The position numbers were made by a program, and so were the translations under genes. Positions 1-41,038 of a DNA stretch of 41,038 nucleotides are shown one piece after another (position 1 is the stretch's first letter; each line of letters opens with the position of its first letter). The notes under the pieces were generated by a model that was not told the origin of the DNA, did no database searches, and saw nothing but the letters and a program-made list of their open reading frames with translations. This DNA is from Gammaproteobacteria bacterium. GTDB taxonomy: Bacteria > Pseudomonadota > Gammaproteobacteria > Thiohalomonadales > Thiohalomonadaceae. The stretch covers positions 1 to 41,038 of the forward strand of contig QKED01000028.1 in assembly GCA_003252455.1 (NCBI GenBank), in the 5' to 3' direction.

Positions 1-243
1 GCCCGCGCCTTCCTCTACGCCGGGGCGCGTGCCGTGCTCGCCTCCCACTGGCCGGTGCGCGACGACGCCACCGCACGCCTCACCAGCGGTACCTTTACCG
101 CGCTCAGCGCAGACCCGAGCCTCACCCGCGCCCAAGCCCTGCGCCAGAGCATGCTCGCCCTCATCGCCGCCGACGACGACCCGAGCCTGGCCCACCCCGA
201 GGCGTGGGCACCGTTCGAGGTGATCGGCGAGGGGGGCCGCTAG
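1..243 (+). CDS. CHAT-domain protein, C-terminal fragment
   Basis: This is the last 80 codons of a gene that begins before the window; the frame is open from base 1 to the TAG at 241-243. The peptide contains FLYAGARAVLASHWPVRDDA, the typical C-terminal signature of CHAT (caspase HetF associated with TPRs) domains, where a strand ending in SxWxV follows the catalytic Cys region. The catalytic His and Cys lie upstream and cannot be checked. CHAT proteins are caspase-like peptidases, usually fused to or encoded beside TPR proteins. The next gene starts 1 nt after the stop and encodes a helical-repeat protein, which fits that pattern. Family assignment is confident; the protease role is inferred. 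Confidence 0.85.
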   Translation, partial: ARAFLYAGARAVLASHWPVRDDATARLTSGTFTALSADPSLTRAQALRQSMLALIAADDDPSLAHPEAWAPFEVIGEGGR

Positions 244-244
244 C

Positions 245-1885
245 ATGTCAACACGCCACACCCTCACCGCCGCACTCCTCGCCATCGCCGCCCTGCTCTG
301 CGCCCCCGCCCTCACCGCCCAAGCGCACACCGACGTGCTGGCCGACTGGTTGGCGCTACCCGAACTCGCCCCCCTGGCCACGCTCAACGCACGCGGCGAA
401 CTCGACCCCTTCTACAAGCTCTACCAACCCGCGGACCCCCTCGCCCGCCGTCTGCTGGCCCAGGCCGGTGCCCTCTGGCTGGAGGGGCGCGACGCCCCCG
501 TCGCGACGCGCATCCTCACCCAGGCCCTACTCGCCCGCGCCCTGTGGCTCAACGGTGAGCCGCAGGCCGCACGGAGCACCCTCGCCGAGGCACTCGACCT
601 GGCCGACGCGGCGGGCTGGGACGCCCGCGCCAGCAACGGCCTACTGCGTGACCAGGCGCGCTACGCCAGCGAGCCGGTGGCCACGCTCGACGCGGCCATC
701 GCCGCCTGTCCCGCCCCGTGTGACGCCGACCGTGTCGCCCTCCAGGCCCGCACCCTACAGCCGCAGGCCACCGCCGCCCCGAGCCTGCTGCGTCGCACCC
801 ACGGCGCCGTGGCCTTCGCCGAGCGGCACTACCCGAACCCCTCGACCGCCCTGGCCGACTTCCTGCGCGACGCTGGTAGCCAGCTCGAAGAGGTGCGCCC
901 GTGGGACGCCCTCGACCACTACCTACGGGCCCTCGACCAGTTGCGCCGCCTCGACCCCGCCCCCCTCGCCCACCTCGACCTCGAAGTGACCATCGCCGAG
1001 TTGATGTTGCGCAACGGCGACTACCCCCGCCTGGCCCTCTTCGCCGACCCCTTGCTGCGCGAGGTGGCCACGCACGAGGGGGCGCTCGACCACCACCAGT
1101 GGCGCGCCTACCACACCCTGCTACGCACCCGCGCACGGGGGCGTCGCCAGCAGTTCAGCAACGACCAGGCCGAGGTCTACGGTGCCGCCCTCGGCGCCCT
1201 GGAGCGACGTTGGAACCGCAATCAGGCGCGCGCACTGCTCACCGACCTGTTCGATACCGACCTCACTGCGCCCACCGAGGCGCTACTCGAACGCCTGCTG
1301 CAGGAGAGCCCCGACAACACCATGCTCCTGGCCATGCAGGCGCGCCGCGCCCACCAACGGGGCGACAGCGCCCAGGCCGTTGGCCTCACCCAGCGTCAGC
1401 TGGAGCGCCTGACACGCCTCGGCGGCGATCCGCTGCTCCCGGCCCTGCAGCGACAACTGGCCGCCTACCAGGGCCAATCGAGTGACGCCGCCTGCCCGGG
1501 CGACGCCTACCCCAATGCCCGTCTGCTGCTGATGATCGAGCTGCGCGACCACGGCGCCTTCGAGGCCGCCGCCTGCCTCGCCCAGGGGCTGGCCGAGAAC
1601 GCCATCGCCTGGGCCGCACGTGGCGAGTACCGCGACGCCCAGACCCTCTGGCAGCTCGCCTACACCCACGCCCGCGTCGGTGACACCGAGCGCGCCTTCG
1701 CCCTGATGCAGCAGGCCGCGGGCATCGCCGCACGCCGCTCCTTCGCCGCCATCGAATCGACCTCCGGCGGCTCCTTGCAACTACTCAAACGCGACCGTTG
1801 GCGCTACCTGCTGTTCCTCGACATCGCCTGGGCCGCGCGCACCGGCGAGCGACCCCAGTCCCTCTCCATCACCTCACGCTATTGA
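245..1885 (+). CDS. Exported helical-repeat (TPR-like) protein, 546 aa
   Basis: The protein starts with a clear Sec signal peptide (ATG 245, hydrophobic residues about 8-25, cleavage near AQA-HT). The rest is Ala/Leu/Arg-rich, strongly helical and has many paired-helix segments typical of divergent TPR or alpha-solenoid repeats, for example ARALWLNGEPQAARSTLAEA near residue 100 and a second set near residues 440-500. No catalytic motif was recognised. The start is 1 nt after the stop of the CHAT gene, so the two are probably translated together and this may be an exported partner of the CHAT protein. Several Cys residues (AACPAPC, AACPG) could form disulfides in the periplasm. I do not recognise a named family. 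Confidence 0.75.
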   Translation: MSTRHTLTAALLAIAALLCAPALTAQAHTDVLADWLALPELAPLATLNARGELDPFYKLYQPADPLARRLLAQAGALWLEGRDAPVATRILTQALLARALWLNGEPQAARSTLAEALDLADAAGWDARASNGLLRDQARYASEPVATLDAAIAACPAPCDADRVALQARTLQPQATAAPSLLRRTHGAVAFAERHYPNPSTALADFLRDAGSQLEEVRPWDALDHYLRALDQLRRLDPAPLAHLDLEVTIAELMLRNGDYPRLALFADPLLREVATHEGALDHHQWRAYHTLLRTRARGRRQQFSNDQAEVYGAALGALERRWNRNQARALLTDLFDTDLTAPTEALLERLLQESPDNTMLLAMQARRAHQRGDSAQAVGLTQRQLERLTRLGGDPLLPALQRQLAAYQGQSSDAACPGDAYPNARLLLMIELRDHGAFEAAACLAQGLAENAIAWAARGEYRDAQTLWQLAYTHARVGDTERAFALMQQAAGIAARRSFAAIESTSGGSLQLLKRDRWRYLLFLDIAWAARTGERPQSLSITSRY

Positions 1886-1897
1886 GGAGCCGAGGTC

Positions 1898-2293
1898 ATG
1901 GATGACAGTGCCAGCCTGTTTCAGCAGCGTCGTCGCTACACCTTGCGCAAGGCGTGGCCCTGGGGGCTGCTGCTGATGGTCGACTTTGTCTACGTCTTGC
2001 ATAGCCCCGATCTGCTACCCGCGCGCTGGGTGGCTGACGAGGCCACCCGCGTGATCGTCGGGCTCGTGGTCGGCTGCATCGCGATCCTGCGCCTCACCTA
2101 CCTGATCTACAGATGCTACCGCTGCCCGGTGTGTAACGCGGTGGTCTTCAGTCGCGGCGGGAGTGGTCATCCTGGCGGCGTGGACCTAGACCCCGTGCGC
2201 TGTAGCAACTGCGGCGCGCCGCTCAAACAGGGCACGGTACACCACCGCCTGCAAAGGCCCGTGTGGCGCGACGATAACGACCCGGAGGCATGA
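1898..2293 (+). CDS. Small membrane protein with C-terminal zinc ribbon, 131 aa
   Basis: ATG 1898 follows a good ribosome site (GAGGAG about 11 nt upstream) and lies 12 nt after the preceding gene, so it is probably cotranscribed. Two hydrophobic segments (about residues 19-36 and 50-70) predict a hairpin membrane anchor. They are followed by a Cys4 arrangement, RCPVCNAVVF then RCSNCGAPL, a typical zinc-ribbon (CxxC...CxxC). The C-terminus is short and polar. Such ribbons bind zinc structurally or mediate protein contacts. No specific function can be assigned. Its place behind the CHAT and helical-repeat genes suggests a shared envelope-associated unit. Confidence 0.75.
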   Translation: MDDSASLFQQRRRYTLRKAWPWGLLLMVDFVYVLHSPDLLPARWVADEATRVIVGLVVGCIAILRLTYLIYRCYRCPVCNAVVFSRGGSGHPGGVDLDPVRCSNCGAPLKQGTVHHRLQRPVWRDDNDPEA

Positions 2294-2336
2294 GCCCAGC
2301 TTGCCTTCACGCCCAGCGTGAGCAGCGTGCGCGCCA

Positions 2337-2374
2337 GCCACCCGCTGCGGTGGCTTTCCACCGCGTCCGGTGGA
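2337..2374 (+). promoter_or_regulatory. Two tandem CCACC-N6-GGTGG dyads upstream of the YfdX gene
   Basis: Two copies of the same dyad lie side by side: GCCACC-N6-GGTGGC at 2337-2354 and TCCACC-N6-GGTGGA at 2357-2374. Their centres are 20 bp apart, about two helical turns, and roughly 95-115 bp upstream of the transcription start predicted from the -24/-12 element at 2435-2451. This geometry suits tandem upstream activator sites of an NtrC-type regulator. The same bases could also fold in RNA as a hairpin (GCGGTGG/CCACCGC, 2347-2364) behind the gene that ends at 2293, so a termination role is possible. Confidence 0.45.
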
Positions 2375-2434
2375 TATGCCCCGACCGGCTCTCGCACGCC
2401 AATGCTAACTCACTGATTCATAGTCGTTCTCACC

Positions 2435-2451
2435 TTGGCACGGCGCGTGCC
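2435..2451 (+). promoter_or_regulatory. Candidate sigma54 (-24/-12) promoter of the YfdX gene
   Basis: The sequence TTGGCACGGCGCGTGCC has a perfect -24 block (TTGGCACG) and GC at -12, with exactly 10 bp between the GG and GC. The -12 block reads GTGCC rather than the usual TTGCA/T. Transcription would start near 2462 and give a leader of about 53 nt to ATG 2515. The element is also a dyad (GGCAC-N5-GTGCC), so it could instead be a repressor operator. A matching element sits before the Hsp20 gene at 7890-7906, and a sigma54 activator gene lies between the two. Confidence 0.5.
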
Positions 2452-2514
2452 CTACTCCTCAGTGACGGCCATCCACAGCCATCCACTGACAGAGACTTCC
2501 AGGAGGAACAGACC

Positions 2515-3981
2515 ATGCTTCACTTTCACCGTACCCCACTCGCCCTCGCCCTACTCACCGCACTCACCCTGGGCCAACAGGTGGCCTGGGCCGAGGGCAA
2601 CGCACAGCTGCGCGAGGAGGTGACCACGCAACCGGGTCGCGTCATCACCCCGGCGGACGAGCAGGTGCTCTCCAACAGCGCCTCGCGCGTGCTGCACCAT
2701 CTGGCCAAGGCGCGTGAGCAGCTGCGGCGCAACGACGCCGACGCGGCCAAACAGGAGCTGGCCCAGGCCCAGACCCTGCTCGACCTGCTGCACGACAACC
2801 TCCCCACCACCCTGGTCAAGACCCAGGTGTGGGGCCAGGATGGGCAGCTCAAATACAGCAGCACCGAGGAGGTGCCCGCAGCCGAGGTACCGATCGTAGC
2901 CACGCTCGACGAGCGCGCCGACTTCGGCCTGGCCAAGGCCCTGCCCCCGGCGACAGCTGCCGACCCGGCGCAGCAGGCGCATATCGACGCCCCGGCCCCC
3001 GAGCTACCGCCCGCGCAGCGTAACGCCCTGGCCACGCCCCCATCCGCCACCCCCGGCGGCGGCGCAAATGTGCAGAGCGCCGGTGCAGAGGTACAGAGCG
3101 CCGATGCAGACGTACAGCCCACAACCCCCAACGCACCGGACAACGCCGACGCGGTGGCCCTCGACAAGGGCCCTGAGCCCGAGGCCAAGAGTGTGCCGGT
3201 GGCGCTGGAGGCCGCCGACGCCGCCCTCTACTACCAGGAGCTGGACCTGCCGCTCAACCTGACCCAGCGCTTCGTCACCGCGGCCAAGGCGGCGCTCGAC
3301 CAGGGCCAGAACGACCAGGCGATCGACCAACTGAGTGGCGCCCTCGACGCCGTGCACATGGTCTCGGCCTACCTCCCGGCGCCCCTGCTCGCCGCGCGTA
3401 TCAACCTGGAGCAGGCCCAGCGTGAGTACGCCGCCGGTGATCTGACCCGTGCCAAGGCCAACCTCGACCAGGCAATCGAGCAGATCCAGCTGGCCAACGC
3501 CCACGGCGCCGTGCCCGCAGCGGACGACGCCCTGCTCAATCAGGCTCAGGCCCTGCGCGCGCGTATCGAGGGCGGCGACAGCGCTAGCGTCGGCGCGGAG
3601 CTGCGCAGCCTCTGGCACCGCGTCGCCACCGAGGCGGAGCGCGCGGTGGCCTACACCCAGTTCGGTTGGGCCAAACTGCGCCACCACGACCCGCTGCACC
3701 AGGCACTCATCGAGGCGCGCCGCTACGTCTCCCTGGCGCGCATCGACGAGAGCGCCAAGCCAGCCGCAGCGGCCAAGGTGCACGAGGAGCTGAATCAGGC
3801 CAAGGTGTGGCTCGACAAGGCGGCCACCGCCGCGGTCGACGACCCGCACGGCGCCGAGAGCGCCACCCTGGAGTCGATCCGCGCCCGCCTCAACGGCCTG
3901 CTACAGGCCAACGACCAACCCGACCCGCAGAGCCTCGGCCAGCTCAAGCAGCAGCTCAACGAGGCCATCGCCCGCACCTGA
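2515..3981 (+). CDS. Exported YfdX-family protein, 488 aa, with long insert and C-terminal extension
   Basis: The start ATG 2515 has an AGGAGG site 8 nt upstream and begins a signal peptide (cleavage near AWA-EG). Residues about 50-110 (helical, with QELAQAQTLLDLLHDN) match the first half of the YfdX fold. Residues about 240-330 (FVTAAKAALDQGQNDQAIDQ through RAKANLDQAIEQI) match the second half. Between them, about residues 160-235 form a Pro/Ala/Asp-rich linker that includes a 21-bp tandem repeat. E. coli YfdX is only about 211 residues, so this protein is more than twice as long, with roughly 150 extra helical residues at the C-terminus. YfdX proteins are small periplasmic stress proteins linked to acid, antibiotic or chaperone-like phenotypes. 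A sigma54-like promoter and the adjacent two-component operon suggest induction by envelope stress. Confidence 0.85.
   Translation: MLHFHRTPLALALLTALTLGQQVAWAEGNAQLREEVTTQPGRVITPADEQVLSNSASRVLHHLAKAREQLRRNDADAAKQELAQAQTLLDLLHDNLPTTLVKTQVWGQDGQLKYSSTEEVPAAEVPIVATLDERADFGLAKALPPATAADPAQQAHIDAPAPELPPAQRNALATPPSATPGGGANVQSAGAEVQSADADVQPTTPNAPDNADAVALDKGPEPEAKSVPVALEAADAALYYQELDLPLNLTQRFVTAAKAALDQGQNDQAIDQLSGALDAVHMVSAYLPAPLLAARINLEQAQREYAAGDLTRAKANLDQAIEQIQLANAHGAVPAADDALLNQAQALRARIEGGDSASVGAELRSLWHRVATEAERAVAYTQFGWAKLRHHDPLHQALIEARRYVSLARIDESAKPAAAAKVHEELNQAKVWLDKAATAAVDDPHGAESATLESIRARLNGLLQANDQPDPQSLGQLKQQLNEAIART
3070..3117 (+). repeat. 21-bp tandem repeat inside the YfdX gene
   Basis: Two 21-bp units (3070-3090 and 3091-3111, differing at three positions) and a partial third unit (3112-3117) encode the repeated peptide VQSAxAx in the Pro/Ala-rich linker. 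The period is a multiple of three, so copy-number change would keep the reading frame and only alter linker length. Confidence 0.8.
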
Positions 3982-3993
3982 GGCGTGTGCCAC

Positions 3994-4012
3994 GGGCGGC
4001 CCCGCGCCGCCC
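3994..4012 (+). other. GC-rich hairpin between the YfdX gene and the small membrane gene
   Basis: GGGCGGC-CCCGC-GCCGCCC forms a 7-bp perfect stem just after the YfdX stop codon. It has no following T-run, so it is a weak terminator at best and may act as an mRNA 3'-end stabiliser or attenuator. Confidence 0.4.
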
Positions 4013-4036
4013 GGTGGCCACCCCGAGGAGTCCAGC

Positions 4037-4222
4037 ATGTCAACCATCCTCGACAGCCCCATCCTGGATACCCTGAGCACCTACGCGGTGATCTTGGGCC
4101 TCCCGCTCTTCTTTCTTATCCTGATCGCCTGGCTGTTTCGCCCGCGAGCGGCGCCGCGGCGCCGCCACCCGCACCCGCCGCAGGCGAGACCCGACGCGGC
4201 GAGCGACCATCAGACCGTATAA
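4037..4222 (+). CDS. Single-pass small membrane protein, 61 aa (CcoQ-like shape)
   Basis: ATG 4037 has a GAGGAG site 7-8 nt upstream. The peptide has one strongly hydrophobic segment (about residues 15-34, YAVILGLPLFFLILIAWLFR) followed by an Arg/His/Pro-rich cytoplasmic tail. The size and the pattern of one membrane helix then basic residues resemble CcoQ/FixQ subunits of cbb3 oxidases, but no ccoN/O/P genes are nearby, so that link is weak. It lies 55 nt after the YfdX gene and 29 nt before the kinase gene. It could belong to the stress locus, perhaps as a small regulator of the kinase; that role is conjecture. Confidence 0.6.
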   Translation: MSTILDSPILDTLSTYAVILGLPLFFLILIAWLFRPRAAPRRRHPHPPQARPDAASDHQTV

Positions 4223-4251
4223 TGGTGCGCTCCGCCTAAGCCATTCACCCC

Positions 4252-5726
4252 ATGCCCCCACCCCGCACCAGCCACCTCTCCCTGCTGCGCTCCATCGCCC
4301 TCCCGGTGGTGGTGAGCGCCGGGCTGTTGCTGCTGGTGCTCGCCAGCCTGGTGCTGATCACCTCGCGCAGCCTGGAGCGCACCACCCCGCTGGAGCAGCA
4401 CCTACAGGTGGTGCAGCGGGTGCAGGACCAGATCCTCGCCATGCAGCACGTCGCCCTGCGCGGCTTCGACCCCTCCACCCCGGTGGAGCGGGTCACCCTC
4501 GCCCTGCTGCACCGCGAGCTGGCCGCCCTGACCCTGGAGCCGGGCCTGCTCACCCAGCGCGCCCACCACCTGCTGGCGTCGGCGCTGGTGCTGCTGGAGT
4601 CCAACGCCATGGCCCCGCACGAGGCGCTGCTGCGCGGCATCGGCCTGCTGCACGAGGCGCTGGTGGAGGAGAACCACGCCCACACCGCCCTGCTCCACGC
4701 GGTGCAGGGGCAGGCACGACTGGAGAAGCGCCTGGCCGCCGTGGCGCTGGTCTCCATCCCCCTCGCCGCGCTGCTGGTGCTGTTCCTGCTGCGCCGTCGC
4801 TTCCTGCTGCCGCTGGCCAACCTCAACGCCCTGCTCACGCGCCTCGGCGAGGGGCGCTACACCCCCGCCGAGCTGACCGACATCGACCCGGTGCTGGAGC
4901 CGCTGGTGGCCAACTACAACCAGATGACCACGCGCCTGGCGCGCCTCGAAGCGGAGCGTCAGGCGCGCCAGGCGGCGCTGGAGGCGGAGGTGAAGGCGGC
5001 CACCCGCGAGCTGCTGGCGCACAACCGCAGCCTGGCCCAGGCCGAGCGTCTCGCCGCCGTGGGCGAGATGGCCGCGAGCATGGCCCACGAGCTGCGCAAC
5101 CCCCTGGCCGGGGTGCAGATGGCCCTGGCCAATCTGCGCCAAGAGCTGGGCCAGGGGCAGGGCCAAGGGCTGAGTGAGGGCGATGCGGGCGAGCGCCTCG
5201 ACCTGGTGGCCAACGAACTGACACGCATCACCGGGCTGATGAACAGCCTGCTCGACCAGGCGCGCCTCACCCCGGAGGCCGACACCCCCGTCGCCCTCGC
5301 CCAGTGCATCGACGAGGTGCTGGTGCTGGCGCGCTACCAGCTGCCGAGCACTATCCAACTGCACGCGCAGATCCCTGAAGGGCTCTGCGCCCGCCTGCCC
5401 GAGGGGCGCCTGCGTCAGGCGCTGCTCAACCTGGCGCTCAACGCCGCCCAGGTGATGCCCGATGGCGGCGAGGTCAGCGTCAGCGCGGGTCACGACGAGC
5501 GACACCTCTGGCTCGCGGTGACGGACCAGGGGCCCGGCTTCCCCGCCGAAGTGCTACAGCGCGGTGTGCGCCCCTTCGCCAGCGCGCGCCAGGGCGGCAC
5601 CGGCCTCGGCTTGGCCACCGTGCGCCGCCTGGCCCAGGACCTCGGCGGCAGCCTGCGCCTGGAGAACCTCGCCCCCCAGGGGGCGCGGGTCACCCTCGAA
5701 CTCCCCTACCATCCAGGAGATGCGCC

Positions 5727-5730
<4 letters not shown>
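4252..5730 (+). CDS. Membrane sensor histidine kinase of an NtrC-type two-component system, 492 aa
   Basis: The N-terminal membrane helix (about residues 14-36), a helical periplasmic region of about 125 residues and a second helix (about 163-182) are followed by a HAMP-like linker and coiled coil. The HisKA box is MAHELRNPL with the phospho-accepting His at about residue 279. The catalytic domain has an N-box (LLNLALNAAQVMPDGGEV), a G1 box (DQGPGF) and a G2 box (GGTGLGL). The kinase should phosphorylate the response regulator whose GTG start overlaps its stop (GTGA, 5727-5730). A TATAAT sequence at 4218-4223 could be a -10 element, but no good -35 is seen. The architecture is that of ZraS/AtoS-like sensors of envelope or metal stress. 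The signal is unknown. Confidence 0.92.
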
Positions 5731-7100
<1,370 letters not shown>

Positions 7101-7137
7101 ACCGGGTGAGGTGACCGCCGGGGCGCGGCAATGAACG

Positions 7138-7169
7138 AAAAAAGCCCCTCACCCCGAAGGGTAGAGGGG
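7138..7169 (-). terminator. Rho-independent terminator of the Hsp20 gene
   Basis: Read on the minus strand, a stem CCCCTC(T)ACCC / GGGTGAGGGG with a TTCG loop is followed by GCTTTTTT. It lies about 50 nt beyond the Hsp20 stop codon. The A6 run is on the wrong side to terminate the plus-strand response-regulator operon. Confidence 0.85.
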
Positions 7170-7219
7170 AAGGTGCAGTTGAGGGGAAAGGGTTGCGGGT
7201 GCGGGGCACCGGGCCCCGC

Positions 7220-7810
7220 TCACCCCGCCTTGGGGATGGTGATGGTGAGCTGACCGGCGTCGAATTGGTCATGCATCTTTGCCGCGTCCACCGGGCCCGG
7301 CAGGGTGAAGTCCTGCTGGAAGGCGCTGGCGTAGTGTGTTTGGCCGTGCGGGTCTTGCCCCTGGACTTGGCCCTTGGCGGTGATGGTCAGGCGCTGTCCG
7401 TCGAGGTGCACCTTGACGTCGTTCTGCGCCACGCCGGGGATCTGCGCCTTGACCACGTAGGCGTCGCCGGCGTCTTTGAGCGTGACCTGGGCGGCAGCGC
7501 TGCCGCCACCTTGATCAACGCCCTGAAACAGCTGATGCATATGGGCCTTCATGCGCGCCATCTCGGCATCCATCACCGTCCAGGGGTCATATTGGGGTGA
7601 GTGGGGGTCGATGGCGGCGAGCGGCGGGACCACGGGGTCCTGCGCCAGTGCCGTCGGGGGCATCGCGGCCTGGACCTGGGCTTGGGCCGCCGCAGCGGCG
7701 TCCAGGTGTTGCACCAGGGCGTGGGTGAGGTAGAGCTGGGCACCGGCCGTGGCGAACAGGGCCACCACACCGCACCCCAGCAGGGCACGTTTGATCACGA
7801 GGTGATTCAT
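7220..7810 (-). CDS. Exported or membrane-anchored small heat-shock protein (Hsp20), 196 aa
   Basis: The alpha-crystallin domain occupies about residues 105-196: AYVVKAQIPGVAQNDVKVHL, then GQRLTITAKG and a final strand GQLTITIPKAG. Unlike cytosolic IbpA-type proteins, this one begins with a basic then hydrophobic stretch (about residues 6-30) resembling a signal peptide or membrane anchor, so the chaperone probably works in the periplasm. The start ATG at 7810 is chosen because AAGGAGGAG lies just upstream; a longer reading to 7885 would overlap the predicted transcription start. A -24/-12-like element lies about 80 bp upstream (7890-7906). The gene converges with the two-component operon and has its own terminator. 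Its role is probably to hold unfolded envelope proteins. Confidence 0.88.
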   Translation of the reverse strand: MNHLVIKRALLGCGVVALFATAGAQLYLTHALVQHLDAAAAAQAQVQAAMPPTALAQDPVVPPLAAIDPHSPQYDPWTVMDAEMARMKAHMHQLFQGVDQGGGSAAAQVTLKDAGDAYVVKAQIPGVAQNDVKVHLDGQRLTITAKGQVQGQDPHGQTHYASAFQQDFTLPGPVDAAKMHDQFDAGQLTITIPKAG

Positions 7811-7889
7811 GGTCTCCTCCTTGGCGGGGTGCCCCGCTCGGGGCGCCACCGCTGTCTCGGGTTGCTTGAGGGTTGCTACATCCATGCTA

Positions 7890-7906
7890 TGGCACCCTCT
7901 GTGCCA
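7890..7906 (-). promoter_or_regulatory. Candidate sigma54 promoter or dyad operator before the Hsp20 gene
   Basis: TGGCAC-N5-GTGCCA is a perfect dyad with the 10-bp GG-to-GC spacing of -24/-12 promoters. On the minus strand it would start transcription near 7880 and give a leader of about 70 nt to the Hsp20 ATG. Because it is symmetrical it could also fire toward the DUF202 gene at 8092. The -12 half reads GTGCC, the same variant as at 2435-2451, so a shared dyad-binding repressor is the main alternative. Confidence 0.5.
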
Positions 7907-7972
7907 ACCCTAAGAGACTCTATAAATCAATCAGTTGCGTTTTTGTGGCGACACGAGTTCGGTGCGCACGGG

Positions 7973-8002
7973 GGATTCGCCCCGCCGGAAAGGGGCAAAT
8001 CC
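7973..8002. promoter_or_regulatory. Imperfect inverted repeat between the Hsp20 and DUF202 genes
   Basis: GGATTCGCCCC (7973-7983) and GGGGCAAATCC (7992-8002) pair over 10 of 11 bases with an 8-nt spacer. Its centre is about 107 bp upstream of the Hsp20 start of transcription predicted from the -24/-12 element, a usual distance for an activator site. It does not match the CCACC-N6-GGTGG dyads before the YfdX gene, so a common regulator is not shown. Confidence 0.35.
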
Positions 8003-8091
8003 ACCACCCCGGTCCGGCGTTGCCAAGCCGCAGGCGCGCGGCTAACCTCAACCCCACCCCTCTCCCCTCGACATTCCCCCCCGGAGACGCG

Positions 8092-8457
8092 ATGACGGAG
8101 CCCCACGACCCCCGCGCCCTGTTCGCTGCCGAACGCACCCTACTCGCCTGGACCCGCACCTCCACCACACTGATGGGACTCGGCTTCGTCGTGGAGCGCT
8201 TTGGGTTGTTCGTGCAGATGAGCGCCGGGGGCGGACCAACGCCCCTGCATCGGGGGGTCTCTCTGGCCATCGGCATCGCCTTCATCCTCATCGGCGTGGC
8301 GGTCCTACTCGTCTCGGCCCGGCGCTTTCGCTGCGCCGTGGCGGCCCTCGAACCCCAGCTGCGGCTCCCCGGCTACGGGGTGCAGGCCCCGGCCCTGTTC
8401 AACGAGGGGTTGGCACTGGTCGGGCTGCTGCTGATCGGCTATTTGGCCCTGATCTGA
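8092..8457 (+). CDS. DUF202 (YidH-like) small membrane protein, 121 aa
   Basis: The N-terminal segment LFAAERTLLAWTRTSTTLMG is the hallmark of the DUF202/YidH family. It is followed by three membrane helices (about residues 20-38, 58-80 and 103-120), the usual topology and length. ATG 8092 has a GGAG site 6 nt upstream. The family has no settled biochemical role in bacteria; eukaryotic relatives include the N-terminal part of VTC-type proteins. It is divergent from the Hsp20 gene and shares its regulatory gap, so it may belong to the same stress regulon. Confidence 0.85.
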   Translation: MTEPHDPRALFAAERTLLAWTRTSTTLMGLGFVVERFGLFVQMSAGGGPTPLHRGVSLAIGIAFILIGVAVLLVSARRFRCAVAALEPQLRLPGYGVQAPALFNEGLALVGLLLIGYLALI

Positions 8458-8496
8458 ACGACACGGGCGCTCGACGCCGGGGCGGAGGGGGCGTGC

Positions 8497-9153
8497 TCAC
8501 CCCTGGGTGAGGCCGCGGGCCGTGCGCCGCCTGAAGGCAAACAGCAGCGCGGGCACCAGCAGACTCAAGGGGAGCGCGCTGGTGGGTTCGGGGGCGCGGA
8601 TCAGGGCGTCGAGCCGCGCAGTGACGGCCCCGTGCACACCATCGGCAGGCCGATCAAAATCCACGGTCAAGGTATTTGAATTGAAGTTGGCCAGATCGGG
8701 CGGCGTCAACAGCAGGGCATCACTCGTCAGGGCCGTGGCGGTCGTATCCGACATACTCAACCGGATCCCCTGTAACTCGAATCCATTGGCCAGTGTCCCG
8801 CCTGGGTTCATCTGCTCGGCGATATAGTTGTCCGATGAGCTGTCGATCACCAGGATGTTGCCGTACGAGGAGCCCGAGGCGACGAAACTGCCGACCGCAA
8901 TCTCCGCCCAGGAGATCGAGGAGAGATAGTATCCGTGCGTCGTCGCTGCTTGGCTGTCGTTGTCCAGCGAATTGAAGGTGTAGCGACCGGTGATCGAACT
9001 GCCGACCGAGAACTCCGCAGGTGCGCCCAACATCAGGTCCAAACGGGTGATGGTGGCCGTGTAGATAAAGGTCAGTAGCGCGGCCTGGGCGACCTGTATG
9101 CCGCCCACCCAACAGAACAAAACCACCACAGCGCGTGAAAAAATCGACCGCAT
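8497..9153 (-). CDS. PEP-CTERM sorting-signal protein, 218 aa
   Basis: A signal peptide (about residues 1-25, cleavage near AQA-AL) leads into a beta-rich, Ser/Thr/Asn-rich domain with ITGRYTFNSLDND, a pattern common in secreted PEP-CTERM proteins. The C-terminus reads APEPTSALPLSLLVPALLFA followed by RRR: PEP, a membrane helix and a basic cluster, as recognised by exosortase. Codon use and base composition are less GC-rich than the neighbours. ATG 9153 has CAGGTGA about 7 nt upstream. No exosortase or EPS genes are in the window, so the sorting machinery must lie elsewhere. Likely fate is the outer surface or extracellular matrix. Confidence 0.85.
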   Translation of the reverse strand: MRSIFSRAVVVLFCWVGGIQVAQAALLTFIYTATITRLDLMLGAPAEFSVGSSITGRYTFNSLDNDSQAATTHGYYLSSISWAEIAVGSFVASGSSYGNILVIDSSSDNYIAEQMNPGGTLANGFELQGIRLSMSDTTATALTSDALLLTPPDLANFNSNTLTVDFDRPADGVHGAVTARLDALIRAPEPTSALPLSLLVPALLFAFRRRTARGLTQG

Positions 9154-9697
9154 AATATCACCTGAAGGTTATCTCGCCGATATTTAAGGGGAGCGAGCAG
9201 GGGCCTCTCCCCCCTCACTGCACCGCACCCACACCGACAAGGGCCGCCACAGAGCCGACACCAAATCGGCACGGGTATATACGGCCACCATTCAGGCACA
9301 CAGCGAGGCGACGGATAAGAACCGAAACAGGCGCGTTTTATACGTCTGAGTGACGCTACTGGCAGGCGTGATCATCGATGCGAGGTGGATATAACCAGAT
9401 AATAACCCGAAGGAGAATAGGCCTTTTGACTTACCGTAACCCTTTATCCTGGTAACCACCGATATACTCACTGCCGGCACACCTAGTTACTGATAATTCT
9501 CTAACTATCCATCAGACATAGTCAGCGCTGATACTCCACCCCGACCCCATGCGGGCGACGTGGTGTAAGTGACGCGCCCCGCGTCGTGCTCGCGGGTGCC
9601 GTCCACAACCCCCTCCCCGTGCTGGCAGGCGTCGCCAACCGCATGGATCCACTCGCCCTGATCTGCGCACATTTTTCTCTACTGTATCAGCCTGTGA
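9154..9697. other. Low-GC intergenic region before the HIRAN genes
   Basis: About 540 bp with no convincing gene. Base composition is visibly less GC-rich than the surroundings, particularly 9290-9520. A TTGACT at 9426-9431 has no good -10 partner. Short reading frames here lack ribosome sites and plausible protein composition. The region holds upstream sequence for the PEP-CTERM gene (minus) and the HIRAN pair (plus). Confidence 0.5.
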
Positions 9698-9745
9698 GAC
9701 ACCACCCGGCCCACACTGTATCCAACCAGTCACCCGGGAGGTGTC
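9698..9745 (+). promoter_or_regulatory. Hairpin that covers the ribosome site of the first HIRAN gene
   Basis: GACACCACCCGG (9698-9709) pairs with CCGGGAGGTGTC (9734-9745) over 11 of 12 bases, leaving a 24-nt loop. The right arm contains the GGGAGG ribosome site, 6 nt before ATG 9748. If the RNA folds this way, translation would be blocked until the stem opens, which suggests translational control by temperature, a protein or a ligand. Confidence 0.5.
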
Positions 9746-9747
9746 CC

Positions 9748-10161
9748 ATGCAGACCGACCTGTTCCAACCCTTCACAACACCCGCGCGCCACGACGCCCT
9801 GCGCCCGGTCTCGGGCCACGCCCGTGCCGGGCGCCAGGCGCGGGCCATCCGCATCCAGCAGAGCCGTCTGGCGGGGTTTCGCCATCACGCCGGTGAGCGC
9901 CTACGCAGCGCCCTGCAACTGGGCAGTGAGCTGCGCCTGGTGCGTGAACCGGACAACGCCCACGACCCCTACGCCGTGGCGGTCTACTGGCACCACTACC
10001 AGCTCGGCTACCTGGCGCGACGCGACAACACCGTGGTCGCGCGCCTGCTGGACAACGCCCGTCCGCTGCGCTGCACCGTCGAGCGCCTCTACTGGCAGGG
10101 GCCGCAGGCGGAGATCGACCTGATCATCTGGCTTGAACGCCCCACCACCCACAACAGCTGA
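9748..10161 (+). CDS. Stand-alone HIRAN-domain protein, first of a tandem pair, 137 aa
   Basis: Residues about 35-120 match HIRAN: LAGFRHHAGERL, LRLVREPDNAHDPYAVAVYW and QLGYLARRDN, including the DNAHDPxAVAV signature. HIRAN modules (as in HLTF and Rad5) bind single-stranded 3' DNA ends at stalled forks; small bacterial versions occur alone or fused to nucleases. This one has only a short polar N-terminal extension and no catalytic domain. ATG 9748 has GGGAGG upstream, within a possible hairpin. A second HIRAN gene starts 20 nt after its stop and is clearly a duplicate. Confidence 0.88.
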   Translation: MQTDLFQPFTTPARHDALRPVSGHARAGRQARAIRIQQSRLAGFRHHAGERLRSALQLGSELRLVREPDNAHDPYAVAVYWHHYQLGYLARRDNTVVARLLDNARPLRCTVERLYWQGPQAEIDLIIWLERPTTHNS

Positions 10162-10181
10162 CCCTATACAGGAGAGCGACC

Positions 10182-10568
10182 ATGCACACGACTCAACGCC
10201 GTTCTATCCGCCGTCTGATGAGCGACCTGGCGCGCCAGCGCAGCCGTCGCCAAGACCCCCTCGGCCCACTTTGCGTGCAACACAGCCCCTTGGCGGGGTT
10301 TCAGCACCACGCCGGTGAGCGCCTCTGGCACTGCCTGAAGGTGGGCCAACCCCTGCGCCTGGTGCGCGAGCGGAACAACCCCCACGACGCCAACGCCGTG
10401 GCGGTCTACTGGGAGGCGTTCCACCTGGGCTATGTGCCACGACAGCAGAACCACATCGTCGCGCACCAGCTCGATCAGGGGCTGCCCATCGAGGCGACCA
10501 TCGGCGCACTCAACCTCTCGGAGAACCCGTGGAAGCGGGTGGATATCGCCATTCGACTCTGCCACTAG
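10182..10568 (+). CDS. Stand-alone HIRAN-domain protein, second of a tandem pair, 128 aa
   Basis: The core mirrors the preceding gene: LAGFQHHAGERLW, LRLVRERNNPHDANAVAVYW and HLGYVPRQQN. The DNA is also alike, for example around the CACGCCGGTGAGCGCCT segment of both genes, showing local duplication followed by divergence at both ends. The N-terminus is Arg-rich (RRSIRRLMSDLARQRSRRQ), which may aid nucleic-acid binding. ATG 10182 has a GGAGAG site. Both genes are likely one transcript; different ends suggest different partners or DNA ends. Confidence 0.87.
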   Translation: MHTTQRRSIRRLMSDLARQRSRRQDPLGPLCVQHSPLAGFQHHAGERLWHCLKVGQPLRLVRERNNPHDANAVAVYWEAFHLGYVPRQQNHIVAHQLDQGLPIEATIGALNLSENPWKRVDIAIRLCH

Positions 10569-10583
10569 GGGGCCTCTGTGTGG

Positions 10584-10626
10584 CCACTGCACTGCCCGCG
10601 CGTGGGCGCAGTGCCGGGTGCAGTGG
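10584..10626 (+). terminator. Stem-loop after the HIRAN pair
   Basis: CCACTGCAC (10584-10592) and GTGCAGTGG (10618-10626) form a perfect 9-bp stem. A second pairing (GCACTGCCC with GGGCGCAGTGC) competes inside it. There is no T-run, so factor-independent termination is doubtful; it may protect the 3' end of the HIRAN transcript. Confidence 0.4.
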
Positions 10627-10802
10627 TCAAGTGATCCTGGCCACGGCCCCTGTGCGTTGAGCGCCCTAGGCGTGGCTCGATGCGGCACCACCCATTCACC
10701 CCGTACGCCCAGAAGGTGTCACTGGGCACTGGGGTGAGGTGATTCGGGGTGGAAGTGGCAGTATTATCTGCCTCTGCCCGTCACCAAGGAGGCTTGAGCC
10801 CT

Positions 10803-11492
10803 ATGTACCGTCCCCTCGTCATCATCGGCGCCTTGACGCTCGCCGCCTGCAGCAGCAACCCCACCACCTCGGATGCGGACATCCGCGTCGAGAGCAACCT
10901 GAGCGCCAGTAAGACCAGCAACGGGGTGGCGCCGATACAGAACCGCCTCCCCGCGCGCAGTGGTAGTAGCGCGTCCACACGCACCAGTAGCAGTAGCAGT
11001 AGCAGTAGCCGCAGCGGCACCGCCAGTGCCAGCGTCACCTCCAGCGGCAGCGCCGTCGGTTCGCGCCTCACCTCGCAGGAGATGAACGCGATCCTGAACG
11101 AGCACAACCGCGTGCGCGCCAACGTCAATGTGGCGCCGCTACGCTGGTCCGCACAGCTGGCGCAGGTGGCGCAGAAGTGGACCGACCACCTCGCCAGCAC
11201 CAGCTGTGGCCTGACCCACAGTCAGGGCAGCGGCTACGGTGAGAACCTCTTCATGGGCACCTCCAGCCACTACGGTGTGCGCGACGCGGTACGCTCGTGG
11301 GAGGAGGAGAAGAAGGATTACCGCGGCGGCGTCCTGACCCAGAGCAACTGGTACCCCAGCGGCCACTACACCCAGGTGGTATGGCGTAACACCAAGAGTG
11401 TCGGTTGCGCCCAGGCCATGTGTCGTGGCAACACCATCGTCTCCTGCAACTACGACCCGCCGGGCAACTACATGGGCCAGGCACCCTATTGA
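10803..11492 (+). CDS. CAP/SCP-domain lipoprotein, 229 aa
   Basis: The signal sequence ends in a lipobox (LTLAAC, Cys16), so the mature protein is membrane-anchored. A Ser/Thr-rich linker (about residues 30-85) includes a hexanucleotide repeat. The CAP domain begins at about residue 97 (LNEHNRVRANVNVAPLRWS) and contains GYGENLFMG, HYTQVVWRNTKSVGCA and SCNYDPPGNYMGQAPY, all diagnostic of SCP/PR-1 proteins with their paired His/Glu residues. Bacterial CAP proteins are exported, sometimes with lipid or ion binding; enzymatic activity is not established. ATG 10803 has AAGGAGG 10 nt upstream. The next gene starts on the last base of this stop codon. Confidence 0.92.
   Translation: MYRPLVIIGALTLAACSSNPTTSDADIRVESNLSASKTSNGVAPIQNRLPARSGSSASTRTSSSSSSSSRSGTASASVTSSGSAVGSRLTSQEMNAILNEHNRVRANVNVAPLRWSAQLAQVAQKWTDHLASTSCGLTHSQGSGYGENLFMGTSSHYGVRDAVRSWEEEKKDYRGGVLTQSNWYPSGHYTQVVWRNTKSVGCAQAMCRGNTIVSCNYDPPGNYMGQAPY
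10986..11009 (+). repeat. AGTAGC hexanucleotide x4 in the CAP lipoprotein linker
   Basis: Four exact AGTAGC units encode consecutive Ser residues. Slippage would add or remove two Ser codons without a frameshift and alter linker length. Confidence 0.9.
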
Positions 11493-12448
11493 TGGGGCCA
11501 CTCCCAACCCCCTTGTGTCCCCCCTGGTGGCTGCGCAACGGCCACCTTCAGACCCTCTGGCCCGCCCTGACACGCCGCCCGCCACACCCTGCCTGGCGGC
11601 GTGAGCGGCTGGAGCTATCGGACGGCGACTTCCTCGACCTGGACTGGGCCGATGGCCCCCCCGACGCCCCCTTGACCCTGCTGGTGCACGGCCTGGAGGG
11701 CTCCTCCCGCTCGCACTATATCGCCGCCCTGGCGCACGGCCTCAATGCACTCGGACAGGCGGCGGTGGCGCTCAACCTGCGCGGCTGCAGTGGCGAACCC
11801 AACCGCCTGGCACGCGCCTACCACTCGGGCGACAGCGCCGAACTGCGCGGTGTGATCCATCTTCTGCATGCACGCTTTCCCCATCGCCCCCTGCAGGCGG
11901 CGGGCTTCTCCCTCGGCGGCAACATGCTGGTGAAGTACCTGGGCGAAGAGGGGGCCGAGACACCATTACGCGCCGCCGCCGCCGTCTCCGTGCCCTATCG
12001 ACTCGACCTCGCCGCCAGCCACCTGGACCAGGGTCTGCCACGCATCTACCAGCGCTGGCTGCTCGGCCACCTACACGCCAGCTACCAACGCAAGTTCGCC
12101 CGGCGCGACGACGCCCCCTTCCCCATCGAACGACTGGCCGAGCTGGACAGCTTCTGGCGCTTCGACGACGCCATCACCGCCCCGTTGCATGGCTTCGAGG
12201 GTGCCGCCGACTACTATCGACGCGCCAGCTCGCGCCCCTGGCTCGGCGGCATCGCCGTGCCCACCCTGTTGCTGCACGCGGCGGACGACCCCTTCTTCGA
12301 CGCCGACGTCCCCCCGACCCGCGCCGAACTCTCGACCAGCACCCAGTTCGTACTCACCGACCACGGTGGTCACGTAGGTTTCGTCGACCGGCGCCACGGC
12401 TACTGGGCCGAGGCCCAGCTCCTGCGCTTTCTCACCCACGCCGGCTGA
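11492..12448 (+). CDS. YheT-family alpha/beta hydrolase, 318 aa
   Basis: The opening WWLRNGHLQTLWPAL and the segment VHGLEGSSRSHYIAAL are characteristic of the YheT/EMB8 family. The nucleophile elbow is GFSLGG; later acidic (HAADDPFFD) and His (DHGGHVGFVD) positions complete a Ser-Asp-His triad. Members are putative esterases or lipases of unknown substrate. The start ATG 11492 shares its A with the TGA of the CAP gene, showing translational coupling; a longer frame to 11405 would run through the CAP domain and is rejected. No signal peptide, so cytoplasmic. Confidence 0.9.
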   Translation: MGPLPTPLCPPWWLRNGHLQTLWPALTRRPPHPAWRRERLELSDGDFLDLDWADGPPDAPLTLLVHGLEGSSRSHYIAALAHGLNALGQAAVALNLRGCSGEPNRLARAYHSGDSAELRGVIHLLHARFPHRPLQAAGFSLGGNMLVKYLGEEGAETPLRAAAAVSVPYRLDLAASHLDQGLPRIYQRWLLGHLHASYQRKFARRDDAPFPIERLAELDSFWRFDDAITAPLHGFEGAADYYRRASSRPWLGGIAVPTLLLHAADDPFFDADVPPTRAELSTSTQFVLTDHGGHVGFVDRRHGYWAEAQLLRFLTHAG

Positions 12449-12523
12449 GCCGCGTGGGTGGACGGTGGCCCGCCCCCGGCGGCTGGCCTACAATCCCCCC
12501 CAATCCACCACCCGAGGCAGCGT

Positions 12524-13090
12524 ATGGGCTATTTGGAGCAGAACTACCGTTGCGAGGAGGGGCGCTACCTCATCGAGCTGGAGGCACAAGAGGTGCGACA
12601 GCTCTACCACACCCTCGACCCCTCGCCGTTCAACGCCAAGGACCTGGACGAGAACGCCGAGAGCTACATCGTCAGCAGCGCCGACGACTTTCCCGCCGAG
12701 ACCCCGTTCACCCTGCGCATCTACCTCCCCGAGGGTGAGCTGCATCTGCATGCCGCCGACGAGTTACCGGGGGCCATCAGCGCCTTTTTCGCCTACCGCG
12801 CCCAGTTCGCCGCGCGCCAACGCGCGCGCGCCCTGCGCCATGGGCGCACCGCGCTGCTAATGGGGCTCTGCGTGCTGTTTGTGTGTATGAGCATCCGCGT
12901 CTTCTTGCTCCATTTCAGCCCCTCCACCTGGTATCTGGAGATGCTCGCCGAGGTGTTCCTCATCTGCGGCTGGGTGGCCATGTGGCACCCGGCCCAGGTG
13001 CACCTCTACGACTGGTGGCCGATCCGCCGTCGCGAGCGCCTCTACCGCAAACTCGCACAGACGCCGGTGGAGCTGAAGGCGCGCCGCTGA
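12524..13090 (+). CDS. Two-helix membrane protein of unknown function, 188 aa
   Basis: The first 105 residues are soluble and acidic (ELEAQEVRQLYHTLDPSPFN near residue 20) and the next part holds two hydrophobic helices (about residues 111-128 and 143-160). The basic tail contains WWPIRRRERLYRKLAQ. Topology suggests both ends in the cytoplasm. ATG 12524 is chosen because GAGG lies about 7 nt upstream; the 22 extra upstream codons are Pro-rich and implausible. No family recognised. It is monocistronic and converges with the diguanylate cyclase gene. Confidence 0.7.
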   Translation: MGYLEQNYRCEEGRYLIELEAQEVRQLYHTLDPSPFNAKDLDENAESYIVSSADDFPAETPFTLRIYLPEGELHLHAADELPGAISAFFAYRAQFAARQRARALRHGRTALLMGLCVLFVCMSIRVFLLHFSPSTWYLEMLAEVFLICGWVAMWHPAQVHLYDWWPIRRRERLYRKLAQTPVELKARR

Positions 13091-13124
13091 CGCCCCTCTC
13101 GCGCGACGGGCCCTCGCCAAGGGC

Positions 13125-13997
13125 TCATAGCAGCTGATGGCGCAGGTCGTTCTTGCCCTGCTTCTTCACCTGGTACATCAGCTCGTCCGCCTGGCGTAGC
13201 AGGTCGCGCACCGCCAACCCACCCCGGCGCCAGGTGATGGCACCGATACTGAAGGTGACCGGCCACCCCCCCGTCTGCATCGAGTCAAGCAGCGCCAGGC
13301 GAAGCTGCTGTAGGCCGCGCTCCACCTGCTCGGGCTCGGTCTGCGGCAGCAGCAGGGCGAACTCGTCCCCCCCCAGGCGCGCCACCCAGTCGGCCTGGCG
13401 GGTGTGGATACGCAATGCACCGGCCACCTGGCGTAGCAGTTCGTCACCGGCGTCGTGCCCGCGCGTGTCGTTCACCTGCTTGAAGTTGTCCAGGTCGATA
13501 TAGACCAGGGTAAAGGGGGTGTGGTGACGCGCGGCGCGCGCCGACTCGCGCTCCACCGCCTCGTGAAAGGCGCGGCGGTTGAGCAGCCGGGTGAGCGGGT
13601 CGGTGTCGGCCAGACTCTCCTCCAACAGCAGCATCTGGTGCAGGCTGTAGAGCAGCTCGACCACCAACCAGAAGGCACCGAGGCGGATGGCGCTGTTCCA
13701 CACCGGCATCCACGACAGGCTGTAGTCGTGTCCGGCACCGAGGTCCGCCAGCAGCCAGACCAGCGCGGCGGCGAGGGCGGTCCCGAGGCCACCGCGTGCG
13801 CCGACATACCAGGTGGCCAGGGTGATGGGACCCAAGTAGAAGAGGAAGAAGGAGAGTTCGGCACCGCTCAGGTAGTCGAGCAGGCCCACCAAGAGTACCC
13901 CTCCCTGGGCGGTGATAGCGGCGCGCAGCGGGCGCCCGAGCAGACGCTCGTCGAGCCACTGGCGCTGGCGCAGGAACAGGGGTTGGACGGGGGACAT
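13125..13997 (-). CDS. Membrane-bound diguanylate cyclase (GGDEF), 290 aa
   Basis: The N-terminal half has several hydrophobic helices (about residues 25-120: LLVGLLDYLSGAELSFFLFY and following), probably a small membrane sensor module. The C-terminal GGDEF domain starts near ADTDPLTRLLNRRAFHEAV and has the intact active motif LGGDEF. The inhibitory site RQAD lies five residues before it, so product feedback by cyclic-di-GMP is expected. ATG 13997 is preferred over GTG 14009 because GAGG precedes it. The gene makes cyclic-di-GMP, opposing the HD-GYP protein at 38693-39775. Confidence 0.93.
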   Translation of the reverse strand: MSPVQPLFLRQRQWLDERLLGRPLRAAITAQGGVLLVGLLDYLSGAELSFFLFYLGPITLATWYVGARGGLGTALAAALVWLLADLGAGHDYSLSWMPVWNSAIRLGAFWLVVELLYSLHQMLLLEESLADTDPLTRLLNRRAFHEAVERESARAARHHTPFTLVYIDLDNFKQVNDTRGHDAGDELLRQVAGALRIHTRQADWVARLGGDEFALLLPQTEPEQVERGLQQLRLALLDSMQTGGWPVTFSIGAITWRRGGLAVRDLLRQADELMYQVKKQGKNDLRHQLL

Positions 13998-14038
13998 GGG
14001 AGACCTCACGGATAGGGGCGGCGCAGTCCGGTTGTGCC

Positions 14039-15595
14039 TCAGGCCGACAATAGCCCTTGACGGGCGAAGAGGGCCAGCAGTTGGTCGCAGTTACGCTCCA
14101 CCAGGCGCGCCAGGCGTTTGGGGTCGGCGAGCTGCTCGGCGGTGAGTAGGGCCCGGGTCGCGGCCAGCTCGGGCATGCGTGCACAGAGTGTGGCGACCAG
14201 TTCGTCGCGCGTCAGGCTGCCGTCGAGCTGGGCGGCCAGCAGGCTGCCAAAGGGGTCGAGGGTGAGGGTGGAGTGGTGCAGCCCCACCAGATGGTCGAGA
14301 CCCGCGCGCGCGTCGCTGAGCAGGGGGGCGAGGAGCTGGGGCCGGGGACCTGGCTGATTGCCGACCGCGTGCGGTGTCAGCCGTGCGGTGATGAGCTGGT
14401 GGGCGTAGAGGCTGAAGAGTTCGTGCAGCAGATGAAAGCCCTCCTGTGCCGCGCCCGCATTGCCCGCCGCCGTGACGCGTCGGCTGGCGAGTTCGTACAG
14501 TTCGCCGAGGCTCAGGCAGGCGGGGTAGTGCTGCGCCAGTTCGGCCAGCGCCGCCTGGGTCAACGGGTGGTGGATGGTACGTGGTACGCCGTCGCTGCCG
14601 CTGAAGGGGGTGGGGCGGGCACGCTTGAGGTCGAGCTTTTTCGGTGGACGCAGGTCGCTGGCCACGGCGAACTCGGCGAAGCGCTCCAACTCCACGTCGC
14701 GCTCATGGGGCACCTCGGCGTGGCAGAGCAGGGATTGGCGGAAGGTGCGTTGGCCGAACAGGTCGAGGTACTGCCACACCTCGATGGGGTCGTCGAGCCC
14801 CTCGACCCAGGCGGCCACCGGCTCCGGTAGGGTGCTCGGGAAGAGGCTGGCCAGCTCGATGTCGGTCAGGTAGTCGAGCCCATGGCCGCGCGCGGCACTG
14901 ACAAAGTCACGAAACAGGCAGGGGTGGTTATCCGTCTCCAGGTACTCGTGATAGAGGTAGCTGGGGTGGCGCGCCAGGAGCCGCTCCACCTCGGCACGCA
15001 GGTAGGTCGCCTCCGGCCCACTACCCTCTTGGTAGTTGATGCGCAGCAGCTCCAGCAGTTGATAGGCACGCTCCAAACGCGCACGCGGGCCCGTCGCGTC
15101 GCGGCAGTGGTAGAGCAGCATCTCACGCAGTTGCCCCCGCCAACGCCAACCGGGCAGGGTGTTGTAGCTGATGTAGGCGAGGCCGTGGGGGGTGAGGTGG
15201 CGACGGCAGAGGGCCAAGATCCCCTCGCGCACCGCCGCAGGCACCCAGGAGTAGAGGCCGTGGGCGATGATGTAGTCGAACTGCCCCAGTCCGTCGTCCA
15301 GGGCCATCAAGTCACCCTGTCGCACCTCGACATTGCGTAGCCCCAGGCGCTGGATACGCGCCGCCCCCTCCGCCGCCTGTGGCGCGGAGAGTTCAATGCC
15401 GAGGAATTCGCTGTGGGGCAACTGCCAGGCCATGGGGATGAGATTCCCCCCGGCGGCACACCCCAGCTCCAGCACGCGGCACTGGCCCGGGTCTACCGCC
15501 GGGTGGCCGAAGAGGCGGGCCAGGGGCGCCAGGTGGGCCGGGTGGGTCTCGGCAAAGGGGGTACTCTGATAGGGGATCTCGGCATAGGTATCCAA
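14039..15595 (-). CDS. SAM-dependent methyltransferase with methyltransferase regulatory domain, 518 aa
   Basis: A class I methyltransferase fold spans about residues 35-180, with SAM motif VLELGCAAGGNLIPMA, a later QGDLMALD and FDYIIAHGLYSWV. The next 100 residues contain SYLYHEYLETDNHPCLFRDF, typical of the methyltransferase regulatory domain (PF10119). The C-terminal 200 residues are helical, resembling protein-lysine methyltransferase-like proteins of this family. TTG at 15595 is taken as the start because AGGAGG sits exactly 9 nt upstream and the peptide then opens with DTYAEIPYQSTPF, usual for the family; the upstream extension is Arg/Pro-rich. The target may be a protein such as an outer-membrane protein; not provable here. 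Confidence 0.9.
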   Translation of the reverse strand: MDTYAEIPYQSTPFAETHPAHLAPLARLFGHPAVDPGQCRVLELGCAAGGNLIPMAWQLPHSEFLGIELSAPQAAEGAARIQRLGLRNVEVRQGDLMALDDGLGQFDYIIAHGLYSWVPAAVREGILALCRRHLTPHGLAYISYNTLPGWRWRGQLREMLLYHCRDATGPRARLERAYQLLELLRINYQEGSGPEATYLRAEVERLLARHPSYLYHEYLETDNHPCLFRDFVSAARGHGLDYLTDIELASLFPSTLPEPVAAWVEGLDDPIEVWQYLDLFGQRTFRQSLLCHAEVPHERDVELERFAEFAVASDLRPPKKLDLKRARPTPFSGSDGVPRTIHHPLTQAALAELAQHYPACLSLGELYELASRRVTAAGNAGAAQEGFHLLHELFSLYAHQLITARLTPHAVGNQPGPRPQLLAPLLSDARAGLDHLVGLHHSTLTLDPFGSLLAAQLDGSLTRDELVATLCARMPELAATRALLTAEQLADPKRLARLVERNCDQLLALFARQGLLSA

Positions 15596-15738
15596 GCGCT
15601 CACGCCTCCTAGGGTTGGGGCCACGTCTCGCACACACGCGGCTCCGGCTGTGGAGGGGCGCGGAGCTGAGGGCTATTTACCGCGCCCGTCGCCGGGTGAC
15701 AAGGGGCCGAGGCGAGTTGTGGCTACCCCGCTACACGC

Positions 15739-15767
15739 TTGCCTCCCCACCGGGGCCTACCCATAAT
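15739..15767 (+). promoter_or_regulatory. Sigma70-type promoter for the protease operon
   Basis: TTGCCT (15739-15744) and CATAAT (15762-15767) are separated by exactly 17 bp and match the -35 and -10 consensus at 4 of 6 and 5 of 6 positions. The start of transcription would be near 15774, about 40 nt before ATG 15815. Confidence 0.55.
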
Positions 15768-15814
15768 GGCCCGACCCGTTCGGAGAATGGTTAGACCTGG
15801 CAACCGGAGGCCCC

Positions 15815-16765
15815 ATGCACCCACCCCGTCGACGCCTACAACGGCTCACTTGGCTTACCCTGCTCATCCCCCTCACGCTGCAGGCCGAGGTCGTCGAGCT
15901 GCGCCTCACCCAAGGCGCCAGCGTGCGCGGGGAGCTGCTGCAGACGCGCGCCGAGCGCACCGTCATCGACCTCGGTTTCACCCTGCTCAGCGTACCCAGC
16001 GAGGCGATCCTAGAGCAGCGCAGCATCACCACTACCACGTCCACCCCCGTCAGCGCTGACCCCAGCCGTCTCTACCGTCTGGCCCCCGACCAACCCCCGC
16101 TGAGTGTGCGCGACAACGTCGCCCGCTGCGCCGAGGCGGTGGTGCAGGTACGCACCGCCAGTGGCCTCGGCTCCGGCTTCTTCATCCACCCCGACGGCTA
16201 TCTGGTGACCAATCACCACGTCATCGACGGTGAGTACGCGCTGAGTGTCACCCTCTATCAGCAGGGGCCGCAGGAGCTGCGCAAACGCCGCTTCGAGAAG
16301 GTACGCATCGTCGCCCTCGACCCGGAGTTGGACCTGGCCCTGCTCAAGGTGGAGGAGCCTATCGAGGGGTCCTTCCCCACCCTACCGCTGGGCGATGCCG
16401 GCGCCCTGGTGCAGGGTGAGACGGTCTTCAGCATCGGCAGCCCGCTCGGCTTCGACCGTACCATCAGTCAGGGCATCGTCAGCCTGCGCAACCGTGTGGT
16501 GGACGGCAAGCTCTACATCCAGAGCACCACGCCGATCAACTCGGGCAACTCGGGTGGCCCGCTACTCGACCTGCGTGGGCGCGTAGTCGGCGTGACCAAC
16601 ATGAAGATCGGCGCAGTCGGCATCGAGGGGCTCAACTTCGCCATCCCCAGCCAGCGGCTGCGCCTGTTCCTCGACAACCTCGACGCCTTCGCCTTCGACC
16701 CCACCCACCCCAACAGCGGCTACCGCTACTACACCACCGGCACACACGGAGAGAAGCTGCCATGA
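15815..16765 (+). CDS. Exported trypsin-like serine protease (S1C, DegP-like) without PDZ domain, 316 aa
   Basis: A basic N-terminus and hydrophobic stretch (about residues 8-23) form a signal peptide. Residues 25-70 (VVELRLTQGASVRGELLQTR) look like a small beta domain ahead of the protease. The catalytic triad is His135 (VTNHHVI), Asp173 (LDLALLKV) and Ser246 (GNSGGPLLD), with the GxPLGF loop characteristic of HtrA-type enzymes. The C-terminus ends shortly after the protease fold, so there is no PDZ domain. GGAGG precedes ATG 15815. The stop overlaps the start of the next gene (ATGA), and the operon continues with two more exported proteins, so the protease probably acts on or with them in the periplasm. 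Confidence 0.93.
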   Translation: MHPPRRRLQRLTWLTLLIPLTLQAEVVELRLTQGASVRGELLQTRAERTVIDLGFTLLSVPSEAILEQRSITTTTSTPVSADPSRLYRLAPDQPPLSVRDNVARCAEAVVQVRTASGLGSGFFIHPDGYLVTNHHVIDGEYALSVTLYQQGPQELRKRRFEKVRIVALDPELDLALLKVEEPIEGSFPTLPLGDAGALVQGETVFSIGSPLGFDRTISQGIVSLRNRVVDGKLYIQSTTPINSGNSGGPLLDLRGRVVGVTNMKIGAVGIEGLNFAIPSQRLRLFLDNLDAFAFDPTHPNSGYRYYTTGTHGEKLP

Positions 16766-18576
16766 AACACCTCCTGCCCCTGCTCCTGATCGCACTCCTG
16801 TCCGACCTGGCCCACGCCGCCGCGCCGCCGTTGGCCCAACTGGCGGATGCCGACTCGACCGCAGTGATCCTGGTCGACGACCTCACAGGCCTCGTCGAGG
16901 CGGCGCAGCACCTCCCCTGGGTGGCGGCCTTCAACGCCCCCCTGCTACACAACACCTTCAGCGGCCTGCGCCGCCACCTCGGCCTCAGCCGTTGGCCCAG
17001 TGTGGCGCGCACCGAGCTGGGGCTGGAAGAGGGGGAGTTGGGCAAGGCGGTGGCCGGTCCCCTGTTGCTACTCAACCGCACACAGGGCAACCCGGACGAC
17101 CCCTTCAGCCTCCTCCTGCAGTTCGCCCTCATCAGCCAACCGGCCGAACCGGGGCAGGTCGAGGAGCTGATCCGCAACCAACTGGAGCGCCCCCTCTGGC
17201 GCGACGACCCCGACGCGACCTTCGAACTCACCGCCTACGAACACCAGGGCGTCACCCTCTGGCACCGGGTCAATCCTCAGGACCCCACCGAGCCGCTCGG
17301 CTTCAACCCCGGCTATGCCCGGGTCGGTGACACCCTGGTGTGGGCCGAGCCGGTGGAGTATCTGGAGACGCTGGTGGAGAACGTACTGGCCGGGGCCAGC
17401 CCAACCCCCTGGGGTGAACAGGCATCGATCCGCACCCTACTGAGCGATGGTCAGAGCCATCACGCGATCTTCAGCCTGCACACGCAGCAGTTGGGCGCCC
17501 TGCTCGAACGCAACCTGCGCTGGCACGCTGGGCCGAGCAAGGCGGACGACCCGGAGGTGCTCCAGGCCGTCGACGCGCACAACCAACGGCTCGCCGAACT
17601 CTTCGAGCGCCTGGCGCTGGACAACCTCGGCCCCCTGCACGGCACCCTCGACCTGGGTGAAAATCAGAGCGACCTGAACTTCAGCGTCACCTACACCGAC
17701 CCGGTGGGGCTGGCCGACCTGGTCGCCCTGCGTCCGGGGCCCACCGCCCTGCCCACGCTACTGCCCGACACCCTGCGATCGGCCAGGAGCGCACGCCTCG
17801 ACCTGACGCGCGTCTGGCATGGACTGGAGGCACTCGACGATCAGAGCGGCAGCCTGCCCACCTTCACCACCCTGCTGCGCAGCCGCCTGCAGAGTATCGG
17901 TGCGGAGCGCGAACTCGACCTGGAGCACGACCTGCTCGATGTCCTCGGCGAACAGCTCACCCTCGGCACCTTCCCCATCCCCTTCACCCCCGAGGGACGC
18001 GAGACACCGATCATCCTCGACGGTACTTTCTTCGCCGTGGAGCTGCACGATACCCAACGCGCCGACGCACTGGTGAAGCTGCTCGCGGACGCCTTCGACT
18101 ACAGCGAGAAGACCGAACCCCTCGACTACATGGAGAGTCGTATCCTGCTCTTTCCGCTGGTCACCGCTGGGGAGCTGACCCTGCCCTATCGTCCCGCCTA
18201 CAGCGTCACCGACGGCTACCTCATCTACGCCTCCGACCTCCCCCTGGTGCAGCAGGCCATCGCCCGTCTGCGCCACCCCGACAGGGTCGACGCGCCCCTC
18301 GCCGACACCCCCATGGGGGCGGAGTTGACGAGCCTCGGCAGCGACGCCTCGGCGCTCGGCTTCTATCGTGGCGAGGCGATCATGCGTCCACTGTTCGAGT
18401 GGCTGCTGGAGCTGCAGCGCAGCCTAGTGATGCGCGAAGGGGGGGGCTGTAAGCCGCGCATTCCGCTCCCCGAGGGGGCCCTGGAGGGGTATACCGACGG
18501 CCTGATCAATGCCGACAGTCGCGCCACCGGGCGTCTCGCCAGCCACTACCGGGTGCTGCACCATGTGGCGCCCTGA
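16762..18576 (+). CDS. Exported DUF3352-like protein, 604 aa
   Basis: A signal peptide (about residues 1-20, cleavage near AHA-AA) is followed by a large mixed alpha/beta protein. The early ADADSTAVILVDDLTGLVEA and later GTFFAVELHDTQRADALVKL and GYLIYASDLPLVQQAIARL are reminiscent of DUF3352 proteins, in which repeated segments report on substrate-like strands. The match is by pattern only. There are few Cys and no catalytic motif was found. The start overlaps the protease stop by 4 nt, and the end overlaps the FG-GAP gene by 14 nt, so all three are tightly coupled. It may be a substrate, inhibitor or partner of the protease; this is inference. Confidence 0.7.
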   Translation: MKHLLPLLLIALLSDLAHAAAPPLAQLADADSTAVILVDDLTGLVEAAQHLPWVAAFNAPLLHNTFSGLRRHLGLSRWPSVARTELGLEEGELGKAVAGPLLLLNRTQGNPDDPFSLLLQFALISQPAEPGQVEELIRNQLERPLWRDDPDATFELTAYEHQGVTLWHRVNPQDPTEPLGFNPGYARVGDTLVWAEPVEYLETLVENVLAGASPTPWGEQASIRTLLSDGQSHHAIFSLHTQQLGALLERNLRWHAGPSKADDPEVLQAVDAHNQRLAELFERLALDNLGPLHGTLDLGENQSDLNFSVTYTDPVGLADLVALRPGPTALPTLLPDTLRSARSARLDLTRVWHGLEALDDQSGSLPTFTTLLRSRLQSIGAERELDLEHDLLDVLGEQLTLGTFPIPFTPEGRETPIILDGTFFAVELHDTQRADALVKLLADAFDYSEKTEPLDYMESRILLFPLVTAGELTLPYRPAYSVTDGYLIYASDLPLVQQAIARLRHPDRVDAPLADTPMGAELTSLGSDASALGFYRGEAIMRPLFEWLLELQRSLVMREGGGCKPRIPLPEGALEGYTDGLINADSRATGRLASHYRVLHHVAP

Positions 18577-20824
18577 GCCGCTGCTCCTGGCCCTGGCCCT
18601 GCTCCCCACGCTCGCCCAGGCCGCCCCCGGCATCGCGGGCCCCGAGGTGTTCAAGGTGGCGGACGACACCCGCGCCCTCTGCGTGGCCGACATCGACGGA
18701 GACGGGCGCCAAGACCTGGCCCTGCTCGACAACGCCCATGCCCGCGTCGACCTGCTCCTGCAGCTCCCCGCCGACCACCCGGCGCGGCGTGCCATCGCCG
18801 ACGACCAGCGCCACTGGCGCCCGCGCCTCTCCGACGCCCGCTTCGTGCAGCGCGAGCTGCCCACCGGCAGTCGCATGTACGCCCTCGCCCTCGGCGACCT
18901 CGATGGCGATGGGCGCACCGACCTGGCACTCACCGCCAAGGCCGAGGGGCTGGCGCTCTACTACCAGCAGGCCGACGGCGGCTGGCGTGCGGGTCCCAAC
19001 TACAGCGACCTCACCCCGACCCAGGATGAGGATGCCTTGGCGATCCTCGACCTCGACGGCCACGGCGCCCATACCCTACTCATGCTCGGGGCCAAGGAGC
19101 TGGTACTGCTGCGCCACCTCAAGGGTCAGGCCCAGGCCCCCGAGCGCTACCCATTGAGCGAGGGGGAACACTACGCCCCGCTGGCCCTCGACCTCGACGC
19201 CGATGGGCGGCAGGACCTCCTCTACCTGGCGCGCAACAGTGACCATGCCCTGCGCGTGCGCCTTCAGGGGCCGGATGGGCGTCTGGGCGCCGAACGCCGC
19301 TATCCCCTGCGCAGCCCACGTGGACCGCTGCAGCCACTCGGTAGCACGGCCCACGGTCAACAACTGGTCAGCGTGCAAGGGCGCACCGGGGTAGTGGAGT
19401 GGCTCACCCTCGGCGACGCGGGCGAACCCGCGCCACTCGACCTCACCCCGTTGGTGCACGCGGTACCCGCCTCCCTCACCAGCGCCAGCCTCTACGCCCT
19501 CGGCGACCTCGACGGCGACGGACGCGACGACCTGGTGGCCGCCGACCCTACGGGCGCCCAACTCCTGCTCTATCGACGTCTCCCCGAGGGGGGCTTCAGT
19601 GGCCCCGACAGCTACCCCGCCTTCTCCGGTCTGGTCGCCATCGCCGCCGCCGACAGCGATGGCGATGGGCGCGCCGAACTCTACCTGGCGAGTCGTAACG
19701 AGCGGGTGGTCGGCACCACCCGGCTCGACACCCAGGGGCGACTCCCCTTCCCCACCCCGCTGCCGCTCGATGGTACCCCCCTGGGCCTGGCACTGCTGCC
19801 GCACCCAAGCGGCATGCGCCTGGTGGTGCTGAACAAACAGGAGAAAGAGGTCGAACTGACCACCCTGCAGGCCACGTCCGCGGGGTGGCAGGCGGGTCAA
19901 ACACTCACCCTGCCCAAGGAGCGCGCTGAACCAAGCGGCCTGCTCACCCTCGATCTGGACCAGAACGGCCAGCCCGAACTGCTGGTGCTGCGTGCCCGCC
20001 GTCCTGCCCTCTGGCTCCCCCTCGGTGCCGACGGCCAGCTGACCCTGCACGACGGATTCGCCGGTTTCGGCAACAGCCTGCTCGACGACCTGGAGTTGAA
20101 CCGCCTCGATCAGGGCGACCTAGACGGCGACGGCCATGCCGAACTGCTGCACAGCGCCACCGGATTCGTACGCGCACTGCGCGTGGTGCAGGATGCCCTG
20201 ACGGTGAGCGAGCAGGTCAACGCCGCCGATACCCAACAGCGTCTCAGCTCCGCCCTCCCCGCCGACCTGGACGGCGACGGTCTGCCAGAACTCCTCCTGC
20301 TCGACGAGCGCGGGGAGCAGTTGCAGCTACTGCGTCGCGACCCGCAGGGGGTACTGCGCCCGCGTGAACACCTCGACCTCGGCGGTATCGAACCGCTCGG
20401 CAGCCGTCTGCTACGCGAGCCGGACGGCAGCCAGTCACTCCTCTATCTGGGCCGCGACCGCTTTCTCCTGCTCCCCCTCACCCCGCCGCGCCAGCGCCTC
20501 GGCCACACGGGCATACACAGCCCGGAGCGTGACGAGGTGAGCTATCAGCGGGTCGCGGCCGGTGACCTGGATGGGGACGGTCGGGCCGAGTTGCTGCTGC
20601 TCGACAACACCCAGAGCCACAGCCTGGAGCTGCTCGTCACCAGCGCCGAGGGGTGGCAGAGCCGCCTCTTCTTCACCCTCTTCGAGGGCGAGGGGGGCGA
20701 GGGCGAGAAGGAGCGGCGCGAACCCCGTGAGCTGCGTCTGGTGGACGTCACCGGCGATGGTCGCGACGATCTGCTGCTGCTGGTGCACGACCGCGTGCTG
20801 CTCTATCGTGGGGTGGCCGAGTAG
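18563..20824 (+). CDS. Exported FG-GAP/VCBS-repeat calcium-binding propeller protein, 753 aa
   Basis: A signal peptide (MWRPEPLLLALALLPTLAQA) precedes about eleven repeats carrying DxDxDGxxD loops, such as VADIDGDGRQDLAL, LGDLDGDGRTDLAL, LGDLDGDGRDDLVA, QGDLDGDGHAELL and AGDLDGDGRAELLLL, each followed by a beta strand. This is the integrin-like FG-GAP/VCBS pattern and predicts one or two beta-propellers with calcium in the loops. Some repeats are degenerate (LDLDGHGAHTLL, TLDLDQNGQPELL). ATG 18563 lies 14 nt inside the preceding gene; the extra 18 upstream codons lack a signal peptide. No enzymatic domain. A role in surface binding or as a scaffold for the protease operon is inferred. Confidence 0.9.
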   Translation: MWRPEPLLLALALLPTLAQAAPGIAGPEVFKVADDTRALCVADIDGDGRQDLALLDNAHARVDLLLQLPADHPARRAIADDQRHWRPRLSDARFVQRELPTGSRMYALALGDLDGDGRTDLALTAKAEGLALYYQQADGGWRAGPNYSDLTPTQDEDALAILDLDGHGAHTLLMLGAKELVLLRHLKGQAQAPERYPLSEGEHYAPLALDLDADGRQDLLYLARNSDHALRVRLQGPDGRLGAERRYPLRSPRGPLQPLGSTAHGQQLVSVQGRTGVVEWLTLGDAGEPAPLDLTPLVHAVPASLTSASLYALGDLDGDGRDDLVAADPTGAQLLLYRRLPEGGFSGPDSYPAFSGLVAIAAADSDGDGRAELYLASRNERVVGTTRLDTQGRLPFPTPLPLDGTPLGLALLPHPSGMRLVVLNKQEKEVELTTLQATSAGWQAGQTLTLPKERAEPSGLLTLDLDQNGQPELLVLRARRPALWLPLGADGQLTLHDGFAGFGNSLLDDLELNRLDQGDLDGDGHAELLHSATGFVRALRVVQDALTVSEQVNAADTQQRLSSALPADLDGDGLPELLLLDERGEQLQLLRRDPQGVLRPREHLDLGGIEPLGSRLLREPDGSQSLLYLGRDRFLLLPLTPPRQRLGHTGIHSPERDEVSYQRVAAGDLDGDGRAELLLLDNTQSHSLELLVTSAEGWQSRLFFTLFEGEGGEGEKERREPRELRLVDVTGDGRDDLLLLVHDRVLLYRGVAE

Positions 20825-20916
20825 GCGGGCGCCCGCACTGGGCCACCGCTCGATTGCCAGGCCCGGCGCCCGCCACTACACTGGTCAACCCCCCTCGATG
20901 ACCCTGGTGCGCGCCC

Positions 20917-21498
20917 ATGACCGCGACCTACAACCGCGACTATCCGATCCTCATCCTCTTCGCCCACCCCGACCCCCTCCGTTCACGCGTCAACCGCCGT
21001 CTCAAGGAGGCGGTGGAGGGGCTTCCCGGGGTGCGGGTCAACGACCTCTACGAGAACTACCCCGCCTTCCACATCGACGTGGTCCACGAGCAGGGCCTGC
21101 TGCGCGAGGCGCAATTGGTGGTGTTTCAGCACCCCTTCTACTGGTACAGCGCCCCCCCCATCCTCAAACAGTGGCAGGACGTGGTACTGACCCACGGTTT
21201 CGCCCACGGCAGTGGCGGCACGGCCCTGTCCGGCAAACAACTGCTCTCGGTGATCAGTACCGGGCACCGGCGCGAGGCCTACACCGCCGAGGGTGAGGAC
21301 CACTACACCATGGGTCAGCTGCTGCGTCCCTATCAGCAGTGCGCCTCGCGTTGCGGCATGCTCTACGAAGACCCACTGATCCTGCACTGGGCGGACAAGA
21401 TCGCCGTCTACGACATCGACCAGCACGCCCTGCGCTACCGTGAACGGCTGGAGGCCTATCTAGCGCACTATCGTGCCGAGGGGCAGACTGATGGCTGA
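20917..21498 (+). CDS. kefF: KefF-like NAD(P)H oxidoreductase, ancillary to the Kef channel, 193 aa
   Basis: This flavodoxin-like quinone-reductase family protein has ILILFAHPDPLRSRVNRRL at the N-terminus (FMN phosphate loop), then VVFQHPFYWYSAPPILKQW, the conserved segment of KefF/KefG and NQO1-type enzymes. It is a cytoplasmic dimer in the known family and is required for full activity of the glutathione-gated potassium efflux protein. The kefC-like gene begins 8 nt before this stop, so the two are coupled, as in enteric bacteria. KefG is the alternative name; the pairing alone does not decide. Confidence 0.9.
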   Translation: MTATYNRDYPILILFAHPDPLRSRVNRRLKEAVEGLPGVRVNDLYENYPAFHIDVVHEQGLLREAQLVVFQHPFYWYSAPPILKQWQDVVLTHGFAHGSGGTALSGKQLLSVISTGHRREAYTAEGEDHYTMGQLLRPYQQCASRCGMLYEDPLILHWADKIAVYDIDQHALRYRERLEAYLAHYRAEGQTDG

Positions 21499-23305
21499 AC
21501 AGAACCTGATGCTACACAGCGCCCTCTACCTGGGGGCGGCAGTGATCGCCGTGCCCATCGCCAAGCGCCTCGGCCTCGGCTCGGTGCTCGGCTATCTGCT
21601 CGCGGGGGTGGCCATCGGCCCCTGGGGCATGCGCCTCATCGCCAATGTGGAGTCGATCATGCACTTCGCCGAGTTCGGCGTGGTGCTGCTGCTGTTCCTC
21701 ATCGGCCTGGAGCTCAACCCCAAACGGCTGTGGCAGATGCGCCGCCCGATCCTCGGTCTGGGTGGGAGTCAGCTCCTACTCAGCGCCCTGCTCATCGCCC
21801 CTATCGCCATGGCGCTGGGCATGGGCCTCAACGCGGCCCTGCTGGTGGGGCTCGGCCTGGCCCTCTCCTCCACCGCCATCGCCCTACAGAGCCTGCAGGA
21901 GCGCCATTTGATGAGTACCCCGGCGGGGGGTAATGCGTTCTCCATCCTGCTGTTTCAGGATATCGCCGTGATCCCACTGCTGATGCTCATCCCGTTGCTC
22001 GCCGGCAGCGGCTTCGGCGGTGGCGGCGACCCGTTGATGGAGAGTGCCAAGATGGTGGCGGCCATCGGCGCGGTGATCGTCGGTGGTCACTACCTCACCC
22101 GCCCGGTGTTTCACTACATCGCTAATACCCACCTGCCGGAGATCTTCACCGCCTTCACCCTGCTGCTGGTGCTCGGCATCGCCCTGCTGATGGACAGCGT
22201 CGGCCTCTCCATGGCCCTCGGCAGCTTCCTCGCCGGGGTGCTGCTCGCCGAGAGCGAGTACCGCCACGAGTTGGAGCTGGAGATCCGCCCCTTCAAGGGG
22301 CTGCTGCTCGGGCTCTTCTTCATCTCTGTGGGCATGTCGATCAACTTCGGCCTCTTCTTCGAACACCCGCTCCTGGTACTCGGCCTGACCATGGCACTGG
22401 TGGCGGCCAAGCTGCTGGTGCTCTGGCTCCTGGCGCTCAGTCCACTCAACGCCATCCCACGCTCGCAGAGCGTGCAGTTCGCCATCCTCTTGGCGCAAGG
22501 CGGCGAGTTTGCCTTCGTGCTCTTCTCTGTGGCCGCCCAGGCGGGGCTGGTCGATGCACAAGAGAATGGCCTGCTGTTACTGGTCGTAGCCCTCTCCATG
22601 GTCGCCACGCCACTCTTGCTACTACTGCACGACCGACTCATCGCCCCACGCCTGGTGCGCACCGTCGCCCCCGGCGCCGAAGAGGCTACGCCGGTCTACA
22701 CCGAGGGCGAGGTGATCATCGCCGGTTTTGGCCGCTTTGGCCGCGTGGTGGGCCGCCTGCTCCACGCCAATGACATCCCCACTACCATCCTCGACCACGA
22801 TCCGGAGCAGATCGAGGCGGTGCGCCAGGTGGGCTATACGGTCTTCTACGGTGACTCCACCCGCCTCGACACGCTGCGCCTAGCCGGCGCGGACAAGGCG
22901 CGCATGCTGATCATCACCCTCGATGACCCCGAGGAGGTACTACAGGTGGTGCATCTGGCCAAGAAGCACTTCCCCCACCTCAAGCTACTGGCACGCGCCC
23001 ACGACATGGCCAACGCCATGGAGCTGATGCGCCTCGGCGTCCCGCTGTTCCAGCGCGAGTTGTTCGAGGCCTCGCTGCGGCTCGGCGAAAAGGCGCTCAT
23101 CGAGCTGGGCTACGGCGCCTATCGCGCCCACTGTCGGGCCAACGAGTTCCGCGACCACGACCGCCAACTGATGCATACCCTGTACGGCCACACCGGACTC
23201 GACCGACGCGTCTCGGTGACACGTGCCGACAGCGAGGAGCTCGGGGCGATCTTCGCCGCCGACGAACGCGAGCTGGACCGGCGTCGCGAGGAGGGGTGGG
23301 AGTAG
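21491..23305 (+). CDS. kefC: Glutathione-regulated potassium efflux protein (KefB/KefC type), 604 aa
   Basis: The CPA2 antiporter core (about residues 5-385) has some twelve membrane helices, with LGYLLAGVAIGPWG, the GLALSSTAIALQSL segment and the short QDIAVIPLL motif. The cytosolic RCK/TrkA-N domain starts near residue 408 with Rossmann motif GFGRFGRVVGRLL, followed by ILDHDPEQIEAVRQ and FYGDSTRLDTLRLAGADKA. These bind nucleotide or glutathione adducts and gate potassium efflux when electrophiles are present, acidifying the cytoplasm. ATG 21491 overlaps the kefF stop by 8 nt. Length matches KefB/KefC (about 600-620). Confidence 0.93.
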   Translation: MAEQNLMLHSALYLGAAVIAVPIAKRLGLGSVLGYLLAGVAIGPWGMRLIANVESIMHFAEFGVVLLLFLIGLELNPKRLWQMRRPILGLGGSQLLLSALLIAPIAMALGMGLNAALLVGLGLALSSTAIALQSLQERHLMSTPAGGNAFSILLFQDIAVIPLLMLIPLLAGSGFGGGGDPLMESAKMVAAIGAVIVGGHYLTRPVFHYIANTHLPEIFTAFTLLLVLGIALLMDSVGLSMALGSFLAGVLLAESEYRHELELEIRPFKGLLLGLFFISVGMSINFGLFFEHPLLVLGLTMALVAAKLLVLWLLALSPLNAIPRSQSVQFAILLAQGGEFAFVLFSVAAQAGLVDAQENGLLLLVVALSMVATPLLLLLHDRLIAPRLVRTVAPGAEEATPVYTEGEVIIAGFGRFGRVVGRLLHANDIPTTILDHDPEQIEAVRQVGYTVFYGDSTRLDTLRLAGADKARMLIITLDDPEEVLQVVHLAKKHFPHLKLLARAHDMANAMELMRLGVPLFQRELFEASLRLGEKALIELGYGAYRAHCRANEFRDHDRQLMHTLYGHTGLDRRVSVTRADSEELGAIFAADERELDRRREEGWE

Positions 23306-23395
23306 ACGCAAACGCCCATGGGCACACGGCCCGTGCCAGCACGGGTTCGCAGCCGCTGAGGCGTGGAGCGGGGGTGGGTTAAGCCACGAGGAGGG

Positions 23396-23424
23396 CGCAG
23401 ACCGCCCCGTGGGGGCGGTCTGCG
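23396..23424. terminator. Bidirectional terminator between kefC and the decarboxylase gene
   Basis: CGCAGACCGCCCC and GGGGCGGTCTGCG form a perfect 13-bp stem with a GTG loop, placed between convergent genes. There is no clear T-run on either side, so the strength of intrinsic termination is uncertain. Confidence 0.65.
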
Positions 23425-23430
23425 GGCACA

Positions 23431-24663
23431 CTATGCAGGAAAGAGCAGACGCTCGTTGAACTGCCCGCGCATGCAGTGGTTGGAACTCATGGCCGAGGCA
23501 TAACCACCGATGTTGATGAAGGCGAGCAGGTCGCCCTCGGCCAGCGGTGGCAGGGCCACGTCATGGGCCCAGACGTCGAGTGCCTCGTTGATGTTACCAG
23601 CGATGCTCACCGTCTCCAGCGCCTCGGCGGCGTAGACCTCCGCCACAGGCCCGGTGATGCGCACCGGAACCGGCTCGCACGGGAGTTGGTAGAAGAAGGG
23701 CTCGACGGCCAGGTTGAAGCCGCCGTCCACGCCGACATAGATCGTCTCGCGGCGCTTCTCCACGCTGTTGACACGCAGGATCAGCACGCCGCTGTCCTTG
23801 ACCACGAAGTCACCGGGCTCCACGCACACCTCCAGCCCACGCGGGCCGAAGTGGCGGCGGATGATGCCGGCCCACTGCTCCAGGTCGAGCGGACGGTCGG
23901 TGAGCACATGGGGCAGACCGAGGCCGCCACCCATGTTGACGCTACGCAGCCCCGGCACCTGGTCGATGAACCAGAGGCACTCCTCGACCACCTGCTCCCA
24001 CAGCGGCAGTTGCGGGGGCAGGTAGCCGATACCCACATGGAAGTGGATGCGCACCACCTTGAGGTCGTACTGCTTGGCCATCGCCAGCGCGTCGGCGAAC
24101 TGCTCACGGTAGATGCCGAACTTGGTGGTACGCCCACCACTGTACTGCAGCAGCTGGTTGTTGCCGTAGCTCACCCCCTTGCCGGGGTTGATGCGCAGGC
24201 CGATCTCGCGACCCGGGCAGCGCTGGCCGAGGCGGCGGATGGAGCTGAGCGAGTCGCAGTTGATCAGCGTCTCGGGGTGACGGGCGAGGATGTCGAGGTC
24301 CGTCTCGGACATGGCCGTAGCGGTATAGGAGACATCCCCGGCACTGAAGCCACAGGAGAGCGCGTGGTGCAGCTCCTGCGGCGAACAGGCGTCGATACCG
24401 CACAGCCCGGTGCCACGCAAAAAGGTGAGCAACGGGGCGAAGCGGTTGGCCTTCATCGCATAGAAGATGCGATAGGCGAGCCCGGTGCTGCCGAGCGCGG
24501 CGTGGATCTGCTCCAGCTTGGCACGCACGCGTGCCGCACTGTAGAAGAACGTAGGGGTGCCCATCCCCTCGGCCAGATGGCCGAGGGGTGAGCCGGCGAG
24601 GTTCAGCTCGCCATCGACGAAGGTGAGGTCGTCGCGTTGCCACCAGAGAGGCTGTGCACTCAA
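23431..24663 (-). CDS. Fold-type III PLP decarboxylase homologue with altered active site, 410 aa
   Basis: The fold is that of ornithine/diaminopimelate decarboxylases: PLP Lys71 in FYAMKANRF, the HFHVGIGY segment (about residues 207-213), the glycine loop NMGGGLGL (about 245) and a C-terminal beta domain ending MSSNHCMRGQFNERLL. Key residues differ. The usual EPGR is EPGD (residues 282-285). The G-x-x-C-E-x-x-D element that supplies the catalytic Cys reads GNINEALD, with Asn at about 359. The Tyr of SSNY is His396. TTG at 24663 is the start: GGAGG lies 7 nt upstream and TTGA overlaps the SET gene stop. It may decarboxylate an unusual or protein-bound substrate, or be a non-decarboxylating relative. 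Converges with kefC. Confidence 0.82.
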   Translation of the reverse strand: MSAQPLWWQRDDLTFVDGELNLAGSPLGHLAEGMGTPTFFYSAARVRAKLEQIHAALGSTGLAYRIFYAMKANRFAPLLTFLRGTGLCGIDACSPQELHHALSCGFSAGDVSYTATAMSETDLDILARHPETLINCDSLSSIRRLGQRCPGREIGLRINPGKGVSYGNNQLLQYSGGRTTKFGIYREQFADALAMAKQYDLKVVRIHFHVGIGYLPPQLPLWEQVVEECLWFIDQVPGLRSVNMGGGLGLPHVLTDRPLDLEQWAGIIRRHFGPRGLEVCVEPGDFVVKDSGVLILRVNSVEKRRETIYVGVDGGFNLAVEPFFYQLPCEPVPVRITGPVAEVYAAEALETVSIAGNINEALDVWAHDVALPPLAEGDLLAFINIGGYASAMSSNHCMRGQFNERLLFPA

Positions 24664-25127
24664 CCGCGTGCCTCCAGGTGACGCAGACCCTCCTCGTTGA
24701 CGCGCTCCTTGCGCCCGGTGATCCAACCACGGCAGTTGGAGGAGCCGCACAGGCAGGGGAACTGACGGTAGAGGAAGTCCTCGGTAGAGGCGTAGTCCAT
24801 GGTCAGCGAACCCTGCGCGGGGATATCCTCCAGGGCCCACACCTCCAGTGCCTGCATGTCGACGAAGACATTCGGTGCGCAGGAGTGGGCCAGATAGCCG
24901 ACGAACTCCAGATCGAGCAGGTGCACGCCGGGGTTGATCTGCAGGGTGTGCTGGGTGCGATAGGGGAGCACGGTGCCGGTGAGGCGGGCGATCATCTCGC
25001 CGCGCTTGTAGTCACGCAGGGCGTAGACCGCCTTGCCCTTACCGGGCTCACGCTCTTCGACCTTGTAGTCGTGGGGATTGGGGAATCCGAAGTCAGGCTC
25101 CGGGGTGAAATCGGCTTGAATCAACAT
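24660..25127 (-). CDS. Small bacterial SET-domain protein (putative lysine methyltransferase), 155 aa
   Basis: The full SET fold is present: SAM-binding segment EPGKGKAVYALRDYKRGEMI (about residues 27-46), the core LAHSCAPNVFVD (about 79-90, like NHSCxPN), catalytic Tyr112 in LTMDYAS, and a post-SET zinc cluster PCLCGSSNCRGWI (Cys125, 127, 132). SET proteins methylate Lys side chains with SAM. The single-domain size and the translational coupling to the decarboxylase homologue (TGA overlapping TTG) suggest that it modifies that protein or a shared substrate. ATG 25127 has a GGGAGT site upstream. Bacterial stand-alone SET proteins are widespread but mostly uncharacterised. Confidence 0.88.
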   Translation of the reverse strand: MLIQADFTPEPDFGFPNPHDYKVEEREPGKGKAVYALRDYKRGEMIARLTGTVLPYRTQHTLQINPGVHLLDLEFVGYLAHSCAPNVFVDMQALEVWALEDIPAQGSLTMDYASTEDFLYRQFPCLCGSSNCRGWITGRKERVNEEGLRHLEARG

Positions 25128-25255
25128 GGCATCGGACTCCCGCCCAGCTGGGCAATAGGTGAAAAGACGGATGCCTTATGCCACCTATGACCCGCACTTA
25201 CAATAGTGCCCATCAGCCACTTTTGGGCACTTGATATAGCCACTTTATGACCCTC

Positions 25256-25270
25256 CCGACCGATGGTCGG
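25256..25270. promoter_or_regulatory. CCGACC-GAT-GGTCGG palindrome upstream of the SET gene
   Basis: A perfect 6-bp dyad with a 3-nt spacer lies about 130 bp upstream of the SET start. Its symmetry suits a dimeric regulator, but no second copy was noticed in the window. Confidence 0.4.
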
Positions 25271-25363
25271 CAATGTGGCGCGGCAAGCGACTTTGGTGCA
25301 CAAAATCCCCGCGATTGGGACGCGACTTCGCCAGCTAATCCGTTGATTGATAAACCCAATGCG

Positions 25364-25404
25364 CCCCCCCCCCTGTAGGGGTCCCCCCCCCCCTGCATGA
25401 GGGG
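25364..25404. repeat. Two poly-C tracts (10 and 11 C) each followed by a short hairpin
   Basis: C10 at 25364-25373 runs into CCCC-TGTA-GGGG, and C11 at 25383-25393 runs into CCCC-TGCATGA-GGGGG. The two units look like diverged tandem copies. On the minus strand the G10 and G11 runs with nearby G4-G5 could form a G-quadruplex. Tract length may be phase-variable or a sequencing weak point. Confidence 0.7.
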
Positions 25405-25592
25405 GTCGCGAATGTAGTCCAAGACGCCTCAAGTTCCAGCTTCGTTGCCCAGAAAAATTCTATAGCTGGAAGTGAAAATAGTTGTTCTCGCGCGGGCCTA
25501 ATTACGGTTCTGCAGCGTTTTTCTCGACCCCAGGCTTGGGCTGTCACGGCGGATCGCCTATCGTAATCTGACCTTAAAATGAGAATGGCATC

Positions 25593-26600
25593 ATGCAGCA
25601 CCACACGCACATCTCCCTGGCCCACGGCAACGGTGGACGTTTTATGCGCGAACTGATCGAGGGGATCTTCGCCGCCCACCTGGGCAACCCCCTGCTCACC
25701 ACCGACAGTGACGCCTCGCCCCTGCCCCAACTCCCCGAGGGGACACCGGTGATGACCACCGACGGCTTTACCGTCAAACCACTGGAGTTCCCGGGTGGCT
25801 GCATCGGCTCCCTGGCGGTCCACGGGACGGTCAACGACCTGGCGGTGAGTGGTGCCACCCCGCTCTACCTCACGCTCAATGCCTTTATCGAGGAGGGACT
25901 GGAGGTGGCAACCCTAGAGCGTCTGATTGCGGCCATGGCCAACGCGGCGCGCGAGTGTGGCGTGGTGGTGGTGGCGGGCGACACCAAGGTGGTGCCACGC
26001 GGCGAGGGCAGCGGCCTCTACCTGGCCACCAGCGGCATGGGGGTGATCCCCCCCGGGATCCTCCTCGGCCTCGACCAGATCCGCCCCGGTGACCAGCTAC
26101 TGGTGAGCGGTCCAGTGGGGGACCACGGGACGGCGGTGATGTTGGCGCGCGAGGCCTTCGGCCTCAGCGGTGACCTGCAATCCGACGCCGCCGGTGTGCA
26201 GCGCCTGTGCGCTGCCGTGCGGACCCTGCCGGGGCTACGCTGCATGCGCGACCCGACCCGTGGGGGTCTGGTGAGCGTCGCCCACGAGTTCGCCCGTGCC
26301 GCCGGTTGCGCCATCCGCCTGCGCGAGACCCAGGTACCGGTGCGCGACCCGGTGCGCGCGGTCTGCGAGATCCTCGGTTACGACCCCTGGTACCTCGCCT
26401 GCGAGGGTCGCGTGGTGGCCGTGGCCGACGCACAGACCGCACCAGCGGTGCTCGCCGCGTGGCGGGCACTGCCAGAGGGGGCCGAGGCGGCCATCATCGG
26501 TCAGGTTGTGGAGGGGCGAGGGGTGGTACTGGAGACCCCCCTCGGCGGCGAACGCCTGCTCGACGAGTTGGAGGACGACCCGCTACCACGCATCTGCTGA
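25593..26600 (+). CDS. hypE: Hydrogenase maturation protein HypE, 335 aa
   Basis: HypE belongs to the AIR-synthase/PurM-like ATPases and converts a carbamoylated C-terminal Cys to thiocyanate for the cyanide ligands of NiFe hydrogenase. This protein begins SLAHGNGGRFMRELIEG, contains TTDSDASPLP, the DGFTVKP segment and MRDPTRGGLVSVAHEF, and ends in the invariant PRIC tail (Cys335). Length is typical. The ribosome site is weak. No hydrogenase subunits or other hyp genes are in the window, so it is isolated here. Confidence 0.93.
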   Translation: MQHHTHISLAHGNGGRFMRELIEGIFAAHLGNPLLTTDSDASPLPQLPEGTPVMTTDGFTVKPLEFPGGCIGSLAVHGTVNDLAVSGATPLYLTLNAFIEEGLEVATLERLIAAMANAARECGVVVVAGDTKVVPRGEGSGLYLATSGMGVIPPGILLGLDQIRPGDQLLVSGPVGDHGTAVMLAREAFGLSGDLQSDAAGVQRLCAAVRTLPGLRCMRDPTRGGLVSVAHEFARAAGCAIRLRETQVPVRDPVRAVCEILGYDPWYLACEGRVVAVADAQTAPAVLAAWRALPEGAEAAIIGQVVEGRGVVLETPLGGERLLDELEDDPLPRIC

Positions 26601-26745
26601 GGCCGCCACCAGAAACCGCCTCCCCCCGCCTCCCCCAGAGAGACGCCCAATCGCCCATCGCGCGCCTACCGGATCGAGGGATGGGGTAGAATGCGCCCTA
26701 GCCCCTTCAACCCCTCGGCGAACTGCTGACAACTGGAGCCACCCC

Positions 26746-28314
26746 ATGGCCATTGAGATTATTGGATCCCTCTCCGACACGGGTTATAGCAGCGAGACCA
26801 TCGAACGGGTGCTGTTGGAGGGGGGACTGCGCCTGACCCAGCATGGGGATGCCTTCACCGGACGCCCGGGGACACGCATGGTGGTGCACGGTGAGCATGT
26901 CATCAAGCTGCGCACCGAGATCAATCCCCTCACCCTATCCGACGCCAAGCGCTTCGTCGCCGGGGCCCTGGCGCGTGAACGCGAGATCGGCATCCACCAT
27001 CCGTCCAAGACCTGGTTCCTGCTCCCCGAGGCCGGTACCGAGGTGCCGCGTATCGCCAATATCACCCCGCGTCTCGCCCCCCTGCACGAGAGCGGCAAGC
27101 TGATCCAGGAGTTGGGGGAAGGGCGCTACTTCCAGCACGTCTGCGCCCTGCTCGACCTCTACCTCAAGTCCGCCTCCGAGCATCAGGTAGGGCTCGACAT
27201 CAGCCTGTCGAACTTCGCCGTGGACACCACGGGCCATCTCTACTACGTGGACGACGATATCTACGGCTGGGACGAGTTCCACTCCCTGACCCACTTCCTC
27301 GGCATTCTGGTGCGCATCCTACCCTTCACCGAGGCGCGCATCGATCAGCTGGCCGCCTGCACCCGTCAGGCGGTACTCAATCACTTCCGCGACCCGCACT
27401 GGATCAGCGTCATAGCCGAGGACCTACGCTCACTCTTCGTCGCCGAGGAGCGTAAGCCCCTGCTCAAACAGATGGTCAAGGCGATCACCGAGGACCGCGC
27501 CCTCTCCCTGCACGTGGAGGATCAACCGGTCATCACCCGTGCCGTGGGCGATATCGCCCCTGAAGTGGAGTTCAACTTCAAGATCGCCCTGATGGCCGAC
27601 ATTCACGCCAATTCGGCGGCGCTCGAACGGGTTCTCGCCTATATGGACGACCACAAGATCGAGCGCGGTTACGTCCTTGGTGACGTGGTCGGCTACGGCC
27701 CCAACCCGGTCGAGTGCATCGAACTGCTGCGTGCCCGCCCACAACTGGTCACCATCAAGGGCAACCACGACCACGCCGTCGCCAGCGGGAGTTACGGGCT
27801 CGGCTTCTCCTCCACCGGTCGGCACGTGGTGGAGTGGACCGCACAGCAGCTTGATGCGAGCGCCCGGCAGTGGCTCTCCGACCTGCCACTCTACATCACC
27901 GGCACCGACTGGCTCGGCGTACACGGCTCACCCAACGACAAGACCTTCTTCAACGCCTACGTCTATGACATGACCTACGAGGACAACCTCGACACCCTGG
28001 AGGAGCGGCGCATCCGCTTCTGCTTCCACGGCCACTCCCACCTGCAGAAGGTCTACTACCGCACCAAGAGCGACGACGGCAGCAAGACCGATCGCCATCA
28101 GGACCTCACCCAGTACATCAGCGCCCTGGTCTGCCCAGGCTCGGTCGGTCAGCCGCGCAGTGGCATCGCAGGGACCGAGTTCGCCCTCCTCGACCTGGAG
28201 ACCTGGGGGCTGGAGTTCCTGCGCCTCGACTATGACATCCTGCGTACCGTGGAGCGCATGCGCGAACTCAACTTCCCCACCAACTTGGCCGATCGCCTGC
28301 TCCAGGGCACCTAA
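26746..28314 (+). CDS. Kinase-like domain fused to a calcineurin-like metallophosphoesterase, 522 aa
   Basis: Residues 1-275 show kinase-fold features: VIKLRTEI (candidate nucleotide Lys near residue 50), GLDISLSNFAV with the Asp151-x4-Asn156 pair seen in aminoglycoside-phosphotransferase-like kinases, and YYVDDDIYG (169-174). It could be active or degenerate. Residues 280-522 form a complete metallophosphoesterase: Asp285-x-His287 (MADIHAN), Asp313 (GDVVGYG), Asn340-His-Asp (GNHDHA), His393 and GHSH (429-432). Joining the two in one chain is unusual and suggests a bifunctional modifier or a kinase-regulated phosphatase. ATG 26746 has GGAG upstream and marks the true start. The gene converges with the Roadblock/GTPase operon. 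Confidence 0.82.
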   Translation: MAIEIIGSLSDTGYSSETIERVLLEGGLRLTQHGDAFTGRPGTRMVVHGEHVIKLRTEINPLTLSDAKRFVAGALAREREIGIHHPSKTWFLLPEAGTEVPRIANITPRLAPLHESGKLIQELGEGRYFQHVCALLDLYLKSASEHQVGLDISLSNFAVDTTGHLYYVDDDIYGWDEFHSLTHFLGILVRILPFTEARIDQLAACTRQAVLNHFRDPHWISVIAEDLRSLFVAEERKPLLKQMVKAITEDRALSLHVEDQPVITRAVGDIAPEVEFNFKIALMADIHANSAALERVLAYMDDHKIERGYVLGDVVGYGPNPVECIELLRARPQLVTIKGNHDHAVASGSYGLGFSSTGRHVVEWTAQQLDASARQWLSDLPLYITGTDWLGVHGSPNDKTFFNAYVYDMTYEDNLDTLEERRIRFCFHGHSHLQKVYYRTKSDDGSKTDRHQDLTQYISALVCPGSVGQPRSGIAGTEFALLDLETWGLEFLRLDYDILRTVERMRELNFPTNLADRLLQGT

Positions 28315-28336
28315 CGCTAGGACGGCCTACAGCGAT

Positions 28337-28377
28337 AAAAAGGCCCGGGGGTGTCACACACCCTCGGGCCTTTATTT
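28337..28377. terminator. Terminator after the kinase-phosphoesterase gene
   Basis: AAAGGCCCG(GG)GGTGT and ACACC(CT)CGGGCCTTT form a long stem followed by TTTATTT on the plus strand; the A-run upstream makes it workable in both directions. Confidence 0.9.
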
Positions 28378-28430
28378 CATCCGTCACCGACGCCTCACTC
28401 TCTTGGGATTCTCTAGCCAAGAGGCAGACG

Positions 28431-28469
28431 CACAAACGCCGCGAAGGGGCACCCTTCGCGGCGTTTGTG
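28431..28469. terminator. Perfect 18-bp inverted repeat ending the Roadblock operon
   Basis: CACAAACGCCGCGAAGGG and CCCTTCGCGGCGTTTGTG match over all 18 bases with a GCA loop. It sits 20 nt beyond the stop of the last Roadblock gene. The stem is followed only by GTTTGTG-like bases on the minus strand, so it is a strong hairpin with a weak T-tail. Confidence 0.75.
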
Positions 28470-28488
28470 ATAGAGGGCTCTAGCGCGC

Positions 28489-28899
28489 TTAGCCCGGTAC
28501 GATCTGGGCGATCTGCGGCAGGGCGCCACGCAGGGCGGCCCAACCCATACCCAGGTTGGCCTTCTTGCTGGTGATCAGCACGACCATGGAGTTGGGCTTG
28601 CCGGGCACCACGGACATGAAGTGGAAGGTCTTCTCGGTGCTCATCTGAATCTCCTGGATGGTACCGGTGACGGGCACGCCACGCTGCTGACCAAGCAGCT
28701 TCTCCACGCCGTTCACGCCTTTGCCACGGAACATGTCCACGGCGGCGGCGGCCACTGCGTCGAGGTAGCTCTGGGTAAAGTAGGGAACATTATGGGCAAC
28801 GCTCAGGAGCAGACCCGTGGAGAGGTCTACGATCGCCACGCCGAGGGCACCGTCCACATCGGCGAGGATCCCCTGGGTCAGTTCATTCATGTTGGCCAT
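28489..28899 (-). CDS. Roadblock/LC7-family protein (Roadblock 2), 136 aa
   Basis: The protein has the Roadblock/LC7 pattern: a helix, then GALGVAIVDLSTGLLLSVA, a central helix with YLDAVAAAAVDMFRG and a final sheet MVVLITSKKANLGMGWAAL. Such proteins act as GTPase-activating or scaffold partners of Ras-like GTPases (MglB, CvnB). The ribosome site AGGAG precedes ATG 28899. A gap of 177 nt with its own copy of a repeated upstream motif separates it from the first Roadblock gene, so it may have its own promoter. Its partner is probably the GTPase at 29536-30066. Confidence 0.88.
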   Translation of the reverse strand: MANMNELTQGILADVDGALGVAIVDLSTGLLLSVAHNVPYFTQSYLDAVAAAAVDMFRGKGVNGVEKLLGQQRGVPVTGTIQEIQMSTEKTFHFMSVVPGKPNSMVVLITSKKANLGMGWAALRGALPQIAQIVPG

Positions 28900-28989
28900 G
28901 GATTACTCCTATTGTGATTTTGTAGGTTGTTAGGCCCAACGCTCTCTTCGAAAGAGTTTGTGGACTGTACAGAAAGATATACTACTGAA

Positions 28990-29002
28990 CTCGAACCGGA
29001 AA
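28990..29002 (-). promoter_or_regulatory. Repeated motif TTTCCGGTTCGAG upstream of Roadblock 2
   Basis: The same core (TTCCGG[GT]TCGA on the minus strand) is found at 31132-31143 and 31199-31209 before the first gene of the operon, with a weaker form at 31222-31232. Its placement 91 nt upstream of Roadblock 2 suggests a shared regulator binding both transcription units. Confidence 0.4.
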
Positions 29003-29076
29003 GCGGCAGCCCCACTCTGGCACCAAAGTTCACGGTACCGGTGTTCACGGCTCCACAGACTATAGCACCAGTTTGC

Positions 29077-29532
29077 TTAGGCTGTATGGCCTACCGCATC
29101 GGCGGCCTGTCGGGCACGCAGTACGATCTGGTCGGCAACGCGTCGGGCGTGGGCCAGGGTTAGACCCAGATTGGGTTTGATCTTGGTGAAGATGGTCAAC
29201 ACCATGCTACCGGCATGCATCACGTAGATGTTGCCCTCCATACCCTCGATGAGTACGTTCATGGTCTTGCCCTTCTGCGCCTCGCGGGCAAGCGTGGAGC
29301 TGAGGGCGATGAGCGCGCTACTCATGGCGGCGAAGCGCTTGGCATCGAAGCCATGGGGCAGGACCTCGGCCCAAGGGTGACCATCGGCGGTGGTGATCAT
29401 GGCCGCCATGATGTCATCGGAGTCGTTCAGCAGCTCGCGCAGGATCTGCATGCACTCGGCACGCCGGTCCTCACGGCCCTCGTCGTGGGATGCACTGCCA
29501 ACCTTATTGATGATCTCTGAAACCAGATCCAT
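29077..29532 (-). CDS. Roadblock/LC7-family protein (Roadblock 1), 151 aa
   Basis: A charged N-terminal helix (about 25 residues) precedes the Roadblock fold: RAECMQILRELLNDSDDIMA, AAMITTADGHPWAEVLP, a helix FAAMSSALIALSSTLAREA and a hairpin NVLIEGMEGNIYVMHAG. The Arg/Lys-rich end includes LGLTLAHARRVADQIV. It lies 3 nt after the GTPase gene and should be translated with it, which supports a direct complex, as for MglA-MglB and CvnD-CvnB. It differs enough from Roadblock 2 to suggest a heterodimer or separate roles. Confidence 0.88.
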   Translation of the reverse strand: MDLVSEIINKVGSASHDEGREDRRAECMQILRELLNDSDDIMAAMITTADGHPWAEVLPHGFDAKRFAAMSSALIALSSTLAREAQKGKTMNVLIEGMEGNIYVMHAGSMVLTIFTKIKPNLGLTLAHARRVADQIVLRARQAADAVGHTA

Positions 29533-29535
29533 TAC

Positions 29536-30066
29536 TTACACCTCTGCCTGCAAAATCGCTAAGAGTGTCTGCACCAGGAGGCGCACCTGATCGCCATCTC
29601 GGGCATCCAACTCCATCATGGGGATGATCTGTCCACGTTCCATCAAGCGGTCCTGAAGGTTCTCGTAGGCCTGGGGGTTACCCAGGTCGGTACGGGTGAT
29701 GCCGATGACCGCACCGGTCTTCTCGACAAAACTGGCGAAGCGATCGAGATAAAACTCCATATCGGCAACCGGGTCGGGACGCACGGCATCTATCAGTAGG
29801 ATCAGCCCGAGGCCGCCCTCGCTGAGGATCTCCCACATGAAGTCGAAGCGGTCCTGACCCGGGGTGCCGTAGAGGTGGATATAACTGCCGTCTTCGAGGG
29901 TGAAGAAGCCGTAATCCATCGCCACCGTGGTGGTCTGTTTACGCTCCTTGGTCTCGTCGGTGGCGTCCACGTCGGTGGAGACGATGGGGATATCGCTTAG
30001 ACAGGAGATAGCCGTGGTCTTACCCGAGCCTACCGGACCTGCAAAGATGATCTTATCTGCATCCAT
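29536..30066 (-). CDS. Ras-like GTPase of the COG2229/CvnD type, 176 aa
   Basis: The P-loop is GPVGSGKTT (residues 10-18). The switch I region holds QTTTVAMDYG (about 44-53), nearly the CvnD signature TTTVAMDFG. Switch II is YGTPGQDRFDFMW (about 66-78), with Gly in place of the usual Asp of DxxG, as in conservon GTPases. The guanine-specificity motif is TRTD (124-127) rather than NKxD. These features place it with CvnD-type GTPases that pair with Roadblock proteins. It lies 15 nt after the 335-residue gene and 3 nt before Roadblock 1, and should switch between nucleotide states in signalling. Nucleotide specificity is not certain. Confidence 0.92.
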   Translation of the reverse strand: MDADKIIFAGPVGSGKTTAISCLSDIPIVSTDVDATDETKERKQTTTVAMDYGFFTLEDGSYIHLYGTPGQDRFDFMWEILSEGGLGLILLIDAVRPDPVADMEFYLDRFASFVEKTGAVIGITRTDLGNPQAYENLQDRLMERGQIIPMMELDARDGDQVRLLVQTLLAILQAEV

Positions 30067-30081
30067 TGGAAAATAGGTCCC

Positions 30082-31089
30082 TCAACCTCTTGAGAGTCGC
30101 TTGGCGATCATGGCGAAGAGCCCCTGGCGCTTGGAGGTGGGCTTCTCCTTCTCCTGCGCCACGGGCTTATCCTGAATCAGTGTGAACTCGACCAGGCCGA
30201 GGATCAGCAGGATATGAAAAAAGTCGATCACCAGCCCCAGCTCCACCCCGGAGGTCTCGTGGAGCTCCTGGAGGCTCATGCCGTTACGCGTGACCATGGC
30301 ACCCAGGCGCATGAACTCGGGGCGTGAGTGACGTGCCGGGAAGCGCGGCCAGCTGGTGAGTTTGAAACGGGAGTGCAGGGAGGTGCCACTGTAGTCCTTG
30401 CCCGGGGCGCGCAGATAGGCGGCGCTCCACACCAGTGCGGCGATCGGGCGGGGTTTGAGCAGAGCAACGGTGCTGGTGAAGGCCGTCGCATCGAGTTTGG
30501 CGATCTTCACCCCGCTCCCCCCCTCACTGCAGAGGGCCGCGAGAGCGGCATCGTCGAGATCGGTATAGATCAGGCGCTGACGGCCATCGATGCAGACACT
30601 GCGCCCGGCGTCACTGTACTGCAACAGTGCAGCATCATCCACGGCGACCACCATAGCCCCGAATAGGCTGTCGGGCACGGCGCGATCACCGTTGCTAACA
30701 GGGGCAGCGGTGCCATTGGCGGCAGGCGGTGGCTTATTCGCGGCGGGTGCTACCACAGGCGCGCGGGCGGCGGCCTCCAAGTGATTGGTATATTTGTCGA
30801 ACAGCTCCTGCAACATCTCCCGCATACCCTGCACGCGCAGGGGGCGCTCCAGACACATCAGGGCGCCAGGCACCCGGCCACGGGAGCCATCCACCTGCAC
30901 CAGAACCTGACTACCGAGCCTCTCGTAGGGGGTCCCGGCGTCCACCAGGACCACCTGGCCACTGGTATCCCCCTGCGCGAGGGTGTGCACCTTTATGCCA
31001 TAGGCCGCCATGAGATTAGCGGCGACCGTCAGCACGGTGCGCTCCTTCTCATCGACGCCTACAGTCGAAATGCTCACAACATCGGTCAT
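30082..31089 (-). CDS. Receiver-like/winged-helix-like regulator of the GTPase operon, 335 aa
   Basis: The first 105 residues have a beta-alpha pattern like a receiver domain without clear phospho-Asp (VVLVDAGTPYERLG, LMCLERPLRVQGMREMLQEL resembles the KP segment and last helix). A Pro/Ala linker (about 108-135) follows. The middle part contains QYSDAGRSVCIDGRQRLIYT. The C-terminal region (about 255-315) holds FMRLGAMVTRNGMSLQELHE and DFFHILLILGLVEFT, compatible with a winged helix, perhaps like the DUF742 wHTH of CvnC. It is the first gene of the operon, 15 nt before the GTPase. I do not recognise a named family; the domain reading is by eye. Confidence 0.7.
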   Translation of the reverse strand: MTDVVSISTVGVDEKERTVLTVAANLMAAYGIKVHTLAQGDTSGQVVLVDAGTPYERLGSQVLVQVDGSRGRVPGALMCLERPLRVQGMREMLQELFDKYTNHLEAAARAPVVAPAANKPPPAANGTAAPVSNGDRAVPDSLFGAMVVAVDDAALLQYSDAGRSVCIDGRQRLIYTDLDDAALAALCSEGGSGVKIAKLDATAFTSTVALLKPRPIAALVWSAAYLRAPGKDYSGTSLHSRFKLTSWPRFPARHSRPEFMRLGAMVTRNGMSLQELHETSGVELGLVIDFFHILLILGLVEFTLIQDKPVAQEKEKPTSKRQGLFAMIAKRLSRG

Positions 31090-31389
31090 TGTCTGACTCT
31101 GGTCTACCTATTGTTCTGAACCTGGACCCGGCTCGAACCGGAAGTCTTGGGCTTGAAGGGATCCATCGCCCTGTGCAATCCGCTGGCGTGCCGTGCTATC
31201 GACCCGGAAGCGACGCTATTTCTGACCGGAAAGGCCGATTAGCCCCGTTAAGATACTGCATTCAAGCTAAAAGCGCAGCACCTGTGGGTTCAATCACATC
31301 ATCGATCATTTTTCTATCAATTCAGTCAGTTATCAATCCGTTGATCTACTTAGCCAAAATTTGCCTGCGCCTGAGCCGACCTCAGACAC
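31090..31389 (-). promoter_or_regulatory. Upstream region of the Roadblock operon with repeated motif
   Basis: This 300-bp stretch has no gene. It holds three copies of a motif (minus strand TTCCGG[GT]TCGA) at 31132-31143, 31199-31209 and, weaker, 31222-31232. AT-rich DNA with TTGATA sequences at 31300-31350 could include the promoter, but no -35/-10 pair is convincing. Confidence 0.45.
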
Positions 31390-31424
31390 AAAAAAAGGCC
31401 GGGCGATCATGCATCGCCCGGCCT
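31390..31424 (-). terminator. Rho-independent terminator of adk
   Basis: On the minus strand AGGCCGGGCGAT and ATCGCCCGGCCT form a perfect 12-bp stem with a 5-nt loop, followed by T7. It begins 24 nt beyond the adk stop codon. Confidence 0.95.
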
Positions 31425-31447
31425 CTCTCATCACGACCGAGTGGGGA

Positions 31448-32089
31448 TCAGCTGGCAAGCTTGCCCTGGATGGCCTCGACCACGGCATCACTGGAGGTGG
31501 CGTTCACGTTGAGCAGCATCCCCTCCTTCCCGTAGAAGTCGACCAGCGGGGAGGTCTGTGCATTGAACACGTCCAGGCGCTTGGAGATGGCCTCCTCGGT
31601 CTCGTCGTCACGCTGGACCACGGCACCGCCGCAGGCGTCGCACTTGCCCTCGACCTTGGGCGGGTTGCTCTTGACGTTGTAGATGGCGCCACACTCGACG
31701 CAGGTGCGACGGGTGGTGAGGCGGTCGAGGATCACGTCGCGCGGCACGTCGAGGTTGACGGCGAAGTCGAGCTCGATGCCAAGCTTGGCCAGCAGACCCT
31801 TGAGGGCCTCGGCCTGGGGGATGGTGCGCGGGAAACCGTCGAGCAGGAAGCCGTTCTTGCAATCCGCTTCGAGCAGGCGCTCACCCATGATGCCCATGAT
31901 CAGGTCGTCTGAGACCAGCTCACCGGCCTTCATCGCGGCCTCGGCCTTCTTGCCGAGCTCGGTACCGGCCTTCACCGCTGCGCGCAGGATGTCGCCGGTG
32001 GAGATCTGCACAGAGCCGTCGATGGCGGTCAGACGTTTGGCCACAGTACCTTTGCCGGCGCCCGGGGCACCCAGAAGAATCAGTCTCAT
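31448..32089 (-). CDS. adk: Adenylate kinase, 213 aa
   Basis: Adenylate kinase interconverts ATP + AMP and 2 ADP. The P-loop is GAPGAGKGT at the N-terminus, followed by the AMP-binding segment STGDILRAAVKAGTELGKKA and GFLLDGFPRTIPQAEAL. The LID contains a Cys4 zinc site (CVEC...CDAC), common in many bacteria but absent from enteric enzymes. ATG 32089 has GAGGAG about 7 nt upstream; 25 further upstream codons lack family residues. It has its own terminator and is monocistronic. Confidence 0.97.
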   Translation of the reverse strand: MRLILLGAPGAGKGTVAKRLTAIDGSVQISTGDILRAAVKAGTELGKKAEAAMKAGELVSDDLIMGIMGERLLEADCKNGFLLDGFPRTIPQAEALKGLLAKLGIELDFAVNLDVPRDVILDRLTTRRTCVECGAIYNVKSNPPKVEGKCDACGGAVVQRDDETEEAISKRLDVFNAQTSPLVDFYGKEGMLLNVNATSSDAVVEAIQGKLAS

Positions 32090-32298
32090 GCAATAACTCC
32101 TCGATTTGTTGTCGTCGATGTCGGTAGTTGGATGTGAATTGCCGTGGGGCAAATCGACCTGCAACGTATGATTATCAATATTAAGTGATGCAGTGGCGCC
32201 GAATCATAGCATGTTGCCGAGACAATGCTAGGCCCCTCCGGGGGCCGTTCGAAAGAGCTCGGCCGAGGATGCTCTGCGCTCAGTGCATCCACAGAAAC

Positions 32299-32307
32299 TG
32301 TGGATAA
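32299..32307 (-). promoter_or_regulatory. DnaA box (TTATCCACA), left
   Basis: TGTGGATAA on the plus strand is the exact complement of the high-affinity DnaA box. It sits in ACTGTGGATAAA, a 12-mer repeated exactly around the second box. Confidence 0.55.
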
Positions 32308-32486
32308 AATTGTGCACAAGCACAGGGTAACGGGTCGAGAGGCGCTCGGGTCAAGGGTTGATACGGTTTTGTACAGAAAATCGCCAGCCGCCGCATATGC
32401 CTGCGTACGCCAGCAGGCGTCCCATCTCCTCTAATCGCTATTTCTCCTTGTTGCCCACCCAAAAAACCGCATATCACACTGATTTT

Positions 32487-32504
32487 ATTGATTAAAAAAT
32501 CAAT
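32487..32504. promoter_or_regulatory. AT-rich palindrome ATTGATT-AAAA-AATCAAT
   Basis: A perfect 7-bp dyad between the two DnaA boxes. It resembles an FNR site but the spacing between TTGAT and ATCAA is 6 rather than 4, so FNR is not supported. It may be an operator or an easily melted element. Confidence 0.4.
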
Positions 32505-32677
32505 GTAATGCTGGCCATTATTATTAATCAGGCAGGCATAACAGCAACGCCCAGTGCCGCCTTTAACACTAAAGCCCTAGGTGGTTCAAGGTGGTTGCCT
32601 ACTCCAGAGGCGATGACCCTGGGCCGAGCACACGGTGGGCCGTGCCAGCCCTACCCCTGCAACCGACCGCTCTTGAC

Positions 32678-32686
32678 TGTGGATAA
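32678..32686 (-). promoter_or_regulatory. DnaA box (TTATCCACA), right
   Basis: A second perfect box in the same orientation, 379 bp from the first, within the same ACTGTGGATAAA 12-mer and followed, as there, by a TGTGC a few bases later. Confidence 0.55.
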
Positions 32687-32850
32687 ATACTGTGCCTCGG
32701 CGCCTTACTCGGAGAGAAGAACGCCGCACCACAGGCGTGATCTCGACCCCATGGTCGGCATCGAGACGCCCGGCATTCACTTACAAATCCCTAGGTTTTC
32801 TGGCCTAATGGGCCTGCTATCGTCTCTATAAGTCACCAACGTAGCGTGCC

Positions 32851-35010
32851 ATGGTCATTCAGCGCCCCTTGATCCCCGCCGTGCTCCTGCTCACCGCCGC
32901 TCTCATCCTGGTGTGGTGGACCACCCTCCCCCCCACCACGGTGTCGGTGCGCGAGGCACTCCCCACGCAGCAGACGACCGGTATCCATCTGCGCTTCGGG
33001 CACAACGTGCAGATCGACAGCTCCATGCACGCGGCGGCCCTACGCTACGCCCAGTTGGTCCACGAGCGCAGCGCGGGACAGGTGACCATCGAGGTGTTCC
33101 CCGCTCAGCAGCTCGGCAACGACCACCAGATGGTCGAGATGGCACGTCGGGGCGAGCTGGATATCCTGGTCACCCCGACGGCGAAGATGAGCGTGCCGGT
33201 CCCGGCCATGCAGTACGCCGACCTGCCCTTCTACTTCCCCACCAAGGAGGACCTCTACGCCATGCTCGATGGTGAGCCGGGACAGATGCTGTTGGAGCGT
33301 CTGCACGCCATCGGTCTGGTGGGGGTCACCTTCTGGGGCAACGGTTTCAAGCACTTCACCGCCAATCGCCCGCTGCTCGACCCACAGCAGTTCCAAGGCA
33401 TGCGCTTTCGGACCATGAAGAGTCGACTCATCATGGAGCAGTTCAGCGCCCTCGGCTCGACCCCGGTACCCATCGATTTCTATGCCACCCGCCAGGCCCT
33501 TGCCGACGGCGTGGTGGATGGCCAGGAGAATCCGCTCATCGCCATCTACAGCATGGGCTTTCACCAGGTGCAGAGTGACCTCACCCTGAGCGAGCACGCC
33601 TACCTGGGGTATGTCTTCTCGCTCAGCGCCAAGACCCTGGAACGCCTGCCTCCCGATGCCCGACAACTGTTGATCGACACGGCCAAAGAGCTCACCCCCT
33701 GGCAGCGTGAAGAGACCGAGAAGCGGGAACAGGAGCTGGTCGAGGCGATCCGCGCCAGTGGGACGCGGGTCCACACCCTAGGTACAGAGGCGAAGGAGGC
33801 GCTGGCCAAACGCCTGCGGCACATCCCCGAACGCATGGAGGCGACCCTCGGGCCGGCCCTCCTCTCCCTCACCGACGAGCTGCTCTACCGACGCCACCCA
33901 CTCCACCCGACCCCCATCACCATCGGCCTCAACAGCGACCTCTCCGGCGATGCACTGGTCGCAAGCCTGGCGATCAAGCGCGGTGCCCAATTGGCGATCG
34001 ACGAGATCAACGCCGCGGGCGGTGTGCTCGGTCGCCCCTTGCGCCTGTGGGCCGAGGACCATCGCGGCCTCCCCTCGCGCGGCATCACCAACCTGGAGGA
34101 GTTCATCGCCGATCCAGAGGTGGTCGCCGTCCTCACCGGCCTACACAGTCCGGTGGTACGCGCCAGCGTACCGCTCGCCTCCCACGCCCAAATGCCCCTC
34201 TTGGCCGCCTGGTCCGCCGCCGCCGAGGTGACCGAACACGGCCTGGCGCCCAACCCTGTGTTTCGCATCTCGGCCAACGACCGCCTCGTGGGGCCCTATC
34301 TGGCCGACTATATCGCCGCCCACGCCCAGCGCCCCGTGCTCCTGTACGAAAACACCCTATGGGGTCGTGGCAATCAGGAACAGCTACGCACCTCGCTGGC
34401 GCAACACAAACTCACCTTTGTGCACATGGAGAGCTTCAACCGGGGGGAGCGCGACCTCCAACCCCAGCTGCGCCGCATCCGCGAGCACCACCCCGACCTA
34501 CTGGTACTGGTGGCCAACCCGAGTGAGGGGCGCGAGGCCCTGCGGGCCCTCTCACAGCTACCCAACCGCTTCCCGGTGCTCTCGCATTGGGGGCTCAACG
34601 GGGTCGACTTCTGGGGCACCAGCCGTGAGATCCTGGAGACCATCGACCTCACCCTGTTCCAGACCTTCAACTTCAACGCCACGCAGCGCCCCCAAGCCGC
34701 CGCCCTGGCAGCCCGCTATCGCGCCCGCTATGGTCTAGAGGAGGACGAGGAGATCCTCGCCGCCCCCGGGGTCGGCCAGAGCTACGACCTGGTGCGCCTT
34801 CTGGCCATGGCCATCACCCAGGCAGGCAGTACCGAGCGCAGCACGGTGAGCCATGCACTGGAGCAGATCGGCGACTACGACGGGGTGATCAAACACTATC
34901 GCGCGCCCTTCGATGCCGAGCGGCACGATGCCCTCGACACCCTCGACTATCACCTGGTGCACTACGATGAACACGGCCACCTGATCCCCATCGGCAACCG
35001 CGCCCCATGA
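32851..35010 (+). CDS. Fusion of TRAP-type (DctP) and branched-chain-amino-acid-type (LivJ) solute-binding domains, 719 aa
   Basis: A single N-terminal membrane helix (about residues 8-25) anchors the protein. Residues about 45-340 are a DctP-type TRAP binding domain: [20 protein letters not shown], then [20 protein letters not shown] and [18 protein letters not shown], with [13 protein letters not shown]. Residues about 353-700 are a type I periplasmic fold (Peripla_BP_6): [38 protein letters not shown]-like segments and [18 protein letters not shown]. No permease genes are nearby. Its stop overlaps the start of a hybrid histidine kinase gene by 4 nt, so it is more likely a sensor input than a transporter part. 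One polypeptide carrying both folds is unusual. Confidence 0.92.
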
Positions 35011-38000
35011 GTCAGACAACGGCACCCCAGCAACGCATCCAGCGCCGCGTGATCGGCAGCGTGGCCGGGTTTATCGCCCTCTCCATGCTGCTCATCACCC
35101 TGCTGAGCGCCGTGTTGCTGCAAAACCAGTTGAGCCGGCAGATGGACAACCTGCTCGACACCCTCGCCGACTCGGCCCAGTTGATGCTCGAACGGCACAT
35201 CGGGTATCTGGTCGAAAACACCCAACACCTGACGGAAAACCCCTTCGTCATCAACGGTCTGATGGACCCCACGGGGCGCCAGACCTACCTCCCGCAGCTG
35301 GTCAACAACTTTGCCACCGGGCGCGACGTACTCTCCTTCGCCATGCTCGACTTCGACGCCCGACCACTCTTCTTGAGTGGTCGTGAGAGCGTCAGCTACA
35401 ACGAGTCGAGCGAACTGCGCCGCGCCTTGGCCCTGGGTGAGGTGGCGCTCTACATCGACGGCAGACGCAAGACCCTGGTGGTGGTCGCCCCCATCAGCTA
35501 CTACGCCACCACCCAAGGGGCATTGGTGGTCGAGTTCGACCTCCTCGCGCTGGTCCAACGCAGCAGTCTGCAGGGGCACGAACACCTCTACCGCCTCGAT
35601 CAGGCGGGTCAGGCGCTGCTCAGCATCAATCAGATGGAACAGACCGATTACGCCCTGGTGCGCCACAGCCCTGACAACCATCTGCCCTATCAACAGAGCC
35701 TCAACCTCTATCTCACCCTCGGCCTCCCGGAGAGCCACTTCAGCGCCCCGGTGGGTACCGCCCTCACCCGCTTGGCGCTGCTCAGCACCCTGCTGACCCT
35801 CGCCGCCGTATTCGTCTCCGCCTGGGTCGGTAACACCATCACCGCCCCCATCCTCACCCTCTACCGGCGGGTCAAGGGCGAGGATGTGGCACACCCCAAT
35901 TGCAGCCCCCTGGGTACCGACGACGAACTGGAGGAGCTGGCGCGCGCCTTCGACCAGCGCACCACCGACCTGCGCGCCATCCAAGACGACCTCGAAGTGC
36001 GCGTGCAACTACGCACGCGCGAACTCTCCGCCACCAGCCGCGCCCTCGCCGAGAGCCGCACCATCCTCGAACGGGCCCAGGAGATGACCCACCTGGGGAG
36101 CTGGGTGTGGGAGCTCGGTAGCGACAAGCAGACCTGGTCCGACGAGGTGTTTCGCATCTTCGCGCTCGACCCCGAGCGCGACACGGCCTCGCGCGAGGTC
36201 CTCTCACGCTGCATCCATCCCGACGACCGCGAACGGGTCGAAGAGCGCTTTCGCAGCCTGCTCATCGACGAGGTGCGCCGCATCAGCGTCGAGCACCGCC
36301 TGCTCCTCGCCGATGGTCGCCAACGCCATGTGCAGCAGGTGGTACAACTGCAACTCGACAGCCACGGCCACCCCGAGCGCCTGCTCGGCGCCATGCTCGA
36401 CATCACCGAACGCAAACAGGTGCAACTGGAGCTGGAGTGGGCCAAGCAACAGGCCGAGTCGGCCAACCGCGCCAAGTCCGAGTTCCTGGCCAATATGAGC
36501 CATGAGATCCGCACCCCGCTCAACGTAGTCATCGGCATGTCGCACCTGGCCCTGGAGGGGGAGCTACGCCCGCGCCAGCGCAACTACATCCTCAAGGTGC
36601 ACAGCTCCGCAGTGGCCCTGCTCGGCCTGCTCAACGACATCCTCGACTTCTCGCGCATCGAGGCACACAAGCTCACCATCGAGGCGATCGAGTTCGACCT
36701 GCACGAGACCCTCGGTCAGCTCTCCACCCTGGTCGGTTACCAGGCCGAGGAGAAGGGGCTGGAGCTGCTCTTCGACATCCCCCGCGACCTACCCCACCGC
36801 CTCATCGGCGACCCCCTGCGCCTCGGCCAAGTACTGGCCAACCTCGGCTACAACGCGGTCAAGTTCACCGAGAAGGGGGAGGTGGTGATCCAGGTCAGCG
36901 AGCATCAACGCAGCCACCACACGGTCCACCTACTATTCAGCGTACGCGACACCGGCATCGGCATCAGCCAAGAGCAACAGTCGCGTCTCTTCCGCGAATT
37001 CTCCCAGGCCGACACCTCCACCACCCGCCGCTATGGCGGCAGCGGCCTCGGCCTGGTCATCGCCCGCAGCCTGGTCGAGCTGATGGGCGGCCGCCTCTGG
37101 CTCGAAAGCACCCCCGGGCGCGGCAGCACTTTCTCCTTCGAGCTAAAGCTGCCCCTGGCCGGCAAGAGCTACACCCCCTCGCTCACCGCCCTACCGTTGT
37201 TACACAACATCCGTCTACTCATCGTCGACGACAACAAGGCGGCACGCCACATCCTCACGCGCATGGCCAAGGCCCTCGGCCTGCGCCCCGACGCCGTCCC
37301 AGGCTGCGACGAGGCCCTCGCCGCGCTGCAGACGGCCAACCAGACCGATGACCCCTACCGCGTAGTGCTGATGGATTGGCGCATGCCCGGGCTCGATGGG
37401 GTCCTCTGCTCGCAGGCGCTGGCGGACTGTAGCGCGGCGCCCGAAAGCCCGCTGCCACGCGTGATCCTCGTCAGTGCCCGCGACTTCTCCGACCTGCAGA
37501 GCCACGCGGCGATCCACGCCACCCTGAGCAAACCGGTCACCCCCTCCAACCTACACGAGGCGCTACTCGCCGCTATCGGCATCAGTGCCCCGGCCAAAGA
37601 CGCACTCAGCACCGAGAAGGAGGCGGAGCGCCGCGCCGAGCAGCAGCTCAGCGGCGCCCACCTGCTATTGGTGGAGGACAACGCCCTCAACCAGGAGCTG
37701 GCGCGCGACCTGCTCGCCCGTGTCGGGGTCAGCCTCAGCGTCGCCAATCACGGCAAGGAGGCGCTGGCGCTCCTCGAACAGGAGACCTTCGACGGCGTAC
37801 TGATGGACCTGCAGATGCCGGTGATGGATGGTTACAGTGCCACCCGCGCGATCCGCACCAACCCCGACTACGCCGGGCTACCGATCATCGCCATGACCGC
37901 CAACGTCATGGCCGGTGACCGCGAGCGGGCCCTGGAGGCGGGGATGGACGACCAGATCGGTAAACCGCTCGACCCCCACCTGATGCTCCTCACCCTGGCT

Positions 38001-38696
38001 CAGTGGATCACACCCAAGGCCCAGGCGCGGGTCCCACCGACGGCGGAGAAGGCCCCACGCCTCACGCTCCCCACCCGTATCGAGGGGCTCGACCTCAGTC
38101 AGGCCATCTACAACACCCACGGCCAGAGCAGCACCCTGCTCAAGCTGCTACGCCTGTTCCGCAGCGAGCAGCGGGCGTTCGTCGACCAGATGGCGGCGGC
38201 GCTGGCAGAGGGTGACCACACCACCGCCACCCGCCTGGCCCACACCCTCAAGGGGATCAGTGCCACCCTCGGCGCCCACGACATCGCCGAGTCGGCCAAA
38301 CGGCTAGAGAGCGAGTGTCGCAATCAGGCCGAGGCGTCCGTAATCGAGGCGGCACTCAAGCCGCTCGCCGCGCAGCTCACCGAGCTGCTCGACCACCTCG
38401 ACACGCTCGACCTGGAGCAGATCCCAGAGCCGCCCGTGGCCCCCATGGACAGCGCCACCCTGGAGTCGCGGCTCGAAAGATTAGAGCAGTTGCTAGAGAG
38501 CTACGACACCGAGGCGGTGGATCTCATCGAGGAGCTGGTCGAGCAATTGGCAGGCAGCAGATGGCGTGGTGACCTGATAGACTTACAGCGTCTGGTCGAC
38601 AACTTCGACTTCAAAAGCGCCAAGAGTGGCGTCGCCCGGCTGCGACTGAACATGGCCACCACACCCAAAGACGCCAATGGACGAGAACCCGCATGA
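35007..38696 (+). CDS. Hybrid sensor histidine kinase with PAS, two receivers and HPt, 1229 aa
   Basis: Domains in order: membrane helix (about 15-38), a periplasmic region of about 215 residues, second helix (254-278), HAMP (about 280-330), PAS (about 346-472, [19 protein letters not shown]), HisKA (His499 in [10 protein letters not shown]), HATPase (DTGIGIS and GGSGLGL), receiver 1 (Asp741-742, Asp790, LSKPV), receiver 2 (Glu890-Asp891, Asp934, GKPLD) and HPt (His1079 in AHTLKG). A helical tail of about 100 residues follows. All catalytic residues seem intact, so a full phosphorelay is possible. The start overlaps the binding-protein gene (ATGA) and the stop overlaps the HD-GYP gene. Ligand binding by the fusion protein is the likely input. 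Confidence 0.95.
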
Positions 38697-39775
38697 GTCA
38701 GGAACTCCCTACCATCCTCATCGTCGATGACACCCCGGAGAATCTGGAGCTGATGCGCCAGATCCTGCGCGGTGGGTACAAGCTCAAGGCAGCCCTGGAT
38801 GGCGACACCGCGATCAAACTGGCCGCGACCCTGCCCACCCCCGACCTCATCCTGCTCGACGTGATGATGCCCGGGCTCGATGGTTACGAGGTCTGCACCC
38901 TGCTCAAGCAGAACCCGATCACCGCCCCCATCCCGGTGATCTTCGTCACCGCCCTCGACCGCAGCAGCGACGAGATGCGCGGCCTCGACCTCGGCGCGGT
39001 GGACTACATCACCAAACCACTCATCCCCGAACTCCTGCTCGCCCGCGTACGCACCCACATCGAGCTACGCCGCCACCAGGAGCACCTGGAGTCGCTGGTG
39101 GCGCAGCGTACCGAGGAGCTGGCCCTGACCCAACAGGTGACCATCGAGGCGCTGGCCACCCTCGCCGAGCACCGTGACCCCGACACCGGCGGCCACATCA
39201 AGCGCACACAGAACTACGTGCGCCTCCTTGCCGAGCTGGCCAGCGACCACACCGACTACAGCGAGCACCTCGACGAGGAGATGATCGAACTCTGCTACCG
39301 CACCGCCCCCCTACACGACATCGGCAAGGTAGCGGTGCCCGACCCGATCCTGCTCAAGGCCGGGCGCCTCACCGAGGCAGAGTTCAACACCATGAAGCTG
39401 CACGTGAAGTACGGCGCCGATGCCCTGCAGATCGCCTCGGATCAGGTGCACAGCAGCCGCTTTTTACAGGTCGCCCGCGAACTGATCCTGACCCACCACG
39501 AACAGTGGGACGGCAACGGCTACCCCAAGGGGCTCAAGGGCGAGGAGATCCCCCTCAGCGGTCGGCTGATGGCCCTGGCCGATGTGTACGACGCCCTCAT
39601 CAGCGAGCGCGTCTACAAACCCGCCATCCCCCACGACAGTGCCGTCGCCATCATCACCCAGGGGCGCGGTACCCACTTCGACCCACGCCTGGTCGACCTC
39701 TTCACCGAACACCACCAACGTTTCTGGGAGATCGCCCAGCACTACACCCAGCACAAGGGAGAGGAGGAGGTCTAA
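38693..39775 (+). CDS. Response regulator with HD-GYP cyclic-di-GMP phosphodiesterase domain (RpfG type), 360 aa
   Basis: The receiver (about residues 7-120) has IVDDTPENL, phospho-Asp in [14 protein letters not shown] and the ITKPL Lys. A helical linker (about 121-150) leads to the HD-GYP domain, with [14 protein letters not shown], the HD pair in [20 protein letters not shown] and the signature [16 protein letters not shown]. These enzymes hydrolyse cyclic-di-GMP to pGpG or GMP and bind two or three metals. It overlaps the kinase gene by 4 nt (ATGA), so its receiver is the natural target of that phosphorelay. Its output would lower cyclic-di-GMP, opposing the GGDEF protein at 13125-13997. 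Confidence 0.95.
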
Positions 39776-39967
39776 GCGCCCCCCCACCATGACGTGCGAC
39801 GATTTCCCCATCGACGGTTTCGACATTTTCCCGCTCGGACACTTGCCAAGAGGCACCGAATCGCTATGCTAGGAACCAACTTCCGGCATGTTATGTCATA
39901 AGGGAAGGTCCGCTCACCGGCGGCAACCATGAATACCTCTCAACCCGTAGAGAATCAGGAGCAAGGA

Positions 39968-40636
39968 ATGAACCAGAACGAACAGGTCCTTCACCCATCA
40001 GCGGAGTCCGCGCTTGCCACCAACAAGCTGATCCGCAACACCTACACCCTCCTCTCCATGACGCTGTTCTTCAGCGCCGTCATGGCGGCGGTCTCCACCT
40101 TCATCCGTATGCCCCCCTTCACCTATCTGGTGTGCATGGGCATCGCCATGCTGATGATCTGGCTGGTGCTGCCACGTACCGCCAACTCCGGTGCCGGCAT
40201 CGGTGTGGTCTTCGGTATCACCGGCCTGATGGGCTTCGGCCTCGGCCCCCTGCTCAACCTCTACCTGGGGCTACCCAACGGCCCGCAGCTGGTGGGCACC
40301 GCCCTCGTGGGTACCGGCGCCATCTTCCTCGGCCTCTCCGGCTACGCCCTGACCAGCCGCAAGAACTTCAGCTTCATGGGTGGCTTCCTCATGAGTGGCC
40401 TGCTGGTGGTGCTGCTCGCCGCGCTGGCGAACATCTTCTTCGCCATCCCGGCCCTCTCGCTGGCCATCAGCGCCGTGGTGATCCTGCTCATGAGCGGCTT
40501 CATCCTCTATGACACCAGCAACATGATCCACGAGCCCAACGGCAACTACCTGATCATGACCGTGAACCTCTACCTCAACATCTTCAACATCTTCGTGCAC
40601 CTGCTGCACCTGCTCGGCTTCGCCTCCGACGACTGA
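39968..40636 (+). CDS. Bax inhibitor-1 (BI-1/YccA) family membrane protein, 222 aa
   Basis: Seven hydrophobic helices begin at about residue 22 after NKLIRNTYTLLSMTLFFSAV, the family N-terminal signature. Later landmarks are GLGPLLNLYLG, SGYALTSRKNFSFMGGFL, ILYDTSNMIHEPNGNYLIMT and VNLYLNIFNIFVHLLHLLG, with the Asp and Glu/Asn residues of the known proton or calcium leak site. YccA in E. coli modulates FtsH. ATG 39968 is chosen because AGGAG lies 6 nt upstream; an ATG 13 codons earlier (39929) has a poor site. It is followed by a hairpin and a 59-residue gene. Confidence 0.93.
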   Translation: MNQNEQVLHPSAESALATNKLIRNTYTLLSMTLFFSAVMAAVSTFIRMPPFTYLVCMGIAMLMIWLVLPRTANSGAGIGVVFGITGLMGFGLGPLLNLYLGLPNGPQLVGTALVGTGAIFLGLSGYALTSRKNFSFMGGFLMSGLLVVLLAALANIFFAIPALSLAISAVVILLMSGFILYDTSNMIHEPNGNYLIMTVNLYLNIFNIFVHLLHLLGFASDD

Positions 40637-40659
40637 GCCTGAACAGGTACGATGCCACA

Positions 40660-40688
40660 GCCGAGCCCCGCCCAGCGCGGGGCTCGGC
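40660..40688. terminator. Hairpin after the BI-1 gene
   Basis: GCCGAGCCCCGC and GCGGGGCTCGGC pair over 12 bases with a CCAGC loop, 24 nt after the stop, followed by GTCTCT. A likely partial terminator before the small downstream gene. Confidence 0.6.
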
Positions 40689-40722
40689 GTCTCTAGCCCC
40701 ACTTAAGAAAGGAGTACTGGGT

Positions 40723-40902
40723 ATGGATTGGTTGAAGATCGGCTCCGCCCTGCTGCTGGGCACGATGGTCATCTTAGTCTGGCCACAGGCGATGAAGATG
40801 CTCAAAGAGAGCCCCAAGGGGAGTAGCGATGACTGGAAGGGGGCACTACTCCCCATCGCCCTGGTGGTCGGGTTCGTACTGCTGCTGATGGCCATGGTTT
40901 AA
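40723..40902 (+). CDS. Small two-helix membrane protein, 59 aa
   Basis: The frame runs from ATG 40723 to TAA 40900-40902, with AAAGGAG 9 nt upstream. Residues 5-20 (KIGSALLLGTMVILVW) and 42-58 (LLPIALVVGFVLLLMAM) are hydrophobic, joined by a polar loop PQAMKMLKESPKGSSDDWKG. Composition and ribosome site are those of a real gene. It lies about 35 nt behind the hairpin of the BI-1 gene and may be coexpressed at lower level. No family is recognised. Confidence 0.75.
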   Translation: MDWLKIGSALLLGTMVILVWPQAMKMLKESPKGSSDDWKGALLPIALVVGFVLLLMAMV

Positions 40903-40909
40903 CGGCCTG

Positions 40910-40958
40910 CCCCCAGAAACGCCAAGGGCCTAGTTTGGGCCCTTGGCGTTTCTGGGGG
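40910..40958. terminator. 21-bp perfect stem-loop between convergent genes
   Basis: CCCCCAGAAACGCCAAGGGCC pairs with its exact complement at 40938-40958, leaving a 7-nt loop. No T-run follows, but the length and placement behind both the 59-residue gene and the minus-strand frame at the window edge suit a bidirectional terminator. Confidence 0.75.
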
Positions 40959-40972
40959 GTGATGTAACGAGG

Positions 40973-41038
40973 CTAAGCGGCTTCTACAGACGCACCCTTC
41001 GCACAGGTTCGACGACGACGCAACGCCCCGAGCAACCC
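40973..41038 (-). CDS. Possible C-terminal tail of a PEP-CTERM-like gene, partial
   Basis: A minus-strand frame enters from the right edge and ends at TAG (40973-40975). The visible 21 residues begin GLLGALRRRR, matching the end of the membrane helix and basic cluster of exosortase or rhombosortase sorting signals, then have a short polar tail. Only 22 codons are visible and one other frame is also open, so this is tentative. Confidence 0.4.
   Translation of the reverse strand, partial: GLLGALRRRRTCAKGASVEAA

Follow-up and report, generated by a model that had tools for sequence, protein, structure and literature searches.

A Group 3 MglA operon in a gammaproteobacterium and a kinase-like/metallophosphatase fusion as its candidate fifth component

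Introduction

Through which partners could an MglA-family GTPase signal when no histidine kinase is encoded in its own unit? This question is raised by four contiguous minus-strand genes at 28489-31089 of a 41,038-nucleotide stretch of gammaproteobacterial DNA (contig QKED01000028.1; the whole stretch is called the window here), which by open reading frame (ORF) reading encode, in this order, a protein with receiver-like and winged-helix-like ends (REG), a GTPase and two Roadblock proteins (RB1 and RB2). A first-pass annotation suggested that they may be a membrane-free variant of the actinobacterial conservon. However, Group 3 of the MglA family has been described from β/γ-proteobacteria in 2014, and is set apart from the conservon Group 2 in the published tree (PMC4316618). 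According to the available text of that paper, Group 3 is characterized by GTPGQ, a G4 motif without Lys, DAR in G5 and one or two MglBs, and its partner protein combines a receiver and a winged helix by Phyre2, for which transcription control was suggested. The only experimental work on Group 3 that we found in the literature is a Snodgrassella mglB allele together with Tn-seq, as far as the available text reports it (PMC11112851). Here, the four-gene set is found to fit Group 3 MglA, so that it is not a new kind of system and the conservon label is only an analogy. What is new is the apparent link of this module, otherwise already described, to a neighbouring protein, KP.

Results

The genes of the operon are separated by 15, 3 and 177 bases (REG/GTPase, GTPase/RB1 and RB1/RB2, respectively), and they look like one unit because hairpins stand after adk and after RB2 (Table 1). 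The 18-pair repeat is absent from the consensus terminator scan, which requires a T run. A promoter scan of the presumed promoter region gave one match (31336-31308) where 1.1 are expected, which is the chance level, and an Rfam scan of the whole window gave no match at the gathering score.

Table 1. Coordinates of the operon and of the neighbouring features in the window.
Feature	Position	Strand	Size	Description
REG	31089-30082	-	335 aa	Partner protein with receiver-like, middle and winged-helix-like domains
GTPase	30066-29536	-	176 aa	Ras-like, MglA family
RB1	29532-29077	-	151 aa	Roadblock/LC7, MglB type
RB2	28899-28489	-	136 aa	Second, divergent Roadblock protein
KP	26746-28314	+	522 aa	Kinase-like/metallophosphatase fusion; ATG at 26746; convergent to the operon
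Inverted repeat	28469-28431		18 pairs, perfect	Terminator-like; separates RB2 from the convergent gene KP
Hairpin	31424-31396		12 pairs, perfect	After adk
Presumed promoter region	31090-31395	-		Of the operon; between the adk hairpin and REG

The same gene order is found in relatives, and the set recurs in many named genomes. REG, RB1 and RB2 all share the strand of the GTPase and are no more than 3 kb away from it in 16/60 class loci (59 of the 91 GTPase matches in class genomes plus one other match), and in 41 of the 80 loci from named genomes, which are the best 80 of 119 found with peptide patterns from the window GTPase. A chance origin is excluded by this conservation, and the gene set is real as judged by ORFs, motifs, profiles and conserved order. 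The invariance of QDRFDFMW in the best 80 of 119 loci is ascertained, since those patterns were taken from the window GTPase.

The GTPase is matched by Pfam, NCBIfam and PDB profiles, with Rab GTPases the best; MglA (3t12) is among the PDB profile matches (E 9.9e-8), ranked below many Rab GTPases. In the alignment, the P-loop (G1, GPVGSGKT), GTPGQ (G3) and DAR (G5) are intact. TTTVAMDYG and GTPGQDRF span residues 45-53 and 67-74, respectively, with Gly67 at the position of the Asp in Ras DxxG and TRTD (G4) in place of NKxD, exactly as had been read before. These departures in switch II and G4 are typical of the family and not peculiar to the window GTPase. The hallmark of Group 1, that is, TVPGQ plus an Arg finger beside the G2 Thr, is absent, the window having GTPGQ and Thr45-Thr46-Thr47 without Arg. 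In a tree of 94 rows, which holds no reference sequences of the 2014 paper (PMC4316618), the window GTPase stands among 57 Pseudomonadota, 2 Verrucomicrobiota, 1 Actinomycetota and 12 further rows (support 100/99), which makes this MglA-family clade mostly proteobacterial. Strong matches (E < 1e-28) occur in 53 of the 276 class genomes; this count, like those of PilT, FlhA and genome-size classes below, was tallied by hand. A candidate GTPase-Roadblock fusion of 345 aa (L080) was dropped, its extension reaching only E ~1e-3 to 1e-2 against Roadblock profiles (Z=1).

RB1 belongs to the Roadblock/LC7 family (Pfam E 4.6e-12), and CvnB5, MglB and MglC are among its PDB profile matches. By its sequence, RB1 carries the Asp-Gly pair of GTPase-coupled MglBs (Asp50-Gly51; DG in 21/21 RB1 rows) and is presumed to be the GAP/exchange partner of the GTPase. 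RB2 has no Pfam match at E <= 1, but profile comparison relates it to RB1 (hhalign E 1.4e-6) and to a Roadblock protein of known structure (E 1e-3). It lacks the Asp of the pair, with Ser/Thr-Gly in 21/21 rows, and by analogy is presumed to be a modulator in an MglC-like role.

Then, is the operon a conservon? Conservons (CvnA-D, Group 2) likewise encode, in a single operon, an MglA-family GTPase with GTPGQ, a Roadblock protein and a protein whose function is unknown. However, they have the CvnA kinase and DUF742, both missing from the window unit, which has two Roadblock proteins instead, and the published tree keeps Groups 2 and 3 apart. By ORF reading, no histidine kinase is encoded inside the four-gene unit and no CvnA sensor kinase in the unit or its flanks; DUF742 (CvnC) was found neither in the four proteins (E <= 1) nor in the host assembly (E <= 0.001). 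The first-pass description of a GTPase/Roadblock signalling operon that resembles a conservon without CvnA stands, while the assignment as a conservon variant has to be given up, as Group 3 was already separate in the published tree (PMC4316618) and the GTPase lies in a mainly proteobacterial clade. With Group 3, the window operon shares GTPGQ, the Lys-less G4, DAR, two coupled MglBs and the Asp-Gly pair of RB1, and its partner protein has putative receiver-like and winged-helix ends.

A histidine kinase acting in trans might still take the place of CvnA in providing input to the GTPase. One candidate is the hybrid kinase at 35007-38696 (read from its translation), which together with an HD-GYP response regulator (Pfam) lies 4-9 kb off. 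This kinase is encoded on the other strand, past adk, beside its own binding protein and regulator, and no kinase gene recurs within the operon in relatives whose layout was read. The window REG keeps the receiver residues D13, E14 and D50, as such a relay could use, but Arg82 replaces the receiver Lys, and we consider a conservon equivalent of this kind very improbable.

REG begins with a receiver-like region (1-110), followed by a middle domain (142-225), a winged-helix-like domain (241-302) and, after a linker, a cationic helix at the C-terminal end (324-333). Its homologues adjoin GTPases in other genomes, and no Pfam family matched it above the cut-off. The topology of the AF2 model (pLDDT 82) agrees with a receiver-like N-terminus and a C-terminal winged helix. 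Topology and an invariant Pro underlie the call of a putative receiver, along with weak matches: the REG profile matches the KdpE receiver at E 0.037, and the model matches the NtrC1 receiver with Z 6.4, ranked amid unrelated folds. A Foldseek search returned nothing at E <= 0.001 (best E 5.6e-3, unrelated proteins), and most of the 50 VIA-align rows (Z 6.1-6.8) are aminoacyl-tRNA synthetases, while one is a receiver.

Could REG be a response regulator that binds DNA under the control of the GTPase, in line with the suggestion made in 2014? The Phyre2 receiver and winged helix in the available text of PMC4316618 and the winged-helix-like end at 241-302 of the AF2 model are both in line with it. 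However, the recognition helix is very hydrophobic and nearly free of Lys and Arg, with 0.74 K+R per 15 residues (n=31) against 4.4 in ten OmpR domains of the host, where OmpR is the only DNA-binding family compared (of 12 OmpR-type matches the 11 above the cut-off were taken, and the helix was obtained from 10). Such a helix, unlike a DNA-binding one, argues against transcription control by REG as far as sequence can tell, contrary to the published guess, and at the phosphoacceptor position only 6/25 filled rows have Asp (12 have Asn). Transcription control is consequently improbable; of the earlier reading of the first protein, the likeness to a receiver and a winged helix is retained, whereas the sense of a DNA-binding regulator is not.

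The C-terminal charge of REG is at least +2 in 44 of 48 tails, against 63 of 200 control ORFs, which were picked mechanically and are not proven genes; this tail count omits seven REG-profile rows (response-regulator-like proteins, fragments and REG copies away from a GTPase), copies from L002, L003, L009, L016, L100 and L102, and duplicate tails. The amphipathy of the tails is modestly above that of shuffled ones (mean z 0.81; 10/48 below 0.05), and RB2 tails are frequently basic too (22/34). The conserved cationic stretch could bind the membrane or a partner, and the term membrane-free is not safe for this operon.

In addition, the window contains KP, which is convergent to the operon and goes unmentioned in the first-pass annotation. 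Its C-terminal half is a calcineurin-like metallophosphatase (Metallophos_2, E 4.9e-14). In the N-terminal half, the kinase-like motifs K, E and D-x4-N-x12-D are invariant in 9/9 rows, 8 of them distinct. In PKA, kinase spacing is that of the catalytic Lys, Glu, D-x4-N and Asp, and KP agrees with it in all rows (D-N 5, N-D 13). Neither sequence nor fold searches gave a significant match for the kinase-like half; a single-sequence AF2 model of the N-terminus has pLDDT 49, and the top 50 Foldseek rows include kinases and phosphotransferases, every row at E > 0.4. Going by these motifs, KP probably combines a kinase with a phosphatase.

Full-length KP occurs in 10 of the 276 class genomes, all with the GTPase and in six cases adjoining it, while the two are on separate contigs in the other four. 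The nine other genomes with full-length KP all fall within the 52 of 275 that have the GTPase (1.7e-7). It is possible, if doubtful, that KP is a bystander which co-occurs through inheritance in the same lineages. KP genomes do group together in the tree of the GTPase (9 changes, where shuffles give 16.8; GTPase rows below 80 bits or 130 residues were left out), and 40 control regions are too few to prove linkage, with KP near the GTPase in 5/60 class loci of unequal length (5-19.5 kb) against 0/40 controls, all 19.5 kb from contigs of the same genomes (p 0.07). However, the six genomes with KP beside the operon belong to six different families; five pairs are convergent and one is in-line (L167, with KP on the operon strand, 41 bases past RB2 by the longest reading), and the outer neighbours of the pair differ among the four loci laid out. 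KP looks like a fifth member of the GTPase system, and it is absent from the available text of the published description of Group 3 (PMC4316618).

The output of the module is likely surface or type IV pilus behaviour. In L022, L023, L158 and L170 the operon unit is divergent to a chemosensory cluster, as called by Pfam for L023 and one L022 protein and by seeds or resemblance for the others; no chemosensory genes neighbour the operon in the window. The host has three PilT-family matches and a CheW/MCP/2550-aa-ORF cluster, and no FlhA match. At a permissive threshold PilT is found in 258/276 class genomes, and FlhA in 154/276. Among genomes of at least 2.0 Mb, PilT is present in 52/52 with the GTPase against 156/169 (p 0.027, kinship ignored), an association that is weak without small genomes and not specific. 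The flagellar control FlhA is also enriched (38/53 GTPase genomes against 116/223 others, p 0.007), which weakens the pilus part of the explanation. Pilus co-occurrence was rejected as proof for these reasons, PilT being too common. MCP genes lie near 4/60 class loci, in two cases without CheW, against 0/40 controls (p 0.12), and there is no enrichment of receiver (8/60 against 5/40), GGDEF (5/60 against 6/40) or EAL genes (1/60 against 1/40). Motile flares on soft agar accompany an allele of an orphan mglB of Group 3 in Snodgrassella, according to the available text (PMC11112851).

Alternatively, the module may report on heme, flavin or iron sensors as an oxygen/redox relay and not on pilus chemosensing. 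Genes for PAS (12/60), protoglobin (4/60) and globin (4/60) proteins lie near the GTPase in other variants, and hemerythrin genes in two Verrucomicrobia loci, against 0/40 controls in each case; these counts are ascertained, as the search seeds were drawn from the same locus sets, and none of these sensors is seen near the window operon. Such a relay seems unlikely.

Discussion

The genes with their families and motifs, their conserved neighbourhood and the co-occurrence with KP are observed, whereas we infer every activity, every contact, the kinase of KP and the output of the module. In the explanation we prefer, at a probability of about 0.5, this is a Group 3 MglA module with a non-DNA-binding REG adaptor, phosphoregulation by KP and a surface or pilus output. 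The GTPase would alternate between GTP and GDP states, with RB1 as its MglB-type activating/exchange partner and RB2, the Roadblock paralogue without the key Asp, tuning RB1 as MglC does. REG would be an adaptor with a degenerate receiver, a middle domain and a protein-binding winged helix, whose cationic C-terminal helix may dock the module to the membrane, the pole or a Roadblock dimer. KP would set the state of one module protein through reversible phosphorylation, and the output would most likely be surface behaviour, above all type IV pili. A narrower version, in which KP adds phosphate to REG or a Roadblock protein, removes it again and in this way sets the GTPase cycle, so that chemosensory or metabolic input reaches pilus polarity through the Ras-like switch without a histidine kinase or DNA binding, is rather doubtful. 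The evidence speaks against transcription control, the published guess, and brings in a candidate fifth protein with two assayable halves; if KP acts on the module, the source of input to GTPases without CvnA or Frz becomes testable.

The Myxococcus MglA/MglB/MglC/RomR system has a comparable composition, that is, a GTPase, an MglB-type partner, a second Roadblock paralogue and a receiver-type protein with a C-terminal helix, by which RomR binds MglC according to the available text (PMC12719032). However, its GTPase is of Group 1 (TVPGQ, intrinsic Arg finger), mglA is not near these partners, and the C-terminal region of RomR is Glu-rich whereas the REG tail is cationic. In actinobacterial (Frankiales) Roadblock-DUF4388-GTPase loci, the protein encoded between the GTPase and Roadblock genes has a part that looks winged-helix-like by eye, and a helix-like C-terminal tail (at least +2 in 13/15 tails), but in sequence it is not related to REG (hhalign E 0.13). 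DUF4388 was dropped as the source of the REG middle domain (hhalign E 0.13, 0.073, 0.042), and none occurs in the host genome at E <= 0.001. A domain that the N-terminus of REG might share with the response regulator in the neighbouring chemosensory cluster was also dropped: the iterated REG profile, which may have absorbed that protein, matches it at E 4e-21, and an independent profile does not at E <= 0.001 (hhalign E 0.014). Separately, the protein at 3436-4413 of L083, which has no Pfam match, does match the independent profile of the REG N-terminus (4.7e-6).

Operon and its relation to Group 3 MglA

The minus-strand operon encodes REG (335 aa), a partner protein with receiver-like, middle and winged-helix-like parts and a C-terminal tail, a small GTPase (176 aa) and two Roadblock proteins, RB1 (151 aa) and RB2 (136 aa), with intergenic gaps of 15, 3 and 177 bases in this order; the features are listed in the table. 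Pfam assigned RB1 to Roadblock/LC7 (4.6e-12), matched the GTPase to the P-loop family ATP_bind_1 (6.2e-12) and, below the family cut-off, to Ras (0.001), and gave nothing certain for REG and RB2. The RB2 profile aligns to the RB1 profile (hhalign, E 1.4e-6) and also matches a solved Roadblock protein (E 1e-3), above which rank several polyubiquitin chains that look spurious; by profile, RB2 is a Roadblock protein.

Coordinates of the features in the window and at homologous loci (L-numbers)
Feature	Locus	Coordinates	Strand or setting
REG-GTPase-RB1-RB2 unit (ORFs)	window	31089-28489	minus
Perfect hairpin 3' of adk	window	31424-31396	upstream boundary of the unit
Perfect hairpin 3' of RB2	window	28469-28431	downstream boundary of the unit
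KP gene (Metallophos_2, 4.9e-14)	window	26746-28314	plus, convergent to operon
DctP (TRAP-type) solute-binding and Peripla_BP_6 domains in one ORF	window	32851-35010	
SET-domain ORF (155 aa) and ornithine/DAP-decarboxylase-like ORF	window	23431-25127	same strand
ABC-type ATPase-DSP/tyrosine-phosphatase-like fusion	L025; L039	6538-7887; 6530-7945	between GTPase and RB2
Three consecutive Roadblock ORFs	L101 (host C61, 17000-29000)	4468-5529, 5570-6742, 6882-7241	minus
Second protein of ~525 aa	L022; L023; L158; L161	7499-9076; 7473-9044; 6823-8424; 9895-11541	
PAS; PhnD-type binding protein; protoglobin; globin; hemerythrin (examples)	L146; L150; L167; L070; L027	7033-8241; 11244-11801; 12736-13650; 8584-9708; 4761-5991	

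The first-pass annotation had read these genes as a conservon-like operon, and the sequence motifs that it named are all found in the window. The operon is real and the outline of that reading is correct, but its kind has already been published as Group 3 MglA, one of five MglA groups defined by Wuichet and Sogaard-Andersen (PMC4316618, available part). According to the same part of that paper, Group 3 is nearly restricted to β/γ-proteobacteria, has GTPGQ as G3, a G4 frequently without Lys and DAR as G5, is coupled to one or two MglB proteins, and has a partner with a receiver-like N-terminus and a winged-helix-like C-terminus. The window operon shows all of these features, although the folds of REG are only probable. 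As far as can be told from the searched literature, what is new is the neighbouring gene KP as a putative partner and the evidence against DNA binding by REG.

The clade in which the tree places the window GTPase (support 100/99) comprises 57 Pseudomonadota, 2 Verrucomicrobiota, 1 Actinomycetota and 12 unnamed rows; outside it lie 21 rows from Actinobacteria and one from Deinococcota. L072, the sole actinobacterial locus scanned with Pfam, has the order Roadblock-DUF4388-GTPase, and other actinobacterial loci carry similar proteins upstream of the GTPase. Such loci are not conservons, so the split sets the window apart from them and is not a comparison with Group 2. A search of the host assembly for DUF742 (E <= 0.001) gave no match.

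Roadblock proteins and REG

An Asp-Gly pair is present in 21/21 rows of RB1, and Ser/Thr-Gly occupies the aligned position in 21/21 rows of RB2. That Asp is conserved in Group 2-5 MglBs and, by the prediction published with the groups, could reach the GTPase (PMC4316618, available part). Since RB2 is without it, RB2 is more likely a modulator, judging from the sequence.

REG was modelled with a mean pLDDT of 82 (AF2, 31 alignment rows). Its receiver-like part has an invariant Pro (28/28 filled rows), and the phosphoacceptor column holds Asp in 6 and Asn in 12 of 25 filled rows; the window REG has the Asp, with Arg in place of the usual Lys (Lys in 4/28 rows). Over 31 rows, the helix that takes the place of a recognition helix has on average 0.74 K+R per 15 residues, and none in the window REG; for ten OmpR-type host domains the value is 4.4. 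This stretch is also the most hydrophobic among five scanned proteins (Kyte-Doolittle 2.29; hybrid-kinase yardstick 2.5), but lies within the folded domain in the model. The favoured reading is therefore that the winged helix would contact protein, not DNA.

The last 24 residues of REG have a net charge of at least +2 in 44/48 distinct tails versus 63/200 mechanical control ORFs, and in addition a hydrophobic moment of at least 0.5 in 28/48 versus 23/200; for basic tails, the other proteins give 9/82 (GTPase), 27/80 (RB1) and 22/34 (RB2). The amphipathy exceeds composition modestly (mean z 0.81). Both a membrane anchor and a docking helix are possible; the C-terminal helix of the Myxococcus receiver protein RomR binds MglC (PMC12719032, available part). 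A DUF4388-like protein adjoins the GTPase in L062, L072-L099 (Frankiales and kin) and L095 (Deinococcales). These proteins end in a conserved basic stretch, which reads LLLRLIAGVRGL in most of 15 aligned ones and recalls the REG tail, but elsewhere they show no sequence relation to REG.

KP, the convergent neighbour

KP contains a calcineurin-like phosphatase preceded by a domain of ~270 residues that matches no Pfam family. Among eight distinct homologues, the window's counted, Lys, Glu, D-x4-N and an Asp 13 past the Asn are all invariant, a pattern known from kinase-like enzymes; profile, fold and structure searches gave no confirmation of a kinase fold in this domain. Full-length KP occurs in 10/276 class genomes, and five more have a relative of the phosphatase half only. 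All ten carry a strong GTPase match (background 53/276); with the host excluded, 9/9 KP genomes are among 52/275 GTPase genomes (1.7e-7, kinship uncorrected). Genomes with KP group together on the tree of the GTPase, so common descent contributes part of this signal. Of the ten genomes, four have KP on a different contig and six have it next to the operon. In five of these six (the window, L161, L182, L184, L189) KP is convergent; in L167 it is in-line 3' of RB2. In the neighbourhood test, it was found at 5/60 class loci versus 0/40 control regions (p 0.07). The second protein of ~525 aa, without a Pfam match, is convergent to or close by operons of the REG-GTPase-RB1-RB2 type (3/60 class loci, 2/80 named loci, the best 80 of 119).

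Operon variants and genomic context

Within 3 kb of the GTPase and on the same strand, REG and RB1 occur without RB2 at 31/60 class loci, and with RB2 at a further 16/60. RB1 and RB2 without REG were found at 2/60, REG and RB2 at 1/60, RB1 alone at 2/60 and none of the three at 8/60. An additional 210-aa protein, mostly between GTPase and RB1, is present at 26/60 versus 0/40 control regions; one gave a marginal Roadblock match (E 0.009). The ATPase-phosphatase fusion lies inside Group 3 operons at 15/80 named loci, mainly Burkholderiales, and 3/60 class loci. In Acinetobacter the usual order is GTPase-RB1-REG-RB2, from which a few loci depart. Host contig C21 has two more REG-GTPase pairs, one with a Roadblock gene (L100). 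At L101, two of the three Roadblock proteins are long, with a receiver-like N-terminus judged by eye, and a GTPase profile search of its 12 kb gave no match.

The four-gene unit is divergent to a chemosensory cluster at L022, L023, L158 and L170. Pfam identified a response regulator, CheY-like, CheW and MCP at L023, and a response regulator at L022 (sole protein scanned); seeds found CheY, CheW, MCP and a receiver-bearing protein of ~1270 aa at L158 and L170, and the response regulator at L158, not L170. MCP is near the GTPase at 4/60 class loci versus 0/40 controls (p 0.12), and two of the four, L156 and L178, lack CheW; no enrichment was seen in this comparison for receiver, GGDEF or EAL genes. 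On C51, the host itself has a 2550-aa ORF clustered with genes for CheW, MCP and two CheY-like proteins, and on C116 a second CheW/MCP cluster. It also has PilT-family ATPases; FlhA had no match in it. PilT is above the cut-off in 53/53 GTPase genomes versus 181/223 others, an association that falls to p 0.027 without genomes <2.0 Mb, and FlhA is likewise enriched (38/53 versus 116/223, p 0.007). Downstream at L025 is a PAS-bearing GGDEF-EAL protein (Pfam), like FimX. Near the GTPase, PAS (12/60), PhnD-type (11/60), protoglobin (4/60) and globin (4/60) genes were counted at class loci and 0/40 in controls, with seeds drawn from such loci themselves. Hemerythrin genes also recur near Group 3 GTPases, likewise with 0/40 in the controls. 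Since variants adjoin such genes, the input of the module may differ among them.

Elsewhere in the window, the DctP/Peripla_BP_6 ORF is directly followed by the genes of a hybrid kinase (1229 aa) and of an HD-GYP response regulator. The SET-domain ORF overlaps the start of the decarboxylase-like ORF, perhaps just through mechanical start-codon choice.
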